In this document: piece after piece, positions 1 to 64,000 of the stretch
Layout: each line of letters opens with the position of its first letter
How positions within the stretch are numbered: the stretch's first letter is position 1
Source of the DNA: Nocardioides scoriae
GTDB taxonomy: Bacteria > Actinomycetota > Actinomycetes > Propionibacteriales > Nocardioidaceae
Direction of reading: 5' to 3'
Length of the DNA stretch: 64,000 nucleotides
Assembly: GCF_900104965.1 (NCBI RefSeq)
Contig: NZ_LT629757.1
Coordinates: forward strand, 3,100,001-3,164,000
Made by a program: the position numbers and the translations under genes
The notes under the pieces: model-generated
What the model was told of the DNA's origin: nothing
Seen by the model: the letters and a program-made list of their open reading frames with translations, nothing else
The model's database searches: none

Positions 1-942
1 GGCCTCGGCGTGGTGCTGCTGCTGGCCGCGGTCGTGGTCGAGGTCGGCGTGCGCCGCCGCCCGCCGGTGCAGCCCCTCGTGCTGGTCCTGCTCGGCGGCC
101 TCGGCGCGGTCGTGGCGCCCGGCAGCTGCGACGCGGAGACGACGTACCACTGCGCCCAGGTGGTCGAGGACCCCGACCGTCCGAGCGGCCGGCTGCTCGT
201 CCTCGACGGGCTGCGGCACTCCTACGTCGACCTCGACGACCCGACCCACCTCGAGTTCGGCTACACCCAGGCGCTCGCGGGGGTGGTCGACGGCCTGCTG
301 CCCGGGGACGAGCCGCTGCGCGCCTACCACCTCGGCGGCGGTGGGCTGACCTTCCCGCGCTACCTGGCCGCGACCCGCCCGGGCACCACCAGCGTGGTCT
401 CCGAGATCGACCCCGGCGTGCTGCGCGTCGACGCCGAGCGCCTCGGCGCACGCACCGGCCCCGACCTCGAGGTGCGGGTCGAGGACGGCCGCCGCGGCGT
501 CACCCGGCTGCCCGACGCGAGCCGCGACCTCGTGGTCGGCGACGCCTTCGGCGGCGTCAGCGTGCCGTGGCACCTCACCACCCGCGAGGCGGTGGCCCAG
601 GTGGAGCGCGTGCTCACGCCGACCGGGGTGTACGCCGCCAACCTCATCGACTTCGCGCCCCTCGGCTTCGCCCGCGCCGAGCTGGCCACCCTGCGCCAGG
701 TCTTCGACCACGTCGCGCTGGCCGCCGAGCCGGACACCCTGACCCGTGACGGGGGCGGCAACCTGGTGGCGATCGCCTCCGACCGACCGCTGGACCTGGC
801 GGCCGTCGAGGTGGGCTTCGAGACCCAGGGCCTCGACTGGGACGTCATCGACGGCGAGGCGCTGACCCGCTGGATCGGCGACGCCCAGGTGCTGACCGAC
901 GACGACGCGCCGGTCGACCAGCTCCTCACGCCGCACGCATGA
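1..942 (+). CDS. Spermidine synthase-like protein, 3' part (left edge truncated)
   Basis: The frame is open to the left edge, so only the C-terminal part is visible (about 313 codons). It begins with two hydrophobic stretches around codons 1-40, then a soluble domain with a Rossmann-type SAM/dcSAM pocket: HLGGGGLTF at codons about 110-118, the acidic SEIDP about 20 residues later, and GDAFGG further on. This order (membrane part, then spermidine-synthase fold) is typical of actinobacterial fused MFS/spermidine synthase proteins. Polyamine transfer is not proven; many such homologues have unknown substrates. A short 25-bp gap separates it from the next plus-strand gene, so the two may be co-transcribed. 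Confidence 0.7.
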   Translation, partial: GLGVVLLLAAVVVEVGVRRRPPVQPLVLVLLGGLGAVVAPGSCDAETTYHCAQVVEDPDRPSGRLLVLDGLRHSYVDLDDPTHLEFGYTQALAGVVDGLLPGDEPLRAYHLGGGGLTFPRYLAATRPGTTSVVSEIDPGVLRVDAERLGARTGPDLEVRVEDGRRGVTRLPDASRDLVVGDAFGGVSVPWHLTTREAVAQVERVLTPTGVYAANLIDFAPLGFARAELATLRQVFDHVALAAEPDTLTRDGGGNLVAIASDRPLDLAAVEVGFETQGLDWDVIDGEALTRWIGDAQVLTDDDAPVDQLLTPHA

Positions 943-967
943 GCCGTCGTCCCCGGGTCGGTCCCCG

Positions 968-1375
968 GTGAGCTGGCCGGACGCCCTGCTCGCGTCCTCG
1001 GCGCTGCACCTCGGCTTCCAGCTGGGCGTCTCGGTGCTCGCCTACCCGGCCCTCGCCGAGGTCACGCCCGAGCGCTGGGCCGCGGCCCACGACGCCCACT
1101 CGCGCCGCATCGTCGGCCTCGTCGTGGTGGTGTACGCCGCGGTGCTGCTCGCCTGCGTCGGCACCCTGCTCGCGGGGCCGTCGGGTGCCGCGGTGCTGGC
1201 GGTCGCGGGCAACGGCGCTGCGCTGGCGCTCACCGCCGCGCTGGCCGCCCCGCTGCACGGCCGCCTGGGGCGGGGCCACGACCCGGTGCTGGTGCGCCGG
1301 CTGCTGTGGGTCGACCGCGGACGCACCGCGGCCGCCGCGATCGCCCTGGTGGGGGCGTTCGCGGCGGCCGGGTGA
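968..1375 (+). CDS. Small four-helix membrane protein, function unknown
   Basis: A 135-aa GTG-started protein dominated by hydrophobic segments (roughly residues 4-25, 48-68, 72-95 and 115-135), so probably four membrane helices. Short polar loops carry HDAHSRR and HGRLGRGHD. It follows the spermidine-synthase-like gene by 25 bp and is likely in the same transcript. I do not recognise a functional family with certainty; it resembles small conserved actinobacterial integral membrane proteins (DUF1772-like topology is only a guess). Confidence 0.6.
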   Translation: MSWPDALLASSALHLGFQLGVSVLAYPALAEVTPERWAAAHDAHSRRIVGLVVVVYAAVLLACVGTLLAGPSGAAVLAVAGNGAALALTAALAAPLHGRLGRGHDPVLVRRLLWVDRGRTAAAAIALVGAFAAAG

Positions 1376-1453
1376 GGCTGGTCGAGCGACTGGTCGGCGG
1401 GCTGGGCACCCTGCCTGGTCAGCCGGTCGGCTGCCGGTCGGTCGCTGGTGTGG

Positions 1454-1729
1454 TCAGCGGTTGACGGCGCCCTTGTTCTTGCCGACGGTCGCCTCGGCGA
1501 CGCCGATGAGCAAGAAGGCCGCGATCACGGCGACGATGAAGCCGATGATGTTGAGCTCGAAGATCTCCCCCGTGCCGAGGAAGCTGGCCACGAGTCCGCC
1601 GATGAGTGCGCCGGCGACGCCGAGCAGCAGCGTGCCGACGATGCCGAGGGCCTGACGACCGGGCTTGAGCAGCCGTGCGATCGCGCCGATGATGAGCCCG
1701 ACGACGAGCAGGCCGATGATGTTGAACAT
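1454..1729 (-). CDS. GlsB/YeaQ/YmgE family stress-response membrane protein
   Basis: A 91-aa Gly-rich membrane protein of the transglycosylase-associated/GlsB-YeaQ family. It has the three-helix layout of the family: N-terminal helix 2-20 with GLIIGAIARLL, the central GTLLLGVAGALIGG, and a C-terminal helix 60-80. Family members are small stress-induced inner-membrane proteins, and no enzymatic role is established. A good ribosome site (GGAGGA) lies 7 nt before the ATG. A SigB/SigF-like promoter lies upstream, consistent with stress induction. Confidence 0.92.
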   Translation of the reverse strand: MFNIIGLLVVGLIIGAIARLLKPGRQALGIVGTLLLGVAGALIGGLVASFLGTGEIFELNIIGFIVAVIAAFLLIGVAEATVGKNKGAVNR

Positions 1730-1764
1730 GTGGTGTCCTCCCTAGGTCCCCTTGAAGTCACACG

Positions 1765-1791
1765 GTACCCATCCGTCACATGTCTCAACCC
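1765..1791 (-). promoter_or_regulatory. SigB/SigF-like promoter of the GlsB-family gene
   Basis: Reading the minus strand, GGGTT is followed after 16 nt by GGGTAC, close to the actinobacterial general-stress sigma consensus (GTTT-type -35, GGGTAY -10). The -10 ends about 35 nt before the start codon, leaving room for the GGAGGA ribosome site. The -35 half is the weaker match. Confidence 0.5.
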
Positions 1792-1845
1792 TCGTCGCAG
1801 GCGCGTCCGGCCCGACCTGCTTGGGCGCGTCCGGACACTGGCGTC

Positions 1846-2628
1846 ATGTCACGGGTGCAGCGCAGCAGCCCGGCTCGGCGGGCGGCGTCCGTCGTGGCCG
1901 GCGTCCTGGCGCTCGCGGTGCTCGTCGTGGGGGCCGTCGCGCTCGTCGCCGGCCCCGGGTCGGTGACCGGGCTGTTCCCCGGCACGTCGGACTGCACCGC
2001 CACCCGCGGCGGGACCGAGGTGGGTCTGAGCACCGCCGAGGCCGAGCGCGCGACGCGGGTGGGGGCCCGGTCGCTGCGTCTCGACCTGCCGCTGCGCACC
2101 ACCACCGCGGCCGTGGGCGGTGAGCTGCGGCTCGCCGACGACGAGGCCGCCGTCGTCGCGGCCGCCGTGCGGGGACGGGCGCGGCACGCGCTCACCTGCG
2201 TCCACGCGGGCCGCGTCGCCGAGGAGCCCGACGGGCTCGACGCCCGCGGCCTCACGGCCCGGGCCGCGACCGTGCGCACCGACCTGGTCGACGCCTTCGG
2301 CCGCCAGGCCCTCGGCGGCTACGCGCCGGGGGGCGTCACCACCGGCCACATGCCCGGGTCGGCGCACTACGAGGGGCGGGCGATCGACGTGTTCTACCGT
2401 CCCGTCACCCCGGCGGCCAAGGCGCGGGGGTGGGCGACGGCGCACTACCTGGTCGCCCACGCCGAGCGCCTCGACGTCGCCACGGTCATCTACGACGGCC
2501 GGATCTGGACGGCGCGGCGCTCGCTGCAGGGCTGGCGCGACTACCCGCCCGACACCTCGGGCCGCTCAGCCGAGGTGGCCGCCGTGCTCGAGCACCGCGA
2601 CCACGTGCACGTCGACGTGGCGGACTGA
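1846..2628 (+). CDS. Membrane-anchored/secreted M15-like (ARB_07466-type) protein
   Basis: A 260-aa protein with an N-terminal membrane/signal segment (about residues 12-36) and an extracytoplasmic C-terminal domain. The C-terminus shows the metal-site pattern of D-Ala-D-Ala carboxypeptidase-like (M15/LAS) folds: H168 in TGHMPGSAH, H174, D181 in GRAIDVF, and the terminal HRDHVHVDV (H250-H255). Likely role: peptidoglycan peptide cleavage or binding, by homology. I chose the ATG at 1846 because it places a short basic tail before the hydrophobic segment; an in-frame ATG at 1780 would add 22 Pro/Arg-rich residues. It converges on the RSD fusion gene with 15 bp between stops. Confidence 0.72.
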   Translation: MSRVQRSSPARRAASVVAGVLALAVLVVGAVALVAGPGSVTGLFPGTSDCTATRGGTEVGLSTAEAERATRVGARSLRLDLPLRTTTAAVGGELRLADDEAAVVAAAVRGRARHALTCVHAGRVAEEPDGLDARGLTARAATVRTDLVDAFGRQALGGYAPGGVTTGHMPGSAHYEGRAIDVFYRPVTPAAKARGWATAHYLVAHAERLDVATVIYDGRIWTARRSLQGWRDYPPDTSGRSAEVAAVLEHRDHVHVDVAD

Positions 2629-2643
2629 GCGCCCGAGGGGGGC

Positions 2644-4461
2644 TCAGCCCGGGTCGACGAGCCGGGCCAGCCGGGCGCGCAGCAGGTCGGTGCGGTGGGC
2701 GTTGCCGCTGAGGTCGACGTACGCCGTGCCGAACGCCTGCAGCAGCGCGTCGTCGAGACGGCGCACCGCACCCGGCGGGTAGCGGTAGTCCATCCGCTCG
2801 GCGATCCGCGTCTCGTCGACCTCGCGGAGCGTCTCGGCGAGGTCGGCCAGGGTGGTGAGGCCGAGCTCGTGGATCAGGCCCGCGATCCAGGCGTAGTGGT
2901 CGGTGCGCGACCAGCCGGCCTCGGCGTACTGCCCGGCCAGGAACGCCGCCAGCTCCCGCGGCTCGATGCCGAGCCGCTCGTCGCCGCGCTCGACCGGCTC
3001 GTCGCGGCGGGCGGAGGTGCGCGAGTGCAGGGTGTCGCGGATGGTGGAGAACTCCTGGTCGGCGAGCTCGAGCAGCCCGGCGGCCAGGGTGAAGCGGCGG
3101 TCGAAGTCGCTGGCGTGCTCCTCCGGGATGGTGCCCTTGTAGCGGATGTCGTGCTCGAACTCCGCCCACGCGTGCTGCAGCACGGTGCGGATCTGCACCT
3201 GAGCGGTGAGGCCGCGCAGCTCCTCGCGCCCGTCTGGCACCTCGGCCGCGGGGTCGAGCGAGATCAGCAGGTGCCGGCTGGCGTAGCCGAAGCGCCCCTC
3301 CTGCGCGGTCTCGCGGCCCATGTCGCGGTCGTCGAGGACCACCACCTCGTCGCCGAGCAGGCCCGCGACCGCGGCGACGTCGCTGTGGACGTAGGTGATG
3401 ACGCGCAGGCCGATGGTGTCGGTGATGTCGGTGAGCGGGTCGGCGTACAGCGGGGTGCCGTCGGGGCGCAGCCGTCGGGTCTTCTCCGCGAACGACGCGA
3501 CCGTCTTGGTGCGGCCAGTGACCGAGAGGTAGTTGATGCCGCCGTCGTCGAGCACCGAGGTGACCAGGGCGAGGAACTGCTCGCCGGCGCGCTCGAGGCG
3601 GGGGTGCCGCAGGGCGTACTCCCGCACCGCCCGCACCGGGTCGACGGGGGCGGGCGAGGTGCCGTCGCGGGTGCGTCGCGGCCGCGGCGTCGGCACGTGT
3701 CCCTCGGGCAGCGCGGGCGTGACGATCACGCCGGAGGCCGGGTCGCCGTACGACGCGATCTCGTCGGGCCGCCGGGCCGCGAACAGCGCGACGTAGGCGC
3801 ACACGACCGCGTCGACCTGGTCCTCGACGACCCGGAGCTCGCTCTTGCGGCCGGCCTGCTCGACCTGGCGGCGCAGCGCCTGCCACCCCGCTCCGGCGTC
3901 GCCGTCCGAGCCCCAGGTGCCGGGGCCGGTGAGGAGCAGCGCGGGCGTGGCGCCCTGGAGACCCTCGAGCAGCCCCATCAGCACCAGCAGCTCGCCGCGG
4001 AGCTGCTCGAGGTCGCGACCCTGCTTGTTCTTGTACTTCAGCGTCCGGCCCAGCCGGAACAGCGAGATCGTGGCGGCGTGCGGGTAGACCTCGAGCGCGG
4101 CCCGCGGCGCGTGGGCGTGCGGATCGAGGTCGAGGCCCAGCGCCTCGGCCAGCCGGCCGCCGCGGGTGCCGGCGGCGAACTCCTGCTTGCCGGTGTTGCT
4201 CGGGTGGGCGCCCGCGTCGAAGCGGGCGAAGTCGCGGTTCAGCGCCGCCTCGGCGGGGCGGTTGCCGGTCGCGTTGGTGACCACCAGCGGGGCGTCGAAG
4301 GCGACGGTGACCGGGCCCGCGGCGTACGGCGTGACCAGGGCGAGGATCTCCTCGTCGGTCCGGACGCCGGCGAGCTCGACGAGCCGGCCGGTGTCGTCGA
4401 GCACGGCGACACCGGTGGGCGCGCGCGTCCCCCAGGCCAGGTCGACACCGATGTGGAACAT
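2644..4461 (-). CDS. DUF429/RNase HII-like domain fused to RelA/SpoT (p)ppGpp synthetase
   Basis: A 605-aa two-domain protein. Residues 1-250 are a DUF429 RNase H-like domain (HIGVDLAWG at 3-11, AFDAPLVV at 54-61, EDQVDAVVCAY at 213-223). Residues about 280-480 are a RelA/SpoT nucleotidyltransferase domain: KTVASFAEKTRR (319-330), DITDTIGLRVITY (345-357), GYASRH (392-397) and the strongly conserved QVQIRTVLQHAWAEFEH (422-438). The same architecture is known in mycobacteria as RHII-RSD (MS_RHII-RSD of M. smegmatis), an alarmone synthetase joined to RNase HII activity. Likely role: stringent-response alarmone synthesis linked to RNA:DNA hybrid processing. There is no HD hydrolase or TGS/ACT domain. 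The ATG start is divergent from the next gene with only 33 bp between. Confidence 0.88.
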   Translation of the reverse strand: MFHIGVDLAWGTRAPTGVAVLDDTGRLVELAGVRTDEEILALVTPYAAGPVTVAFDAPLVVTNATGNRPAEAALNRDFARFDAGAHPSNTGKQEFAAGTRGGRLAEALGLDLDPHAHAPRAALEVYPHAATISLFRLGRTLKYKNKQGRDLEQLRGELLVLMGLLEGLQGATPALLLTGPGTWGSDGDAGAGWQALRRQVEQAGRKSELRVVEDQVDAVVCAYVALFAARRPDEIASYGDPASGVIVTPALPEGHVPTPRPRRTRDGTSPAPVDPVRAVREYALRHPRLERAGEQFLALVTSVLDDGGINYLSVTGRTKTVASFAEKTRRLRPDGTPLYADPLTDITDTIGLRVITYVHSDVAAVAGLLGDEVVVLDDRDMGRETAQEGRFGYASRHLLISLDPAAEVPDGREELRGLTAQVQIRTVLQHAWAEFEHDIRYKGTIPEEHASDFDRRFTLAAGLLELADQEFSTIRDTLHSRTSARRDEPVERGDERLGIEPRELAAFLAGQYAEAGWSRTDHYAWIAGLIHELGLTTLADLAETLREVDETRIAERMDYRYPPGAVRRLDDALLQAFGTAYVDLSGNAHRTDLLRARLARLVDPG

Positions 4462-4494
4462 GCCCCCCAGCCTTCCACCTGTCAGGCTCGGGCC

Positions 4495-4890
4495 ATGACC
4501 ACCCTGCGCGATCTCGCCGACGAACGCTTCGTCTCCCTCACCACGCACCGCCGATCCGGCGAGGGCGTGCCCACCCCGGTGTGGGTCGTGCCCGACGGCG
4601 TGGACGGCGCCGCGGTCTGGACGCCGGCCGGCAGCGGCAAGGTCAAGCGGCTGCGCCGCGACGAGCGCGTCACCCTGCGCCCCTGCGACCGCCGCGGTCG
4701 CGTCGCCGACGACGCCCCCACCGTCGAGGCCCGGGCGGGGGTCAGCACCGAGCCTTCCGACCTCGACCGCGTCGAGGGCCTGCTGCGGGCGAAGTACCGC
4801 CTCGAGTTCCGCATCGTCGGGCTCGTCGAGCGGATCGCGCGCCGCGGGCGCGGTGCCGAGCGCGCGGTCGTGGCGATCCGCCCCGCGTAG
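4495..4890 (+). CDS. PPOX-class F420-dependent oxidoreductase
   Basis: A 131-aa split-barrel protein of the pyridoxamine-5'-phosphate-oxidase-like superfamily. The N-terminus TTHRRSGEGVPTPVWV and the central GSGKVKRLRRDERVTL match the small actinobacterial F420/FMN-binding PPOX proteins. Substrate unknown. The start codon lies 6 nt after a CAGGCT -10-like box, and no Shine-Dalgarno is visible, so it is probably leaderless. Divergent partner: the RHII-RSD gene. Confidence 0.85.
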   Translation: MTTLRDLADERFVSLTTHRRSGEGVPTPVWVVPDGVDGAAVWTPAGSGKVKRLRRDERVTLRPCDRRGRVADDAPTVEARAGVSTEPSDLDRVEGLLRAKYRLEFRIVGLVERIARRGRGAERAVVAIRPA

Positions 4891-4954
4891 GCGCAGGCCG
4901 GGTTCCACGTGGAACCGCCCGTCGGCGACCCGGAACGGCGTCAGGACGCGGGGA

Positions 4955-5398
4955 TCAGGGAGCGGGGAACAGGGCCGTGAGGGCGGCCAGGGCGTCGCGG
5001 AGCTCGGGGACGACCCCGTCGCCGACGGAGGTGTCGACGCCGAGGTAGCGCAGCCCGACCACGGCGCCGGCGCCCAGCGCGAGGACCATGCCGAGCGCCG
5101 CCATCGTGGTGCCGGAGACGCCGGGCCGGCTGGCCCGGGCCAGGCCGACGACGGCCGTCACGAGGCCGACCGCGGCGAGCACCAGGACGGCGCCGAGCAG
5201 CAGCGAGAACGGCGAGGCGACGACCGCGACCACCCCGGTGAACAGGGAGGTCGCGGCCGCCGCCGAGGTGCGGGCCGTGCGGGCCGGTGAGGCCTCGAAC
5301 AGCTCGTCGAGGTCGGGCCCGCCCTCAGGACCGGCGGAGGCACCGGCGCCAGCGGGGCCGGGAGCAGCAGGATCGCGGTCGAGACGCTGCGTGGTCAT
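4955..5398 (-). CDS. Small membrane protein with two helices, function unknown
   Basis: A 147-aa protein with a polar Pro/Gly/Ala-rich N-terminus (1-45), two hydrophobic segments (about 49-85 and 95-117) and a short outside-like tail. It has no enzymatic motif. The layout resembles DUF4190-type actinobacterial membrane proteins, but I cannot assign it. A TAGCAT box sits 6 nt before the ATG (probably leaderless). It lies downstream of, and on the same strand as, the NlpC/P60 gene with 29 bp between. Confidence 0.6.
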   Translation of the reverse strand: MTTQRLDRDPAAPGPAGAGASAGPEGGPDLDELFEASPARTARTSAAAATSLFTGVVAVVASPFSLLLGAVLVLAAVGLVTAVVGLARASRPGVSGTTMAALGMVLALGAGAVVGLRYLGVDTSVGDGVVPELRDALAALTALFPAP

Positions 5399-5427
5399 GG
5401 CCCGATGCTAGGCCGGGCGGGACTCGA

Positions 5428-5913
5428 TCAGCCGCGCAACGTGCCGGCGTACCAGCTCGACGTCCAGGCCCGGGCGACCTGCACGTCCTGACCGGTGCGG
5501 GGGGAGTGCAGCATCTTGGCCCGGCCGTGGTCCCAGCCGAGGAAGATCGCCGCGTGGTAGACCCGACCGCCGTTGTGGAAGAACATCAGGTCGCCGCGTC
5601 GCAGCGACTTCTTGGCGATGTGCTTGGTGCGGGAGTACTGCGCCGAGGAGGTGCGCGGCACCGACAGCCCGGCCTTGCGGAAGCTGTAGTAGATGAGGCC
5701 GGAGCAGTCGAAGGCGCTGGGGCCGGCGGCGCCGTAGCGGTAGGGGTCGCCCTTCTGGTTGAGGGCGACCGTGGTGGCGCGGTCGATCTTGCCGCGGGTG
5801 GCGGCCTCGGCACCGCTGGCGGGGCCCAGGAGCAGCACGCCGGAGACGGCGAGCAGCAGGGTCAGGAAGCTGACCAGCCGGGCGAGGGGGCGTGCGGACA
5901 GGCGTACGGGCAT
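5428..5913 (-). CDS. Secreted C40 NlpC/P60 family peptidoglycan hydrolase
   Basis: A 161-aa secreted protein: signal peptide 1-38 (ending GAEA) and one NlpC/P60 domain covering the rest. The catalytic Cys70 lies in AFDCSGL, His120 in VYHAAIFLG, and the third polar residue is probably His136. The family cleaves D-gamma-glutamyl-meso-DAP or related peptide bonds in peptidoglycan. It lacks SH3 or LysM domains, so it is a minimal enzyme. A ydaO-type c-di-AMP riboswitch occupies its leader, as often seen for wall hydrolases in actinobacteria; expression is therefore expected to respond to c-di-AMP. Confidence 0.93.
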   Translation of the reverse strand: MPVRLSARPLARLVSFLTLLLAVSGVLLLGPASGAEAATRGKIDRATTVALNQKGDPYRYGAAGPSAFDCSGLIYYSFRKAGLSVPRTSSAQYSRTKHIAKKSLRRGDLMFFHNGGRVYHAAIFLGWDHGRAKMLHSPRTGQDVQVARAWTSSWYAGTLRG

Positions 5914-5916
5914 GGT

Positions 5917-6050
5917 GGGGCCTTTCCCACGCCTGCGAGGTGAGCTGTCGGGTTAGGGCTGGAAAGTGCCCTGCCACCTGGCGGTGACTTCACCCCGAGC
6001 GGTCGACCTGGTCGGGCCGTCCGCGTGGAACGTGTGGTTCCCCCACTCCT
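5917..6050 (-). promoter_or_regulatory. ydaO-yuaA type c-di-AMP riboswitch
   Basis: On the minus strand the leader contains GCTCGGGGTGAAG and then AACCCGACAGCTCACC followed by TCGCAGGCG, the hallmark conserved blocks of the ydaO/c-di-AMP riboswitch, directly before the NlpC/P60 gene. Such switches are usually OFF switches when c-di-AMP is bound. The 3' end runs into a small hairpin (GTGGG at 5926-5930 on the plus strand complement, CCCAC at 5915-5919) that encloses the AAAGG ribosome site, so control may act on translation. The 5' limit is approximate. Confidence 0.85.
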
Positions 6051-6147
6051 GCCCGAACGTTCTCGGTGGGTCCGCCCCCGGTGGGCAGGACTCGGCGTAC
6101 CCGGGGGAGGTGTGCGATGCGCCCCAGAAGAGTAGGGGGCGCAGGGC

Positions 6148-6657
6148 CTACAGGTCCACCGTTGCGCTGGTTCCGGCCGGTCGCCCGCCCGTGACGCGGG
6201 TCTTGAGGAAGGACAGGGCGCTGGCCACGCGGCCGCCGCCGGGGCTGTCCCAGTACTGCGCGGAGTCGGACTCGACGAGGAGCAGGCCGACCTCGGGGGC
6301 CTCCTTGCCGTCGGGGAACCACGCCGCGACCATCGGGTTCCACAGCTCGTCGATCTTGGCCTGGTCGCGACGCACGTCGCCGTGGCCGGCCACCGAGAGC
6401 CAGGTGGAGCCGTCGGCGAAGGCGAGGTTGACGCGCTTCTCGGCCCGGATGTTGTCGGCGTGGTGGCTGGTGACGTTGATGAAGAACCAGACGTCGCCGT
6501 CGTCGGTGACCTCCTGGGGCGTCATCGGGTGGGACTGCAGGCGCCCCTGCTCGCCGACCGAGGTCAGCATGCAGAACCGGTCGCTGCGCATGATCTCGAG
6601 GACCTTGTCCTGGGCGAGCTCGCTGCCGGAGCCGTCGTCGTGCTGGGTGTCGCTCAT
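6148..6657 (-). CDS. Pyridoxamine 5'-phosphate oxidase family (general stress protein 26-like)
   Basis: A 169-aa split-barrel flavoprotein-like protein. The core DRFCMLTSVGEQGRLQSHPM, the middle DVWFFINVTSHHADNI and EKRVNLAFAD, and the C-terminal WNPMVAAWFPDGKEAPEV are typical of the B. subtilis GSP26-like PPOX family (FMN-binding, stress-associated, true substrate unknown). A strong ribosome site (AGGGAGGGA) precedes the ATG. It stands alone on the minus strand, divergent from the DUF4242 gene. Confidence 0.88.
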   Translation of the reverse strand: MSDTQHDDGSGSELAQDKVLEIMRSDRFCMLTSVGEQGRLQSHPMTPQEVTDDGDVWFFINVTSHHADNIRAEKRVNLAFADGSTWLSVAGHGDVRRDQAKIDELWNPMVAAWFPDGKEAPEVGLLLVESDSAQYWDSPGGGRVASALSFLKTRVTGGRPAGTSATVDL

Positions 6658-6841
6658 CGGGGTTCCCTCCCTGGTGGTGTGCCGCCCGCGTACCCGCAGC
6701 GCGCGCCGCGACACGGTCGCGGGGCCACGGGGTGCCGGGACCGCCCGTCCGATCGGAGGGGTGATCGTGACGGGGGTCACGCCTAGCCTGTGGGGCGTGG
6801 CCCGCCGGCCACGGGGAGGCCGTGACCCGGGAGGGGTGCCC

Positions 6842-7111
6842 ATGGACCGCTACGTGATCGAGCGCGACCTGCCTGGTGCAGGCCGCCTGAGCGAGCAGGA
6901 GCTCCACGACATCAGTGCGAGGTCCAACGAGGTGCTGGCCGAGATGTCCGACGTGACGTGGGTGGAGTCCTACGTCACCGACGACAAGCTCTACTGCGTC
7001 TACGACGCCGACGACCCGGCCCTGATCGAGGAGCACGCGGCGAGGGGTGGCTTCCCCTGCGACCGCGTCTCGGCGGTGAGGAGCACGATCTCGCCGCAGA
7101 GCGGTCGGTGA
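6842..7111 (+). CDS. DUF4242 (SCO4226-like nickel-binding) protein
   Basis: An 89-aa ferredoxin-like-fold protein. The family pattern is visible: MDRYVIERDLPGAG at the start, the central WVESYVTDDKLYCVYDADDP and the C-terminal EHAARGGFPCDRVSAV. The Streptomyces homologue SCO4226 is a dimeric nickel-binding protein. The start has a GGGAGGGG ribosome site, and a TAGCCT -10-like element lies about 60 bp upstream. It is 61 bp upstream of the alcohol dehydrogenase gene and in the same direction; three genes further on is larA, a nickel enzyme, which may not be a coincidence. Confidence 0.85.
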   Translation: MDRYVIERDLPGAGRLSEQELHDISARSNEVLAEMSDVTWVESYVTDDKLYCVYDADDPALIEEHAARGGFPCDRVSAVRSTISPQSGR

Positions 7112-7172
7112 CGCCCTGCCCAGGACGCCGGCCGCGGGGTAGCCTCGGCCCGACCACCGATTGGACGCAGTC

Positions 7173-8507
7173 GTGAGCCCGACCTCGAGCCCCGCCTCCA
7201 CCCCGCCCAGGTCGGTCGCGTCCGCCCCGAGGCTCGCGCCGCAGCGGGGGGTCCCGGCGGCTCGCCGCGAGGCGCCCGAGGCCGTCGCCCGACCCCGGCG
7301 GCCCGACCCCTTCGCGGGTGGCGACCCGGTCCAGGCCGGCACCGAGGACATGGCCCCCGACGCGGTCGTGAAGTTCCACGCCCCCGAGGTCGTCTTCGGC
7401 ATCGGGGCGCTGGACGAGGCGGGCTTCGCCGCCGCCCGGCTCGGGGCCCGACGGCCGCTGGTGGTGACCGACCCCGGCATCATCGAGGCGGGCTGGGTCG
7501 ACGTGCTGCTGGGCCACCTGCGCGAGGCCCGGCTGACGCCCCGGGTGTGGTCGGCCGTGACGCCGAACCCGAAGGACCACGAGGTCCGCGCGGCGTACGA
7601 CTGGTACGCCGAGCAGCAGTGCGACGTGATCATCGCGATCGGCGGCGGCTCGTGCATCGACGCCGCCAAGGGCGTGGCGATCCTGTCGGGCAACGACGGC
7701 GACATCCTCGGCTACGCGGGCGTCGACCAGGTCACGCGGCCGATCCCGCCGATGCTGATGATCCCCAGCACCTCGGGGACCGGGGCCGACGTCTCGCAGT
7801 TCTGCATCGTCACCGACACCGACCGCTCGGTGAAGATCACCATCATGGGGCGCGCGCTCGTGCCCGACATCTCCTTGACCGACCCGCGGCTGCTCACCAC
7901 GATGCCGGACGCGCTCAACGCCGCCACCGGGCTCGACGCGCTGACCCACGGCATCGAGTCCTACGTCTCGCTGGCCCACAACCCGCTCGCCGACATCCAC
8001 GCGCTGAGCTCGGTGCGACTGGTCTGTGGGCACCTGCGCACCACCATCACCCACCCCGACGAGGAGCGCGCCCGCACCAAGATGGCGCAGGCCAGCCTGC
8101 AGGCGGGGCTGGCCTTCACCAACGCCATCCTGGGGGCCACCCACGCGATGAGCCACCAGGTCGGGGGGCTGCTCGACGCCCCCCACGGCGTGGTCAACGG
8201 GGTGCTGCTGCCGCACGTCATCCGCTACAACGCCCGGGCCACCCCCGACCGGTTCGTCTCGCTCGCCCAGGCCGCCGGCATCGGCGTCGAGGGGATGCCG
8301 GGCGAGGAGGCGGCCGACCTGCTGGCCGACCACGTGCGGCGGCTGGCCGACGACGTCGGCGTGCCGCGGGGGCTGCGCGACCTGGGGGTCACCGAGGCCG
8401 ACGTGCACCAGATGGCCCACACCGCCCTCGACGACGCCTGCCTGACCACCAACCCGCGCGAAGCCGACGAGGCCGACGTGCGCCGGCTGTTCCTGGACGC
8501 CCTGTGA
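7173..8507 (+). CDS. Iron-containing alcohol dehydrogenase (1,3-propanediol dehydrogenase-like)
   Basis: A 444-aa group III (iron-type) alcohol dehydrogenase. After a Pro/Ala-rich N-terminal extension of about 60 residues come the core VVFGIGALDEAG, the NAD-binding DVIIAIGGGSCIDAAKG, STSGTGADVSQF, and metal-site segments with HGIESYVS and THAMSHQVGG...HGVVNG. It oxidises or reduces short alcohols and aldehydes. The GTG at 7173 is my preferred start; the ATG at 7350 would give a protein without the extension, so the true start is open. Followed by a sensor kinase and regulator, it matches the propanediol dehydrogenase gene of the mycobacterial mnoSR locus (as recalled, not searched). Confidence 0.85.
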   Translation: MSPTSSPASTPPRSVASAPRLAPQRGVPAARREAPEAVARPRRPDPFAGGDPVQAGTEDMAPDAVVKFHAPEVVFGIGALDEAGFAAARLGARRPLVVTDPGIIEAGWVDVLLGHLREARLTPRVWSAVTPNPKDHEVRAAYDWYAEQQCDVIIAIGGGSCIDAAKGVAILSGNDGDILGYAGVDQVTRPIPPMLMIPSTSGTGADVSQFCIVTDTDRSVKITIMGRALVPDISLTDPRLLTTMPDALNAATGLDALTHGIESYVSLAHNPLADIHALSSVRLVCGHLRTTITHPDEERARTKMAQASLQAGLAFTNAILGATHAMSHQVGGLLDAPHGVVNGVLLPHVIRYNARATPDRFVSLAQAAGIGVEGMPGEEAADLLADHVRRLADDVGVPRGLRDLGVTEADVHQMAHTALDDACLTTNPREADEADVRRLFLDAL

Positions 8508-8544
8508 GCCGGCACCCCGCCGGCCGCGCGACGCCGGGCCCGAC

Positions 8545-10002
8545 GTGACCTCCCGCCCGCTCCACCCGCGGCCCGACCTCGCACGGCTCACCGGGGTGCG
8601 GTCGGGCAAGCGCTCCTACTACCGCGCCTACGTGGCCTCCGACGAGCGGATGCAGCGCGCGGTCACCGCGATGGACTCGATCTCGCGGGCGCTGGTGCGC
8701 ACGGTCGAGGGTCCCCGCGGCCTGCTCGAGGAGGTCGTGCGCGCGGCCGCCGCGCACCTCGACGCCCGCTGGACCCTGCTCGCGCTGCACGACGGCCAGC
8801 TGAGCGGCGCCCGCCCGCGCTTCGTGGTGGCCGACAACGAGGGCCGGGCGGTGGTCGAGGAGTCGGTGCTGCCGACCGAGGTGCGGCGGGTGCTGGCCGA
8901 GCTGCGGGCCGGCCGGCTGGCCGAGGTGGGCGAGCCGGGCTGGGTGCGGGTGCCGATGACGCTGGAGGGCCGCCGCATCGGCGACCTGGTCGCCCAGCAC
9001 GGGCTGGCCGAGGAACCCGAGCAGGGCGACCTGTCGGTGCTGCGGATCCTGGCCAACCAGGCCGCGGTCTCGCTGCACACCTCCGAGCAGTACCAGGCCG
9101 GGCTCAGCCTGCACCGCCGCGCCCAGCAGCTGTACGACGAGGCCACCGCCCAGTCGCGCGACCTCGCCGACCGCACCCGCGAGCTCCGGGCCGTCGAGGA
9201 GCGGCTGCAGGTCGCCCACCAGCGCGAGCTGCTCGACACCGAGCGCCACCGGATCGCCCGCGAGCTGCACGACAGCGTCACCCAGTACGTCCTCTCGGCC
9301 GGCATGTCCGTCGAGATCGCCCGCCTCGACGCGGAGGACCTCGGGTCCGGTGCGCGCTCGGTGGTGGCCGAGCTCGAGACGGCGAAGCGGCTCTCGCAGG
9401 AGGCGGTCGAGCAGCTGCGCCGCGCCATCTGGGCGCTCCACCAGCCCCACGGCCAGACCGTCGCCACGCTCCCCGAGCTGGCCCGTGAGGTCGCGGTGCA
9501 CCACCGCGGCCGCCTGGACGTCTCGGTCCGGACCCACGGCGAGGCGCGCGCCCTCCAGGCCGACGCCGACCACGAGCTCGCCCGGGCCATCGGGGAGGCG
9601 CTGTTCAACGTCGTCGCCCACTCCGGGGCGGCGCGGGCGGCGGTGCAGCTGCGCTACCGCGACGACGAGCTCCTGGTGTCGGTCTCCGACGACGGCCACG
9701 GCGACCCCGTCGCGCTGCGCCGGCTGCTCGAGCTGGAGCGCCGCGGCACCGCCGACGGCCGGCACCGGGGGCTGGCCAACATCGAGTCGCGCATCGTCGA
9801 CCTCGGCGGCACCGTCGCGTTCCGGCGGGCCCGCCTCGGCGGCGTCCGGGTGGAGCTGCGGCTCCCGCTGCCGCTGGCCGAGACGCCGCTCGGTGCCCTC
9901 GCCGGTGCCCCGCCCGACCTGGCCGACCACCTGGCCGACCACCTGGCCGACCAGGTGACCGGTCCGTCCCACCCGTCCGACCCGACCCAGGAGGCCTCGT
10001 GA
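8545..10002 (+). CDS. GAF-domain sensor histidine kinase (MnoS-like)
   Basis: A 485-aa soluble NarL-type histidine kinase with no membrane segment. Residues about 40-190 form a GAF-like sensor, followed by a coiled coil (about 195-235), the HisKA_3 dimerisation helix ERHRIARELHDSVTQ with phospho-His242, and a HATPase domain ending GLANIESRIVDLGG. The C-terminal tail holds a near-perfect triple repeat of LADH. The stop overlaps the start of the response-regulator gene by 4 bp, so they form a two-component pair. By context it likely senses alcohol-related metabolism and controls the mno locus, as MnoS does in mycobacteria. Confidence 0.87.
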   Translation: MTSRPLHPRPDLARLTGVRSGKRSYYRAYVASDERMQRAVTAMDSISRALVRTVEGPRGLLEEVVRAAAAHLDARWTLLALHDGQLSGARPRFVVADNEGRAVVEESVLPTEVRRVLAELRAGRLAEVGEPGWVRVPMTLEGRRIGDLVAQHGLAEEPEQGDLSVLRILANQAAVSLHTSEQYQAGLSLHRRAQQLYDEATAQSRDLADRTRELRAVEERLQVAHQRELLDTERHRIARELHDSVTQYVLSAGMSVEIARLDAEDLGSGARSVVAELETAKRLSQEAVEQLRRAIWALHQPHGQTVATLPELAREVAVHHRGRLDVSVRTHGEARALQADADHELARAIGEALFNVVAHSGAARAAVQLRYRDDELLVSVSDDGHGDPVALRRLLELERRGTADGRHRGLANIESRIVDLGGTVAFRRARLGGVRVELRLPLPLAETPLGALAGAPPDLADHLADHLADQVTGPSHPSDPTQEAS

Positions 10003-10694
10003 TCGACACGCCCACCCGCCCCGCCGAGGGCACCGCGGCCGCGAGCGGCGCGGCGTACGTCGACATCATGCTGGTCGACGACCACGCCATCGTCCGCCAG
10101 GGCCTGAGCAGCATCCTGCAGCGCGAGCCCGACCTGCGGGTGGTCGCCGAGGCGTCCTCGCCGCGGCAGGCGATGGCCGAGGTCGAGCGCACCCGCCCCG
10201 ACATCGTGCTGATGGACCTCAAGCTCTCGGCCTCCTCCGACAGCGAGGGCATCGACCTGTGCGCCGAGCTGACCCGCGCCCACCCGGGCGTCGGCGTGCT
10301 GGTGCTGACGACCTTCCTCGACGACCAGCTGGTGCTGCGGGCGATCCGGGCCGGGGCGAGGGGCTACGTCGTCAAGGACGTCGACACCTCCGCGCTGATC
10401 CGCGCGATCCGCGACGTCTCGCGCGGCGAGAGCGCCTTCGACGCCCGGTCCGCCGCCGCGATGGTGCGGGGCCTCAACGCGCCCGCCGTGGAGGAGTCGG
10501 CGCGGCTGACCCAGCGAGAGGAGGAGGTGCTGGTGCTGCTGGCCCACGGGCTGTCCAACCGCGACATCGGGCGCGAGCTGTTCGTCTCCGAGACGACCGC
10601 GAAGTTCCACGTCGGCAACATCCTGCGCAAGCTCGGGGTGGCCAGCCGGGCCGAGGCGGTCTACCAGGGCGGCAAGCTCGGGCTGATCCGCTGA
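9999..10694 (+). CDS. NarL/LuxR-family response regulator (MnoR-like)
   Basis: A 231-aa regulator: receiver domain about 20-140 with acidic pair DD (27-28), phosphoacceptor Asp73 in VLMDLKL, and Lys in GYVVKD; C-terminal LuxR helix-turn-helix (LTQREEEVLVLLAHGLSNRD, about 165-184, then VSETTAKFHVGNILRKLGV). It starts with GTG inside the GTGA overlap with the kinase stop and has an AGGAGG ribosome site in the kinase 3' end. It probably activates promoters of the dehydrogenase genes in this locus. Confidence 0.9.
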   Translation: MIDTPTRPAEGTAAASGAAYVDIMLVDDHAIVRQGLSSILQREPDLRVVAEASSPRQAMAEVERTRPDIVLMDLKLSASSDSEGIDLCAELTRAHPGVGVLVLTTFLDDQLVLRAIRAGARGYVVKDVDTSALIRAIRDVSRGESAFDARSAAAMVRGLNAPAVEESARLTQREEEVLVLLAHGLSNRDIGRELFVSETTAKFHVGNILRKLGVASRAEAVYQGGKLGLIR

Positions 10695-10764
10695 GGCACC
10701 CGCACCCGCACCCGCACCGGCCGGGCCGGCCCGACGCACCTGCGGCGGTGGCAGGGTGGAGGGC

Positions 10765-12063
10765 ATGAGCACCGATCCCGCGAGCAGCACCGTGACCGTC
10801 CGGCTGGCGTACGGCGAGGACGGGCTGGAGGTGGAGCTCCCGGCCGACCGCACGACCGTGGTCGAGCCGACGTACGCCGACGCGGCCGCCGACGAGCGGG
10901 CCGCGCTGCGCACCGCCCTGCGCGAGCCGGTCGCGGGCCCACCCCTGCGCGAGCTGGTCCGCCCGGGCCAGACGGTCGCGATCTCGATGTGCGACGGCAC
11001 CCGGCCGCAGCCTCGGCACCTGATGATCCCGGCCGTGCTCGAGGAGCTCGACGGGATCGTCGACCTCGCCGACGTGGTGGTCCTGGTCGCCACCGGCACC
11101 CACCGCGGCAACACCGAGCAGGAGGTCCGCGCGATGCTCGGCGACGTCGCCGACCAGGTGCGGGTGGTCAACCACGACGCCCGCGACGACGCGTCGCTGG
11201 TGTGGCTGGGCCGCCACGGCCGCGACGTGCCCGTCTTCCTCAACCGGCTCTGGGTCGAGGCCGACGTCCGGATCACCACCGGGTTCGTCGAGCCGCACTT
11301 CTTCGCCGGCTTCAGCGGCGGCCCCAAGCTGGTCGCCCCCGGCCTGGCCGGGCTCGAGACGGTGCTGACCCTGCACGACGCCGCCCGCATCGGCGACCCG
11401 CGCGCGACCTGGGCGGTCTGCGAGGGCAACCCGGTCCACGACGACATCCGCGCGGTCGTGGCCGCCGTCGGCGACGTCCACTTCGGGCTCGACGTGGTCC
11501 TCAACCGCGAGCAGAGGATCGTCCAGGCCTTCGGCGGCTCGCTGCCCGAGATGCACGCCGCCGCCCGCGCCGCCTCCCAGCGCCTCGCCATGCAGCCGGT
11601 GCCGGCCCTGTTCGACGTCGTGGTGACGACCAACGCGGGCTACCCGCTCGACCAGAACCTCTACCAGGCCGTGAAGGGCATGTCGGCCGGCATGACCGTC
11701 GTGCGCCCGGGCGGCACGATCGTGTGCGCCGCCGAGTGCCGCGACGGCTTCCCCGACCACGGCTCCTACCGCGAGGTCCTCGCCTCCGAGTCCTCCCCCG
11801 AGGCCCTGCTGGCCACCATCGCCGCCCGCGAGCGCACCGTGCCCGACCAGTGGCAGGTGCAGGTCCAGGCCAAGGTGCAGTCGCACGCCGACGTGGTCGT
11901 CCACTCGTCGTACCTCAGCGCCCCCGACCTCGCCTCCGCCCACCTCGGCCACACCGACGACGTCGCCGAGACCGTCCTCCGGGCCCTCCACGACTCCGGC
12001 CCCGACTCCCGGGTGTGCGTCCTGCCCGAGGGGCCGCAGACGATCCCGTACGTCGCGGGGTGA
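10765..12063 (+). CDS. larA: Nickel-dependent lactate racemase family protein LarA
   Basis: A 432-aa LarA-type enzyme. Residues match the L. plantarum nickel-pincer site with constant offset: His113 in GTHRG, His178 and Lys188 in EPHFFAGFSGGPKLVAPG (same 10-residue spacing as H174/K184), and His204 in TLHDAARI. Lys188 would form the thioamide link to the nickel pincer cofactor. LarA homologues racemise lactate or epimerise other 2-hydroxy acids, so the substrate here is open. LarB, LarC and LarE are not in this window. A CAGGGT box sits 7 nt before the ATG, so it may be leaderless and have its own promoter. Confidence 0.88.
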   Translation: MSTDPASSTVTVRLAYGEDGLEVELPADRTTVVEPTYADAAADERAALRTALREPVAGPPLRELVRPGQTVAISMCDGTRPQPRHLMIPAVLEELDGIVDLADVVVLVATGTHRGNTEQEVRAMLGDVADQVRVVNHDARDDASLVWLGRHGRDVPVFLNRLWVEADVRITTGFVEPHFFAGFSGGPKLVAPGLAGLETVLTLHDAARIGDPRATWAVCEGNPVHDDIRAVVAAVGDVHFGLDVVLNREQRIVQAFGGSLPEMHAAARAASQRLAMQPVPALFDVVVTTNAGYPLDQNLYQAVKGMSAGMTVVRPGGTIVCAAECRDGFPDHGSYREVLASESSPEALLATIAARERTVPDQWQVQVQAKVQSHADVVVHSSYLSAPDLASAHLGHTDDVAETVLRALHDSGPDSRVCVLPEGPQTIPYVAG

Positions 12064-12071
12064 GGGCGCTG

Positions 12072-12093
12072 ATTACCCGGACGTCCGGGTAAT
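12072..12093. terminator. Perfect 22-bp palindrome after larA (terminator or operator)
   Basis: ATTACCCGGAC followed by its exact reverse complement GTCCGGGTAAT, 9 bp after the larA stop. It can fold into a stem of about 9 bp in RNA but lacks a U tract, so it is either an actinobacterial-style terminator or a protein-binding site. Confidence 0.5.
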
Positions 12094-12098
12094 TGGTG

Positions 12099-12128
12099 AC
12101 CTGACGTCTGTTGCAACAGACGTCAGGT
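12099..12128. terminator. Perfect 30-bp palindrome (terminator or operator)
   Basis: ACCTGACGTCTGTTG followed by its exact reverse complement. It lies 6 bp after the first palindrome and shares the GACGTC word. It could act as a bidirectional terminator between the convergent larA and mftM units or as a binding site for a dimeric regulator. Confidence 0.5.
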
Positions 12129-12482
12129 AGCCGAGAAGGACGTCCAGTGGGGCGGGAGTGCCGGGGTGGCCGGCGGCGCGGGTCGTCGGCTGGCGAGCTG
12201 CTCGTGCGCCGAGGGTCTCAGGTGCCGTCGGACATCAGGCGACTCGGGCGGACGTCATGCGAGGTGGTCGCCCGGACGGCCAGGTCGTACGACGTCCCGC
12301 CGGACGTCATCCGAGCCGGTCGCCCCGGCCGCCACCTCGCATGACGCACCCCCGGCCTACCGGCCAGCCCGACCACCCGACACGGCGGGCCGTCCGCGAG
12401 CCACCACCCATCTACCGCGGTGCGGTTGCGCCGAACCCCGGCGTGTCGCCCTTGTCCAGAATCAACAACTCCGCGTTACATG

Positions 12483-12512
12483 CCCCGGCCCCGGCCCCGG
12501 CCCCGGCCCCGG
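12483..12512. repeat. Five perfect CCCCGG tandem units
   Basis: The hexamer CCCCGG is repeated five times without error, then degenerates to 12536, the base before the mftM stop codon. On the mftM transcript strand this reads CCGGGG repeats, a G-quadruplex-prone sequence in the 3' untranslated region. Confidence 0.9.
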
Positions 12513-12536
12513 CGGCCCCCGCCCCGGCCCGGCCCC

Positions 12537-13478
12537 TCACCCCGTCTCCACCACGAGCCACCCCCCGTGGTGCTCGTGGACGTCGTGCGGCAGCCCGGTG
12601 GCGCGGCCCCAGGCGCGGAGGTCGTCGAGGGTGACGGTGCGGACGTGGCCCCAGGTGGCGTCGGCCTCGTCCTCCAGCGGGACGGCGACGACGACGCGGC
12701 GGCGGGCGAGGCGGAGGGCCTCGGCGAGGACGCGGGCGCCGTGGGCGTGGTCGAGGTGCTCGAGGAGGTGGATGGCGAGCACGGTGTCGGCGCTGCCGGC
12801 GGGGGCGGGGAAGCGGGCGGCGTCGGCGACCCGGGTGCCGAGCCTCACGCCGAGCAGCGGGGCCACGGTGCCGAGCAGGCGCATCGTGCCGGCCGAGACG
12901 TCGGAGGCGGTGACCTGGCGGCCGCGGCCGGCGAGCCGGAGCGGCAGGAAGCCGAAGCAGCTGCCGAGGTCGAGCACCGATCCGGCGGCGAGCAGCTGCT
13001 CCGCGTGGGCGTGCACCGGGGCGTAGTCGCCGATGGTCCCGTGGCCGCTGGGCGCGTGCGGCCGGGAGCGGAGGTGGGGGTGGCGCACGGCCTCCTCGAT
13101 CTGGACCAGGCTGTTGCGGTAGAAGACCAGCCACGCCTCGAGGGGGTCGGGGGCGCTGCTGCGCACCACGCCGGTGAAGATCCGCTCGAACAGCTCGGAG
13201 CCCCGCACCCAGCCGGGGGTGAACAGCTCGTCGGCCAGCAGGCCGGCGACGTCGTCGTCGACGCGGCCGGTGGGCACCCAGTGGTCGACGTGGACGCGCG
13301 CGCCGACGTGGCGCACCTCGAAGTGGTCGGTGCGCACGCTGTCGCGGTTCCACTGCCGCAGCGCGGCGACGGCGCGCACCTGCACCAGGTCGTCGACGTA
13401 CCACCCGACGGCCCGCGAGGGCCCGAGCGGGTCGATGGGGGCCGGCCCGGCGGCGCCCAGGAGGGGCTGGACGCTCAT
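12537..13478 (-). CDS. mftM: SAM-dependent methyltransferase, probable mycofactocin oligosaccharide methyltransferase MftM
   Basis: A 313-aa class I methyltransferase. An N-terminal helical part with VGWYVDDLVQVRAV and RQWNRDSVRTDHFEVRHV precedes motif I VLDLGSCFGFLPL (168-180) and acidic motif II ASDVS; HLLEHLDHAHG follows. This sequence pattern and the linkage to methanol dehydrogenase, MoxR and VWA genes and a MnoSR-like pair match MftM of mycobacteria, which methylates the glycan of the redox cofactor mycofactocin. The ATG overlaps the VWA stop in ATGA, so translation is coupled. Recognition is from memory of the family; a profile search would settle it. Confidence 0.75.
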   Translation of the reverse strand: MSVQPLLGAAGPAPIDPLGPSRAVGWYVDDLVQVRAVAALRQWNRDSVRTDHFEVRHVGARVHVDHWVPTGRVDDDVAGLLADELFTPGWVRGSELFERIFTGVVRSSAPDPLEAWLVFYRNSLVQIEEAVRHPHLRSRPHAPSGHGTIGDYAPVHAHAEQLLAAGSVLDLGSCFGFLPLRLAGRGRQVTASDVSAGTMRLLGTVAPLLGVRLGTRVADAARFPAPAGSADTVLAIHLLEHLDHAHGARVLAEALRLARRRVVVAVPLEDEADATWGHVRTVTLDDLRAWGRATGLPHDVHEHHGGWLVVETG

Positions 13479-15016
13479 CGGGCGCCGGGGCTCGCGGCGA
13501 GGGTGGCGCGGTCCAGGCCCGAGAGGTTGCGGACCACCTGGACGCGGCTGCAGTGCTCCTCGTACGCCGGGAGGTCGCACCGGCCGAGCCCCCAGGAGTA
13601 CCGCGGCTCGGGCGTCAGCCACACCGTCTCGCGCGCCCGCCGGCTCAGCTCGGCGAACGCCGCCAGGCCGGGGTCGCGGCCGTTGCTGCGGCCGTCGCCC
13701 AGCACGATCAGCGTCGTGCGACGGTTGACCGCCGACCCGTAGCGCTCCAGGAACCCCTCGAAGGCGGTGCCGTAGTCGGAGTCCGCGTCGACGTCGAGGA
13801 CGCCGTTGGCCGGCAGCCCCGCCAGCACGAGCGAGAGCGCCTCCTCGGTGCGGTGCTCGGCGAACAGGTCGGTGATCTCGACCAGGTCGGAGACGAAGGC
13901 GAAGGTCCGCACCGAGGAGGTCACCGACTGCAGGCTGTGCACCAGGTGCAGGGTGAAGCGGGCCGCGGAGCGCACCGAGAGCGACACGTCGCACAGCACG
14001 AGCAGCCGCGGTCGGTCCTCGACCTTGCTGACGGTGACCGGGCGGAACGGCACCCCGTCGTACTTCATGTTGGCGCGCATCGTCCGCGCCCCGTCGACCA
14101 CCCCGCGGGTCGAGGCCTTGCGGCGCGGGCGGGGGGCGCCGTGCAGGCTCCTGACCAGCCGGCGGATCGCCTCCTCGAGCTGGGCGCGCTCGGTCTCGTC
14201 GACGGTCTCGGCCTGGGCCTGCTCGAACTCCCGCTCCTCGATCTCGCGCTCCATCGACATCAGCTTCTCGAGGTGCTCCTTCAGGCGCGCCGGGAGCTGG
14301 TCGAGGAACGGCGCCAGCGCCTGCCGCAGCGCGGCCAGGGTGTCGGCCTCGCGCACCTCGTCCACCATCGGGTCGCCGTCGTCGCGCTCGTCGAGCCAGG
14401 CCAGCAGGGCCATCTCCTCGGCGACCGACAGCTCGGTGTCCAGCTGCAGGCCGGGCGCGCTGACCAGGTCGCCGGGGTTGCCCGGGTTGTGCATCCGGCT
14501 GGTGCTGATCTGGACCCGCGCGGCCTCGCCGGCGCTGCCCTCGGTGTCGTTGGAGAGCACGATCTCGTCGGTGAGCGCCGCGATGTCGATCTTGTTGGCC
14601 TCCTGGTGCAGGTTGTACTGCTGGGCCATGTCCTCGGGCCGGAAGTACTCCTTGATGTCGTCGGGCTTGCCGTGGGAGTGGCCGTCCTCGGGCACGTCGC
14701 CGGGCTCCTCGGAGAGCGTGAACTGCTCCAGCTCGCCCTCGTCGGACAGGTCGTCGTGGGAGTGGGAGTGCGCCGTGTCGTCCTCGGTCGGGACCACGGC
14801 CTCCAGGCCGAAGAACCGGTCGAAGACCAGGTCGAAGGAGGCCAGGTCGCGGCGGTCCTTGACCAGGCTCACGGCCAGCGCCGACTTGAGCACGGCCCGG
14901 TCCTCGAGCACGCTCGGCTGCGCCACGGCGTGCATCGCGTCGACCGCCTCGGCGGTGCTGACGCGCAGGCCGTGCAGCCGGAGCAGCCGGATGAACCGGT
15001 GGACGGCGCCCTCCAC
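13475..15016 (-). CDS. VWA-domain (CoxE-like) protein, partner of the MoxR ATPase
   Basis: A 513-aa cytoplasmic protein with a helical N-terminal part, a charged middle, and a C-terminal von Willebrand A domain with the MIDAS motif DVSLSV (Asp343-Ser345-Ser347). Two short His clusters, HSHSHDD (83-89) and GHSHG (112-116), lie in an acidic linker. CoxE-type VWA proteins work with MoxR AAA+ ATPases to mature or insert cofactors in metalloenzymes. Here the pair sits directly between methanol dehydrogenase and mftM. It starts with GTG, 9 bp after the MoxR stop. Confidence 0.85.
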   Translation of the reverse strand: MEGAVHRFIRLLRLHGLRVSTAEAVDAMHAVAQPSVLEDRAVLKSALAVSLVKDRRDLASFDLVFDRFFGLEAVVPTEDDTAHSHSHDDLSDEGELEQFTLSEEPGDVPEDGHSHGKPDDIKEYFRPEDMAQQYNLHQEANKIDIAALTDEIVLSNDTEGSAGEAARVQISTSRMHNPGNPGDLVSAPGLQLDTELSVAEEMALLAWLDERDDGDPMVDEVREADTLAALRQALAPFLDQLPARLKEHLEKLMSMEREIEEREFEQAQAETVDETERAQLEEAIRRLVRSLHGAPRPRRKASTRGVVDGARTMRANMKYDGVPFRPVTVSKVEDRPRLLVLCDVSLSVRSAARFTLHLVHSLQSVTSSVRTFAFVSDLVEITDLFAEHRTEEALSLVLAGLPANGVLDVDADSDYGTAFEGFLERYGSAVNRRTTLIVLGDGRSNGRDPGLAAFAELSRRARETVWLTPEPRYSWGLGRCDLPAYEEHCSRVQVVRNLSGLDRATLAASPGAR

Positions 15017-15025
15017 GCCCGGCCC

Positions 15026-16273
15026 CTAGACCGGTCGCTTGCGAGCGGCGCGGGCGGCGAAGGAGCGCTGGCCCTGGCTGGCGCTCACCTTCTTGCCGTC
15101 GGCCGAGCGCGAGTCGTCCGAGCTGCCGCCGACCCCGCCGTACGCCCCGTCGTGACGTCCGGGCCGGTCCTTCGCGGCCCGCTTGGCCCGCCCGTCGACG
15201 TCGCCGTCGTCGAGCAGGGCGGCGGGCGCCGCCGACGAGGTCGCCTCCGGCTCGTCGTGGGAGTGGTCCGCGTCGTGCCCGTGGCCGTGGCCGTGCCCGT
15301 GGCCGTGGCCGCCGCGGCTGTCGGGGACGGTGCGGTTGGGGTCCACCAGCAGCGGGATGGCGCGGCGGGCCTTCTCGAGGTCGCGCTCGTACTTGACCAC
15401 GACGTTGAGCGTCGAGGACAGCACGTCGGCCGTCAGCTCCTCCACGCCGAGCACCGCGAGGGTGCGGGCCCAGTCGACGGTCTCGGAGATGCTGGGCGAC
15501 TTGCGCAGCTCCAGCTCGCGCAGGCCCCGCACGATCTCGACCAGACGCACGGCCAGCGACTCGGCCAGACCGGTGTCCTTGCTGCGGATGATGGCCAGCT
15601 CGCGCTCGGCGTCGGGGTAGTCGAGGAACAGGTGCAGGCAGCGCCGCTTGAGCGCCGCGGAGAGGTCGCGGGTGTTGTTGGAGGTCAGCACGACGTAGGG
15701 CAGGTGCTTGGCCCGGACGGTGCCGATCTCGGGGATGGAGATCTGGAACTCCGAGAGCAGCTCCAGCAGCACCGCCTCGAGGGCCTCGTCGGCCCGGTCG
15801 ACCTCGTCGATGAGCAGCACGACCGGCTCGTCGGAGTCGATGGCCTCCAGCAGCGGGCGCGGCGCGAGGAAGCGCTCGGAGAAGAACACGCTGTCCTGCG
15901 CGGCGATCCGCTCGACCGCCTCGTGCAGGTCGGCGGCGTCCTCGACCACCTGGCCGATCTTCTCGCGCAGGATCTGCGTGTAGAGCATCTGCTTGCCGTA
16001 GTCCCACTCGTAGAGCGCCTTGGTCTCGTCCTGCCCCTCGTAGCACTGCAGCCGCAGCAGCCGTCGGCCCGTCACGGCCGCCAGGCTGGTGGCCAGCTGG
16101 GTCTTGCCCACCCCCGCGGGGCCCTCGAGCAGCACCGGCTTGTCCAGCCGGGTCTGCAGGAACACGGTGGTGGCGAGGCGCTCGTCGGCGAAGTAGCCCG
16201 CGTCGGCGAAGCGCTCGAGGGTCTGGGCGACGCTGTCGAAGTCGGCGGGGCGGGGGGCGGCGGAGTCGGCCAC
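15026..16273 (-). CDS. MoxR-family AAA+ ATPase with His-rich tail
   Basis: A 415-aa AAA+ ATPase: Walker A GPAGVGKT (51-58), Walker B VVLLIDEVDRAD (151-162), sensor 1 VLTSNNTRD (about 194-202). After the ATPase core (to about residue 310) comes a tail with eight histidines in 17 residues (His323 to His339, mostly GH repeats), then a basic C-terminus ending RKRPV. MoxR proteins act as chaperones with VWA partners. The His tail suggests metal (Ni, Zn or Fe) binding or delivery to the neighbouring iron-type dehydrogenase (inference). GTG start with an AAAGGA ribosome site. Confidence 0.88.
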   Translation of the reverse strand: MADSAAPRPADFDSVAQTLERFADAGYFADERLATTVFLQTRLDKPVLLEGPAGVGKTQLATSLAAVTGRRLLRLQCYEGQDETKALYEWDYGKQMLYTQILREKIGQVVEDAADLHEAVERIAAQDSVFFSERFLAPRPLLEAIDSDEPVVLLIDEVDRADEALEAVLLELLSEFQISIPEIGTVRAKHLPYVVLTSNNTRDLSAALKRRCLHLFLDYPDAERELAIIRSKDTGLAESLAVRLVEIVRGLRELELRKSPSISETVDWARTLAVLGVEELTADVLSSTLNVVVKYERDLEKARRAIPLLVDPNRTVPDSRGGHGHGHGHGHGHDADHSHDEPEATSSAAPAALLDDGDVDGRAKRAAKDRPGRHDGAYGGVGGSSDDSRSADGKKVSASQGQRSFAARAARKRPV

Positions 16274-16314
16274 GGGTGTCCTTTGCGCGTCGTCGGGTGA
16301 GGCGGGTCGCCGGC

Positions 16315-16347
16315 CGGGCGCGTCGAGAGGGGGTCTCGACGCGCCCG
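16315..16347 (-). terminator. Strong hairpin terminator after the methanol dehydrogenase gene
   Basis: A perfect 14-bp stem (left arm CGGGCGCGTCGAGA, right arm TCTCGACGCGCCCG) with a five-base loop, 23 bp beyond the dehydrogenase stop on the minus strand and 42 bp before the MoxR start. It lacks a T tract. It should separate the abundant dehydrogenase mRNA from MoxR-VWA-mftM, allowing partial read-through. Confidence 0.8.
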
Positions 16348-16369
16348 ACCGGCGCAGGGGAGGGACGTC

Positions 16370-17662
16370 CTACTGCAGGAGGTCGTCCAGGTCGCCGTTC
16401 ATGCAGTGGTCCACGACGGGGCGGACCGTCTCGAACGTGCACTCCTTGGCGTTGCCGGGGGTGCAGGCGTCACCCAGCACGTGGTTCGTGATCCGGTCGA
16501 CGTCGGCGTCGTCGCCGCTGATCACCTTGGCGTCCTCGTAGAACTTCGTCGGGCCGGTGCCGAGGCGGTTCTTGGAGTAGGTGTCGCTGGTGACCTCGGT
16601 GAACTTCTCGGTGATGCCGACGTCGCGCAGCAGCCGGATCGAGGCGGCGAGCGCGGCCTCGGCGGCCTGGACGTCGGTCATGCCGTGGGTGTCGATGTCC
16701 ATCGCCCGGGCGATGTCGGCGAAGCGCTTGTACTGCGCCGGCATGTTGAACGCCCAGACCCGCGGCAGCGCGATCGCGTTGTTGAGGCCGTGGTGGGTGT
16801 CGTAGAAGGCCGACACGGCGTGCGAGATCGAGTGGATGATGCCCAGGCCACCGGAGTTGAAGGCCTGGGCGGCGATGTACTGCGCGTACATCATGCCCTC
16901 GCGGCCGGCCAGGTCCTGGCCGTTCCACACGGCCGCCCGCAGGTGCTGGTTGGTCAGCTTGATGGCGTGCAGCGCGTTGCCCAGCGACGGCTGGAAGTCC
17001 AGGCGCGAGACGTACGGCTCCGAGGCGTGGGCCAGCACGTCGAACCCGCACTGGGCGGTGTAGTCGACCGGGCAGTCGAAGTAGAGCACCGGGTCGTCGA
17101 TGGCCAGGGAGGTCACCGAGGCGTCGTCGAAGGCGACGTACTTGTGCGGGTTGTCGGGGTCGGTGGTGGTGTCGGTGATGACGTAGGCCCAGGAGGTCTC
17201 CGAGCCGGTGCCGGCCGTGGTCGAGACCGCGATGTGCGGCGGGTTCTTCGGGTTCTCGGACATGTTGAAGCCCTCGAACTCGTTGACGTTGCGGCCGTCG
17301 TGGGCGACCGAGACGCGGGCGCCCTTGCAGGCGTCGTGGGAGGAGCCGCCGCCGATCGAGACGAAGGAGTCGCAGGCGTTCTCCTGGTAGAGCGCCACCG
17401 AGTCCATGACGTTGTAGTCCTTGGGGTTGGACTCCACCTTGTCGTAGACCACCACCTCGAGGCCGTGGTACTTCATCGACTCCACGATCTTGTTCACGAT
17501 GTCGGTGCCGCGCAGGCCCGAGGTCATCACCAGGGTCTTCCTGAAGCCCAGCTTGAGGGCCTCCGGGCCGATCAGCTCGTGGGCTCCCGGCCCCATCAAG
17601 GCCCTGGGGAACGGGTGGAACTCCTTGATCGGGAACGGCTTGAGCAGCTCGTCTACCTGCAT
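16370..17662 (-). CDS. mno: NDMA-dependent (mycofactocin-linked) methanol dehydrogenase
   Basis: A 430-aa group III alcohol dehydrogenase whose N-terminus PFPIKEFHPFPRALMGPGAH is diagnostic of the actinobacterial NDMA-dependent methanol/alcohol dehydrogenases (Mno/Mdo). VSIGGGSSHDACKG (101-114) binds the tightly held nicotinamide cofactor, and HSISHAVSAFYDTHHGLNNA carries metal-site histidines. These decameric enzymes use bound NAD(P)H and pass electrons to mycofactocin rather than free NAD+. AAC/ATG-proximal AGGAGG gives a strong ribosome site. Neighbouring MoxR, VWA and mftM genes support the assignment. Substrate could be methanol, other primary alcohols or propanediol. Confidence 0.93.
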   Translation of the reverse strand: MQVDELLKPFPIKEFHPFPRALMGPGAHELIGPEALKLGFRKTLVMTSGLRGTDIVNKIVESMKYHGLEVVVYDKVESNPKDYNVMDSVALYQENACDSFVSIGGGSSHDACKGARVSVAHDGRNVNEFEGFNMSENPKNPPHIAVSTTAGTGSETSWAYVITDTTTDPDNPHKYVAFDDASVTSLAIDDPVLYFDCPVDYTAQCGFDVLAHASEPYVSRLDFQPSLGNALHAIKLTNQHLRAAVWNGQDLAGREGMMYAQYIAAQAFNSGGLGIIHSISHAVSAFYDTHHGLNNAIALPRVWAFNMPAQYKRFADIARAMDIDTHGMTDVQAAEAALAASIRLLRDVGITEKFTEVTSDTYSKNRLGTGPTKFYEDAKVISGDDADVDRITNHVLGDACTPGNAKECTFETVRPVVDHCMNGDLDDLLQ

Positions 17663-17850
17663 GGATGCCTCCTGGTTGGCGTCCGAGCGACGGTCGGTGG
17701 GCCGCTCGGTGGGCTGACCCCAGCGACGCTAGGACCGGGGGTGACGCACCGCACAGACGAGGACCCACAAACCGTGCGTACGCCGGTGCCCGGGCCCGCC
17801 ACCCGGCCACCCGGGACCTCCCCGACCGGGCAGGCAGGGGTGCCAGGTGG

Positions 17851-17906
17851 GGTGCCCGGTGAGGTGCCCGGTGAGGTGCCCGGTGCGGTGCCCGCTTGGT
17901 GCCCGG
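17851..17906. repeat. 12-bp tandem repeats GGTGCCCGGTGA
   Basis: Three contiguous 12-bp units (17851, 17863, 17875; the third ends in C) followed by two degenerate GGTGCCCG copies. They lie in the 269-bp divergent region between the methanol dehydrogenase and FUSC genes, ending 25 bp before the FUSC start. They may be binding sites or only slipped-strand repeats. Confidence 0.85.
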
Positions 17907-17931
17907 GGGGCGATCGGGGTACGACGGTGCG

Positions 17932-19203
17932 GTGAAGCAGCACGAGGCAGGGGCCGCGTCGACCGGCGCGGCGGGGTCCACGGACCCGGCAGGACCGATG
18001 GCGGGCGCCCGCGCCCGCGGGCAGGCGCGGGCCGACTCCGGGGGCGGCGTGCTCGGCCGGCTGCGCTCGCGGCTGGCGCACCTCGACCCGGTGCGGGTCG
18101 TCGACCTGGTGCAGACCGTCAAGACCGCCCTGGCCGGCGGCCTCGCGTGGTGGGTGGCGACCGACCTGGCCCACCTCGACCAGGCGTTCCTGGCGCCGTG
18201 GGCGGCCGTGCTGGTGGTCCACTCGACGATCTACAAGGCGGTCACGCGCGGCACCCAGCAGGTGGCGGCCACCTTCTTCGCGGTCTTCCTCGCCTTCGCG
18301 CTCGGCACCCTGCTCGGCTCGGGCCCCTGGGCGCTGGGCCTGCTCATCCTCGTGGGCTACCTCATCGGCCAGCTGCGCTGGGTCAAGGAGGAGGCCAGCA
18401 CCATCGCCACCACCGGCCTGGTGACGCTGGCCACCGGCTCGATCGCCCAGCCCGACCTGCTGGCCAGCCGGCTGATCGACACCGCGGTCGGCGTCGGCGT
18501 CGGCCTCGCGGTCAACCTGCTGGTCTGGCCGCCGCTGCGCGACCGGGCGGCGTGGTCGCACACCGAGCAGCTCCCCGGTGAGCTCGCCGAGGTGCTGCGC
18601 AAGACGGCCGAGGGGCTGGGCGAGGACCTCGACCCCCGGGAGACCAAGGCCTGGGTCCGCGACATCCGGCGCGTCGACGTCCACATCGACGAGGCCTGGC
18701 GGCTGCTGTGGCAGGCCAAGGAGAGCGGCCGGATGAACCCCCGCCGCTCCCAGCCCACCGGCACCCGCGAGCTGAAGAAGGTGCTCCACCAGCTCGAGCA
18801 GGGCGTGGCCGACTCGCTCAGCATGGCCCGCAACGTGGCCAGCAGCGCCGAGGACCGCACCGACTGGGACCCCGCCTTCCGCGAGCGGTGGCGGGCGATC
18901 GCGCTGAGCACGGCCGACGCGGTGCAGGACCAGGACCTCGAGACCCTCAAGGGGCTGTGCGACGACCTCGAGGAGATCACCCACGAGTTCGCCGACGCGC
19001 GGCTCTCGGCCGACGAGTGGCGCGAGTACGCCGGCCTGGTGATGAACCTGCGCAACGTGCACGACGCCCTCACCAGGGCCGTCGAGTGGGAGCTGGAGTC
19101 CACCCCCGACCGGCGCCGGAGCAAGCGCCAGCTCTCGCCGCAGGAGCTGCTGCGCCGCGAGCGCCGCTCCGCCCAGCGCCGGGCCTCGCGGTCCGGCTCG
19201 TAG
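17932..19203 (+). CDS. FUSC/aromatic acid exporter-like membrane protein
   Basis: A 423-aa protein. After a Gly/Ala-rich polar N-terminus (about 45 residues) there are about five to six hydrophobic segments (residues 65-195) with LDQAFLAPWAAVLVVHSTIYKAV, typical of FUSC/ArAE family transporters, then a long soluble helical domain (200-423) with a very basic end. The family exports aromatic acids or related compounds; the substrate here is unknown. Start GTG at 17932 is preferred (an ATG at 17998 is possible). It is divergent from the methanol dehydrogenase gene. Confidence 0.75.
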   Translation: MKQHEAGAASTGAAGSTDPAGPMAGARARGQARADSGGGVLGRLRSRLAHLDPVRVVDLVQTVKTALAGGLAWWVATDLAHLDQAFLAPWAAVLVVHSTIYKAVTRGTQQVAATFFAVFLAFALGTLLGSGPWALGLLILVGYLIGQLRWVKEEASTIATTGLVTLATGSIAQPDLLASRLIDTAVGVGVGLAVNLLVWPPLRDRAAWSHTEQLPGELAEVLRKTAEGLGEDLDPRETKAWVRDIRRVDVHIDEAWRLLWQAKESGRMNPRRSQPTGTRELKKVLHQLEQGVADSLSMARNVASSAEDRTDWDPAFRERWRAIALSTADAVQDQDLETLKGLCDDLEEITHEFADARLSADEWREYAGLVMNLRNVHDALTRAVEWELESTPDRRRSKRQLSPQELLRRERRSAQRRASRSGS

Positions 19204-19212
19204 GCTCGGCGC

Positions 19213-19641
19213 ATGCAGCTGCGACGCACCGTGCAGACCGACGCACCGCCCGAGCGGGTCTTCGCCTACCTGGCCGACTTCACCCACACCGAGGAGTGGG
19301 ACCCCGGCACCGTGCGCACCCACCGGGTCTCCGGCGACGGCGGCGTCGGCACGACGTACGCCAACACCTCGAGGTTCCTCGGCCGCGAGACCGACCTGAC
19401 CTACGAGGTGCTGCGCCACGAGCCCGACCGCGTGGTGCAGCTGCGCGGCCGCAACAAGACCGTGACGGCCCTCGACACCATGGAGATCGCCCCGCACGGC
19501 AGCGGGTCGACGGTCACCTACACCGCCGACTTCGAGTTCAGCGGTGTGGCCAGGTACGTCGCGCCGCTGCTGCGCCCGGCGCTGAAGAAGCTCGGCGACG
19601 AGGCCGAGGCCGGCCTGCGCACCCACCTCGGCCGGCTCTGA
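19213..19641 (+). CDS. SRPBCC family (polyketide cyclase/dehydrase-like) protein
   Basis: A 142-aa START/Bet v1-like fold protein. The N-terminal TDAPPERVFAYLADFTHTEEWDPGT and the C-terminal amphipathic helix region (FSGVARYVAPLLRPALKKLGDEAE) fit the SRPBCC pattern of a hydrophobic ligand pocket. The ligand is unknown. TAGGCT lies 6 nt before the ATG, so a leaderless mRNA is likely, although the gene is only 9 bp after FUSC. It is followed closely by the photolyase gene. Confidence 0.88.
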   Translation: MQLRRTVQTDAPPERVFAYLADFTHTEEWDPGTVRTHRVSGDGGVGTTYANTSRFLGRETDLTYEVLRHEPDRVVQLRGRNKTVTALDTMEIAPHGSGSTVTYTADFEFSGVARYVAPLLRPALKKLGDEAEAGLRTHLGRL

Positions 19642-19656
19642 GCAGGGCCGGGCACC

Positions 19657-21171
19657 GTGGCCGGGCAGACCACCCGCTGGTTGTTCGGCGACCAGCTCGG
19701 ACCGCACTTCGCCGACGACCACGACGGCGACTTCCTCCTGATCGAGTCGCGCCGGGTCTTCGCCCGCAAGCGCTACCACCGCGCCAAGGCCCACCTGGTG
19801 CTCTCGGCGATGCGCCACCGCGCGGTCGAGCTCGGGGACCGCGTCCGCTACGTGCAGTCCGACACCTACGTCGGCGGGCTGGGTCGGCGCACCCGCGACC
19901 TGCAGGTGGTCGCGCCCACGTCGTACGCCGCCCGCGACCTGGTCGACCGGCTCGTCGCGGACCCCGACCGGCCCCGTGACATCGAGCGGCTGGCTGCCCG
20001 CGGCTTCGTCACCAGCCAGGCCGACTTCGCCCACTGGGCCGAGGGGCGCGGCGGCAAGCGGCTGCTGATGGAGGACTTCTACCGCGACGCCCGGCGCCGC
20101 CACGGCGTGCTGCTCGAGGGCTCGTCCCCCGACCCGGAGGGCGGCCGGTGGAACCTCGACCACGAGAACCGCGAGCCCCCGCCGAAGGGAGCCACCACCC
20201 TCGGGGTCGACCCGCCGCCGTGGCCCGAGGAGGACGAGATCGACGCGGAGGTGCGCGCCGACCTCGACCGCTGGGAGGCCGACGGCGACGTGTCCTTCCT
20301 CGGCCAGGACGGGCCCCGGCTGTTCGCCGCCACCCGGGCCGAGGCCGAGGCCGTGCTCGACCACTTCCTGGCCCACCGGCTCGCGACCTTCGGCGCCCAC
20401 GAGGACGCCATCCTCGAGGGCGACCCCTGGATGTCGCACTCGATGCTGTCCGCGCCCATGAACCTCGGCCTGCTCGACCCGCTCGACGTCGTACGACGGG
20501 CCGAGGAGGTCTACCGCTCGGGTGACGTCCCGCTCGCGTCGGTCGAGGGCTTCGTCCGCCAGGTGATGGGCTGGCGCGACTACATCTGGCACCTCTACTG
20601 GCACCTCGGGCCCGACTACCGCCGTGGCAACGCCCTGCAGCACCGCCGCGAGCTGCCCGACTGGTTCGCCGAGCTCGACGGGTCGGCGACCCGGGCGCGC
20701 TGCCTCTCGCACACCCTCGACGGCGTCGCCGAGCGCGGCTGGGTGCACCACATCCCGCGGCTGATGGTGCTCGGCAGCTACGGCCTGCAGCGCGGCTGGT
20801 CGCCGCAGGAGCTGACCGACTGGTTCCACCGCGCCTTCGTCGACGGCTACGACTGGGTGATGGTGCCCAACGTGGTCGGGATGTCGCAGCACGCCGACGG
20901 CGGGGTGCTGGCCACCAAGCCCTACACCTCGGGCGGCGCCTACCTCAACAAGATGTCGGACCACTGCGGGTCCTGCGAGCTGAAGCCGACGGTGCGCGTC
21001 GGGGACGACGCCTGCCCCTTCACCGCCGGCTACTGGTGGTTCCTCGACCGCCACCGCGAGGAGCTCGGTGCCAACCAGCGGATGGCGCGCGCCGTCAACG
21101 GCCTCGGCCGCCTCAAGGACCTGCCCGAGCTCGTCGAGCAGGAGGAGCGGCGCGGCAGCAGCGCGCCCTGA
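19657..21171 (+). CDS. Cryptochrome/photolyase-related FeS-BCP (prokaryotic (6-4) photolyase type)
   Basis: A 504-aa protein beginning TTRWLFGDQLGPHF, the signature of the iron-sulfur bacterial cryptochrome/photolyase group. Four cysteines, Cys349 (RARCLSH), Cys437, Cys440 and Cys453 (CGSCELKP...DAC), have exactly the spacing of the [4Fe-4S] ligands of Agrobacterium PhrB (350, 438, 441, 454). Known members bind FAD and a lumazine antenna and repair (6-4) photoproducts. GTG start, 15 bp after the SRPBCC stop, so probably co-transcribed. The 3' end meets a long repeat array. Confidence 0.92.
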   Translation: MAGQTTRWLFGDQLGPHFADDHDGDFLLIESRRVFARKRYHRAKAHLVLSAMRHRAVELGDRVRYVQSDTYVGGLGRRTRDLQVVAPTSYAARDLVDRLVADPDRPRDIERLAARGFVTSQADFAHWAEGRGGKRLLMEDFYRDARRRHGVLLEGSSPDPEGGRWNLDHENREPPPKGATTLGVDPPPWPEEDEIDAEVRADLDRWEADGDVSFLGQDGPRLFAATRAEAEAVLDHFLAHRLATFGAHEDAILEGDPWMSHSMLSAPMNLGLLDPLDVVRRAEEVYRSGDVPLASVEGFVRQVMGWRDYIWHLYWHLGPDYRRGNALQHRRELPDWFAELDGSATRARCLSHTLDGVAERGWVHHIPRLMVLGSYGLQRGWSPQELTDWFHRAFVDGYDWVMVPNVVGMSQHADGGVLATKPYTSGGAYLNKMSDHCGSCELKPTVRVGDDACPFTAGYWWFLDRHREELGANQRMARAVNGLGRLKDLPELVEQEERRGSSAP

Positions 21172-21177
21172 GCCGCC

Positions 21178-21388
21178 GCCGAGCGGGCGATGGCAGCCCG
21201 CCGCGAGACGCCGAGCGGGCGATTGCGGCCCGCCGGGAGACGCCGATCGGGCGATTGCAGCACGCTGTGGCGCGCCGAGCGGGCGATTGCCGCACGCGCG
21301 GCGTACGACGATCGCCCGGTCGGCGTCGTGCGGCGTACGACGATCGCCCGGTCGGTGTCGTGGGGCGTACGACGATCGCCCGGTCGGC
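21178..21388. repeat. Head-to-head array of seven 32-bp repeats
   Basis: Four direct units (starting 21178, 21210, 21242, 21274; core GCCGAGCGGGCGATTGC) are followed by three units in the opposite orientation (21293-21324, 21325-21356, 21357-21388; core GGCGTACGACGATCGCCCGG). Within each block the period is exactly 32 bp and no spacers separate the units. The array fills the gap between the convergent photolyase and TspO-like genes. A weaker related copy may lie at about 21409-21424 inside the TspO-like 3' end. Confidence 0.9.
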
Positions 21389-21391
21389 GGG

Positions 21392-22201
21392 CTAGCGCGT
21401 GCCGGGACCGCCCGCTCGGCGGAGGAGGAGGGCGGCGCCGACCGTGACCACGGCGGCGGCCACTGCCGCCACCGCGGTCGGGGTCGACGCGGGCGAGGCC
21501 TGGGTGCGGCCGACGGCGATCCAGACCAGGCCCCAGGCGCTGGCGGCCGCGACCGACCAGCGGGCGCCGAGGCGGCCGGCGAGCACGACGCCGAGCGCGG
21601 CGACGACGGCCAGCACGAGGACGGCGGCGACCTCGGCGACCAGCCGGGAGGGCTCGACCCCGCTGGCGACCAGGGCCGCCGTGACGTTGGCGCACACCGC
21701 GACGCACACCCAGCCGAGGTAGAGGCCGAAGGTGCCGTCGACCACGACCCGCTCCACGGTCCCGCCGGCAGGACGGCCGCTGAGGCGGCGCACCAGCACG
21801 CCGAGCGTGGCCACGAGCGCCACGATGACGCCGACGCTGACCCAGATCCAGCCCTGCTGGGTGACCAGCAACCAGGCCGCGTTGAGCACCATCGAGGCGG
21901 CGGCCAGCCATCCGACCGAGCGGGCACGCGGGTCGCTCGCGCGGCCGGGCAGCCACTGCCAGACGGTGTACGCCGCGAGACCGGCGTACACCACCGACCA
22001 GATCGAGAACGCCGGGCCGGCCGGGGCGAGCAGCGTGGCCTCGGAGGAGAGCGCACCGCCCGAGGACTCCGCGACCCGGGTGCCGAGCACGCCCACGCCC
22101 ACGAGGGTGCCGAGGACGCAGAACACCTCGGCCAGGGTGACGCCGACCTGGCGCACGCGGTCGGAGGGGAGGGGCCGGGTGGCGGTCGCGGTGGGCTCCA
22201 T
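21392..22201 (-). CDS. TspO/MBR-related tryptophan-rich membrane protein
   Basis: A 269-aa membrane protein with about eight hydrophobic segments. Segment 58-85 contains PAGPAFSIWSVVYAGLAAY, which resembles the TspO/MBR signature (Pro-rich turn, then W and Y in the second helix). It is longer than classical TspO (about 160 aa), as in the extended bacterial group. Ligand (porphyrin, sterol or other) unknown. The ATG follows a CACCAT box by 6 nt on the minus strand, suggesting a leaderless start, divergent from the SDR gene. Confidence 0.65.
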   Translation of the reverse strand: MEPTATATRPLPSDRVRQVGVTLAEVFCVLGTLVGVGVLGTRVAESSGGALSSEATLLAPAGPAFSIWSVVYAGLAAYTVWQWLPGRASDPRARSVGWLAAASMVLNAAWLLVTQQGWIWVSVGVIVALVATLGVLVRRLSGRPAGGTVERVVVDGTFGLYLGWVCVAVCANVTAALVASGVEPSRLVAEVAAVLVLAVVAALGVVLAGRLGARWSVAAASAWGLVWIAVGRTQASPASTPTAVAAVAAAVVTVGAALLLRRAGGPGTR

Positions 22202-22281
22202 GCGGTCATGGTGACGCTCGCCACCAAGCGGACGTGGCGACGCCGGGACCCCGGTGGGGGCCGCTGACTACGGTGACGCGC

Positions 22282-23253
22282 ATGACCCCGCTTCCCCACG
22301 TCCTCGCCCGCGGCGTCGACACCCTGCTCGACCGCACCGTCGCCCCCGGCTTCACCCGGGTCGGCCCGGCCGTGCGCCGGCGGCTGCCGACCTGGCCCGA
22401 CGACCCGGCCCCCGGGGCGCTCGCCGGGCGCACGGTCGCCGTCACCGGCGCCACCTCCGGGCTCGGCCTGACCGCCGCGGAGGGCATGGCCCGGTTGGGG
22501 GCGCGGGTCCGGCTGGTGGTGCGCGACGTCGAGAAGGGCGAGCGGGTGCGCGCGCAGCTGCTCGCGGACGTGCCCGGCACCGACGTCGCCGTCGACCGCT
22601 GCGACGTGGCCGACCTCGACGACGTGCGCCGCTTCGCGGCCGAGCTCGACGTGGACCGCCTCGACGTCCTGGTCCACAACGCCGGCGCGCTGCCGGCCGA
22701 GCGCACCGAGTCGCCGCAGGGCCACGAGCTGACGATGGCGGTGCACGTGCTCGGACCGGTGCTGATGACCGAGCTGCTGCGCGAGCGGCTCGCCGGCCAC
22801 GACGCCCGGGTGGTGCTGGTGACCTCGGGCGGGATGTACGCCCAGGGCCTGCGCGCCGACGACCCGGCGTACCGCTGCGGCGACTACTCCGGCACCACGG
22901 CGTACGCCCGGTCCAAGCGCGCGCAGGTCGAGCTGCTGCCGCTGCTGGCCTCGCGCTGGGCGGGCCAGCAGGTCGGCGTGCACGCGAGCCACCCCGGCTG
23001 GGCCGACACCCCCGGCGTGGTCGAGTCCCTGCCCGGCTTCCACCGCGTGGTCGGGCGGCTGCTGCGCGACCCGGCCGAGGGCGCCGACACCACGGTGTGG
23101 CTCTCGGCCGTCCAGCCGGCGCCGCGCTCGGGCCAGCTGTGGCACGACCGGCGGGCGCGGCCCACGCACCTGCTGCGCCGCACCCGCACGCCGGACGCCG
23201 AGCGCGACCGGATGTGGGACTGGGTGCGCGCCACGACCGGCCTCGACGGCTGA
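22282..23253 (+). CDS. SDR-family NAD(P)-dependent oxidoreductase
   Basis: A 323-aa short-chain dehydrogenase. TGATSGLGLTAAEG is the Rossmann glycine motif (about residue 55), HNAGALP the structural NAG-like motif, VLVTSGG gives the catalytic Ser region, and YARSK supplies Tyr and Lys. Its N-terminal extension and C-terminal part resemble DHRS12-like reductases acting on lipids or ketones; the substrate is unknown. The ATG lies 7 nt after TACGGT (leaderless pattern). Confidence 0.88.
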   Translation: MTPLPHVLARGVDTLLDRTVAPGFTRVGPAVRRRLPTWPDDPAPGALAGRTVAVTGATSGLGLTAAEGMARLGARVRLVVRDVEKGERVRAQLLADVPGTDVAVDRCDVADLDDVRRFAAELDVDRLDVLVHNAGALPAERTESPQGHELTMAVHVLGPVLMTELLRERLAGHDARVVLVTSGGMYAQGLRADDPAYRCGDYSGTTAYARSKRAQVELLPLLASRWAGQQVGVHASHPGWADTPGVVESLPGFHRVVGRLLRDPAEGADTTVWLSAVQPAPRSGQLWHDRRARPTHLLRRTRTPDAERDRMWDWVRATTGLDG

Positions 23254-23277
23254 GCCCCGCCGCCCTAGGTTGGGCGG

Positions 23278-23739
23278 GTGGAGGTCGAGCGCTCCGAGTC
23301 CGAGGCCGAGCGCTACGACCGCAACTGGATCGAGCTGGTCCAGGAGCTGCGGGTGGCGCAGACCGGCGTGCAGGTGCTGGCGGGCTTCCTGCTGACGCTG
23401 CCCTTCACCGCGCAGTTCGCCGACATCTCGTCGTGGCACCGGTCGATCTACCTGGTCGCGTTCTCGCTCGCGGTGGCGACCGTGGGCCTGATGACGGCGC
23501 CGGCCGCGCTGCACCGCTTCCTGTTCGGCCACCACGAGAAGGACACGCTGGTGCGGGCCGGCGGGTGGTACGCCAAGGCCGGCCTCACCACCATGGGCCT
23601 GACCCTGGTCACCGTGGTGGTGCTGATCTTCGGCGTCGTGGTGGGCGACGTCGCGGGCCTGGTGGCCGGCGCGGTCGTGCTGGCCCTCTACCTGCTGGCG
23701 TGGGTGGTGCTGCCGCTCAGCCTGCTGCGCCGGGGCTGA
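23278..23739 (+). CDS. DUF6328 family membrane protein
   Basis: A 153-aa protein: acidic/polar N-terminus with YDRNWIELVQELRVAQTGVQ, then four hydrophobic segments (about 32-52, 60-80, 98-120, 126-148) and HHEKD in the middle loop. This matches the actinobacterial DUF6328 family of unknown function. The GTG follows TAGGTT by 6 nt. It sits 24 bp after the SDR gene and converges on the YihY gene. Confidence 0.82.
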   Translation: MEVERSESEAERYDRNWIELVQELRVAQTGVQVLAGFLLTLPFTAQFADISSWHRSIYLVAFSLAVATVGLMTAPAALHRFLFGHHEKDTLVRAGGWYAKAGLTTMGLTLVTVVVLIFGVVVGDVAGLVAGAVVLALYLLAWVVLPLSLLRRG

Positions 23740-23763
23740 GCCCCGCCGCTGGCCTTCGGGCGC

Positions 23764-24738
23764 TCAGTCGACGACGACCCCGTGCGGCCGGCCCGGGTCG
23801 TCGTACGCCGGGTCGGGGTGGCCGGCCCGCACCGCCTCGAGCTGCGCGCACACCGCCGTGCCGTAGAAGAGGCCCATCGCCGAGAGCAGCGACCACAGCA
23901 GCAGCGCGAACACCCCGGCCAGGGGGCCGTAGATGTCGCCGAACGACGGGCTCAGCTCGACGTAGAGCGCCAGCGCGGCGGTGGTGAGCAGGTTGAGCAC
24001 CACGGCGATGCCGGAGCCGAGGGCGAGCCACGAGAGCCCGGGCTGGCGCCGCCGCGGGGCGTGGTCGAGCACCACCGCGATGGTGAGCACGAGCAGCGCG
24101 ATGCCCAGCGGCCAGCGGACCCAGTCGAAGGTGTCGGTCAGGGTGTCGCCCCAGCCGTACTCGCGCGCCATGGCGTCGGCGAAGGCGCTGCCGGCCACGA
24201 GCAGCAGGAAGCCCAGGCCCACCGGGCCGGCGAGCAGGGCGGTCATGACCGCGGCGCGGCCGTACTTGTACCTGGCCGGGCGGTCGCGCTTGATGCCGTA
24301 GATCCGGTTGGTGCCGCGCTCGACCTGCGCCATCGCGGTCGTCATCGAGAACAGCGCGAAGACCAGGCCGAACCACAGCGCCACCTCGCCGGCCTGCTCG
24401 CTGGTGCGGCTGCCGCTGACGGCCGAGACCATCGCGTCGCCGTTGCCGCTGCCGGGCGAGATCGCGTCGATGACGGCGGCCAGCACCCGGGCCGGCTTCT
24501 CCTCGTCGATGTCGGCGGCGAGGCCGGTGAGGGCGAGCAGGAACGGCACCACCGCCAGCGCCCCCTGCAGGGCCAGGGCCCGCGAGCTGGAGAAGCCGTC
24601 GCCGTAGCGGAACCGGACGAACGAGTCGACCGCGAGCCGCCGGACCCCGACGCGGCGCACGGTGTGCCAGGCGTCCTCGGCGTCGAGCTCCTCGCCGTCC
24701 ATCTCCGTGGTCACCGGGACGGTGCGGGCGGTGGTCAC
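23764..24738 (-). CDS. YihY/virulence factor BrkB family membrane protein
   Basis: A 324-aa protein with six predicted membrane helices, starting after residue 60 (RYGDGFSSSRALALQGALAVVPFLLAL). The family motifs ERGTNRIYGIKRDR and SPSFGDIYGPLAGVFALLLW are typical of YihY/BrkB (formerly RNase BN). Function unsettled; probably envelope-related. GTG start with TAGACT 6 nt upstream on the minus strand, divergent from the phospholipase D gene (65 bp). Confidence 0.9.
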   Translation of the reverse strand: MTTARTVPVTTEMDGEELDAEDAWHTVRRVGVRRLAVDSFVRFRYGDGFSSSRALALQGALAVVPFLLALTGLAADIDEEKPARVLAAVIDAISPGSGNGDAMVSAVSGSRTSEQAGEVALWFGLVFALFSMTTAMAQVERGTNRIYGIKRDRPARYKYGRAAVMTALLAGPVGLGFLLLVAGSAFADAMAREYGWGDTLTDTFDWVRWPLGIALLVLTIAVVLDHAPRRRQPGLSWLALGSGIAVVLNLLTTAALALYVELSPSFGDIYGPLAGVFALLLWSLLSAMGLFYGTAVCAQLEAVRAGHPDPAYDDPGRPHGVVVD

Positions 24739-24803
24739 CGGCGCAGTCTAGGGGCGTGGCCGGCCGCGCGCCGGGCGATGCCCCGGGGTGGCACAGTGGC
24801 GAC

Positions 24804-26432
24804 GTGCACCACACCGACTGGCTGCTGACGCAGGCCGAGCGAGGCAACCCGCAGACCCGTCTCGACGACGTCCACCCCGGCCAGGTCGCGTGGTCGGAGG
24901 GCAACCTGGTGCGCCCGCTGGTGCACGGGGCGACGTACTTCGCCGAGCTCCACGAGCGCCTCGAGGAGACCCGCCGCGGCGACCTGGTGCTGTTCACCGA
25001 CTGGCAGGGCGACGCCGACGAGCGGCTGACCGGCGAGCCCGGCAGCGAGGTCGTCGAGGTGCTGGCCCGCGCCGACGAGCGCGGGGTCGACGTGCGCGGG
25101 CTGATCTGGCGCTCCCACATGGAGAAGATGAACTTCAACGCCGAGGAGAACCGCCTGCTCGGCCGGCAGCTGCAGGCGCGCGGCGCCGAGGCGCTGCTCG
25201 ACATGCGGGTGCGCAGCGGGGGCTCGCACCACCAGAAGCTCGTCGTCATCCGCTACCGCGACCGGCCCGAGCGCGACGTGGCGTACGTCGGCGGCATCGA
25301 CCTGTGCCACTCGCGCCGCGACGACGGCCACCACCAGGGCGACCCGCAGGCCCTCGACCTGGCGCCGGAGTACGGCCCCACCCCGGCCTGGCACGACGTC
25401 CAGGCCGCCATCTCCGGCCCGGCCGTGCACGACGTCGAGACGGTGTTCCGCGAGCGCTGGGAGGACCCCACGCCGCTGACCCGCCACCCCTTCTACTGGG
25501 CGCAGGACAAGCTGCTCCGCCTCGACATGACGCCCGACGCGCTGCCCGAGCAGACCCCGCCGCCCCCGCCCGTCGAGGGCGGGACCCAGCACGTCCAGCT
25601 GCTGCGGACCTACCCCAACCTGCGCCACGGCCGCGACTACCCCTTCGCGCAGGGCGGCGAGCGCAGCGTCGCCCGCGGCTACAGCAAGGCGCTCTCGCGG
25701 GCGCGCAGGGTCGTCTACATCGAGGACCAGTACCTGTGGGGCAACCAGGTCGGCGAGGTCTTCGTCGAGGCGCTGCACCGCAACAAGGACCTCCACGTCG
25801 TGGCGGTCGTCCCGATCCACACCGACCAGGCGGCCTTCCTCAACCGGGTGCCGCAGATGCTCGGCCGCGCCCGCGCCATGCGCGAGATCACCGAGGCGGC
25901 GCCGGGCCGGGTCGCGATCTTCGGGATCGAGAACCACCAGGGCACGCCCGTCTACGTGCACGCCAAGGTGTGCGTGATGGACGACGTGTGGGCCACCGTC
26001 GGCTCGGACAACTTCAACCGCCGCTCGTGGACCCACGACTCGGAGCTGTCCGCCGTCGTGGTCGACCCCTCCGCCGCCGACCACAGCCCCTACGCGCGCC
26101 GGCTCCGGCTGCGGCTGGCGGCCGAGCACCTCGACCGCACCGTCGAGGGCGGCCTCGACCCGGCCGACCCCGACGCGCTGCTCGAGGCCATGGCCGACTG
26201 CGTGGACCCGGCCGGCTTCTTCGCGGCGTACGTCGGTGCGGCGGAGCGGCTCGACGCCTGGCACGCCGGCGGCCGCGTCGGCCCGCGCCCGCCGGGGCGG
26301 CTGCGACGGCTGCGCGCCCCCGAGCTCAACCGGCTCGAGAAGCTGGCCTCGACGCTGCCCTACCTGACCGTCCACGACCCCGACGGGCGTCCGCGGCCGC
26401 TGAAGAAGCTGGGTCGGCTCGGGGGGTTCTGA
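24804..26432 (+). CDS. Phospholipase D family protein
   Basis: A 542-aa protein with two PLD half-sites. The first, SHHQKLVVIRYRD with downstream VAYVGGIDLCHSRRDD, has Arg where the canonical HxKx4D has Asp. The second, VHAKVCVMDDVWATVGSDNFN, is canonical. No clear signal peptide or membrane segment is seen. Likely a phosphodiesterase acting on phospholipids or related esters. The ATG-less start is GTG at 24804, 6 nt after CACAGT. It converges with the MFS gene (13 bp). Confidence 0.87.
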   Translation: MHHTDWLLTQAERGNPQTRLDDVHPGQVAWSEGNLVRPLVHGATYFAELHERLEETRRGDLVLFTDWQGDADERLTGEPGSEVVEVLARADERGVDVRGLIWRSHMEKMNFNAEENRLLGRQLQARGAEALLDMRVRSGGSHHQKLVVIRYRDRPERDVAYVGGIDLCHSRRDDGHHQGDPQALDLAPEYGPTPAWHDVQAAISGPAVHDVETVFRERWEDPTPLTRHPFYWAQDKLLRLDMTPDALPEQTPPPPPVEGGTQHVQLLRTYPNLRHGRDYPFAQGGERSVARGYSKALSRARRVVYIEDQYLWGNQVGEVFVEALHRNKDLHVVAVVPIHTDQAAFLNRVPQMLGRARAMREITEAAPGRVAIFGIENHQGTPVYVHAKVCVMDDVWATVGSDNFNRRSWTHDSELSAVVVDPSAADHSPYARRLRLRLAAEHLDRTVEGGLDPADPDALLEAMADCVDPAGFFAAYVGAAERLDAWHAGGRVGPRPPGRLRRLRAPELNRLEKLASTLPYLTVHDPDGRPRPLKKLGRLGGF

Positions 26433-26445
26433 GCCCGGCCGGGCC

Positions 26446-27732
26446 CTACGCCGGTCGGGCGTCGCGGTCCTGGACCGCCGCCACCACGCGGTAGCGCACG
26501 AACGCCGGGAAGGCGACCGCGGCCAGCACGGTGCCGACCAGCACGAGCACGCCGCCGCCCGAGGCGGCGGCCGCCGCCCCGATGCCGACCGCCGCCGCGC
26601 CGTGGGCCACGTCCGCGATCCGGGGCCCGCCGACCACCACGACCGTGAAGACGCCCTGCAGCCGTCCGCGCACGGCGTCGGACGCCGCACTCTGGAGCAT
26701 GCTGGTGCGGAAGGCGGCCGAGGCCATGTCGGCCGCACCGCCGACCACGAGCATCAGCACGGCCACCACCAGCATCGGCCAGCGCCAGCTGTCGGCCAGC
26801 GCGACCGCGCCGCCGAAGCCGACCATGGCCAGGCCCCACACGGTGACCGACGCCAGCACGGCCACCCCCTGGCGCTCGACGCGCGAGACCCAGCCGGAGA
26901 AGACGCCGCCGAGCACGGCGCCGATCGGGATGCCGGCGAAGAGCAGCGCGAAGGCGAGCCCGCCGCCCTCGGGGCCGCCGAAGTCGAGGTGGGCGATCTC
27001 GGGGAACAGCGCCCGCGGCATCCCGAAGACCATGGCGATCAGGTCGACGAGGAACGACATCAGCAGCACCGGCTGGCCCTTGAGGTAGGCCAGCCCGTCG
27101 ACCACCGCGCTCAGGCCGAGGCTGCCCGTGACGCCCTCGATCGGCAGCGCGGGCAGCAGCAGCACGGCCCCCAGCGTGGGCACGAGGGTGAGGGTGTCGA
27201 GCAGGTAGAGCCAGGAGAACCCGAACACCGGGATCAGCGCACCGGCGATGAGCGGCCCGCCGATGGCGCCGGCCTGCATCACCGTCATGTTGAGCGAGTT
27301 GGCCGCCGGCAGCAGCGACATCGGCAGCAGCCGCGGCAGCACGGCGCTGCGGGTGGGCTGGTTGACCGCGAAGAACGCCTGCTGCACCGAGAACAGCCCC
27401 AGCAGCAGCCACACGCTGCCGACCCCGCTCCAGGCCTGCAGCCAGAACAGCACGCTGGTGGCGATGAGGCCGATCGTGGTGCAGACGAGCAGGGTGCGGC
27501 GGTCGATGACGTCGGCCAGCGCGCCGCCCCACAGGCCGAACACGACCAGGGGGACCAGGCCGAACACCCCGGTGAGGCCGACGTACGCCGACGAGCCGGT
27601 CATCTGGTAGATCTGCGCCGGCACCGCCACGACGGTCAGCTGCGCCCCGACGACCGTGACGATGTTGGCCAGCCACAGCCGCCGGAAGTGCGGGTTGCGC
27701 AGCGGTCGGGTGTCGGCGAGGAGGGAGCTCAC
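26446..27732 (-). CDS. MFS transporter
   Basis: A 428-aa major facilitator with about 12 hydrophobic segments. FGLWGGALADVIDRR is the loop 2-3 motif, and NQPTRSAVLPRLLP follows in helix 4-5, the pattern of the enterobactin-exporter-like (EntS/MFS_3) branch. Substrate unknown. It starts with GTG overlapping the hemerythrin stop in GTGA, so the two are translationally coupled. The final PAFVRYRV region is a basic cytoplasmic tail. Confidence 0.9.
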   Translation of the reverse strand: MSSLLADTRPLRNPHFRRLWLANIVTVVGAQLTVVAVPAQIYQMTGSSAYVGLTGVFGLVPLVVFGLWGGALADVIDRRTLLVCTTIGLIATSVLFWLQAWSGVGSVWLLLGLFSVQQAFFAVNQPTRSAVLPRLLPMSLLPAANSLNMTVMQAGAIGGPLIAGALIPVFGFSWLYLLDTLTLVPTLGAVLLLPALPIEGVTGSLGLSAVVDGLAYLKGQPVLLMSFLVDLIAMVFGMPRALFPEIAHLDFGGPEGGGLAFALLFAGIPIGAVLGGVFSGWVSRVERQGVAVLASVTVWGLAMVGFGGAVALADSWRWPMLVVAVLMLVVGGAADMASAAFRTSMLQSAASDAVRGRLQGVFTVVVVGGPRIADVAHGAAAVGIGAAAAASGGGVLVLVGTVLAAVAFPAFVRYRVVAAVQDRDARPA

Positions 27733-28247
27733 GCGTCGAGCAACGCGCGCACCTGCTCCAGGCTTCCGCAGCCCCGGGCCAGCAGCTCGTTGCGGCGGGC
27801 GGCCCACGCCGCACCGAGCCGGGCCCGGTCGGCCTCGGCGACGTCGCTGCGCGCCGGGTTGAGGATGTCGCGCTCCTCCTCGTCGAGGTGGTGCAGCAGC
27901 GTCTCGCTGAGCTCGTGGAGGTCGTGGCCGGCCTCCTTGGTGTAGAGGTCGGTGGCCTCGAGCAGCCGGAGCAGCGCCTCGTAGATCTCGCGGTGCTCCT
28001 CCTCGCCGTGCTCCGCCTCGTGCTCGTCGATGGCGTCCGTGCGCCGCAGCTGCGGGTAGACGTCGCTCTCCTCGGCCTCCCCGTGCGCCACCAGCAGCTC
28101 CGCCAGCCGCCCCCGCAGCAGGTCGCGGTCGTTCTGGTCGTTGCGCAGCTCGCGCAGCAGCGCCTCGAAGGTCCGGTGGTCGTCGAGGATCAGCTCCACG
28201 ACGTCGCCGGACTCGGGCCGGGTGATCTCGGGGAGGGCGCTCGTCAT
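27729..28247 (-). CDS. Hemerythrin-like (HHE) domain protein
   Basis: A 172-aa four-helix protein with the His/Glu pattern of hemerythrin HHE cation-binding domains: ILDDHRTFEALL (first His), HGEAEESDVYP, HEAEHGEEEHREI, and LLHHLDEEERDIL. It probably binds a di-iron centre; roles in actinobacteria include oxygen, NO or H2O2 sensing. The ATG follows TAGAGT by 7 nt (leaderless pattern). First gene of a two-gene unit with the MFS transporter. Confidence 0.9.
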   Translation of the reverse strand: MTSALPEITRPESGDVVELILDDHRTFEALLRELRNDQNDRDLLRGRLAELLVAHGEAEESDVYPQLRRTDAIDEHEAEHGEEEHREIYEALLRLLEATDLYTKEAGHDLHELSETLLHHLDEEERDILNPARSDVAEADRARLGAAWAARRNELLARGCGSLEQVRALLDA

Positions 28248-28352
28248 GGGCAGCACTCTAGGCACCGGGTCGCAGGAGGCGTGCCATGATGCTGCCCCGC
28301 CGGGTCCGGACGACCGAGGCCCGGGCTGCCGAGAACGACGAGGTCCCGCCCC

Positions 28353-29063
28353 ATGTCCAGCACCCCGCACCCCGAGCTGGTGACGACGTTCCGCGCCATG
28401 GCGGAGGTCGTCTACCGCGGGCAGTCGTTCGAGGCCGTGCACCTCGCGGTGTGCCAGGCAGCCGTGCGGCTGGTCGACGGGTGCGACCACGCGTCGCTGA
28501 TGGTGCGCCGGCACGGGCAGGTCGTCACCGTCGCGGCGTCGGACGACGTGGCGCGGGCCAGCGACGAGGTGGAGCGCGAGGTCGGCCGGGGACCGTGCCT
28601 GGACGTGCTCGACGAGGACGCGCCCCACCAGCACATCTGCGCCGACCTGCGCGACGGGTGCGAGTGGCCCGAGCTGGGCCGTCGGCTGACCGCTGAGCTC
28701 GGGGTGCACGGGCTGGCGGGGTTCCGGCTGCGCCAGGACGGCACCAAGCTCGGCTCCCTCAACGTCCTCAGCGACACCCCGGGCGCGCTCACCACCGCCT
28801 CGCTCGACCAGGCCACGCTGCTCGTCGCCTTCGCCTCGGTGGGCCTGGCTGCGCTGCACCGCGGCGAGGAGGCCGCGACCCTGCGACGGGGGCTGGAGAG
28901 CAACCGCGAGATCGGCAAGGCCGTGGGCCTGCTGATGGCGATGCACGGCATCGACGACGAGCAGGCCTTCGGGATGCTGTCGCAGGTCTCGCAGGAGATG
29001 AACCTCAAGCTGGCCCAGGTGGCCGCCCAGGTCATCGAGACCCACGGTCCCCGCTCGGCCTGA
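28353..29063 (+). CDS. GAF and ANTAR domain RNA-binding regulator
   Basis: A 236-aa protein: GAF domain (about 10-165, with CDHASLMV, GRGPCLDVLDEDAP and WPELGRRL) and C-terminal ANTAR domain (about 175-230) with LRRGLESNREIGKAVGLLMA and AFGMLSQVSQEMNLKLAQVA. ANTAR proteins bind paired RNA hairpins and act as antiterminators. A strong RNA hairpin lies just downstream, ahead of the PBP gene, which is a candidate target. No kinase partner is next to it. Confidence 0.92.
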   Translation: MSSTPHPELVTTFRAMAEVVYRGQSFEAVHLAVCQAAVRLVDGCDHASLMVRRHGQVVTVAASDDVARASDEVEREVGRGPCLDVLDEDAPHQHICADLRDGCEWPELGRRLTAELGVHGLAGFRLRQDGTKLGSLNVLSDTPGALTTASLDQATLLVAFASVGLAALHRGEEAATLRRGLESNREIGKAVGLLMAMHGIDDEQAFGMLSQVSQEMNLKLAQVAAQVIETHGPRSA

Positions 29064-29180
29064 CCCGCGCCGCGCCCCCCGTCCGGACGCCGAGACGCTG
29101 GTGTCGTCCCGGGGCGCCGGGGTACGACCTCCATGGCCGGTCGGCCGGGTGGGCACCACCGGCGACCAGCCCCCCGTACC

Positions 29181-29230
29181 TGTGTCGCGCCGGCAGCCCA
29201 ACTCCGCCGTCGGCTGTCCGGCGCGGCACA
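29181..29230 (+). terminator. Large hairpin between GAF-ANTAR and PBP genes
   Basis: An 18-bp imperfect stem: TGTGTCGCGCCGGCAGCC (29181-29198) pairs with GGCTGTCCGGCGCGGCACA (29211-29229) with one G-U pair and one bulged base, and a 12-nt loop. No T tract follows. It may terminate the regulator mRNA or be a cis RNA element controlling the PBP gene, whose start is about 38 bp downstream. Confidence 0.55.
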
Positions 29231-29267
29231 GACCACCCACCGGGGAGCCCTGTGGTCGGATCGGGTG

Positions 29268-31196
29268 GTGACCCCCATCCCGTCGTCGCGACGCGTGCCG
29301 CGCGGCGCCCTCGCCGGCCTGCTCGCCGGCACCCTGGCCGTGGGCGCGCTGTCGGCCTGCACCCCGCCCTGGTCCGGCTCGGGGGCGCAGGACGCCGCCG
29401 ACGTGCTCGCCCGGGGGCTGGCGCGCGGCAGCCTGGAGGACGTCGCCGTCGCGGGCGACCGCGCCGCGGCGCAGGAGCAGCTCGCCGCGGTCGTCGCCGA
29501 CCTCGACCTCCTGGGTCGCCCGCAGGTCGCCGTCGACGAGGTCGAGACCGAGGACGACCGGGCCACCGCGCGGCTGGGCTGGCGGTGGTCGGTGGGGGAC
29601 GAGGTCTGGAGCTACGACACCACCGCCCGGCTGCGCCGCACCGCGGACGACACCTGGCAGGTGGGCTGGACCCCGGCGCTGGTGGAGCCCTCGCTGGAGC
29701 GCGGCGAGGTCCTCGACGCGCGGCCCGTGACCGCCCGGCGCGGCGTCATCAGCGGGGCCGGCGGCCAGGTGCTGGTGCGGCCCCGGCCGGTGGTCCGGGT
29801 GGGCGTCGGCAAGGACGGCCTCGACGACGAGGCCGCCGCCGGGGCGGCCCGCGCGGTCGCGGAGGTCGTCGACGTCGCCCCCGGGCCGTACGTCGAGCAG
29901 GTCGCCGCCGCGGGCCCCCGCGCCTTCGTCGAGGCGATCGTGCTGCGCGCCGCCGACCTCGACGACCGGCAGCGCAGCGCGCTCGAGGCGGTCGACGGAG
30001 CGCTGCTGGTCGACGACGAGCTCCCGCTCGCCCCCACCCGCGACTTCGCCGCCCCGCTGCTCGGCACGGTGGGTCCGGCGACCGCGGAGGTCGTCGACGC
30101 CAGCGACGGCGAGGTCGTCCCGGGCGACGAGGTGGGGCTCTCGGGGCTGCAGCGGCGCTACGACGCCGAGCTGCGCGGCACCCGTGGCGTCGAGGTGAGC
30201 GCCGCCCCGGCCGACGCGGTGGTCGCCTCCGAGGGCCGGACGCTCCTCTCCGTCGACCCGGTGCCGGGTCGACCCCTGCGCACCACCCTCGACCAGGGGC
30301 TCCAGGAGCAGGCCCAGCGGGTGCTCGCCGACGTGGGTCCCGCCAGCGCGCTGGTCGCGGTCCGGCCCTCGACGGGCGACCTGCTCGCGGTGGCGAGCGG
30401 GCCGGGCGGCGGTGGGCTCGGGACGGCCACGGAGGGCCGCTACGCCCCCGGGTCGACGTTCAAGGTCGTGACCTCGCTGGCGCTGCTGCGCGCCGGCCTG
30501 ACGCCCGCGTCCGCAGTGTCGTGCCCGCCCACGCTCACCGTCGACGGCAAGGTCTTCGAGAACTACGACGACTACCCGGCCGACGCCACGGGTCAGATCA
30601 CCCTCGAGGACGCGGTGGCCAGCTCGTGCAACACCGCCTTCATCGGCGCGGGCGACGAGCTGGGTGACGGCGACCTGGCCTCGGCCGCGGCCGCGCTGGG
30701 CCTGGGGGTGGACCGCGACCTGGGGTTCCCGGCGTACCTCGGCCGGGTCGACCGCTCCGGCACCGCCACCCAGGAGGCCGCGGCCCTGATCGGCCAGGGC
30801 ACGGTGCTGGCCTCGCCGCTGGCGATGGCGACGGTGGTGGCCTCGGTGGTGCGTGGCCAGGTCGTGGTGCCACGGCTGCTGCCGGGGCTGGAGAGCACCG
30901 CGACCCCGCCCGCCGCGCCGCTGACCGACCGCGAGGCCGCGCAGCTGCGCACGATGCTCGGCGCCGTGGTCGAGCGCGGCAGCGGGCGGCTGCTGGCCGA
31001 CCTGCCCGGGCAGCCGGTCATCGCCAAGACCGGCACCGCCGAGTTCGGCGACGCCGAGCCGCTGCAGACCCACGCGTGGATGGTGGCGGGCCGCGGCGAC
31101 CTGGCCGTCGCCGTCTTCGTCGAGGAGGGCGCCTCGGGCTCCCAGACCGCCGGCCCGGTGCTGCGAGCCTTCCTCGCGGGGGCCCCGACCCCCTAG
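29268..31196 (+). CDS. Class B penicillin-binding protein, predicted lipoprotein
   Basis: A 642-aa transpeptidase. The N-terminus has a signal with lipobox LSAC (Cys31) instead of the usual membrane helix. An NTF2-like MecA_N-type domain (about 40-140), a PBP dimerisation region, and the transpeptidase domain follow: active Ser396 in STFK, SxN at 453-455 (SCN), and KTG at 587-589. It cross-links peptidoglycan stem peptides in the envelope; resemblance to PBP2a-like proteins suggests low beta-lactam affinity is possible. GTG at 29268 preferred (29265 is also GTG); a GGGGAG lies further upstream than usual. Confidence 0.88.
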   Translation: MTPIPSSRRVPRGALAGLLAGTLAVGALSACTPPWSGSGAQDAADVLARGLARGSLEDVAVAGDRAAAQEQLAAVVADLDLLGRPQVAVDEVETEDDRATARLGWRWSVGDEVWSYDTTARLRRTADDTWQVGWTPALVEPSLERGEVLDARPVTARRGVISGAGGQVLVRPRPVVRVGVGKDGLDDEAAAGAARAVAEVVDVAPGPYVEQVAAAGPRAFVEAIVLRAADLDDRQRSALEAVDGALLVDDELPLAPTRDFAAPLLGTVGPATAEVVDASDGEVVPGDEVGLSGLQRRYDAELRGTRGVEVSAAPADAVVASEGRTLLSVDPVPGRPLRTTLDQGLQEQAQRVLADVGPASALVAVRPSTGDLLAVASGPGGGGLGTATEGRYAPGSTFKVVTSLALLRAGLTPASAVSCPPTLTVDGKVFENYDDYPADATGQITLEDAVASSCNTAFIGAGDELGDGDLASAAAALGLGVDRDLGFPAYLGRVDRSGTATQEAAALIGQGTVLASPLAMATVVASVVRGQVVVPRLLPGLESTATPPAAPLTDREAAQLRTMLGAVVERGSGRLLADLPGQPVIAKTGTAEFGDAEPLQTHAWMVAGRGDLAVAVFVEEGASGSQTAGPVLRAFLAGAPTP

Positions 31197-31200
31197 GGTG

Positions 31201-31228
31201 CTGACTGTGACAGTGACACTGTCAACGT
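31201..31228 (+). promoter_or_regulatory. Promoter with 17-bp palindromic operator before the MpaB-type gene
   Basis: -35-like CTGACT (31201-31206), 16-nt spacer, -10-like CAACGT (31223-31228). The perfect palindrome TGACAGTGACACTGTCA (31208-31224) fills the spacer and takes the first two bases of the -10. The same motif with the same phase recurs at 45745 and 51782. Confidence 0.7.
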
Positions 31229-31249
31229 CGACGCACCCCTGGAGGCGCC

Positions 31250-32206
31250 ATGAGCCGCACGCTGCCGTTCCCCCGGTCCCGGTCCCGGATGGTCCACGCC
31301 GAGCGCAGCATGGAGCTCGACCCCGTGCGCGACCACCGCGAGGTCCTGCTGGGCGTCGCCGCCCACGACTACCCCTGGGACACCGTCCAGGCGCTGTCGT
31401 TCGCGCTGTTCCGGACCTACGCCGTGCCCTCGATCGGTGGCCTGCTCGACCGGACGGGGGAGTTCACCGGCCGCGTCCAGAAGCGGTACGACGACACCGG
31501 CCTGCTGCTCGAGGAGATCCAGCGCCACGGCCTGGAGAGCTCCCGCGGCCGCGACGCCGTGCGTCGGATCAACCAGATGCACGCGATGCACGACATCTCC
31601 GACGCCGACATGCGCTACGTCCTGGCGACCTTCGTGGTGGTGCCGAAGCGCTGGATCGACGACCACGGCTTCCGCCCGCTGACGCCGCACGAGGTGATCG
31701 CCTCGGTGCACTACTACCGCGAGCTCGGCCGGCACATGGCCATCCCGGACCTGCCCGAGGACTTCGCGGGCTTCGAGCGGCTGCTCGACGCCTACGAGCA
31801 GGAGCACTTCGCGCCCGATCCCGGCGGCCGGCGGGTCGCCGACGCGACGCTCGACCTGATGACCACCTTCCCGCCCCACCACCTGCTGCCGCGCCGGGTG
31901 GTGCGCCGGGCGGCGTACGCCCTGATGGACGAGCCGCTCCTCGACGCCTTCGGCTACCCGCACCCGACCCGGCTCGAACGCCGCCTGGTGCGCGGCGGCC
32001 TGCGGCTGCGCGCCCGCGTGCTGGCGCTGCTGCCGGCCCGCACCGAGCCGCGCTGGGCCAGCGACCTGGGCTGGTTCCGCTCCTACCCCGGTGGCTACGC
32101 CATCTCCGCGCTCGGCACCTTCCGGGGCCCGACCGGGGCGCCGCGGCCCGGCTGCCCGGTCGGTCGGGGCGCGGCGCCGGAGGGCCAGCAGCCCGCCGCC
32201 TCGTAG
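31250..32206 (+). CDS. Oxygenase MpaB family (DUF2236) protein
   Basis: A 318-aa helical protein of the DUF2236/MpaB oxygenase family (distant to latex-clearing protein Lcp). Characteristic parts are RTYAVPSIGGLLDRTGEF, the His-rich INQMHAMHDISDADMRYVLATFV, and VIASVHYYRELGRHMAIP; histidines in these helices probably ligate heme or iron. Substrate unknown; relatives oxidise polyisoprenoid or lipid chains. A GGAGG ribosome site lies 5 nt before the ATG. The promoter carries an operator shared with beta-oxidation genes, suggesting a lipid-related role. Confidence 0.85.
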   Translation: MSRTLPFPRSRSRMVHAERSMELDPVRDHREVLLGVAAHDYPWDTVQALSFALFRTYAVPSIGGLLDRTGEFTGRVQKRYDDTGLLLEEIQRHGLESSRGRDAVRRINQMHAMHDISDADMRYVLATFVVVPKRWIDDHGFRPLTPHEVIASVHYYRELGRHMAIPDLPEDFAGFERLLDAYEQEHFAPDPGGRRVADATLDLMTTFPPHHLLPRRVVRRAAYALMDEPLLDAFGYPHPTRLERRLVRGGLRLRARVLALLPARTEPRWASDLGWFRSYPGGYAISALGTFRGPTGAPRPGCPVGRGAAPEGQQPAAS

Positions 32207-32215
32207 GCTGCGGCG

Positions 32216-33127
32216 ATGCCGAGCCTGCAGCACGCCGTCGTCGCCCGGGTGCTGCCACGGCTGCGCCCGCCCCGGCCGCTGGAGGACCGCGAGGCGCTGC
32301 ACCGCGACCTCGTCGACGCCCAGCGGCGCGCGCAGGAGGGGCCCCCTGCCCGGCTGCGTCGCGGTCGCACCGGCCACATCGCCAACGACCGCGGCTTCCC
32401 GGTCTTCGGGCTCGGCCCCCGTGGCGGTGCGGCGAGCGGGCCCCGCCGGACGCTGCTGCACCTGCACGGCGGGGCCTACACCAGCGCGGCTGACCCGCGG
32501 CACTGGCTGTTCGCCACCCGGCTCGGCGACGCCCTGGGCGCCGACGTCGTGCTCCCGGCGTACCCCCTGGCCCCGGAGCACACGGTCGAGGACTCCTTCG
32601 ACGCCGTGGTCGACCTCGTGGCCGAGACCGCGGCGTCCTCGCCGGGCGGGCTGGTGCTCTCGGGCGACTCGGCGGGCGGCGGCTACGCGCTGGCGGTGGC
32701 GCAGGCGCTGCGCGACCGCGGGCTGCCCGGGCCGCGGCGGATGGTGCTGCTGGCGCCCTGGGTCGACCTCACCACCTCCGCGCCGGGCACCACCGCCGCC
32801 GCGGCGCGCGACCCCTGGCTCTCGCTGCCGCACCTGGAGGTCTACGCCCGGATGTGGGCGGGGTCGGTGCCGCTGTCCGACCCGCGGGTCAGCCCGGGCC
32901 TGGGCGACCTGGCCGGGCTGCCGCCGACCTGGATGTGCTGCGGCACCCGCGACCTGCTCCAGCCGGGTTGCGACGCGCTGTTCGACCGCGGGGAGGCGGC
33001 CGGCTGGGACCTGACGTACGCCGTCGCGCGCGGCCTGCTGCACGTCTACCCCCTGCTGCCGGTGCCCGAGGCGCGGCTGGCGCTGCGCCAGCTCGTGGAG
33101 TTCGGCGGGCCGGCCACCGCAGCCTGA
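32216..33127 (+). CDS. Alpha/beta hydrolase of the HSL (lipase/esterase) family
   Basis: A 303-aa alpha/beta hydrolase with the HSL oxyanion motif HLHGGAYTS, nucleophile Ser152 in GDSAGGG, a catalytic Asp in GTRDLL and His in GLLHVYPLL. No signal peptide. It likely hydrolyses acyl esters. The ATG is 6 nt after TAGGCT and 9 bp after the MpaB-family stop, so it may have its own leaderless mRNA and also be read from the upstream promoter. Confidence 0.9.
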   Translation: MPSLQHAVVARVLPRLRPPRPLEDREALHRDLVDAQRRAQEGPPARLRRGRTGHIANDRGFPVFGLGPRGGAASGPRRTLLHLHGGAYTSAADPRHWLFATRLGDALGADVVLPAYPLAPEHTVEDSFDAVVDLVAETAASSPGGLVLSGDSAGGGYALAVAQALRDRGLPGPRRMVLLAPWVDLTTSAPGTTAAAARDPWLSLPHLEVYARMWAGSVPLSDPRVSPGLGDLAGLPPTWMCCGTRDLLQPGCDALFDRGEAAGWDLTYAVARGLLHVYPLLPVPEARLALRQLVEFGGPATAA

Positions 33128-33294
33128 GGAGGTCGCGACCGGGGCGGGCGGCGGTCGAGGTGCCTACCCCGTCGGCCGTGGGTCGGACACGGGGAGCCGG
33201 ACCGTCTCCCTGGGCGGGCCCCTGGTCCAGACCAACGCCGGCCGGGCTCGGCGACGATGTCGCCCGCGGGGGGCGGGGGTGATACTCAGCAGCC

Positions 33295-34557
33295 ATGGAC
33301 GCCACGGACGTGGCCGTGATCGGCGCCGGCATCGCCGGGCTCACCTGCGCACGGGCGTTGGAGGAGTCGGGCCTGGACGTGCGCGTCCTGGAGCGCTCGG
33401 CCCGGGTCGGCGGCCGGGTCGGCACCGACCTGGTGGACGGCTACCGCTGCGACCGCGGCTTCTCGTGGTTCGACGCCGGCCACCCGGTGCTGCGGCAGGT
33501 CCTCGACGTGGCCGCGCTCAACCCGCGCCCCATCGACCGGGGCATGGTGCTGGCGCACCCCGAGGGCTACCGCGTGCTGTCGGGCTCCCAGCCCGCCCTG
33601 ATCTCGGTGATCCGCTCGGGGCTCGGCCAGCCGCAGGACGTCGCGCGGCTGGTCCGCTGGAGCGACCCGATGCGGCGCTCTCCCGAGCGCATCCGCACCG
33701 TGGCCGACATGACCCTGGGCGAGAGCCTGGAGCGCAACGGCATCTCGGGCCGGGTGGCCGAGGAGGTGCTGCGCCCGGCGTTCCGGCTGCTGTTCGGCGA
33801 CGAGGACCTGCGCACCTCCTACCAGTACGCCATGCTCGTGCTCCACTCCCTGCGCCAGGAGGGCCGGCCGTCGCTGCCGGCCCTGGGGATGCAGGTGCTG
33901 CCCAACCAGCTGGCCAACGGCCTCGAGCGCCGGGTCGAGCACGGCGTCGACGTGCTCGGCGTGCGCCGCGACCGGGGCCAGGGGGTCGGGGTGATGACCG
34001 ACGGCGAGGACATCGCCGCGCGCGCCGTCGTGGTGGCCACCGACCCCGTGGGGGCCTCCCGGCTGCTCGGCATCGGCAGCCCCGCCATGCGCGGCCAGGC
34101 GACCTGGTGGTTCGCCGCCCCGGTGGCCCCCACCACGCTCAAGACCGTCTTCGTCAACCCGCTCGGCCCGGCCGGCGGGCCGCTGTCCCACGCGCTGGTC
34201 GTGTCCAACGTGGCGCCGCGCTACGCCCCGCCGGGGTCGGTGCTGGTCGCCGCGTGCTCGTTGCCGCTGCCCGGGACCGACGCCGGCACCGAGTCGGAGG
34301 CCGACGTGCGCCGCCACCTCGGCCAGGTCTTCCACACCGACACCACCGCGTGGCGGCTGGTGGCCCGCCACGCCAGCTCGGCGGCGTGGCCCACGGCCCG
34401 GCCGCCGCTGCTCAGCGGGCGCGACGTCGACCTCGGCGACGGCCTCTTCGTCGCCGGCGACCACCGGGAGCTGCCCGGCATCGCCGGCGCCACCTCCTCG
34501 GGCCTGCGCGCGGCCCACGCCGTCCGCGAGCACCTCGGGGAGCCCGCCGAGCGGTGA
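33295..34557 (+). CDS. FAD-dependent amine oxidase/phytoene desaturase-like oxidoreductase
   Basis: A 420-aa flavoprotein: N-terminal dinucleotide motif IGAGIAGLTCA (Gly10-x-Gly12-x2-Gly15), ERSARVGGRV as the second FAD motif, and C-terminal GDGLFVAGDHRELPGIAGA for FAD binding. It is close to the protoporphyrinogen oxidase/amine oxidase group; the substrate is unknown. A GATACT box lies 8 nt before the ATG. The preceding 167 bp hold nothing else I can name. It converges on the pirin gene. Confidence 0.85.
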   Translation: MDATDVAVIGAGIAGLTCARALEESGLDVRVLERSARVGGRVGTDLVDGYRCDRGFSWFDAGHPVLRQVLDVAALNPRPIDRGMVLAHPEGYRVLSGSQPALISVIRSGLGQPQDVARLVRWSDPMRRSPERIRTVADMTLGESLERNGISGRVAEEVLRPAFRLLFGDEDLRTSYQYAMLVLHSLRQEGRPSLPALGMQVLPNQLANGLERRVEHGVDVLGVRRDRGQGVGVMTDGEDIAARAVVVATDPVGASRLLGIGSPAMRGQATWWFAAPVAPTTLKTVFVNPLGPAGGPLSHALVVSNVAPRYAPPGSVLVAACSLPLPGTDAGTESEADVRRHLGQVFHTDTTAWRLVARHASSAAWPTARPPLLSGRDVDLGDGLFVAGDHRELPGIAGATSSGLRAAHAVREHLGEPAER

Positions 34558-34579
34558 GCCCGGGTCGGGCGTCGGCCGG

Positions 34580-35311
34580 TCAGGGCGCGTCGAAGCCCCA
34601 GACCACCAGCTGGGCCGAGCCGACGCCGGTCACCGAGCGGCCGCCCTCGTCGAGCAGCCGCGCGACGTCACCGTCGACCAACCGCCGCTCGCCGAGCATC
34701 ACCCCGGCCGACCGGTCGGGCTCGTCGCGGCCCTCCTGCTCCGCGCGCAGCCCGGCGACCACGAAGGCGTGCAGCCGGGGCAGGTCGGGCAGCTCCAGGC
34801 GCTGGCCGTCGGCCAGGTCGGCGACGTGCAGCGACGCCCCGCGCGCGGCGATCGGCACCAGCCCGGCGCCACGGCCGTCGGCCACGCAGGTCCAGCCCTC
34901 GCCCAGGTCCACCGGCTCGTGGACCCACGACGGGTCCAGGTCGCTCTCGTCGGGCCGCACCCAGGCCTGCACGAACCGGGTGCCGCCGGCCGTCTGGTCG
35001 TCGACCTCGGAGTGGACCACGCCCGAGCCGGCCGAGAGCCGCTGCACCGACCCGGGGCCCAGCACGCCCGAGCCGACCGTCGAGGCGTGGCGCAGGCTCC
35101 CGGAGACCACCCAGCTGACGACCTCGACGTCCGCGTGGGGGTGGTCGGCGTACCCCGTGCCCGGCGGCAGCCGCTCGTCGTTGTGCGCCGCGAGCCGGGC
35201 GAAGCCGACGTTGCGGGGGTCGTAGTGGGCCCCGAACGAGAAGGAGTGCCAGGTCGTGCGGCCCTCCTCGCGGGTGCAGGACCGCTGCGCTGCCTCCCGG
35301 ACCTCGATCAC
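34580..35311 (-). CDS. Pirin family protein
   Basis: A 243-aa bicupin. The N-terminal cupin carries the iron-binding set: HPHADVEVVSW, GSLRHASTVGSGVLGPGSVQ and SGVVHSEV. Pirins are iron proteins; some are quercetin 2,3-dioxygenases and others bind partners such as pyruvate dehydrogenase, so the role is open. The GTG start follows GACCAT by 6 nt on the minus strand, 52 bp from the divergent metal exporter start. Confidence 0.9.
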   Translation of the reverse strand: MIEVREAAQRSCTREEGRTTWHSFSFGAHYDPRNVGFARLAAHNDERLPPGTGYADHPHADVEVVSWVVSGSLRHASTVGSGVLGPGSVQRLSAGSGVVHSEVDDQTAGGTRFVQAWVRPDESDLDPSWVHEPVDLGEGWTCVADGRGAGLVPIAARGASLHVADLADGQRLELPDLPRLHAFVVAGLRAEQEGRDEPDRSAGVMLGERRLVDGDVARLLDEGGRSVTGVGSAQLVVWGFDAP

Positions 35312-35363
35312 CCGGCCATGGTCGCAGGTGGGCGGGCGGCGCCCCCTCCGTACGCTGGCGGGC

Positions 35364-36296
35364 ATGGGCGCAGGTCACGGGCACGGCCACACGCACGGCC
35401 ACGCCGAGGGTCGGTCCGACGACCGGCGCCGGCTGTGGCTGGTCCTGGGCGTGACGCTCACGGTCGCCGTGGTCGAGCTGGTCGGGGCGCTGCTCTCCGG
35501 GTCGCTGGCGCTGCTGGCCGACGCGGGCCACATGTTCACCGACACCGCGGCGATCGTGCTGGCGCTCTCGGCGTCGTACGTCGCGACGCTCCCGGCCAGC
35601 CCGCGGCGCACCTTCGGCTACCACCGCGCCGAGATCTTCGCCGCCCTGGTCAACGCGGTGGTGCTGCTCGGGGTGTGCGGCTACCTCGCGGTGGCGGGGG
35701 TGCGGCGGCTGCTGGACCCCGTGCCGGTCGAGGCCGGCCTGATGCTGGTCTTCGCGGTGGGCGGGCTGGCGGCCAACCTGGTCTCCCTGGCGCTGCTGGC
35801 CGCGCGGCGGGGCGAGTCGCTCAACATGCGCGGCGCCTTCCTCGAGGTGCTGGGCGACGCCGTCGGGTCGGTGGCCGCCATCGTCGCCGGCGTGGTGGTG
35901 CTGACCACCGGCTTCGACCGGGCCGACTCGCTGGCCTCGCTGGTGATCGCGGTGCTGATCCTGCCCCGGGCGTGGTCGCTGCTGGGCGACTGCGTGCGGG
36001 TGCTGCTGGAGTCGGCGCCCCCGGGCGTCGACGTCGAGGTCGTGCGCCACCACCTGATGCACAGCGACGGCGTGGTCGACGTCCACGACCTGCACGCCTG
36101 GCTCATCACCAGCGGCATGCCGGCGCTCTCGGCCCACGTCACGGTGACCGACGAGGCGCTCGCCGAGCGGGGCGTCGGGGCGGTCCTCGACGAGCTCGGG
36201 GCGTGCGTGGCGACCCACTTCGGCATCGACCACGCCACCTTCCAGGTCGAGCCCGTGAGCCACCGGGCGCACGAGCCGGGCGAGGCGCACGCCTGA
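35364..36296 (+). CDS. Cation diffusion facilitator (CzcD-like metal exporter)
   Basis: A 310-aa CDF transporter: His-rich N-terminus (GHGHGHTHGH), six membrane helices, the metal site in helix 2 (LLADAGHMFTD) and helix 5 (LGDAVGS), and a C-terminal cytoplasmic ferredoxin-like domain with VHDLHAW. It exports Zn2+ or another divalent metal by proton antiport. The ATG is 7 nt after TACGCT. A palindrome GAGCCGGCCGGCTC (36295-36308) overlaps its stop and may terminate transcription. Confidence 0.92.
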   Translation: MGAGHGHGHTHGHAEGRSDDRRRLWLVLGVTLTVAVVELVGALLSGSLALLADAGHMFTDTAAIVLALSASYVATLPASPRRTFGYHRAEIFAALVNAVVLLGVCGYLAVAGVRRLLDPVPVEAGLMLVFAVGGLAANLVSLALLAARRGESLNMRGAFLEVLGDAVGSVAAIVAGVVVLTTGFDRADSLASLVIAVLILPRAWSLLGDCVRVLLESAPPGVDVEVVRHHLMHSDGVVDVHDLHAWLITSGMPALSAHVTVTDEALAERGVGAVLDELGACVATHFGIDHATFQVEPVSHRAHEPGEAHA

Positions 36297-36499
36297 GCCG
36301 GCCGGCTCCCGGGCCGCCCCGAGGGCCCGTCGAGAACGCCCCGGGAGCACCCCGCAGGCCTCCGACCTGCGACGACACGCAGGCGGCGACCCGCCAGTGA
36401 ATGCCTGTACCGGACTACACATCGTGGGTACTCTCCCGGACACGCTGTGTCGACGGGTGCGGTCCGCGCCCACCGGCGACTGACCGAAGGGGGCAGGCC

Positions 36500-37141
36500 G
36501 TGTGGGAGTTCCTCGTCGACCGTGCTGACCAGTTCTGGACGCTGGCCTGGGGACACGCCCTGCTGGTGCTCCTGGCCGTGCTGATCGCGAGCGTCATCGG
36601 GGTGGCCGTCGCCGTCGTGGTGACGCGCGTGCCGAGGCTGGAGCCGGTCGCCAACGCGATCAGCTCGATCGGCCTGACGATCCCGGCCTTCGCGCTGGTC
36701 GGTCTGCTGCTGCCCTTCCTCGGCCTGGGCTTCTGGACCGCGCTGCTGTGCGTCGGCTTCTACGCGGTGTTCCCGGTGATGCGCAACGCCGTCGTGGGGC
36801 TGCAGGGCGTCGACCCGACGCTCGTGGAGTCCTCCCGCGGCATGGGGATGAGCGAGCGGGCCTCGCTGCTCAAGGTCCGGCTGCCGCTCGCGTGGCCGGT
36901 CATCCTCGCCGGCGTCCGCGTCTCGACCCAGATGTCGATGGGCGTGGCCGCCATCGCGGCGTACGTCCTGGGGCCGGGCTTCGGCAGCTGGATCTTCACC
37001 GGCCTCGCGCAGGCCGGCGGCAAGAACGGCACCAACTACGCCCTCACCGCGACGCTCGGGGTGGTCGTCATCGCCCTGGTCTTCGACCTCCTCCTGCTCG
37101 CCCTGGGCCGAGCCACCATCTCGAAGGGAATCCGGGCATGA
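36500..37141 (+). CDS. opuCB: Glycine betaine/choline ABC permease (OpuCB-like)
   Basis: A 213-aa permease with five to six helices and the EAA-type loop VESSRGMGMSERASLLKVRLPLAWPVI split here for reading as VESSRGMGMSER then LPLAWPVILAG. First gene of a four-gene OpuC-like operon joined by ATGA/GTGA overlaps. The importer takes up glycine betaine, choline or carnitine as osmoprotectant. GTG start at 36500 with an AAGGGGG ribosome site. The upstream 203 bp hold a GGGTAC box (36426-36431) that could be a stress-sigma -10, but no convincing -35. Confidence 0.88.
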   Translation: MWEFLVDRADQFWTLAWGHALLVLLAVLIASVIGVAVAVVVTRVPRLEPVANAISSIGLTIPAFALVGLLLPFLGLGFWTALLCVGFYAVFPVMRNAVVGLQGVDPTLVESSRGMGMSERASLLKVRLPLAWPVILAGVRVSTQMSMGVAAIAAYVLGPGFGSWIFTGLAQAGGKNGTNYALTATLGVVVIALVFDLLLLALGRATISKGIRA

Positions 37142-38409
37142 CCGCCACCACCTCCTCCACGGGCTCCGGCGCCTCCGCCACGAGCGGCTCCATCAGCGGG
37201 GCCGAGATCCGGCTCGAGAACGTCACCAAGAAGTACCCCGGCCAGGAGGCCGCCGCCGTCGACGGCCTCAGCCTGGTCATCCCCGCCGGCGAGATCGTGA
37301 TGTTCGTCGGCCCCTCGGGCTGCGGCAAGACGACCTCGCTCAAGATGATCAACCGGCTCATCGAGCCGACCTCGGGCACCATCCACATCGGCGACCAGGA
37401 CATCAGCGCGCAGAGCGCCGACCAGCTGCGGCGCACCATCGGCTACGTCATCCAGGGCGGCTCGCTGTTCCCCCACATGACCGTGGCCAAGAACATCGCG
37501 ATCGTGCCCAAGATGCTCGGCTGGGACCAGAGCCGCATCGACAGCCGGGTCGACGAGCTGCTCGAGCTGGTCAGCCTGGACCCCCAGCGCTACCGCGACC
37601 GCTACCCGCGCGAGCTCTCGGGCGGCCAGCAGCAGCGCGTCGGCGTCGCCCGTGGCCTGGCCGCCGACCCGCCGGTCATCCTCATGGACGAGCCGTTCGG
37701 CGCCGTCGACCCGATCACCCGGCAGCGGCTGCAGGACGAGCTCCTCTCGATCCAGCGCGAGCTGCGCAAGACCATCGTGTGCGTCACCCACGACATCGAC
37801 GAGGCCATCAAGCTGGGCGACCGGATCCTGATCCTCCAGGAGGGCGCGCAGGTCGGGCAGTACGACACCCCCGAGGCCGTGCTGGCCAGCCCGGCCAACG
37901 ACTTCGTGGCCGACTTCGTCGGGGCCGGGTCCTCGCTCAAGCAGCTGACCCTCTCGCGGATCTCCGACCTGGACCTCAAGACGCCCACGACCGCGACCAT
38001 CGGCGAGCCCACCGAGGAGGTGCGCCGTCGCGCCGAGGCCGCCGGCGACCGGGCCGTGGTCGTGCTCGACGGCCAGGGGCGCCCGACCGCGTGGCCCTGG
38101 CTGCGCCAGCTCAAGGGCGAGACCATCCACGCCGGCACCGAGGACCTCATCAACCTCGACCACCGCGCCACCCTCAACGACGCCCTCGACACCATGCTGA
38201 CCAACAGCCACGGCGGTGCCGTCGTCACCGGTGACCGCGACCGCTACCTCGGGGTCGTCGACTTCACGGCCGTCACCGACCACATGCGCCAGCAGCAGGA
38301 GGCGCTCGAGCAGGCCTCGGGCAGCGACGTCCCGGCGCGCTCCGCGCCCGAGGACGAGCACCCCGAGACGGTGACCGACGACTCGCACGACGCCGGGAGG
38401 GCCCGGTGA
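37138..38409 (+). CDS. opuCA: Glycine betaine ABC ATPase with CBS-like C-terminus (OpuCA/ProV)
   Basis: A 423-aa ABC ATPase: Walker A GPSGCGKTT (about 59-67), Q-loop VIQGGSLFPHMT, signature LSGGQQQRV, Walker B VILMDEPFGAVDP and switch His in CVTHDID. Residues about 260-390 form a CBS-pair-like regulatory region, used in OpuA/OpuC ATPases to sense ionic strength or c-di-AMP. The acidic tail is Ser/Asp-rich. ATGA overlap with the permease gene. Confidence 0.93.
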   Translation: MTATTSSTGSGASATSGSISGAEIRLENVTKKYPGQEAAAVDGLSLVIPAGEIVMFVGPSGCGKTTSLKMINRLIEPTSGTIHIGDQDISAQSADQLRRTIGYVIQGGSLFPHMTVAKNIAIVPKMLGWDQSRIDSRVDELLELVSLDPQRYRDRYPRELSGGQQQRVGVARGLAADPPVILMDEPFGAVDPITRQRLQDELLSIQRELRKTIVCVTHDIDEAIKLGDRILILQEGAQVGQYDTPEAVLASPANDFVADFVGAGSSLKQLTLSRISDLDLKTPTTATIGEPTEEVRRRAEAAGDRAVVVLDGQGRPTAWPWLRQLKGETIHAGTEDLINLDHRATLNDALDTMLTNSHGGAVVTGDRDRYLGVVDFTAVTDHMRQQQEALEQASGSDVPARSAPEDEHPETVTDDSHDAGRAR

Positions 38410-39212
38410 GCACGCCGGCGCCGGCCGCCGACACCGCGAGCGGGGAGGCGACCCGGCCCCGGCGCCCGCGGCTGCGGGACCGCATGAACGCCGAGACCGC
38501 GATCGTCATCTTCGCGATCCCGGTCATCGTGGCGATCGGCTTCGCGGCGTTCGCGATCTGGAACGCCACCGCCACCAAGGACTCCGTGGTCGAGGGGGCC
38601 CTGGCGTGGCCGACCGTCTGGGACCAGATCGGCGGCCACCTCAAGCTCACCTTCGTCTCCGCGATCGCCACCGTCGTGATCGCCGTCCCGCTCGGCGTGC
38701 TGCTGACCCGCGGCCGCGCCAAGGCCGTCGCCCCGGTCGTGGTCGGCATCGCCAACGGTGGCCAGGCGGCGCCGTCGGTGGGCCTGATCGTGCTGTTCGC
38801 GATGTGGCTGGGCTTCGGCTTCCGCACGGCCGTGATCGCGCTGACGCTCTACGCGATCCTGCCCGTGCTGCGCAACACGATCGTCGGGCTCGAGGGCGTC
38901 GACAGGACGCTCGTCGAGGCGGGCCGCGGCGTCGGCATGTCGGCGGTCGCCGTGCTGCTGCGCGTCGAGCTGCCCCTCGCCCTGCCGGTCATCATGGCCG
39001 GCGTCCGGACCGCGCTGGTGCTGCTCGTCGGCACCGCGACGCTTGCGACCTTCATCAACGGCGGTGGTCTCGGGGGCACGCTGCAGACCGGCATCTCGCT
39101 GCTGCGCTACCCCGTCATCGTCTGGGGGGCCGTGCTCGTGGCGCTGCTCGCCCTGCTCATCGAGTGGCTCGGGCGCGTGCTCGAGCTCGTCGTACGACCC
39201 AAGGGAGTGTGA
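38406..39212 (+). CDS. opuCD: Glycine betaine/choline ABC permease (OpuCD-like)
   Basis: A 268-aa permease: polar N-terminus (1-35), helices from about residue 36 on, and the EAA loop GLEGVDRTLVEAGRGVGMSA. It is the second membrane subunit of the importer and has an extended N-terminal helix relative to OpuCB. GTG start overlaps the ATPase stop (GTGA). Confidence 0.9.
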   Translation: MSTPAPAADTASGEATRPRRPRLRDRMNAETAIVIFAIPVIVAIGFAAFAIWNATATKDSVVEGALAWPTVWDQIGGHLKLTFVSAIATVVIAVPLGVLLTRGRAKAVAPVVVGIANGGQAAPSVGLIVLFAMWLGFGFRTAVIALTLYAILPVLRNTIVGLEGVDRTLVEAGRGVGMSAVAVLLRVELPLALPVIMAGVRTALVLLVGTATLATFINGGGLGGTLQTGISLLRYPVIVWGAVLVALLALLIEWLGRVLELVVRPKGV

Positions 39213-40213
39213 TCGCCGTGCGCCGTCCCACCCGTCCCACCCTGTTCGCCGGGCTGCTGCTGTCCGCCTCGGCGCTGCTCGCGGGCTGCAGCCTGCCCAC
39301 CGCCGGCGGTTTCGTGCCCACCGGCCGGCTCACCGGCGAGCTGGCCGAGGTGAAGCCCCTCGACGGCGCCACCATCGCGGTCGGCTCGAAGAACTTCTCC
39401 GAGAGCGTGCTGCTCGGCAAGATGGCGATCATCCTGATGCAGTCCAGCGGCGCCACCGTCACCGACCTGACCAACATCCCCGGGTCCGCCGCCGCCCGCC
39501 AGGCCCAGCTCGACGACCAGATCCAGGCGCAGTGGGAGTACACCGGCACCGGCTGGATCGTCTACCTCGGCGAGACCAAGGCGATCCCGAACGAGGAGAA
39601 GCAGTACGTCGCCGTCCGCGACGCCGACCTGAAGCAGAACGACCTGGTCTGGCTGCCCCCGGCGCCCATGAACAACACCTACGGCTTCGCCATCACCGAG
39701 AAGACGGCCGCGAAGCTCAAGATCACCAAGCTCTCGCAGATCAAGGACATCCCCGTCGAGGAGCGCACCTTCTGCGTGGAGTCCGAGCTGCTCAACCGCC
39801 CCGACGGCCTCAAGGGGATGATGCAGAAGTACGACATCCCGCTCGGCACGGCCGACGGCGTGCCGACCGACAACCTCAAGACCTTCCAGACCGGCGCGAT
39901 CTACGACGCCACCGCCAAGGGCGCCTGCAACTTCGGCGAGGTCTTCACCACCGACGGCCGCATCGTGGCCCTCAAGCTCAAGGTCCTCGAGGACGACCGC
40001 AACTTCTTCCCGAAGTACAACGTCTCGCTCGTGCTCAACGAGGCGACCGCGAAGAAGTACCCCCAGATCGCCGACCTGATCGCGCCCGTCGCGGCCAAGC
40101 TGACCGACGACGTCCTGCTGCAGCTCAACGCCGCCATCGACGTCGACGGCCGCGAGCCCGCCGACGTCGCCTACGAGTGGCTCAAGAAGGAAGGCTTCGT
40201 CGAGGACCAGTAG
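39209..40213 (+). CDS. opuCC: Glycine betaine ABC substrate-binding lipoprotein (OpuCC/ProX)
   Basis: A 334-aa lipoprotein: signal with lipobox LLAGC (Cys27), then an OsmF/ProX type domain: AVGSKNFSESVLLGKM, WEYTGTGWIVYLGE, and NNTYGFAITE with the aromatic residues expected for a quaternary-amine cage. The GTG overlaps the permease stop; an in-frame GTG at 39218 would also keep the signal. It is followed by large palindromes that probably end the operon. Confidence 0.92.
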   Translation: MIAVRRPTRPTLFAGLLLSASALLAGCSLPTAGGFVPTGRLTGELAEVKPLDGATIAVGSKNFSESVLLGKMAIILMQSSGATVTDLTNIPGSAAARQAQLDDQIQAQWEYTGTGWIVYLGETKAIPNEEKQYVAVRDADLKQNDLVWLPPAPMNNTYGFAITEKTAAKLKITKLSQIKDIPVEERTFCVESELLNRPDGLKGMMQKYDIPLGTADGVPTDNLKTFQTGAIYDATAKGACNFGEVFTTDGRIVALKLKVLEDDRNFFPKYNVSLVLNEATAKKYPQIADLIAPVAAKLTDDVLLQLNAAIDVDGREPADVAYEWLKKEGFVEDQ

Positions 40214-40259
40214 GCCGCCCGCGGACCGTGCGGTGCGGACGAAACGGGTGGGGCGGACG

Positions 40260-40333
40260 GGGGAAACTGCCCGGCGGTGACCGCTTCGTCCGGTTCGGCG
40301 GGCAGTTTCCCCGGTCGACCGGGGAAACTGCCC
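40260..40333. terminator. Triple-arm palindrome: 34-bp perfect palindrome plus a third copy
   Basis: GGGGAAACTGCCC at 40260-40272, its inverse GGGCAGTTTCCCC at 40300-40312, and the direct form again at 40321-40333. The last two make a perfect 34-bp palindrome centred on GGTCGACC (40300-40333). The first two can form an alternative 13-bp stem with a 27-nt loop. It lies between the convergent opuC operon and fadH, so it is probably a bidirectional terminator. Confidence 0.7.
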
Positions 40334-40339
40334 CTCCGC

Positions 40340-42355
40340 TCACCGCGACGCCGCGAGCTCCACCCCCTGGGCGATGGCGCGCTTGGCGTCGAGCTCGGCG
40401 GCGAGGTCGGCACCGCCGATGAGGTGGGCGGTGACGCCGGCGGCGACGAGCTCGTCGTAGAGGCCGCGCACCGACTCCTGGCCGGCGCACACGACGACGT
40501 CGTCGACCTCGAGGAGCCGGGGGGTGCCGTCGACCGTGACGTGCAGGCCCCGCTCGTCGATCCGGTCGTACGTCGCGCCGCTGACCTGCTCGACGCCCGA
40601 CTGCTTGAGCACGGCGCGGTGGGCCCAGCCCGACGTCTTGCCGAGGTGGATCCCGATCGGGGTGCTCTTGCGCTGCACGAGGTAGACCTGACGGGCGGCC
40701 TCGCGGGGCTTCTTCTCGGTGAGCCCGCCGCGGTGCAGGTCGGGGTCGCCGACGCCCCAGTGCGCGAGCCAGTCCTCGAGGTCCTCCTCGACGTGGGTCA
40801 GCCAGACCGAGACGTCGACGCCGATCCCGCCGGCGCCGATGACGGCCACCCGCTCGCCGGGGACCTTCGCGCCGGAGAGCACGTCGGCGTACGACAGCGC
40901 GCGCTCGATGCCCGGGATGGTCGGGATGCGGGGCTCGACGCCGGTCGCGACGACCACCTCGTCGTACGCCTCCAGGTCGGCGGGGGTGGCCCGGACGCCC
41001 AGGCGCACCTCGACGCCGAGCACGTCGAGTCGGCGGGTGAAGTAGCGCAGCGTCTCGGCGAACTCCTCCTTGCCGGGGACCGCCATCGCCAGCCGGAACT
41101 GGCCGCCGATCTCGGGCGCCTGCTCGAAGAGCGTCACGGCGAACCCGCGCTCGGCGTACGACGCGGCCGCGCTCAGCCCCGCCGGACCGGCGCCGACGAC
41201 CGCGGCGGTGGGTCGGCGGGGTGCGGCCGACGGCAGCGGCAGCAGCACCAGCTCGGTCTCGCGGCAGGCCCGCGGGTTGACCAGGCAGCTCGCCCTCTGG
41301 TTCGCGAAGGCGTGGTCCAGGCAGGCCTGGTTGCAGGCGATGCAGGTGTTGATCTCGTCGGCTCGGCCGGCGGCGGCCTTGGCGACGAAGTCGGGGTCGG
41401 CGAGCAGCGGGCGTGCCATCGAGACCAGGTCGGCGGTGCCGTCGGCGACCAGCTGCTCGGCGAGCTCGGGGGTGTTGATCCGGTTGGACGCGCAGACCGG
41501 GATGGTCATCTCCTCGCGCAGCCGCCGGGTCGTCCAGGCCCAGGCGCCGCGGGGGACCTGGGTGATGATCGTCGGCACCCGGGCCTCGTGCCAGCCGATC
41601 CCGGTGTTGATGACGCTGGCGCCGGCGTGCTCGAGCAGCAGCGCCAGCTCGACGGTCTCCTCCCAGGTCTGGCCGTCCTCGACGAGGTCGAGCAGCGAGA
41701 GCCGGTAGACGATCGGGAAGCCCTCGCCGACCCGCTCGCGGGTGCGGCGCACGACCTCGACGGCGAAGCGCATCCGACGGGTGGCCGACCCGCCCCACTG
41801 GTCCTCGCGCTGGTTGGTGCGCGCGGCGAGGAACTGGTTGATGAGGTAGCCCTCGGAGCCCATCACCTCGACGGCGTCGTAGCCCGCCTTCTGCGCCAGC
41901 GCCGCGGCGTCCGCGAACGACGTCGCCGCCCGGTCGACCTGGCGGGTGGTCATCGCGCTGGGCCGGAACGGCGTGATCGGCGACTTGATCGCGCTCGCCG
42001 ACTGGCTGAACGGCGTGTAGCCGTAGCGCCCCGCGTGCAGCAGCTGCAGCGCGATCGCGCCCTGCTCCTCGTGCACCGCGTCGGTCACCTGGCGGTGCCG
42101 CGCGGCGTCGAGCCGGGACGTCATCTCCCCGGCCAGCGGCTTGAGCCAGCCCCGCTTGGAGACCGCGAACCCACCGGTCACGATCAGGCCGACACCGCCC
42201 GCGGCCCGCTCGCGGAAGTACGCCGCCAGCTTGGGCAGGTCCCAGGTGTGGTCCTCGAGCCCGGTGTGCATCGAGCCCATCACCACCCGGTTGCGCAGCG
42301 TCAGGTCGCCGACCTGCACCGGGGCCAGCAGGTGGGGGAAGGGGGAGTCGGTCAT
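40340..42355 (-). CDS. fadH: 2,4-dienoyl-CoA reductase-like FMN/FAD/Fe-S oxidoreductase
   Basis: A 671-aa FadH-type enzyme: N-terminal TIM-barrel with FMN (1-360; LLHAGRYGY, EVMGSEGYLINQFL), a [4Fe-4S] site with Cys338, Cys341, Cys345 and Cys357 (same C-x2-C-x3-C-x11-C spacing as FadH), and C-terminal FAD/NADPH domains (VVGAGPAGLSAA, VIGAGGIGVDV). It reduces 2,4-dienoyl-CoA in unsaturated fatty acid beta-oxidation, or an enone in related subfamilies. Its ATG overlaps the PadR stop. Confidence 0.88.
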   Translation of the reverse strand: MTDSPFPHLLAPVQVGDLTLRNRVVMGSMHTGLEDHTWDLPKLAAYFRERAAGGVGLIVTGGFAVSKRGWLKPLAGEMTSRLDAARHRQVTDAVHEEQGAIALQLLHAGRYGYTPFSQSASAIKSPITPFRPSAMTTRQVDRAATSFADAAALAQKAGYDAVEVMGSEGYLINQFLAARTNQREDQWGGSATRRMRFAVEVVRRTRERVGEGFPIVYRLSLLDLVEDGQTWEETVELALLLEHAGASVINTGIGWHEARVPTIITQVPRGAWAWTTRRLREEMTIPVCASNRINTPELAEQLVADGTADLVSMARPLLADPDFVAKAAAGRADEINTCIACNQACLDHAFANQRASCLVNPRACRETELVLLPLPSAAPRRPTAAVVGAGPAGLSAAASYAERGFAVTLFEQAPEIGGQFRLAMAVPGKEEFAETLRYFTRRLDVLGVEVRLGVRATPADLEAYDEVVVATGVEPRIPTIPGIERALSYADVLSGAKVPGERVAVIGAGGIGVDVSVWLTHVEEDLEDWLAHWGVGDPDLHRGGLTEKKPREAARQVYLVQRKSTPIGIHLGKTSGWAHRAVLKQSGVEQVSGATYDRIDERGLHVTVDGTPRLLEVDDVVVCAGQESVRGLYDELVAAGVTAHLIGGADLAAELDAKRAIAQGVELAASR

Positions 42356-42969
42356 GGCGTCCCTGCTCTCTGGTGTCGGTCGCTGCGGGTGGTGCCGGCG
42401 TCGGTCGGGTCGGGCTCCCACGCCTGGAGGTACTCGCCGAGCCACTCCACCCAGAACCGCTCCTGCCGGATGCCGCCGCGCAGCACCAGCCAGACGTCGA
42501 GGGCGTGCTCGTGGTCGGCCCCCTGCGCAGGACCCCGCTCGCGCCCGGGGCCGGGCGGATCGGGGAACTGCTCGCGCTCGAGCTGCTCGTAGTGGGCCAG
42601 CCGGGCCTGGTGCTCCAGCCGCAGGCCACGGAGGTGGTCGAGCAGCGCCGCGCGGTCGGCGTACGACGCCCCGCGCATCTTCACCGCGACCTCCGAGCGG
42701 AGCGAGACCGCGTCGGTCGGGGTGGCGATCCAGCGGGCGAGCTCCTCGCGGCCGGTGGCGGTGACGCTCCAGCGGCGCTCGGTGCTCCGGGAGTCGCCGA
42801 CCTCGCCGCGGACCCAGCCGTCGACCTCCATGCGGCGCAGCACGCGGTAGATCTGCTGGTGGGTGGCCTGCCAGAAGAACCCGATCGAGCGGTCGAAGCG
42901 CCGGGCCAGCTCGATGCCGCTGCCCGGCCGCTCGCGCAGCGAGACCAGCAGGGCGTGCTCGAGGGACAT
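42352..42969 (-). CDS. PadR-family transcriptional regulator
   Basis: A 205-aa PadR protein: N-terminal winged helix (MSLEHALLVSLRERPGSG, IYRVLRRMEVDGWVRGE) and a C-terminal helical dimerisation domain. I chose the ATG at 42969 because SLEHALL is the usual PadR start. It probably represses its own two-gene operon with fadH: a 16-bp perfect palindrome lies 31 bp upstream. Confidence 0.9.
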   Translation of the reverse strand: MSLEHALLVSLRERPGSGIELARRFDRSIGFFWQATHQQIYRVLRRMEVDGWVRGEVGDSRSTERRWSVTATGREELARWIATPTDAVSLRSEVAVKMRGASYADRAALLDHLRGLRLEHQARLAHYEQLEREQFPDPPGPGRERGPAQGADHEHALDVWLVLRGGIRQERFWVEWLGEYLQAWEPDPTDAGTTRSDRHQRAGTP

Positions 42970-42999
42970 GCCCAGGATCATCCGGGTCGACCGGCCGTT

Positions 43000-43015
43000 G
43001 TGCAACGCGTTGCAC
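43000..43015. promoter_or_regulatory. Candidate PadR operator
   Basis: Perfect 16-bp palindrome GTGCAACGCGTTGCAC, 31 bp upstream of the PadR start codon and 104 bp upstream of the divergent amino acid importer. The location fits autoregulation of padR-fadH. Confidence 0.6.
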
Positions 43016-43118
43016 GAGTGGGCTGGATCACACGAGGCGCCCGGCCCCGGCCTGGACCGGTCGTCTCACGGCGCCGTGGCGGTGCGGTCGTCCCGGGGTG
43101 CGGACCTACGATCTCGAC

Positions 43119-43994
43119 ATGCGAAAGACCCGTGCCGCGCTGCTGCTCTCCCCGCTCCTGCTGACCGCCCTGGCCTGCGCCCCGCAGGACGACAGCGGCT
43201 CCTCGAGCGCCTCCTCGGGCAGCTCGTCGAGCGCCTCGGCCGGCAGCTGCGCCACCGGCGACCTGGCGCTCAAGCAGGCCGGGCAGCTGACCATCGCGAC
43301 CGACACCCCGGCGTACGACCCGTGGTTCGCCGACAACGACCCGACCAACGGCAAGGGCTTCGAGTCGGCCGTGGCGTACGCCGTCGCGCAGCAGCTCGGC
43401 TTCGACCGCGACCAGGTCACCTGGGTCAAGCAGCCGTTCAACTCCTCCTACGCGCCCGGCGCCAAGAAGTGGGACTTCGACATCAACCAGGTCTCGATCA
43501 CGCCCGAGCGGCAGCGGGTCGTGGACTTCTCGACGGGCTACTACTCCGCCGCGCAGGCCGTCGTGGCGCTCGACGACAGCAAGCTGACGCCCGGCTCGAT
43601 GGCCGACCTCAAGGGGCTGAAGCTCGGCGCCCAGACCGGCACCACCAGCCTGACCGCGATCCGCGACGTCATCGAGCCCGACCAGGCGCCGCTGGTGTTC
43701 AACAACACCAACACCGCCAAGCAGGCGCTGCTCAACGGGCAGGTCGACGCCATCGTGACCGACCTGCCGACCGCGTTCTACGTGACGGCGGCCGAGATCG
43801 AGGGCTCCGAGATCATCGGCCAGTTCCAGCCCGTGAGCGGCGAGACCGAGGAGTTCGGCCTGCTCCTGGAGAAGGGCTCGGAGCTAACGCCCTGCGTCGA
43901 CGAGGCCCTCACCGCGCTGGAGGACGACGGCACCCTGGCCGGGCTGGAGCAGAAGTGGCTCTCGACCTCGGTCGACGTGCCCGTCCTGAAGTGA
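43119..43994 (+). CDS. Polar amino acid ABC substrate-binding lipoprotein
   Basis: A 291-aa family 3 solute-binding lipoprotein: lipobox ALAC (Cys20), a Ser-rich linker (27-45), and the domain with LTIATDTPAYDPWF, GFESAVAYAVAQQLG, and GAQTGTTSLTAI. It likely binds glutamate, glutamine, Arg or a similar amino acid. TACGAT at 43107-43112 lies 6 nt before the ATG, so the mRNA is probably leaderless. First gene of a three-gene importer. Confidence 0.9.
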   Translation: MRKTRAALLLSPLLLTALACAPQDDSGSSSASSGSSSSASAGSCATGDLALKQAGQLTIATDTPAYDPWFADNDPTNGKGFESAVAYAVAQQLGFDRDQVTWVKQPFNSSYAPGAKKWDFDINQVSITPERQRVVDFSTGYYSAAQAVVALDDSKLTPGSMADLKGLKLGAQTGTTSLTAIRDVIEPDQAPLVFNNTNTAKQALLNGQVDAIVTDLPTAFYVTAAEIEGSEIIGQFQPVSGETEEFGLLLEKGSELTPCVDEALTALEDDGTLAGLEQKWLSTSVDVPVLK

Positions 43995-44860
43995 GCCGGA
44001 CGGCCGGCTCCGCCGCGGTCGAGCCCTGGACGCCCAGCGACCGCGAGCTCGAGCGGCGTCGGGTCCGCCGGCGCGACCGGCAGCGCCGCGGCCTGGTCGC
44101 CACGGCCGTCACCGTCGCGGTCGTGCTGGTCGCGGGCTGGGCGATCACGGGCTCGGCCGGCTGGCCGCGGGTGCAGGAGACCTTCTTCTCCGGCTACCAC
44201 GCCCGCGAGTCGCTGCCGGCGATCGCGCGCGGCTTCCTGGTCAACGTGGCGATGTTCATGGTCGCCGAGCCCCTGATCCTGCTGCTCGGCACCAGCGTCG
44301 CCGTGGTGCGCTCGACCACATCGCCCTGGCTGACCCCGCTGCGCGGCCTCGCGGTGCTCTACACCGACCTGCTGCGGGGGGTGCCGACCCTGCTCGTGGT
44401 CGTGCTGCTCGCCCTCGGCGTGCCGGCGCTGCGGCTGACCGGCATCACCACCAGCCTGTTCTGGCTCACGCTGGTCGCGCTGGTGCTGTCGTACGGCGCC
44501 TACGTCGCCGAGGTGGTCCGCTCGGGCATCGAGTCGATCCACCCCTCCCAGCTGGCCTCCGCCCAGGCGCTGGCGCTCTCGCGCGGCCAGACGATGCGGT
44601 TCGTGGTGCTCCCGCAGGCGCTGCGGCGCGTCGTACCGCCCCTGATGAACGACTTCGTCTCGCTCCAGAAGGACACCGCCCTGGTCTCGGCGGTGGGCGT
44701 GACGGAGGCGCTGTTCGCGGCGCAGGACTACGGCAACTACAACTTCAACTACACGCCGCTGCTCGTCGCGGCGGCGTTCTTCGTGGCGCTGACGATTCCG
44801 CTGGCGCGGTTCACCGACTGGCTCGGCCGGCGCGCCGCACGACGGGAGCGGGGCCGGTGA
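43991..44860 (+). CDS. Polar amino acid ABC permease
   Basis: A 289-aa HisM/GlnP-type permease with a long Arg-rich cytoplasmic N-terminus (1-32) and about five to six helices. The EAA loop SAQALALSRGQTMRFVVLPQ is clear, and YTDLLRGVPTLLVVVLLALG marks the family. It starts with GTG in a GTGA overlap. A single permease gene suggests a homodimer. Confidence 0.92.
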   Translation: MSRTAGSAAVEPWTPSDRELERRRVRRRDRQRRGLVATAVTVAVVLVAGWAITGSAGWPRVQETFFSGYHARESLPAIARGFLVNVAMFMVAEPLILLLGTSVAVVRSTTSPWLTPLRGLAVLYTDLLRGVPTLLVVVLLALGVPALRLTGITTSLFWLTLVALVLSYGAYVAEVVRSGIESIHPSQLASAQALALSRGQTMRFVVLPQALRRVVPPLMNDFVSLQKDTALVSAVGVTEALFAAQDYGNYNFNYTPLLVAAAFFVALTIPLARFTDWLGRRAARRERGR

Positions 44861-45615
44861 GCGCGCCCACCGACGGCCGGGTGCCGGTGCTCTCCGCCCG
44901 CGGCCTGCGCAAGACGTACGCCGACCGCGTGGTCCTCGACGGCATCGACCTCGACGTCCACGCCCACGACGTGGTCTGCCTGATCGGCGCCTCGGGATCG
45001 GGCAAGTCGACCCTGCTGCGCTGCCTCGACCTGCTCGAGGAGATCGACGACGGCGTCATCGAGCTCGACGGTCGCGAGGTCTCCGACCCGCGTGTCGACC
45101 CCCGCGAGGTGCGCCGAGAGATCGGGATGGTCTTCCAGGCCTACAACCTGTTCCCCCACCTGAGCGTGCTGGCCAACTGCACCCTGGCCCCCACCCGCGT
45201 CCACGGGGTCGGGAGCGACGAGGCGCAGGCCAGGGCGGTGCGGCTGCTCGAGCGCTTCGGCCTCGGCGACAAGGCCCAGGCCCACCCCGACCAGCTCTCC
45301 GGCGGCCAGCAGCAGCGGGTCGCCCTCGTCCGGGCCCTGTGCACCGAGCCGCGCGTGCTGCTCCTCGACGAGATCACCGCGGCCCTCGACCCGGAGCTGG
45401 TCGGCGAGGTGCTGGCCGTCGTGCGTGCCGAGGCCGAGGCGGGCATGACCATGGTGCTCGCCACCCACGAGATGGCCTTCGCCCGCGAGGTCGCCACCCG
45501 GGTCTGCTTCCTCGACCGCGGCCGGATCCTCGAGCAGGGCCCGCCCGACCAGGTCCTCTCCGCCCCCCGCGAGCCCCGCACCCGCGAGTTCCTCCGCCGC
45601 GTCCTCCCGACCTAG
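44857..45615 (+). CDS. Polar amino acid ABC ATPase
   Basis: A 252-aa GlnQ-like ATPase: Walker A GASGSGKST, Q-loop MVFQAYNLFPHLSV, signature LSGGQQQRV, Walker B VLLLDEITAALDP, and switch His in ATHEMAF. GTG start overlapping the permease stop. Last gene of the operon; an inverted repeat follows 18 bp later. Confidence 0.94.
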   Translation: MSAPTDGRVPVLSARGLRKTYADRVVLDGIDLDVHAHDVVCLIGASGSGKSTLLRCLDLLEEIDDGVIELDGREVSDPRVDPREVRREIGMVFQAYNLFPHLSVLANCTLAPTRVHGVGSDEAQARAVRLLERFGLGDKAQAHPDQLSGGQQQRVALVRALCTEPRVLLLDEITAALDPELVGEVLAVVRAEAEAGMTMVLATHEMAFAREVATRVCFLDRGRILEQGPPDQVLSAPREPRTREFLRRVLPT

Positions 45616-45633
45616 GCCGGGGGCTGGTCGGCG

Positions 45634-45707
45634 CATGCAACGCTCCGTTCATGTCAGTGAGTGCCCGCCAGGACGGGTGTACGCCGCATGTAACGGAGCG
45701 TTGCATG
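45634..45707. repeat. Long inverted repeat after the amino acid importer
   Basis: Left arm CATGCAACGCTCCGTTCATG (45634-45653) and right arm at 45687-45707, which is its reverse complement with one extra base; 16 bp pair perfectly, then 4 more after the bulge. The 33-bp centre is unpaired. It may be the importer terminator or two opposed binding sites upstream of the CoA racemase promoter. Confidence 0.75.
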
Positions 45708-45744
45708 ACCTCGCCGCCGCCGAGCGCTCCGCCCCTCCCCACCG

Positions 45745-45765
45745 TGACAGTGGTTCTGTCATGAT
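45745..45765 (+). promoter_or_regulatory. Operator abutting the -10 of the racemase gene
   Basis: TGACAGTGGTTCTGTCA (45745-45761) followed directly by TGAT, giving a -10-like CATGAT (45760-45765) 7 nt before the ATG. Same motif and same phase as the 31.2 and 51.8 kb sites; here no good -35 is visible. Confidence 0.65.
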
Positions 45766-45772
45766 CGCGGCC

Positions 45773-46942
45773 ATGACGCAGGAGCAGCCGAGGATCGAGC
45801 TGGGGCAGGGCACGGGGCCGTTGCGCGGGGTCAAGGTGGTCGAGCTCGCGGGGATCGGGCCGGGGCCGCACGCGTGCATGATCCTGGCCGACCTGGGGGC
45901 CGACGTGATCCGGGTGGAGCGACCGGGCGGCCAGCCGCTCACCGGCGGTCCCACCGACCTGCTCAACCGGGGCCGGCCCAGCGTCGCGCTCGACCTCAAG
46001 CAGCCGCGGGCCGTGGCCACCGTGCTGGACCTCGTCGCCGACGCCGACCTGCTGGTCGAGGGCCTGCGGCCGGGCACCACCGAGCGGCTCGGCCTCGGGC
46101 CCGAGGAGTGCCTCGCGCGCAACCCGCGGCTGGTCTACGGCCGGATGACCGGCTGGGGCCAGACCGGCCCGCTGGCGCGCTCGGCCGGGCACGACATGAA
46201 CTACGTCGCGCTCACCGGGGCGCTGTTCGGGATGGGCCAGGACAAGGCCCGGCCGCACTTCCCGGCCAACCTGGTCGGCGACTTCGGGGGCGGCTCGACG
46301 TACCTCGTCATCGGCCTGCTCGCCGCCCTCCTCGAGTCGCGGCTCAGCGGCCGGGGCCAGGTCGTCGACGCGGCGATCGTCGACGGCACCGCACACCTCA
46401 ACGCCATGACCTCGGCGTTCGCCGCCGGCGGCCAGCTGCGCGAGGAGCGCGGCGCCAACCTGCTCGACGGCGGGATGCCGTTCTACGACCTCTACGAGAC
46501 CTCCGACGGCCGCCACATGTCGGTCGGCCCCCTGGAGCCGCAGTTCTACGCCGTCCTCGTCGAGCTGCTGGGTCTCCAGGACGCGCCCGACCGCTACGAC
46601 CTGGCCCGCTCCGAGGAGCTGCGCGCCCGGATCGCGGCGGTCTTCGCGACCCGCACCCAGGCGGAGTGGACCCAGGTCTTCGACGGCACCGACGCCTGCG
46701 TGGCGCCCGTGCTGCCGCTGAGCGAGGCGCCCGACCACCCGCACGTGGCGGCGCGCGAGGTGTTCGTCGACCACGAGGGCGTGCGGCAGCCGGCTCCGGC
46801 CCCCCGCTTCAGCCGTACGCCGGCCAGCCTGTCGCTCCCGCCCGCACCCACGGCCGGTGCCCACACCCGCGCCGCGCTGGCCGCCTGGGGGATCGCGGGC
46901 GTCGACGGGCTCCTCGAGGACGGGGTGGCGGTCCAGACGTGA
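45773..46942 (+). CDS. Alpha-methylacyl-CoA racemase (CaiB/BaiF family III CoA-transferase fold)
   Basis: A 389-aa protein. AGHDMNYVALTG with His140 and LVGDFGGGS with Asp170 reproduce the catalytic pair of M. tuberculosis MCR (His126/Asp156) with the same 30-residue spacing, so racemase activity is favoured over CoA transfer. It epimerises 2-methyl-branched acyl-CoA esters for beta-oxidation of branched lipids or sterol side chains. I chose the ATG at 45773; an in-frame ATG at 45761 lies inside the operator. The stop overlaps the next gene's GTG. Confidence 0.9.
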   Translation: MTQEQPRIELGQGTGPLRGVKVVELAGIGPGPHACMILADLGADVIRVERPGGQPLTGGPTDLLNRGRPSVALDLKQPRAVATVLDLVADADLLVEGLRPGTTERLGLGPEECLARNPRLVYGRMTGWGQTGPLARSAGHDMNYVALTGALFGMGQDKARPHFPANLVGDFGGGSTYLVIGLLAALLESRLSGRGQVVDAAIVDGTAHLNAMTSAFAAGGQLREERGANLLDGGMPFYDLYETSDGRHMSVGPLEPQFYAVLVELLGLQDAPDRYDLARSEELRARIAAVFATRTQAEWTQVFDGTDACVAPVLPLSEAPDHPHVAAREVFVDHEGVRQPAPAPRFSRTPASLSLPPAPTAGAHTRAALAAWGIAGVDGLLEDGVAVQT

Positions 46943-47721
46943 GCCCGTCCCGCGCGGACCTGGTCGCCGACTGCTCCCGCTGCGTCGGCCTGTGCTGCGT
47001 GGTCCCGGCCTTCGCCCCGTCCGCCGACTTCGCGCTCGACAAGCCGGCGGGCGTGCCGTGCCCGCACCTCGGCCTCCACCCGGCCGAGCACTTCGGCTGC
47101 ACCATCCACACCGAGCTGCCCGAGCGCGGGTTCGCCGGATGCACGGTCTACGACTGCTTCGGCGCCGGCCAGCGGGTGGCGCAGGCCCCGTCGTACGCCG
47201 GCCACGACTGGCGCGACCCGGACGTGCGACCGGCGATGTTCGCCGACTTCGAGGTGGTCGAGCGGCTCCACGAGCTGCAGTGGTACCTCCTCGAGGCCGT
47301 CGAGCGCTGCCCCGACCCGGCCCTGGTCGACGAGGCGGAGGGGCTGCTCGAGCAGGTCGAGCGGGCCGCCGCGTCGCCGCGCGACGTCGAGGTGGTGCGC
47401 CTGCAGCTGCGCGCCGACCCGCTGCTGGGCGAGGTCAGCGACGCGGTCCGGGAGCCGGCCGGGGTCGACCTGCGCGGCCACGACCTCGCCGGCCAGGACC
47501 TGCGCGGGCACGACCTGGTCGCCGCGACCCTGCGGGGCGCGGTGCTGCTGGGGGCCGACCTGCGCGGCGTCGACCTCACCGGGACCGACCTGCTGGGCGC
47601 CGACCTGCGCGGGGCCGACCTGCGGGGGGCCGACGCGTCCGGCGCGCTGTTCTGGACCCGGCTGCAGCTGCGCGCCGCCCGCACCGACACGACGACCCGG
47701 CTGCCGGACCTCCCGGCCTGA
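46939..47721 (+). CDS. Cys-cluster plus pentapeptide-repeat protein
   Basis: A 260-aa protein. The N-terminal half has a Cys/His set: DCSRCVGLCC, PCPHLGLH, HFGCTIH and GCTVYDCFGAGQ, like YkgJ-type metal or Fe-S binding domains. The C-terminal quarter is a pentapeptide repeat (A/L-x-L/D-R-G pattern: LRGHDLAGQDLRGHDL, then about eight further turns). The function is unknown. GTG start in GTGA overlap with the racemase, so it is probably under the same operator. Both halves occur together in other actinobacterial proteins that I recall only as unnamed. Confidence 0.78.
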   Translation: MSPSRADLVADCSRCVGLCCVVPAFAPSADFALDKPAGVPCPHLGLHPAEHFGCTIHTELPERGFAGCTVYDCFGAGQRVAQAPSYAGHDWRDPDVRPAMFADFEVVERLHELQWYLLEAVERCPDPALVDEAEGLLEQVERAAASPRDVEVVRLQLRADPLLGEVSDAVREPAGVDLRGHDLAGQDLRGHDLVAATLRGAVLLGADLRGVDLTGTDLLGADLRGADLRGADASGALFWTRLQLRAARTDTTTRLPDLPA

Positions 47722-47736
47722 CCGCCCGGCGGCAGG

Positions 47737-49278
47737 TCAGCCGGCGAGCGTGGACTCGGCGACGACGCGGAGCGCCTGCGCGGCGATGGTGAGGGCGGGG
47801 TTCATCGCGGCCGAGGACGGGAAGAAGCCGCCGTCGACGACCCACAGGTTGGCGAGGTCGTGGCTGCGGCACCACGGGTCGAGGACGCTGGTGGCGGGGT
47901 CGTGGCCGGCCACGACCGTGCCGCACATGTGGCTGTTCATGCTGATGTCGAAGTGCTGGGTGGCCACCACGTCGTAGCCCGCCCGGCGCATCAGCTTCTT
48001 CGCGCGTCGGTGCAGCAGGGCGTGCTGCTCGGTGTTGCGGGCCCGGCGGGTGCAGCGCAGGGTGCCGTCGGCCTCCAGGGTGATCCGGTTGTCCGCGTCG
48101 GGCAGGTCCTCGCCCATGACCAGCCACTCCACCGAGCGGGCGGCGACCGCGTCGAGCACGCGGCGGGGGACCCGGGTGGCGTGGCTCTTCATCATCGAGC
48201 CCTGCACCTTGCCGAGCAGCTGCAGGCTGCCGAGGGGGTGGCCCGCACCGCCGTCGTCGTACCAGTCGTTGACGCCCAGCGTCTTCTGGAACACCACGTC
48301 GTTGCGGCGGTCGAGGTCGACGGCGGCGATGTGGGCGTTGTTGTGCATCATGAAGCGGCGCCCGACCTGGTCGCTGGAGTTGGCCAGCCCGTGGGGGTGC
48401 GGACCGTCGGCCGAGGCCAGCAGCAGCGCCGCCGAGGCCACCGCACCGCCCGACAGCACGAACCGCTCGCCCCGCACCGTCACCGGGCCCTCGGGGCCGT
48501 CGGCCAGCAGGTGGGTGACGCGGCCGCCCGCGGCGTCGGTGACCACGCGGCGCACGAGCGTGCCCGTCGCCAGCCGGACGTGTCCGGTGGCGAGGGCGGG
48601 GTCGAGCGCGCAGGTCTCGGCGTCGCTCTTGGCGTCGACCCGGCACGGGAACCCGTCGCAGGTCGCGCAGCGCACGCAGGCGCCGCCCTCGCGCAGGTCG
48701 ATGCCCATCGCCGTGCTGGAGGGGTGGACGCCGGCCTCCCGCAGCCGGTCGGCGAGGTCCGCGACGTAGGGCTCGTGGGGCACGGCCGGGAACGGGAAGT
48801 CGGTGCTGCGCCGGGGGGCGGTCGGGTCACCGTCGGCCAGGCCGTGCACGCGGTAGAGCTGCTCGGCCTGCCCGTAGTAGGGCTCGAGGTCGTCGTAGGA
48901 GAACGGCCAGGCCGGCGAGCGGCCGCCGAGGTGCTCCACCTCGCCGAAGTCGGACTCCCGGAAGCGCGGCAGGCTGGCGCCGTAGACCTTGGTGTTGCCG
49001 CCCACGACGTGGTGCACGCCGGGCACGAAGGCCCGCCCGTCGCGGTCGAGCCAGGTCTCGGTCGGCTTGTAGCGGCGCTCGAGGAAGACCGCCTCGGGCG
49101 ACCAGTTCTGCGGCTCGCGGGGCAGTCGCTCGCCCCGCTCGAGGACCAGCACGTCCACCCCGCGCTGCGCCAGCGCCCAGGCGGTGGTGGCGCCGCCCAT
49201 GCCGCTGCCGACGACGACCACCTCGGCGTGCAGCTCGGCCTGCGGCTGGGCGTGCGGCTGGGCGTGCGGCTCGGCCAC
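47737..49278 (-). CDS. GMC-family FAD oxidoreductase
   Basis: A 513-aa GMC flavoenzyme: FAD motif VVVGSGMGGATTAWALA near residue 20, GGNTKVYGASLPRFRESDF, and a C-terminus with SMNSHMCGTVVAG and DGGFFPSSAAMNPALTIAAQ carrying the catalytic His/Asn region. An inserted Cys cluster CVRCATCDGFPC is seen in the middle. The N-terminus before the FAD motif is His/Gln-rich and shows no Tat signal. It may oxidise sterols, alcohols or sugars. GTG at 49278 has an AGGAG ribosome site. Confidence 0.85.
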   Translation of the reverse strand: MAEPHAQPHAQPQAELHAEVVVVGSGMGGATTAWALAQRGVDVLVLERGERLPREPQNWSPEAVFLERRYKPTETWLDRDGRAFVPGVHHVVGGNTKVYGASLPRFRESDFGEVEHLGGRSPAWPFSYDDLEPYYGQAEQLYRVHGLADGDPTAPRRSTDFPFPAVPHEPYVADLADRLREAGVHPSSTAMGIDLREGGACVRCATCDGFPCRVDAKSDAETCALDPALATGHVRLATGTLVRRVVTDAAGGRVTHLLADGPEGPVTVRGERFVLSGGAVASAALLLASADGPHPHGLANSSDQVGRRFMMHNNAHIAAVDLDRRNDVVFQKTLGVNDWYDDGGAGHPLGSLQLLGKVQGSMMKSHATRVPRRVLDAVAARSVEWLVMGEDLPDADNRITLEADGTLRCTRRARNTEQHALLHRRAKKLMRRAGYDVVATQHFDISMNSHMCGTVVAGHDPATSVLDPWCRSHDLANLWVVDGGFFPSSAAMNPALTIAAQALRVVAESTLAG

Positions 49279-49347
49279 GGGCGCTCCTGGTGGTCGGGGG
49301 GAGGGGCTGAGAGGGTGGGAGGCCGAGTAGACCACGGAGGACCGACA

Positions 49348-50235
49348 GTGAGCGTCGAACCGCCCCGCACCCCCGCACCGCCCGCCGACGAGCGCGGCTT
49401 CCTGTCCCTGCTGACCGGGTCGTTCGCGACGCCGGCGGCCGAGAACCCGACGGTGGCGATGGTGGAGGCGGCGTACGCCCACCACGGGCTCGACGCGCGC
49501 TACCTCAACTGCGACGTCGCTCCCGGCTCGCTGGCCGACGCGGTGCGCGGCGCGGTGGCCATGGGCTGGGTCGGCTTCAACTGCTCGCTGCCGCACAAGC
49601 AGGCCGTGATCGGGCTGCTCGACGAGCTCACGGACGCCGCGCGGCTGATCGGCGCGGTCAACTGCGTCGTGCGCGACGGCGACCGGCTCGTCGGGGAGAA
49701 CACCGACGGCAAGGGCTTCGTCGAGTCGCTGCGCACCGTCGTCGACCCGGCGGGTGCCTCGGTCCTGGTCGTCGGCGCGGGCGGTGCCGGCCGGGCCGTG
49801 GCCGTCGAGACCGCGCTCGCGGGAGCGGCCCGGGTCACGGTGCTCAACCGCTCGGGCGAGCGCGGCCGCGAGGTGGCGGCGCTGGTCGACGGGTCGACCC
49901 CGGCCGAGGGCGTGTCGCTGCCCTGGGAGGGCCGGGTGGCCGTGCCCGCCGGCACCGACATCGTGGTGCAGGCGACCTCGGTCGGCCTGTTCCCCGGCAC
50001 CGAGGACGTCGTCGACCTCGACCTGGACTCGCTCGACGCGTCGGTCGTGGTGGCCGACGTGGTGCCCAACCCGCCCCGCACGCGGCTGCTGCGCGAGGCC
50101 GAGCAGCGGGGCTGCCGCACCCTCGACGGCCTCGGGATGCTCGTCGAGCAGGGCGCCGTGGCGATCCGGCTGTGGACCGGGGTCGACCCCGACCGCGCGG
50201 TCATGCGCCAGGCGCTCACCGACATCTTCGGCTGA
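49348..50235 (+). CDS. Shikimate dehydrogenase-like oxidoreductase
   Basis: A 295-aa AroE-fold protein. Catalytic Lys lies in NCSLPHKQAV, Asp in ENTDGKGF, NADP-binding VVGAGGAGRAVAVE follows, and QATSVGLFP is near the end. It could be shikimate or quinate/shikimate dehydrogenase, or one of the AroE-like paralogues (YdiB/RifI-type); no other aromatic-pathway gene is nearby. GTG start with a CGGAGGA ribosome site; divergent from the GMC gene (69 bp). Confidence 0.82.
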   Translation: MSVEPPRTPAPPADERGFLSLLTGSFATPAAENPTVAMVEAAYAHHGLDARYLNCDVAPGSLADAVRGAVAMGWVGFNCSLPHKQAVIGLLDELTDAARLIGAVNCVVRDGDRLVGENTDGKGFVESLRTVVDPAGASVLVVGAGGAGRAVAVETALAGAARVTVLNRSGERGREVAALVDGSTPAEGVSLPWEGRVAVPAGTDIVVQATSVGLFPGTEDVVDLDLDSLDASVVVADVVPNPPRTRLLREAEQRGCRTLDGLGMLVEQGAVAIRLWTGVDPDRAVMRQALTDIFG

Positions 50236-50273
50236 GGTCGCGGGCCGATCCGCTGGAGGTCGGGAGCCGCGGG

Positions 50274-51704
50274 TCAGGCGGGGCGGACGGCCAGCGCCCA
50301 GGGGTCGGCGCCCGAGAGCGGCAGCCGACGCCAGGCGAGGTCGGCCGAGCCGGTGCGCCGGTCGACCTCGACGCTGAAGGAGTGCGGGGTCTCGACGACG
50401 AGCACCCGGGTGCGGTGGACGTGCTCGTCGACCCAGCCGCCGCTGGCGACCAGGGGCAGGCGGGCGCGGTCGCCGGTCCAGGTCGAGGAGGCCCAGGTGC
50501 CGTCGCTGACGGCCACCTCGTGCCACTCGCCGTCGCGGCGCAGCGCGAGCCGGGTGCCGTCGGCGTCGACCCGGACCTCGTCGTACGCCGGCGCGACGTC
50601 GCCGCCGCGCCGCTGCACCACCACGTCACCCTCCGGCAGCGTGGCGCCCGCACCGGCGCGCAGGGGCGGCACCTCCACGGCCGCCAGCCGGGCCGCGAGC
50701 GCGCGGTCCGACGACCCGTCCGAGGAGGCGCCGGGGCCGCCGAGCGCGGGCACGACGTGGGCCCACAGGGCATCGAGGGTGGCCTGCATGACGTCGTTCT
50801 CGGAGGTGATCGCGACCACGGCGTCCTGCTCGGGCAGCACCACGAGGAACTGGCCGAAGGCGCCGTCGCCGCGGCAGCCGTGCCGCTGCGCCCAGAAGGA
50901 GAAGCCGTAGCCCCGCCGCCAGTCGGGGCCGGCCGACTCCTCGCGGTTGCGGGGACCGACCGGGCGCAGCGCCTCCTCGACGTACGCCGCGTCGAGCAGC
51001 CGCACGCCGTCGCGCACGCCGCCGTCGAGCAGGAGCTGGGCGAGGGAGGCGATGGTGCCGGTCGTCAGGTGGGCGCCGCTGAACCCGATCTCGTGGCCGA
51101 GCGGGTCGCGGTGCCACGGCGGGGTGGGCAGCCCGAGCGGCCCCAGCACCCGGTCGGCCAGCAGCTCGGACAGGCCCCGACCGGTGACGTGGTGCACCAC
51201 CCGGGCCAGCAGGTAGGTCGCCACCTGGTCGTAGGTGAACGTCGTGCCCGGCTCGTGGTCGAGTGCGACCGCGAGCACGCGGGGCAGCCAGTCCTCGCCG
51301 ACCGGGGAGGCGGCGCCACGGCTCCCGACCCGGTCCCACGCGTCGACGTCGTGGCCCACCGTCATCGACAGGCAGTGCCGCACCCGGACCCGCTCCCACC
51401 CGGGTGCCACCGATCCGGCCGGCTGCCGGGGCAGCCGCTCCAGCACGAGGTCGTCGAGGCCGAGCACGCGGTCGCCCACGAGCACCCCGACCGCCGTCGC
51501 GGTCAGCGTCTTGGACAGCGAGTAGGCGAGGTGGACCCGGTCGGCGGCGTACGGCGCCCAGTGGGCCTCCGCGACCACGTGACCGTGCCGGGCCACGACC
51601 AGGCCGTGCAGGCCGAGCTCCTCGCGCTCGGCCGCGTCGAGGAAGGCCAGCAGGCCGGCGGCGTCGACGCCCTGGTCGCGGGGCGTGCTGCGGGGGAGGG
51701 TCAC
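50274..51704 (-). CDS. Beta-lactamase-related serine hydrolase (class C fold)
   Basis: A 476-aa protein of the Pfam beta-lactamase/esterase (family VIII) type. The nucleophile motif SLSKT sits near residue 73, YDQVATYLLARVV gives the Tyr motif, and GFSGAHLTTGTIASLAQLL is a conserved middle part; the C-terminal about 100 residues form a lipocalin-like extension. No signal peptide, so a cytoplasmic esterase or peptidase is likely. GTG start 7 nt after TAGGTT on the minus strand. Confidence 0.87.
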   Translation of the reverse strand: MTLPRSTPRDQGVDAAGLLAFLDAAEREELGLHGLVVARHGHVVAEAHWAPYAADRVHLAYSLSKTLTATAVGVLVGDRVLGLDDLVLERLPRQPAGSVAPGWERVRVRHCLSMTVGHDVDAWDRVGSRGAASPVGEDWLPRVLAVALDHEPGTTFTYDQVATYLLARVVHHVTGRGLSELLADRVLGPLGLPTPPWHRDPLGHEIGFSGAHLTTGTIASLAQLLLDGGVRDGVRLLDAAYVEEALRPVGPRNREESAGPDWRRGYGFSFWAQRHGCRGDGAFGQFLVVLPEQDAVVAITSENDVMQATLDALWAHVVPALGGPGASSDGSSDRALAARLAAVEVPPLRAGAGATLPEGDVVVQRRGGDVAPAYDEVRVDADGTRLALRRDGEWHEVAVSDGTWASSTWTGDRARLPLVASGGWVDEHVHRTRVLVVETPHSFSVEVDRRTGSADLAWRRLPLSGADPWALAVRPA

Positions 51705-51774
51705 GCCCCCGAACCTAGACGCCGGCACCGACGTGCCCCGCCCCCACGTGACCTGGCCCACAGGCCGTCCGCCA

Positions 51775-51802
51775 TTGACGATGACAGCAGTACTGTCACA
51801 AT
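51775..51802 (+). promoter_or_regulatory. fadAB promoter with embedded 17-bp operator
   Basis: -35 TTGACG (51775-51780), 16-nt spacer, -10 CACAAT (51797-51802). TGACAGCAGTACTGTCA (51782-51798) fills the spacer. The start codon is 82 bp downstream. Same geometry as the 31.2 kb site. Confidence 0.72.
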
Positions 51803-51884
51803 GACCGTGACATCGACGCCCCCGGCCGAGCCGTGCGTGGCGTCGGCCCTCCCGTCACCACGGCACGAGTAGTTGGGATGTCCC

Positions 51885-53099
51885 ATGGCAGCAGAAGCAT
51901 TCGTCTACGACGCGATCCGCACCCCGCGCGGCAAGGGCAAGAAGGACGGGAGCCTCCACGAGGTCAAGCCCGTCGACCTGGTCGTGGGCCTCCTCGACGC
52001 CGTCCAGGAGCGCAACCCCTCGCTCGACGTGAACCGCGTCGACGACGTCGTGCTCGGCGTGGTCTCGCCCGTGGGCGACCAGGGCGGCGACATCGCCAAG
52101 ACCGCGGCGCTCGCGGCCGGCCTGCCCGACACCGTGGCCGGCGTCCAGCTCAACCGCTTCTGCGCCTCGGGCCTCGAGGCCGTCAACCAGGCCGCCTCGC
52201 GCGTGCGCGGCGGGTTCGAGGACCTCATCCTGGCCGGCGGCGTCGAGTCGATGAGCCGCGTGGCCATGGGCAGCGACGGCGGTGCCTGGGCCATGGACCC
52301 CGCGACCGCGTTCGCCACCGACTTCGTGCCCCAGGGCATCGGTGCCGACCTGATCGCCACCCTCGAGGGCTTCAGCCGCGCCGACGTCGACGCCTTCGCC
52401 GTGGAGTCCAACGCCCGCGCCGCCAAGGCCTGGGCCGACGGCCGCTTCGGCCGCTCGGTCGTGCCCGTCCGCGACCGCAACGGCATGACCGTGCTCGACC
52501 ACGACGAGTTCATCAAGCCCGAGTCGACCGTCGAGGGGCTGGCGCGGCTGCGCCCGTCGTTCGCCGGCATCGGCGCGCAGGGCGGCTTCGACTCGGTGGC
52601 GCTGGAGAAGTACCACTGGGTCGAGGAGATCGACCACGTCCACCACGCCGGCAACTCCTCGGGCATCGTCGACGGCGCCGCCCTGGTCGCCATCGGCAAC
52701 GAGCAGGTCGGCCGCGACCTCGGCCTGACCCCGCGCGCCCGCATCGTCGCGGCGGCCGTCTCCGGCGCCGACCCGACGATCATGCTGACCGGCCCTGCCC
52801 CCGCGAGCCGCAAGGCGCTGGCCAAGGCCGGGCTCAAGGTCGAGGACATCGACCTGTTCGAGATCAACGAGGCGTTCGCCGCCGTCGCGATGCGCTTCAT
52901 GCGCGACATGGGCATCTCCGAGGAGATCACCAACGTCAACGGCGGCTCGATCGCCATGGGCCACCCCCTGGGCGCCACGGGCGCGATGATCCTCGGCACC
53001 CTGGTGGACGAGCTCGAGCGCCGCGACCTCAAGCGCGGCCTGGCCACGCTGTGCGTCGGCGGCGGCATGGGCATCGCCACCATCGTCGAGCTGGTCTGA
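51885..53099 (+). CDS. fadA: Acetyl-CoA C-acyltransferase (thiolase) FadA
   Basis: A 404-aa thiolase: nucleophile Cys93 in [20 protein letters not shown], His360 in [14 protein letters not shown], and Cys390 in LCVGGGMG. It cleaves 3-ketoacyl-CoA in the last step of beta-oxidation. I chose the ATG at 51885 ([14 protein letters not shown]) by family length. It is followed after 69 bp by the multifunctional fadB, as alpha/beta subunits of the trifunctional complex. Confidence 0.95.
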
Positions 53100-53168
53100 C
53101 CCTCCGCCGACGGTCGCGAGAGCGACCTCCTCGGGGCACCGCACCCCACCTCTCCCAGGAAGACACCG

Positions 53169-55349
53169 ATGACTGACTCCGCAGTGACCTACGACCGCGA
53201 CGCCGACGGCATCGTGACCCTCACCCTCGACGACCCGCAGTCGAGCGCCAACACCATGAACGAGCGCTACAAGGCCTCGATGCACGCGGCCGTCGAGCGC
53301 CTCGTCGCCGAGAAGGACGACGTGCGCGGCGTGGTCGTGGCCTCGGCCAAGAAGACCTTCTTCGCCGGCGGCGACCTCAAGGGCATGGTCACCACGACCG
53401 CCGCCGACGCCGAGCGCGTCTTCCACGAGGTCGAGCAGGTCAAGGCCGACCTGCGTCGCCTCGAGACCCTCGGCAAGCCCGTCGTGGCCGCGATCAACGG
53501 TGCGGCGCTGGGCGGCGGCCTCGAGATCGCGCTGGCCTGCCACCACCGCATCGCCGTGGACGGCCGCTACGAGATCGGCCTGCCCGAGGCCACGCTGGGC
53601 CTGCTGCCCGGCGGCGGCGGCGTCACCCGCACGGTGCGGATGTTCGGCATCCAGACCGCGCTCATGGACCTGCTGCTCCAGGGTCCCCGGATGAAGCCCG
53701 CGGCCGCGAAGGACAAGGGCCTGGTCGACGAGCTGGTCCCGAGCCAGGAGGAGCTGCTCCCCGCCGCCCGCGCCTGGGTGCTGGCCCACGCCGACGACGA
53801 GGCCGGCCAGGTCGGCCAGCCGTGGGACCGCGAGGGCTACCGGCTGCCCGGCGGCACCCCGAGCACGCCCAAGCTCGCGGCGTTCCTGCCGGCCTTCCCG
53901 GCGATGCTGCGCAAGCAGGTCAAGGGCGCCGACTACCCCGCGCAGCGCGCGATCATGGCGGCCGCCATCGAGGGCGCCCAGGTCGACTTCGAGACCGCGA
54001 CCCGCATCGAGTCGCGCTACCTCGCCGAGCTGATCACCGGCTCCAACAGCAAGAACATGATCCAGGCGTTCTTCTTCGACCTCTCGGCCATCAACGGCGG
54101 GTCGCTGCGACCCGCGGGCGTGCCGCGGTTCGCGCCGACCAAGGTGGGCGTCCTGGGCGCCGGGATGATGGGGGCCGGCATCGCCTACTCCTGCGCCCGC
54201 GCCGGCATGCAGGTCGTGCTCAAGGACGTCGCGCAGGAGTCGGCCGACAAGGGCAAGGCCTACAGCGACAAGATCCTGTCCAAGGCCGTCGAGCGCGGCT
54301 CGATGACCGAGGCGGCCAAGGCCGAGGTCCTCGACCGGATCACCGCCACGACCGAGGCCTCCGACTTCGCCGGGGTCGACCTCGTCATCGAGGCCGTGTT
54401 CGAGGACCCCGCGCTCAAGGCCCGGGTGTACGCCGAGATCCAGGACGTCGTGCAGCCCGACGCGCTGCTGTGCTCCAACACCTCGACGCTGCCGATCACC
54501 GGCCTCGCCGACGCGGTCTCGCGCCCGGCCGACTTCATCGGCCTGCACTTCTTCAGCCCCGTCGACAAGATGCCGCTGGTGGAGATCATCAAGGGCGACC
54601 AGACCTCCGACGAGTCGGTGGCCCGCGCCCTCGACGTCGTGCAGGCGATCCGCAAGACCCCGATCGTGGTCAACGACAGCCGCGGCTTCTACACCAGCCG
54701 CGTCATCGGCACGATGGTCAACGAGGGCCTCGCCATGCTCGGCGAGGGCGTCCACCCGAGCTCGGTCGAGCGGGCCGCGACGCAGGCGGGCTACCCCGTC
54801 GGCACGCTGCAGCTCTCCGACGAGCTCAACATGGAGCTGATGGCCAAGATCGCCAAGGCCACCGCCGAGGCCGAGGGCGACGCGTTCACCCCCCACCCCG
54901 CCTCGACGGTGATCGAGACGATGCTCGCCGAGGGCCGCTCCGGTCGGCTGCGCGGCGCCGGCTTCTACGACTACGACGAGTCCGGCCGGCGCACCACGCT
55001 GTGGCCGGGCCTGAAGGACCTCTTCCCGCCCCAGGACGACCCCGCCGACCTCGACGACCTCAAGGACCGCTACCTGTTCATCGAGGCCCTCGAGACCGCG
55101 AAGTGCTTCGAGGAGGGCGTCATCGAGTCGGCCGCCGCGGCCAACATCGGCTCGATCATGGGCATCGGCTACCCGCCCCTGACCGGCGGCACCGTCCAGT
55201 TCATGCAGGGGTACGACGGCGCGACCGGCCAGGGCCTGCGCGGGTTCGTCGAGCGCGCCGACCAGCTCGCCAAGCTCCACGGCGACCGCTTCGCCCCCAC
55301 CGACCGCCTGCGCGAGATGGCCGAGAAGGGCGAGACCTTCCCCGCCTGA
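53169..55349 (+). CDS. fadB: Enoyl-CoA hydratase/3-hydroxyacyl-CoA dehydrogenase FadB
   Basis: A 726-aa two-enzyme protein. Residues 1-290 are crotonase: [22 protein letters not shown] and [15 protein letters not shown] supply the oxyanion hole and the two Glu. From about 320 comes 3-hydroxyacyl-CoA dehydrogenase: [30 protein letters not shown] with catalytic His, and [11 protein letters not shown]. It performs hydration and oxidation in beta-oxidation. The ribosome site AGGAAG precedes the ATG. The stop codon is the first TGA of a 10-bp tandem repeat. Confidence 0.95.
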
Positions 55350-55400
55350 CCCCGCCTGACCCCGTCTGACCCCGTCTGGCCCCGCCTGACCCCGCCTGAC
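55341..55400. repeat. 10-bp tandem repeat CCCGCCTGAC, six units
   Basis: Six contiguous 10-bp units, units 3 and 4 with one or two changes. The first unit contains the fadB stop. Because the period is 10, successive TGA triplets fall in all three frames (55347, 55357, 55367). A seventh degenerate unit follows. Confidence 0.9.
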
Positions 55401-55466
55401 CCGGCCAGGCCCCCCGAAGTCCGCAAACCGGACACGTCGGGGGGCCGGCTCGGGGACCATGGGCGG

Positions 55467-56180
55467 GTGCAGGAGACGAATCCGCGGGTCGACGTACGCG
55501 GGCTGTGGGTCAGGTTCGGCGAGGTGGCGGCCGTCCAGGGCGTCGACGTCGCCGCCCACGCCGGGTGGGCGACCGCGCTGCTGGGGCGCAACGGCGCCGG
55601 CAAGTCGACGACGATGCGGGTGCTCGCGGGCGTGATCCCGCCGACCGAGGGCCTGGTGGCCGTCGACGGCGTGGACGTGCGGCGCGACCCGCTCGCGGTC
55701 AAGCGGCTGACCGGCTACTGCCCCGACGTCGGCGGCCTGGTGCCGCGGGCGACGCCGTGGGAGCACCTCCAGCTGGCGGCACGGCTGCGCGGGCTGCAGG
55801 GCTGGGAGGCCCGCGGCCGTGACCAGCTGGAGCGGTTCGGCCTCGGCGACGTCGCCCACCGGGTGACCTCGGGCTTCAGCCACGGCATGGGGCGCCGGCT
55901 CTCGGTGCTGCTCGCGGCCTTCCACGAGCCGGCGGTGCTGCTGCTCGACGAGCCGTTCGACGGGGTCGACCCGCTCGGCGTCGAGGCGACGCTGGAGGCG
56001 ATCGCCGACGCCCGGGCCCGGGGTGCGGCGGTGCTGGTGAGCACCCACCTGCGCGAGCTCGCCATGGAGGCGTGCACCGAGGCGCTGGTGCTGCGCGGCG
56101 GCGCCCGGGTGGCGTCGCTGGCGGCCTCCGACCTGGCCGGCGAGGAGGGTGCGGGTGTCTACCGGGCTCTCCTGGACTGA
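55467..56180 (+). CDS. ABC transporter ATPase (ABC-2 type exporter)
   Basis: A 237-aa ATPase: Walker A LLGRNGAGKSTT, Walker B VLLLDEPFDGVDP, switch His in STHLRE, and a degenerate signature FSHGMGRRLS in place of LSGGQ. It pairs with the next gene to form an exporter of unknown substrate. The GTG start is 6 nt after GACCAT. The 3' end overlaps the permease gene by 26 bp. Confidence 0.9.
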   Translation: MQETNPRVDVRGLWVRFGEVAAVQGVDVAAHAGWATALLGRNGAGKSTTMRVLAGVIPPTEGLVAVDGVDVRRDPLAVKRLTGYCPDVGGLVPRATPWEHLQLAARLRGLQGWEARGRDQLERFGLGDVAHRVTSGFSHGMGRRLSVLLAAFHEPAVLLLDEPFDGVDPLGVEATLEAIADARARGAAVLVSTHLRELAMEACTEALVLRGGARVASLAASDLAGEEGAGVYRALLD

Positions 56181-57690
56181 CCAGCGCGGCGCCGTCCGCG
56201 ACCTGGCCGCGCTGCTCGCCTTCCGCCGCTCGGGCCTGACGACGGGCTCGCGGCGGCGGCTGCGGTGGGCCGGGGCGCTGGTGCTGCTGCTGACGCTCGC
56301 GGTGCTCGTCGGTCCGGCGTACCTCTCCGGCCCCGTCCCCCGGGAGTACGGCGGCCGCATGCTCGCCCTGCTGCCCTCGCTGTGCCTCGGCTTCCTCGGT
56401 CTCTCGGTGCTCTCCGCCGTCGCCTCCGCGGGCGGGCGCGAGGTCGTGCCCCGCGACCAGGCCGTCGCGTTCCCGGTCTCGACGGCCGCCGACCACCTCG
56501 GCGCCCTGCTGCTGGCCCCGCTCAACATCGCCTGGGTGCTGCAGGTCTGGACGCTGCTCGGGGTCACGTCGTACGCCCTGGGGCCGACGCTGCTGCCCGT
56601 CTACGTGCTGCCGGTCGTCGCCTGGGTGCTGCTGGCCACCGCCCTCGCGCAGGCGCTGGGCTGGGTGGTCGAGGGGGTGCGGCGCGGCCCGCGCGGCACC
56701 ACGGTCTTCCGGGTGCTGCTCGCCGTCGTGCTCGCCTCCGGGATCGCCCTGGTGGCGAGCGGCCACGTCACCGACGTGCTCGACCGCAGCCCGACCCGGT
56801 TCGTGCTCCTCGGGGTGCTGGCCGGCGCCGGTGGGGACGGCTGGGGCCTGGCCTGGCGGGTGGGCGCGACCCTGGCCGCGACGGTCGCGGCCGTGGTGCT
56901 CGGCTCGCTGCCGGCCCGCTGGGCGCTGTTCCGGCCGATGCGCGAGGAGCTGCGGCTCGAGGGGGGCCAGCACCGTCCGCGCCCCCTGCCGGGGAGCGAC
57001 CTGCGGATGCTGGTGCGCCTCGACCGGGCGTCGGTGTGGCGCTCGGTGCCGCTGCGCCGCGGCGTCGGCGTGCTCGCCGTCATGCCCGGGCTGGTGGCCC
57101 TGGCCGGGGCCATGGAGTGGCGCTCGCTGACCATCCTGCCGGGGCTGGTGGCCTCGGGCGGGGCGCTGCTCTTCGGCGTCAACGCCTGGTGCCTCGACGC
57201 CCGCGGGGCGCTGTGGCGCGACAGCCTGCCGGTGGCCCCGCGCACGGTCTTCGCCGCCCGTGCCTACGTGCTGCTCGAGCTGCTGCTCGGCTCGGCCGTG
57301 GTCACCCTCGTGCTGGGGGCGGTGCGGGCCGGCGCCCCGACGCCCGGCGAGCTGGCCGCGGTCGTGCTCGGCACGGTGGTGGTCGCCGTGCAGGTCGTGG
57401 CGGGGGCCCTGCGGTGGAGCGTCGCCCGGCCGTACGCCGTGGACCTGCGCAGCGCCCGGGCCACGCCCGCCCCACCGGTCGTCATGGTCGGCTACAGCGC
57501 CCGGCTGGCCCTGGTGACGACGGTGACCGGGCTGCTGTTCTCCTCGCTGGCGCTGCTGGGGTCGGTGACCCTGGTCGCGCTGGTGGCACTGGCGATGGTG
57601 CTCTGGTCGGGCTACCGCCTCGAGCGCACCGCCCAGGTGTGGCAGGACCCGGTCGAGCGCTCGCGCGTCGTGGCCACCGTCGCGGGCTGA
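56155..57690 (+). CDS. ABC-2 type transporter membrane subunit
   Basis: A 511-aa protein with about ten to twelve hydrophobic segments, no ATPase motif, and an Arg-rich loop in the middle. Directly coupled to the ATPase gene. I prefer GTG 56155 because GAGGAGG ends 6 nt before it; GTG 56149 is in frame but too close to that ribosome site. Substrate unknown; such pairs often export lipids, peptides or antibiotics. Confidence 0.8.
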   Translation: MSTGLSWTDQRGAVRDLAALLAFRRSGLTTGSRRRLRWAGALVLLLTLAVLVGPAYLSGPVPREYGGRMLALLPSLCLGFLGLSVLSAVASAGGREVVPRDQAVAFPVSTAADHLGALLLAPLNIAWVLQVWTLLGVTSYALGPTLLPVYVLPVVAWVLLATALAQALGWVVEGVRRGPRGTTVFRVLLAVVLASGIALVASGHVTDVLDRSPTRFVLLGVLAGAGGDGWGLAWRVGATLAATVAAVVLGSLPARWALFRPMREELRLEGGQHRPRPLPGSDLRMLVRLDRASVWRSVPLRRGVGVLAVMPGLVALAGAMEWRSLTILPGLVASGGALLFGVNAWCLDARGALWRDSLPVAPRTVFAARAYVLLELLLGSAVVTLVLGAVRAGAPTPGELAAVVLGTVVVAVQVVAGALRWSVARPYAVDLRSARATPAPPVVMVGYSARLALVTTVTGLLFSSLALLGSVTLVALVALAMVLWSGYRLERTAQVWQDPVERSRVVATVAG

Positions 57691-57880
57691 GGCGGTCCGT
57701 CCACCGGACCCGGGGGTTTGGCACCCGGGCGGTGCGGTCATCCTCGGGGGGCGGTGTCTAGACCATCACCACCGCCTGTCACGGCTGTGGGGGAGATGAT
57801 TCCCACGGCCACCGCAAAAATGTGTCACCATATGTCCACCTGGTCGCTGACCAGACCCATTCCTAACGGGGGAGATCTCC

Positions 57881-58165
57881 ATGAAGAAGTTCCTTGCCGC
57901 CGTCGGCGTCATGTTCGCCGTCGCCCTGATGTCCTTCGGCTTCGCGGGCACCGCGCAGGCCTACCCCGACGTCACGCCGCCCACCGACACCACCCCGAGC
58001 ACCGGCTCGGGCACCCTCGGCTCGGGCGCCTCCGCCGGCACCGGCAGCGGCGTGCTGCCCTCCACCGGTGGTCCCGAGACCCTCCTGCTCGTCGGTGGCG
58101 TGGCCCTCCTCGCCGTCGGTGGCGCCACGGTCGTCGGCGCGCGTCGCCGCACCGCTGCCGCCTGA
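57881..58165 (+). CDS. Small LPXTG cell-wall-anchored protein
   Basis: A 94-aa surface protein: signal peptide 1-27 (ends AQAY), a Thr/Ser/Gly/Pro-rich linker, and a complete sorting signal LPSTGG (about 59-64) with a hydrophobic stretch and the basic tail ARRRTAAA. Sortase would link it to peptidoglycan. The visible mature part is only about 30 residues, so it may be a stalk or a decoy. A GGGGGAG ribosome site precedes the ATG. The upstream 190 bp are unusually AT-containing for this genome and include a possible hairpin (57780-57825). Confidence 0.88.
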   Translation: MKKFLAAVGVMFAVALMSFGFAGTAQAYPDVTPPTDTTPSTGSGTLGSGASAGTGSGVLPSTGGPETLLLVGGVALLAVGGATVVGARRRTAAA

Positions 58166-58173
58166 GCACAGGT

Positions 58174-59961
58174 GTGCCACGCCTGAGCGACGGGGACACC
58201 GTCCCGGTCGCTCAGGCACCACATAGATCTCCTCGTCGCCTGGCGCTCCGGGTGCTGCTCACCCTCGTGGTGGTGGCACTCGGAGTCCTCGCGTACCAGG
58301 GGGTGCGCACCGCCCTGGCGCTGCGCTCGGCCGCTGCCTCCGCCCAGGACCTGCGCACGCAGGTCTCCGACGGCGAGCTGCAGCAGGCCCGGTCCACGGC
58401 TCGGTCCCTGGCCGACGACGCGTCGGTCGCGCGTCGCCACTCCGACGGCTGGTTGTGGTCGGCCGCGACCCTCACCCCGGTCGTCGGCGACGACCTCGCC
58501 GCCGTGCGCGACCTCGCCCAGGGCCTCGACGCCCTCGCCGGCCGCACGCCCGACGCCCTCGCGCTGCTCGACGCCGTCAAGGGCGGCCTGCGCACGCCCG
58601 ACGGCGCCATCGACCTCGGCGTCGTCGAGGGGCTGCGCCAGCCCGTCGGCCGGCTCGCCGCGGCGGTCGACACCGCCCGGGCCGACGTCGCCGACGTCCG
58701 TCCCGACGACCTCGTGCCGCCCCTGGCCGGGCCGGCCGAGGAGTTCGTCGACCAGCTCGACTCCGTGGCCTCGATGATGGGCTCCGCCGACAGCGCCTTG
58801 CGGCTGCTGCCGACGATGGCCGGGGGCGACGGCCGCCGCGACTACCTGCTGGTCGTGCAGAACAACGCCGAGATCCGCGCCACGGGCGGGCTGCCGGGGT
58901 CCACGTCGGTCCTCACCGTGCGCGACGGCGAGGTCAGCCTCGGCAACCAGGGCAACGCCGGCGCCTTCGGCTTCAGCGTCGATCCCGTCGCGCCGCTCAG
59001 CCCGGCCGAGAAGCAGCTCTACGGCACCACCCTGGCCACCGACCTGCGCGACACCAACCTGACGCCGGACTTCCCGCGCACCGCCTCGCTCATGTCCAGG
59101 ATCGCCGACCGCGTGCTGGCGCGTCCGGTCGACGGCGTCATCTCGATCGACCCGGTCACCCTGGCCCAGGTGCTGCGGGCCATCGGCCCGGTCGAGGTGG
59201 CCGGGCAGCAGCTGACCGCCGACAACGCCGTGGACAAGCTGCTGCACCAGCCCTATCAGACGCTGCCGGACAACGACGCCCAGGACGCCTACTTCCGCCA
59301 GGTCAGCCGCGGCATGCTCGACGCGGTGCTGTCCGCGAGCGGCGACCAGGTGGCGCTGGTGCAGGTGCTCTCCGAGGCGGTGCGCCAGCGACGGCTGCTG
59401 GTGTGGAGCGCGACGCCGGCCGAGCAGGAGGTGCTGGCGCGCTACCCCGTCGCCGGCGCCCTGCCCCGCGACACCGGCACCCACCCGGCCGTCGGCTTCT
59501 ACCTCAACGACGCGACGGCGGCGAAGATCCAGTACTTCCTGCGCTACGACCTCGACCTGGCCTCGCTCGGCTGCACCGACCGGGGCCAGCAGGTCGTCGA
59601 GGCCACCATGCGGTTGCGCTCGCGGGTGCCGCGGCCGGTGTCGCAGCTGACCGACTTCGTCACCGGGTACGGCGACTACGCGCCGCGCGGCGACGACCGG
59701 ATGAACCTGCGGATGTACGCCCCCACCGGCGGGAAGCTGACCGCGCTGACCCGCGACGGCAAGGCCGCCGACATCCAGCAGGTGGTCCACGACGGCCGCC
59801 AGGTCTCCGTGCTGCCGGTGCTGCTCGCGCCCGGGCAGGAGATGGTGGTCAAGGCGACCTTCACCACCCGACCGGGCCAGGACGGCACACCGCGGCTCTC
59901 CTGGACCCCCGGGATCGAGTGGGCCCCCACCTCGGTCGTGGCCCGCAGCCGCTGCGGCTGA
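58174..59961 (+). CDS. DUF4012 domain-containing membrane-anchored protein
   Basis: A 595-aa protein: one N-terminal membrane helix (about 25-43, VLLTLVVVALGVLAYQGV), a helical stalk, and the DUF4012 domain with DYLLVVQNNAEIRATGGLPGS, YTLP-like and WSATPAEQEVL segments. Family proteins are linked to extracellular polymers and surface proteins, mechanism unknown. The start is uncertain: GTG 58174 is the only upstream in-frame choice with space, but a strong hairpin (58181-58217) would fall in the coding region. A GTG at about 58252 just before the membrane helix is an alternative. Confidence 0.75.
   Translation: MPRLSDGDTVPVAQAPHRSPRRLALRVLLTLVVVALGVLAYQGVRTALALRSAAASAQDLRTQVSDGELQQARSTARSLADDASVARRHSDGWLWSAATLTPVVGDDLAAVRDLAQGLDALAGRTPDALALLDAVKGGLRTPDGAIDLGVVEGLRQPVGRLAAAVDTARADVADVRPDDLVPPLAGPAEEFVDQLDSVASMMGSADSALRLLPTMAGGDGRRDYLLVVQNNAEIRATGGLPGSTSVLTVRDGEVSLGNQGNAGAFGFSVDPVAPLSPAEKQLYGTTLATDLRDTNLTPDFPRTASLMSRIADRVLARPVDGVISIDPVTLAQVLRAIGPVEVAGQQLTADNAVDKLLHQPYQTLPDNDAQDAYFRQVSRGMLDAVLSASGDQVALVQVLSEAVRQRRLLVWSATPAEQEVLARYPVAGALPRDTGTHPAVGFYLNDATAAKIQYFLRYDLDLASLGCTDRGQQVVEATMRLRSRVPRPVSQLTDFVTGYGDYAPRGDDRMNLRMYAPTGGKLTALTRDGKAADIQQVVHDGRQVSVLPVLLAPGQEMVVKATFTTRPGQDGTPRLSWTPGIEWAPTSVVARSRCG
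58181..58217 (+). terminator. 17-bp stem hairpin between LPXTG and DUF4012 genes
   Basis: GCCTGAGCGACGGGGAC pairs with GTCCCGGTCGCTCAGGC (one mismatch), loop ACC. It lies 16 bp after the LPXTG stop, so it looks like its terminator or an attenuator controlling read-through into DUF4012. Confidence 0.65.
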
Positions 59962-60038
59962 CCCCCGACGACGCCTCGCGGGCGCACCCGCTGCCGCCCG
60001 CCCCTGTGACCGGCACCACGGTGGGTAGGGTCGCCGGC

Positions 60039-61319
60039 ATGGACTTCTCCCCCTCCCCGCGGGCCGCCGAGCTGACCGGACTGGTGCGGGAGTTCATCAC
60101 CGCGCACGTCGAGCCGGTCGCCGCGGCGTACCAGCAGGAGGTCGCCCACCAGGCCGACCCGGAACGCTGGGTGGAGTCGCCCGTGCTGGGCGAGCTCCGG
60201 GAGAGGGCGCGCGCGCAGGGCCTGTGGAACCTGTTCCTGCCCGCCGGCCACGGCGACGCCTGGGCCGCGGAGTTCGGCACCCACGGCGGCACCGGGCTCG
60301 GCAACGCCGACTACGCGCCGCTGGCCGAGCTGATGGGACGCCACTCGCACCTGGCGCCGTACGTCTTCAACTGCCACGCGCCCGACACCGGCAACATGGA
60401 GGTGCTGGTCCGCTACGGCACCCCCGAGCAGCAGGACACCTGGCTGCGGCCGCTCCTCGACGGCCGGATCCGCTCGGGGTTCGCGATGACGGAGCCCGAG
60501 GTCGCCTCCTCGGACGCCACCAACATGGACGCCTCGGCGATCGTCGACGGCGACGAGGTCGTGATCGAGGGGCGCAAGTGGTGGACCAGCGGGGTGGGCC
60601 ACCCCGACTGCCGGGTGCTGGTCTTCATGGGCCGCTCGGTGCCCGCCGACGACACCACGACCGACCGGCACCGCCGCCACACCATGGTGCTGGTGCCGCT
60701 GGACGCGCCCGGCGTGAAGGTCGAGCGGCTGCTCACCACCATGGGCGTGCACGACGAGCCCGTGGGCCACGCCGAGGTCAGCTTCGACCAGGTCCGGGTG
60801 CCGCGGGAGAACGTGCTGCTCGGCGAGGGCCGCGCCTTCGAGATCGCCCAGGGCCGCCTCGGCCCGGGCCGGGTCCACCACTGCATGCGGCTGATCGGGC
60901 AGGCCGAGGTGGCGCTGGAGCTCGCCGTGCGCCGCGGCCTGGCGCGCCGCGCCTTCGGCAAGCCGATCATCGACCTCGGCGGCAACCGCGAGCGCGTCGC
61001 CGAGGCCCGGATGGCGATCGACCAGGCCCGGCTGCTGGTGCAGCACGCCGCCTGGAAGCTCGACACCGCCGGCTCGGCGCACGCGCTCGGCGAGGTGAGC
61101 GCGATCAAGGTGGTGGTGCCGCGGGTCGCCCAGGACGTCATCGACATGGCGATGCAGCTCCACGGCGGCGGCGGGCTGTCCGACGACTTCCCCCTGGCGG
61201 GGATGTGGACCACCGCTCGGGCGCTCCGGCTGGCCGACGGACCCGACGAGGTCCACCGCGGCGTGGTGGCCCGGCTCGAGCTGGGCAAGCACCGGGACGC
61301 GGCCGGGGGCACCCGATGA
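60039..61319 (+). CDS. Acyl-CoA dehydrogenase (ACAD10/11-like)
   Basis: A 426-aa flavoprotein dehydrogenase. FAMTEPEVASSDATN and WWTSGVGHPDC form the FAD/substrate region, and MQLHGGGGLSDDFPLAG and DEVHRGVVARLEL mark the C-terminal domain. These end motifs are typical of the ACAD10/11 group rather than classic MCAD. The ATG lies 7 nt after TAGGGT (leaderless pattern). First gene of a tightly coupled operon with SDR, kinase and phosphatase genes. Likely substrate: 4-phospho- or other hydroxyacyl-CoA (inference from context). Confidence 0.88.
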   Translation: MDFSPSPRAAELTGLVREFITAHVEPVAAAYQQEVAHQADPERWVESPVLGELRERARAQGLWNLFLPAGHGDAWAAEFGTHGGTGLGNADYAPLAELMGRHSHLAPYVFNCHAPDTGNMEVLVRYGTPEQQDTWLRPLLDGRIRSGFAMTEPEVASSDATNMDASAIVDGDEVVIEGRKWWTSGVGHPDCRVLVFMGRSVPADDTTTDRHRRHTMVLVPLDAPGVKVERLLTTMGVHDEPVGHAEVSFDQVRVPRENVLLGEGRAFEIAQGRLGPGRVHHCMRLIGQAEVALELAVRRGLARRAFGKPIIDLGGNRERVAEARMAIDQARLLVQHAAWKLDTAGSAHALGEVSAIKVVVPRVAQDVIDMAMQLHGGGGLSDDFPLAGMWTTARALRLADGPDEVHRGVVARLELGKHRDAAGGTR

Positions 61320-62095
61320 GCCGGGTGCTGGTCACGGGCGGGGCCGGCGGCCTGGGCGCGGCCCTGGTCGAGGCCTTCCGGGCGCGGGGCGACGACGTGC
61401 TGGTCGCCGACCTCGTGGACGTCGACGGCCCCGGGCCCTCGGTCCACCTCGACGTCCGCTCCGACGACGACTGGGCCGCCGCCCGCGACTGGGTCGTGCG
61501 CGAGTGGGGCGGCCTCGACGTGCTGGTCAACAACGCCGGTGTCGCCGGGGGCGGCCGCCTCGACGTCTGCACGCTCGAGGAGTGGCAGTGGATCACCGAG
61601 GTCAACCTCTTCGGCGCGGTCCGCGGCACCCGCACCTTCACCCCGCTGCTCAAGGAGCAGGGCTCGGGGCTGGTCGTCAACGTGGCCTCGCTCGCCGGGC
61701 TGGTGCACCCGGCGGGGATGGGGTCCTACAACGCCGTCAAGGCCGCGGTGGTCGCGCTCAGCGAGACCACGGGCCACGAGCTGGCGGAGTGGGGCGTGCG
61801 GTGCGCCGTGGTGTGCCCGTCCTACTTCCGCACCGGCCTGGTCAGCAGCCTCCGCGGCGCCGACGCCACCCTGGAGCCGGTGATGCGCCGGCTCGTCGAG
61901 GGCGCCCCGCTCGGGGCCGAGGAGATCGCGGCCGCGGTGCTGGAGGGCCTCGACCGCGGCGACGAGGTGATCCTGCCCGACCCGGCGGCGCGGGCGGCGT
62001 ACGACCTCAAGCGCACGGACCGGGCGGCGTACGACCAGGTGATGCGCAAGCAGGCAGCCCGCCTGCACGCGCTCGGACGGGAGCAGCAGCAGTGA
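61316..62095 (+). CDS. SDR-family oxidoreductase
   Basis: A 259-aa short-chain dehydrogenase: GGAGGLGAAL at the N-terminus, NNAGVAG, the Ser in NVASLAG, and YNAVKAA with Tyr/Lys. Catalyses NAD(P)-dependent oxidation of an alcohol or reduction of a ketone; the ACAD/kinase context suggests a hydroxyacyl-CoA or related intermediate. ATGA overlap with the ACAD gene. Confidence 0.9.
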   Translation: MSRVLVTGGAGGLGAALVEAFRARGDDVLVADLVDVDGPGPSVHLDVRSDDDWAAARDWVVREWGGLDVLVNNAGVAGGGRLDVCTLEEWQWITEVNLFGAVRGTRTFTPLLKEQGSGLVVNVASLAGLVHPAGMGSYNAVKAAVVALSETTGHELAEWGVRCAVVCPSYFRTGLVSSLRGADATLEPVMRRLVEGAPLGAEEIAAAVLEGLDRGDEVILPDPAARAAYDLKRTDRAAYDQVMRKQAARLHALGREQQQ

Positions 62096-63198
62096 GCGAG
62101 CAGCAGAGCGGGATCGACGGGCCCATCGACGGGGCCACCCCGGTCCGCGAGGAGGACGCCTTCGACCTCGACGCCGTGCGGACGTGGCTCGCCGGCCAGG
62201 GCACCGAGCTCGGCGAGGACGTCGAGGTGCAGCAGTTCGGGGGTGGCGCCTCCAACCTGACCTACTCGCTGCGCGACGGCCGGCACGACCTGATCCTGCG
62301 GCGGCCCCCGGCGGGCCAGAAGGCCAGGGGCGCCCACGACATGGGGCGGGAGTTCCGGGTGCAGTCTGGCCTGGCCGAGGTGTTCCCGCTGGTGCCGCGG
62401 ATGCTGGCGCACTGCACCGACGAGTCGGTCATCGGCGCGGAGTTCTACGTCATGGAGCGCGTCGACGGCGTGATCCCGCGACGCGACTTCCCGCCCGGGG
62501 TCGACCTGAGCCCCGAGCAGACCCGCGAGCTGTGCCTGCACGCGCTCGACGTGCTCGTCGACCTGCACTCGGTCGACGTCGACGACACCGAGCTGGCGTC
62601 GATGAACAAGGGCGACGGCTACGTCGAGCGCCAGGTCTCGGGCTGGTCGCGGCGCTTCCGCGACGCCCGCACCGAGGACGTCGGCGACTACGAGCAGGTG
62701 ATGGGCTGGCTGGAGGCCCACCGGCCCGGCGACGTCGGGCACTGCCTGATCCACAACGACTTCCGCTTCGACAACCTGGTGCTCGACCGCGAGGACCCCA
62801 CCCGGGTGGTCGGCGTCCTCGACTGGGAGATGGCGACCGTCGGCGACCCGCTGATGGACCTCGGCGGCACCCTGGCCTACTGGGTGCAGGCCGACGACGA
62901 CGACTTCTACCTGCAGTTCCGTCGCCAGCCCACGACGGCGCCGGGGATGCTGACCCGCCAGGAGGTCGTCGACCACTACCTCGAGCGCACCGGCCGCGAG
63001 GTCAGCGCCGAGCAGTGGCGCTTCTACGAGGTGTTCGGGCTGTTCCGGCTCGGGGTGATCGCCCAGCAGATCTACTACCGCTACTTCCACGGGCAGACCA
63101 CCAACGAGGCCTACGCCATCTTCGGCCCCGCGGCGCGCTACCTCGAGCAGCGCTGCGAGCGGATCATCGCCGCCTCCGACGCGCCCGACGCGGGCTGA
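62092..63198 (+). CDS. APH-type phosphotransferase (ACAD10/11 kinase-domain-like)
   Basis: A 368-aa kinase-like protein. GGGASNLTYSL is the nucleotide loop, IHNDFRFDNLVLD the Brenner catalytic motif (HxDxxxxN), and LDWEMATVGDPLMD the metal motif. It matches the phosphotransferase domain that is fused to an acyl-CoA dehydrogenase in animal ACAD10/11 and stands alone in bacterial LvaA. Probable reaction: phosphorylation of a 4-hydroxyacyl-CoA. GTGA overlap with the SDR gene. Confidence 0.9.
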   Translation: MSEQQSGIDGPIDGATPVREEDAFDLDAVRTWLAGQGTELGEDVEVQQFGGGASNLTYSLRDGRHDLILRRPPAGQKARGAHDMGREFRVQSGLAEVFPLVPRMLAHCTDESVIGAEFYVMERVDGVIPRRDFPPGVDLSPEQTRELCLHALDVLVDLHSVDVDDTELASMNKGDGYVERQVSGWSRRFRDARTEDVGDYEQVMGWLEAHRPGDVGHCLIHNDFRFDNLVLDREDPTRVVGVLDWEMATVGDPLMDLGGTLAYWVQADDDDFYLQFRRQPTTAPGMLTRQEVVDHYLERTGREVSAEQWRFYEVFGLFRLGVIAQQIYYRYFHGQTTNEAYAIFGPAARYLEQRCERIIAASDAPDAG

Positions 63199-63203
63199 GG
63201 CGC

Positions 63204-63884
63204 GTGGGACAGCTGCTGCTCGTCCGGCACGGCCAGGCGTCCTGGGACGCCGACGACTACGACGTGCTCTCGCCCACCGGCTGGGAGCAGGGGCGGGTGC
63301 TGGGCCGAGCCCTCGCTGCTCGCGGCGTCGTGCCCGACCGGGTGGTGCGCGGGTCGATGCGCCGGCACCGCGAGACCGCTGAGGCGGCGCTCGGCGAGCT
63401 CCCGGGCGCTCCCGCGGCGGCGCAGGTCCCGGTCGACCCGGCGTGGGACGAGTTCGACCACGTCGCGGTGCTCGACGGGATGCCCGAGCCGCCGACGGAG
63501 GCGCCGACCGACAAGCGCGGCTACCAGGCGCTGCTCGAGGAGGCGCTGGAGTCGTGGATGCTCCCCGAGCACGCCGACCGCTACGCCGAGCCGTTCGCCG
63601 CGTTCACCGGGCGCGTCGACGAGGCGCTGCGGCGTACGACGCAGGACGGCGCGCCCGGCACCACGGCCGTCGTCACCTCCGGCGGTGTGATCGCCTGGGT
63701 GACCGCGAGCCTGCTCGCCGACGGCGACCCCGAGCTCGCGACCCGGCTGTGGCGCAAGCTCAACGTGGTCTGCGTCAACTCCGGCCTGACCCGGCTGGTG
63801 GTCGGCCGCCGGGGCACGACGCTGGTCACCTTCAACGACCACGCCCACCTCGACGGGCTGCCGGAGCTGACGACCTACCGCTGA
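63204..63884 (+). CDS. Histidine phosphatase family protein with degenerate second His site
   Basis: A 226-aa phosphatase-fold protein: LLLVRHGQASW at the N-terminus with the phospho-accepting His of RHG. The usual second motif (SHGG) reads VTSGGVIAW here, with no histidine; a His occurs at the C-terminus in FNDHAHLDG. It starts with GTG 5 bp after the kinase stop and ends the operon. It may remove phosphate from a pathway metabolite, or act as a non-canonical member. Confidence 0.85.
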   Translation: MGQLLLVRHGQASWDADDYDVLSPTGWEQGRVLGRALAARGVVPDRVVRGSMRRHRETAEAALGELPGAPAAAQVPVDPAWDEFDHVAVLDGMPEPPTEAPTDKRGYQALLEEALESWMLPEHADRYAEPFAAFTGRVDEALRRTTQDGAPGTTAVVTSGGVIAWVTASLLADGDPELATRLWRKLNVVCVNSGLTRLVVGRRGTTLVTFNDHAHLDGLPELTTYR

Positions 63885-63909
63885 GCCGCTCACGTGGCAG
63901 GCTGCCGAC

Positions 63910-64000
63910 GTGGCCGACGACCCGATGTACGACGCGTTCGCCCAGGACTTCGAGACGCACGCGACGGACAGCGCGTGGAACGCCCACTACGACCGCCCAG
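63910..64000 (+). CDS. SAM-dependent methyltransferase, 5' end only (right edge truncated)
   Basis: 30 codons are visible: a start at GTG 63910 (CAGGCT box 6 nt upstream) or ATG 63925, then MYDAFAQDFETHATDSAWN and AHYDRP. This N-terminus resembles class I SAM-dependent methyltransferases of actinobacteria in which YDRP precedes the SAM motif. The catalytic part lies outside the window, so the call is tentative. Confidence 0.6.
   Translation, partial: MADDPMYDAFAQDFETHATDSAWNAHYDRP

Follow-up and report, generated by a model that had tools for sequence, protein, structure and literature searches.

Direct repeats of the iteron type are phased by whole helical turns, and replication or regulatory proteins bind them cooperatively along a single face of the DNA. 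MIRUs are mycobacterial tandem repeats of variable unit number located within operons. GTAG REPs often supply the stop codon of the adjoining gene (PMC3733652), REPs bind several proteins (PMC2817692), and those lying 15 nt or less from a stop codon have been reported to stall ribosomes (PMC12306157). In the Beggiatoaceae, TAACTGA sequences occur as dispersed intergenic direct repeats beside gene codons and have been suggested to be binding sites (PMC4679880).

The head-to-head array of 32-bp repeats studied here lies between two convergent genes in a 64-kb stretch of Nocardioides scoriae DNA (the window), and belongs to a family that can be compared with those systems. Like REPs and BIMEs, its members are short, intergenic, present in high copy number and close to stop codons and between convergent genes, but they consist of direct tandem units in two inward arms, show helical quantisation and have no stem common to the genomes compared, and the 13 genomes searched gave no RAYT match. 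Their near-constant spacing, close to a multiple of 10.5 bp, is reminiscent of iterons, whereas the many dispersed gene-end loci, the two opposed arms and the lack of a replication-origin context are not. With bidirectional or I-shaped terminators of GC-rich bacteria they share the location between convergent genes and, at many loci, a central hairpin; they differ in having long phased arms, in folding ordinarily in several genomes and, in N. scoriae, in arms that avoid complementarity. MIRUs are likewise actinobacterial tandem repeats of variable unit number but have another sequence and unit length and lie within operons, while the arrays are found mainly at convergent gene ends. The TAACTGA unit has 7 bases and lies near start codons, and the abstract describing it makes no mention of head-to-head arms (PMC4679880).

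The array at the photolyase locus and its family in N. scoriae

The features of the locus are collected in Table 1. Every step is of 32 bp, and the units abut, each containing an 8-nt semi-conserved spacer; Tandem Repeats Finder scored the array at 158 and 170. As a control, the position weight matrix (PWM) applied to the reversed sequence (about 165 kb, both strands) gave a single match above a score of 11. The original prediction described four direct units followed by three inverted ones. Its head-to-head blocks and exact 32-bp steps were recovered, but the minus units number four, the additional one being the weaker unit that extends over the stop codon of the gene on the minus strand, which makes the array 4 + 4. 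The innermost units of both strands share 13 bp and create the central palindrome, whose 19-bp arms match at 84%; the 60 nt of this junction fold at a dG of -43.6. The left neighbour is photolyase-related, as its match to PF04244 shows (1.7e-34), while the TspO-like label given to the right-hand gene found no support: this ORF had no match in Pfam at E<=1e-3 (two chance-level rows at E<=10, with 0.45 and 0.8), in NCBIfam at 0.1 or among PDB sequences at E<=1.

Table 1. Position of the array units and flanking genes in the window
Feature	Position	Strand	Remarks
Photolyase-related gene (DPRP, PF04244)	19657..21171	+	TGA stop at 21169-21171, followed by 6 nt and the first + unit
+ arm unit 1, 32 bp	21178..21209	+	PWM 31.2
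+ arm unit 2	21210..21241	+	PWM 33.3
+ arm unit 3	21242..21273	+	PWM 33.5
+ arm unit 4, innermost	21274..21305	+	PWM 30.4
Central palindrome	21275..21323		Innermost + core start to innermost minus core end; 49 bp, the commonest span of the family
Minus arm unit 4, innermost	21293..21324	-	PWM 32.8
Minus arm unit 3	21325..21356	-	PWM 36.7
Minus arm unit 2	21357..21388	-	PWM 40.4
Minus arm unit 1, outermost	21389..21420	-	PWM 27.8; weaker, covers the stop of the minus gene
Convergent 269-aa ORF, no recognised family	21392..22201	-	Stop at 21392-21394

Among the 58 gene junctions of the window, 11 are convergent and only one of these carries an array, so the array is not a general terminator. The window also contains a 10-bp tandem repeat, CCCCGCCTGA, at 55340-55406 (6.7 copies, 91% match), separate from the 32-bp array, and at 47460-47634 a run of 15/30-bp repeats resembling pentapeptide-repeat coding sequence.

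The unit recurs, dispersed and in head-to-head arrangement, both in its own genome and in other Nocardioidaceae. In the 4.06-Mb genome of N. scoriae (G000) the unit pattern, allowing up to 2 mismatches, had 53 + 61 matches, against 1 + 0 for the reversed pattern, and the array is thus not a product of chance. A PWM refined on 20 stretches gave 143 matches (1 in the reversed-sequence control), which correspond to 130 units at 17 loci once a contig-end duplicate and weak matches are removed. The duplicate arises because the two contig ends, C1:1-6657 and 4051826-4058482 (L039 and L055), overlap by 6657 bp and are identical over the 5000 compared; the contig is an unclosed circular assembly whose break falls inside one array, and L039 was omitted from the counts. 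Although units were detected without regard to spacing, all 103 same-strand neighbour steps were of exactly 32 bp. Identity between adjacent units was 0.97 at core positions 3-11 and 0.675 at positions 25-31, the latter spacer positions differing at 234 of 721 compared sites. Judging from the invariant step, the nearly identical core and the variable spacer, the unit appears to be under constraint in its spacing and core but not in its spacer. Units resemble each other more within a block than between blocks (0.776 vs 0.668).

Spacing, polarity and helical phase across genomes

The family was surveyed at 117 loci from 30 genomes, selected by array matches and comprising 213 blocks. Genes were called with a simple caller, units located deeper than 40 nt within called genes were left out, and 6 blocks without both flanking genes were dropped, leaving 207 classifiable. 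At the level of sequence, five properties of these arrays are established: polarity, stop-codon anchoring, a near-constant step of 31 or 32 bp, a quantised centre and a genome-specific unit.

The step was 32 bp in 310 and 31 bp in 166 of 496 cases (476 together), with 20 of other length. It is mostly single-valued in each genome; a minority value appears in G254 (63 steps at 32 bp, 4 at 31), G234 (33 and 3, respectively), G230 (20 at 31 bp, 3 at 32), G178 and G017, and in G004 and G333 each value is represented by one step. A single-unit search, blind to tandem structure, returned steps of 31 bp in G229 (50 matches) and mainly of 32 bp in G254 (Nocardioides sp. Soil805), the latter among the approximately 100 of 223 matches listed.

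Blocks are runs of 2-9 direct units without alternation, and they paired head-to-head in 87 cases (69 facing inward within 300 bp and 18 within 1.5 kb) and tail-to-tail in none. Both arms had at least two units at 88 of the 117 loci; 14 more had a lone opposite core at the inner side and 15 had none. Most blocks (177 of 207) are sense to the adjoining stop codon, which lies within 40 nt of the block start in 162 of these 177 and occupies exactly unit positions 3-5, usually CGA in other units, in 48. An inward core lies no more than 200 nt away in 22 of the remaining 30 blocks. Convergent junctions hold 134 of the 207 blocks, co-directional junctions 67 and divergent ones 6, while the baseline of the window is 11 convergent junctions in 58. 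At L045, L047, L048, L076, L080 and L081 an extra gene of about 0.75-1 kb lies between the facing arms, its own stop lacking a sense array. Of the 30 proteins scanned from array loci, most fall into ordinary families of metabolism or housekeeping (among them GTPase with KH domain, RelA/SpoT, RbpA, SHMT and H+-pyrophosphatase), and no common pathway was visible among them.

The span of the centre, taken between the first base of the innermost + core and the last base of the innermost minus core, shows clusters at 27, 38-40, 48-50 and 58-61 bp; a few values lie at 70-71 and 82. For the strict set, with at least two units in both arms (64 loci, 25 genomes), R was 0.672 at 10.5 bp; the best period was 10.75 bp (bootstrap 10.30-11.25), and none of 2000 jittered sets was as strong. 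Off-peak spans in this set include 35, 43, 44, 54, 63, 64 and 79. With p values that overstate independence, since loci and genomes are related, the signal persisted when one value was taken per orthologous group (n=56, R=0.636, p about 1.5e-10) and when the 47-51 peak was removed (n=37, R=0.507, p about 7e-5), and was weak for distinct span values alone (R 0.378, p 0.024). The orthologous-group set takes in some lone-core spans, the photolyase locus counting as 42 there and as 49 in the strict set. Inter-core sequences of loci with a span of 48-50 have a mean identity of 48%, so that the main peak does not derive from the copying of a single centre. Between orthologous loci the span often changes by nearly whole turns (59 vs 27; 71 vs 48-49; 39 vs 48-50), whereas other differences fit whole turns poorly (49 vs 83; 37 vs 40 vs 58). 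Helical phasing is demonstrated statistically by these data. Together with a step of 31/32 bp, that is three turns, the quantised centre is the strongest sign of an element acting as double-stranded DNA, with its sites on a fixed face.

Distribution and evolution of the family

A strict two-unit pattern had matches in 9 of 341 Nocardioidaceae genomes. A sequence profile of two units, R1, built from 51 sequences with no structure, matched 72 of the 341 at E<=1e-3; in 37 of these it had four or more matches. In a class-wide sample of 394 genomes, those outside the Nocardioidaceae had just one or two weak R1 matches each; across both samples, strong array matches were confined to some Nocardioidaceae. 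These counts overlook some arrays (G281 has 3 + 3 units at rbpA, yet no R1 match) and, the genomes having been gathered by patterns and a model built on 32-bp units, apply to periods near that value, very different ones escaping the search. Phage, plasmid and viral contigs contained no match to the window sequence or to the exact two-unit pattern. Rfam returned six matches, all under the gathering score, the best being miRNA-like matches to the central hairpin. The arrays do not conform to CRISPR: the units abut, and no Cas family was present among the 30 proteins scanned from array loci. The original prediction knew of no named family with this unit, and none has come to light: no description of the family stood among the open-licence PMC papers listed in literature searches. 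The gene-end arrays apparently constitute a large, undescribed family in these soil bacteria.

In the photolyase 3' flanks of 47 relatives, examined out of 80 obtained, an array of this family was present only in Marmoricola sp. Leaf446 (Nocardioidaceae, G009), a strain of the 32-bp type. Several other Nocardioides species carry a different inverted element just after the photolyase stop (L102, L103, L108 and L111, with one arm in L106), its arms containing, by eye, GAAGGCAGTTCGCG and the complement; possibly this is a second 3'-end repeat family. In an uncultured Pseudokineococcus (L133, about 4547-4786) the photolyase stop is followed by a tandem run of 5.8 copies, the unit being about 42 bp long and each copy able, by eye, to form a hairpin (GGGGCGAC...GTCGCCCC), perhaps an unrelated parallel of the 3'-end arrays.

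Many loci are common to several genomes and genera. Sixteen orthologous groups share arrays, which vary in unit number and in some cases have a step of 31 bp in one genome and 32 bp in another. The arrays at the rbpA-pgl locus are of the 32-bp type in six genomes and of the 31-bp type in four, indicating that the period follows the genome at inherited loci. The unit sequence likewise follows the genome and not the locus: identity at positions 12-24 was 0.502 between orthologous loci of different genomes (80 pairs) and 0.498 between unrelated loci of different genomes, against 0.658 between loci of one genome. With positions 12-24 more alike within a genome (65.8%) than between orthologous loci (50.2%), this is concerted evolution, which could proceed through exchange between loci or through adaptation to a common trans-acting factor.

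A proposed nucleoprotein element and its alternatives

Stop-codon anchoring, the quantised centre and the genome-wide 31/32-bp step, none of them noted in the original prediction, point to a DNA-protein array. We propose, with a probability of about one half, that the arrays are two-armed nucleoprotein elements at gene 3' ends, in which polar, helix-phased putative binding sites would form a two-sided barrier, mainly between convergent genes. In the model, each arm would be a polar tandem row of putative sites with the core CCGA(C/G)CGGGC, beginning at the stop codon, and the two arms would face each other, held on a fixed face of the DNA helix. A sequence-specific protein would oligomerise along both arms, the geometry of the protein setting the 31- or 32-bp step of each species. 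With less confidence, the resulting complex might be a two-sided barrier or insulator between convergent genes, halting RNA polymerase that arrives from either side; it might also, or instead, handle positive supercoils gathering there, and the central hairpin, where present, may contribute intrinsic termination. In Escherichia coli, positive supercoils accumulate between convergent genes (PMC8360656), and one proposal is that gyrase cuts REPs at gene 3' ends to relieve the supercoiling that transcription induces (PMC3733652); these reports provide a plausible physiological setting for such a barrier. A more far-reaching version, which we advance only tentatively, is that a dedicated sequence-specific protein polymerises on the opposed arrays into a symmetric barrier, that its geometry forced the species-wide change between 31 and 32 bp, and that the arrays represent a new class of bacterial chromosomal element. 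If the nucleoprotein reading holds, gene ends in bacteria bear an insulator-like element that obeys rules of polarity, helical phase and a single period per genome, all legible from sequence alone. The arrays would then also be a natural example of joint change in a binding geometry and the many sites it uses, and would offer a testable explanation for the separation of convergent genes in GC-rich actinobacteria.

The main rival to a nucleoprotein array is a bidirectional intrinsic terminator acting through RNA, which we consider unlikely. In it, the centre would be the terminator hairpin, and the arms either amplified hairpin halves that pair in read-through RNA or rows of unit hairpins. The position of the arrays at stop codons of convergent genes would suit such a function, as would the central hairpin, strong in many of 35 junctions, the photolyase locus included, and weak elsewhere (L191, -7.7); an added terminator function of this hairpin is possible. 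I-shaped terminators lacking a U tract have also been reported from GC-rich bacteria (PMC8269248). Unit hairpins, CGGGCA-N5-TGCCCG, are found in 31-bp genomes such as G229 and G329, where the mean sense z against shuffles was -1.84 (7 blocks) and -1.99 (2 blocks); low values were also obtained in G005 (-2.18, 4 blocks) and G008 (-1.70, 4 blocks), blocks of G173 and G230 (few in each) fold somewhat better than shuffles, and the antisense strand scores lower still in G229 and G230. However, in G000, G234 and G254 the folding of single arrays does not surpass that of shuffled sequences (mean sense z -0.66, 0.02 and 0.12). In G000, the genome of origin, covariation within the unit is not Watson-Crick, and a per-block RNA hairpin is unsupported. 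Nor is selection for pairing between arms supported there: arms of one locus were less complementary than random arm pairs (0.643 vs 0.678, with 1999 of 2000 permutations reaching or exceeding the observed value; Wilcoxon p 0.005, n=13 loci), the opposite of what a paired-arm hairpin requires. Avoidance of unstable long palindromes may explain this low complementarity. Complementarity is no higher for inner than for outer units (0.72 vs 0.76, p 0.15, n=35), and RNA hairpins leave span quantisation and the constant step unexplained. From the original suggestion of a large hairpin, the capacity of the array centre to form one stands, while a long array-wide RNA hairpin as the function lacks support in this genome.

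Resemblance to a REP/BIME-type element had also been suggested, in which case a transposase would have spread the arrays as non-autonomous mobile repeats, which would be tolerated where genes end. Dispersal, with more than 100 units in both G000 and G254, and the genome-specific unit sequence would agree with mobility, and REPs are similarly intergenic, located at 3' ends and between convergent genes, sometimes holding the stop codon (PMC3733652; PMC2817692). Nevertheless, this origin is improbable. The RAYT-like transposase that was sought was not found: Y1_Tnp (PF01797) had no match in any of 13 genomes searched, while the same search was positive in 5 of 14 named genomes, E. coli among them. 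BIME REPs alternate, whereas the block pairs divide 87 to 0 in favour of the inward orientation; many loci are conserved across genomes and genera; and transposition does not predict helical quantisation. Together with the missing common stem, these results do not bear out membership in the REP/BIME group.

DNA gyrase is universal, whereas strong array matches are restricted to some Nocardioidaceae, and both the sequence and the period of the unit differ by genome. For these reasons we give little credence to the view that the arrays are BIME-2-like strong gyrase sites, based on wrapping and helical periodicity, that would remove positive supercoils between convergent genes with no dedicated protein. 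Their convergent location and helical phasing would fit, and binding of gyrase to BIME-2 has been reported (PMC2817692), but the A/T periodicity of the unit that wrapping would call for is modest, with a third harmonic of 0.02-0.22. As for a functionless minisatellite produced by local slippage, the variation in unit number between orthologous loci and the greater likeness of units within blocks are what slippage would leave behind. A genome-wide family with conserved core and step, anchored at stop codons and with loci conserved across genera, makes it a negligible prospect, and the purely local product contemplated in the original prediction is refuted by this dispersed and conserved distribution.

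A gene for the protein required by the nucleoprotein model was considered at the rbpA locus, where in many genomes the arms enclose a two-domain gene of the AbiEi type whose product has a weak REase-like match in its C-terminal part. In many Nocardioidaceae the gene for this AbiEi-antitoxin-like protein (L045:3719-4696 and orthologues) has rbpA on one side and a gene of the 6-phosphogluconolactonase family on the other. Close copies (E<=1e-85) occur in 28 of the 37 genomes that have four or more R1 matches, and in 7 of the 304 others. In a survey of 27 stretches, consisting of 26 orthologous neighbourhoods (one ending at a contig end) and one paralogue, array blocks flank the gene on both sides in 16 of the 26. 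The gene occupies the same place with no array in G158, G175, G181, G216 and G304; G251 has none at the rbpA-pgl locus, and in L215 an array is present but the gene is missing. What looked like a RAYT-style cognate relationship is weakened by the five genomes with the gene and no array and by the reverse situation in L215. The association may reflect shared ancestry, and the AbiEi-type gene is a weak candidate for the cognate binding protein. Its copy in G008 carries an internal stop.
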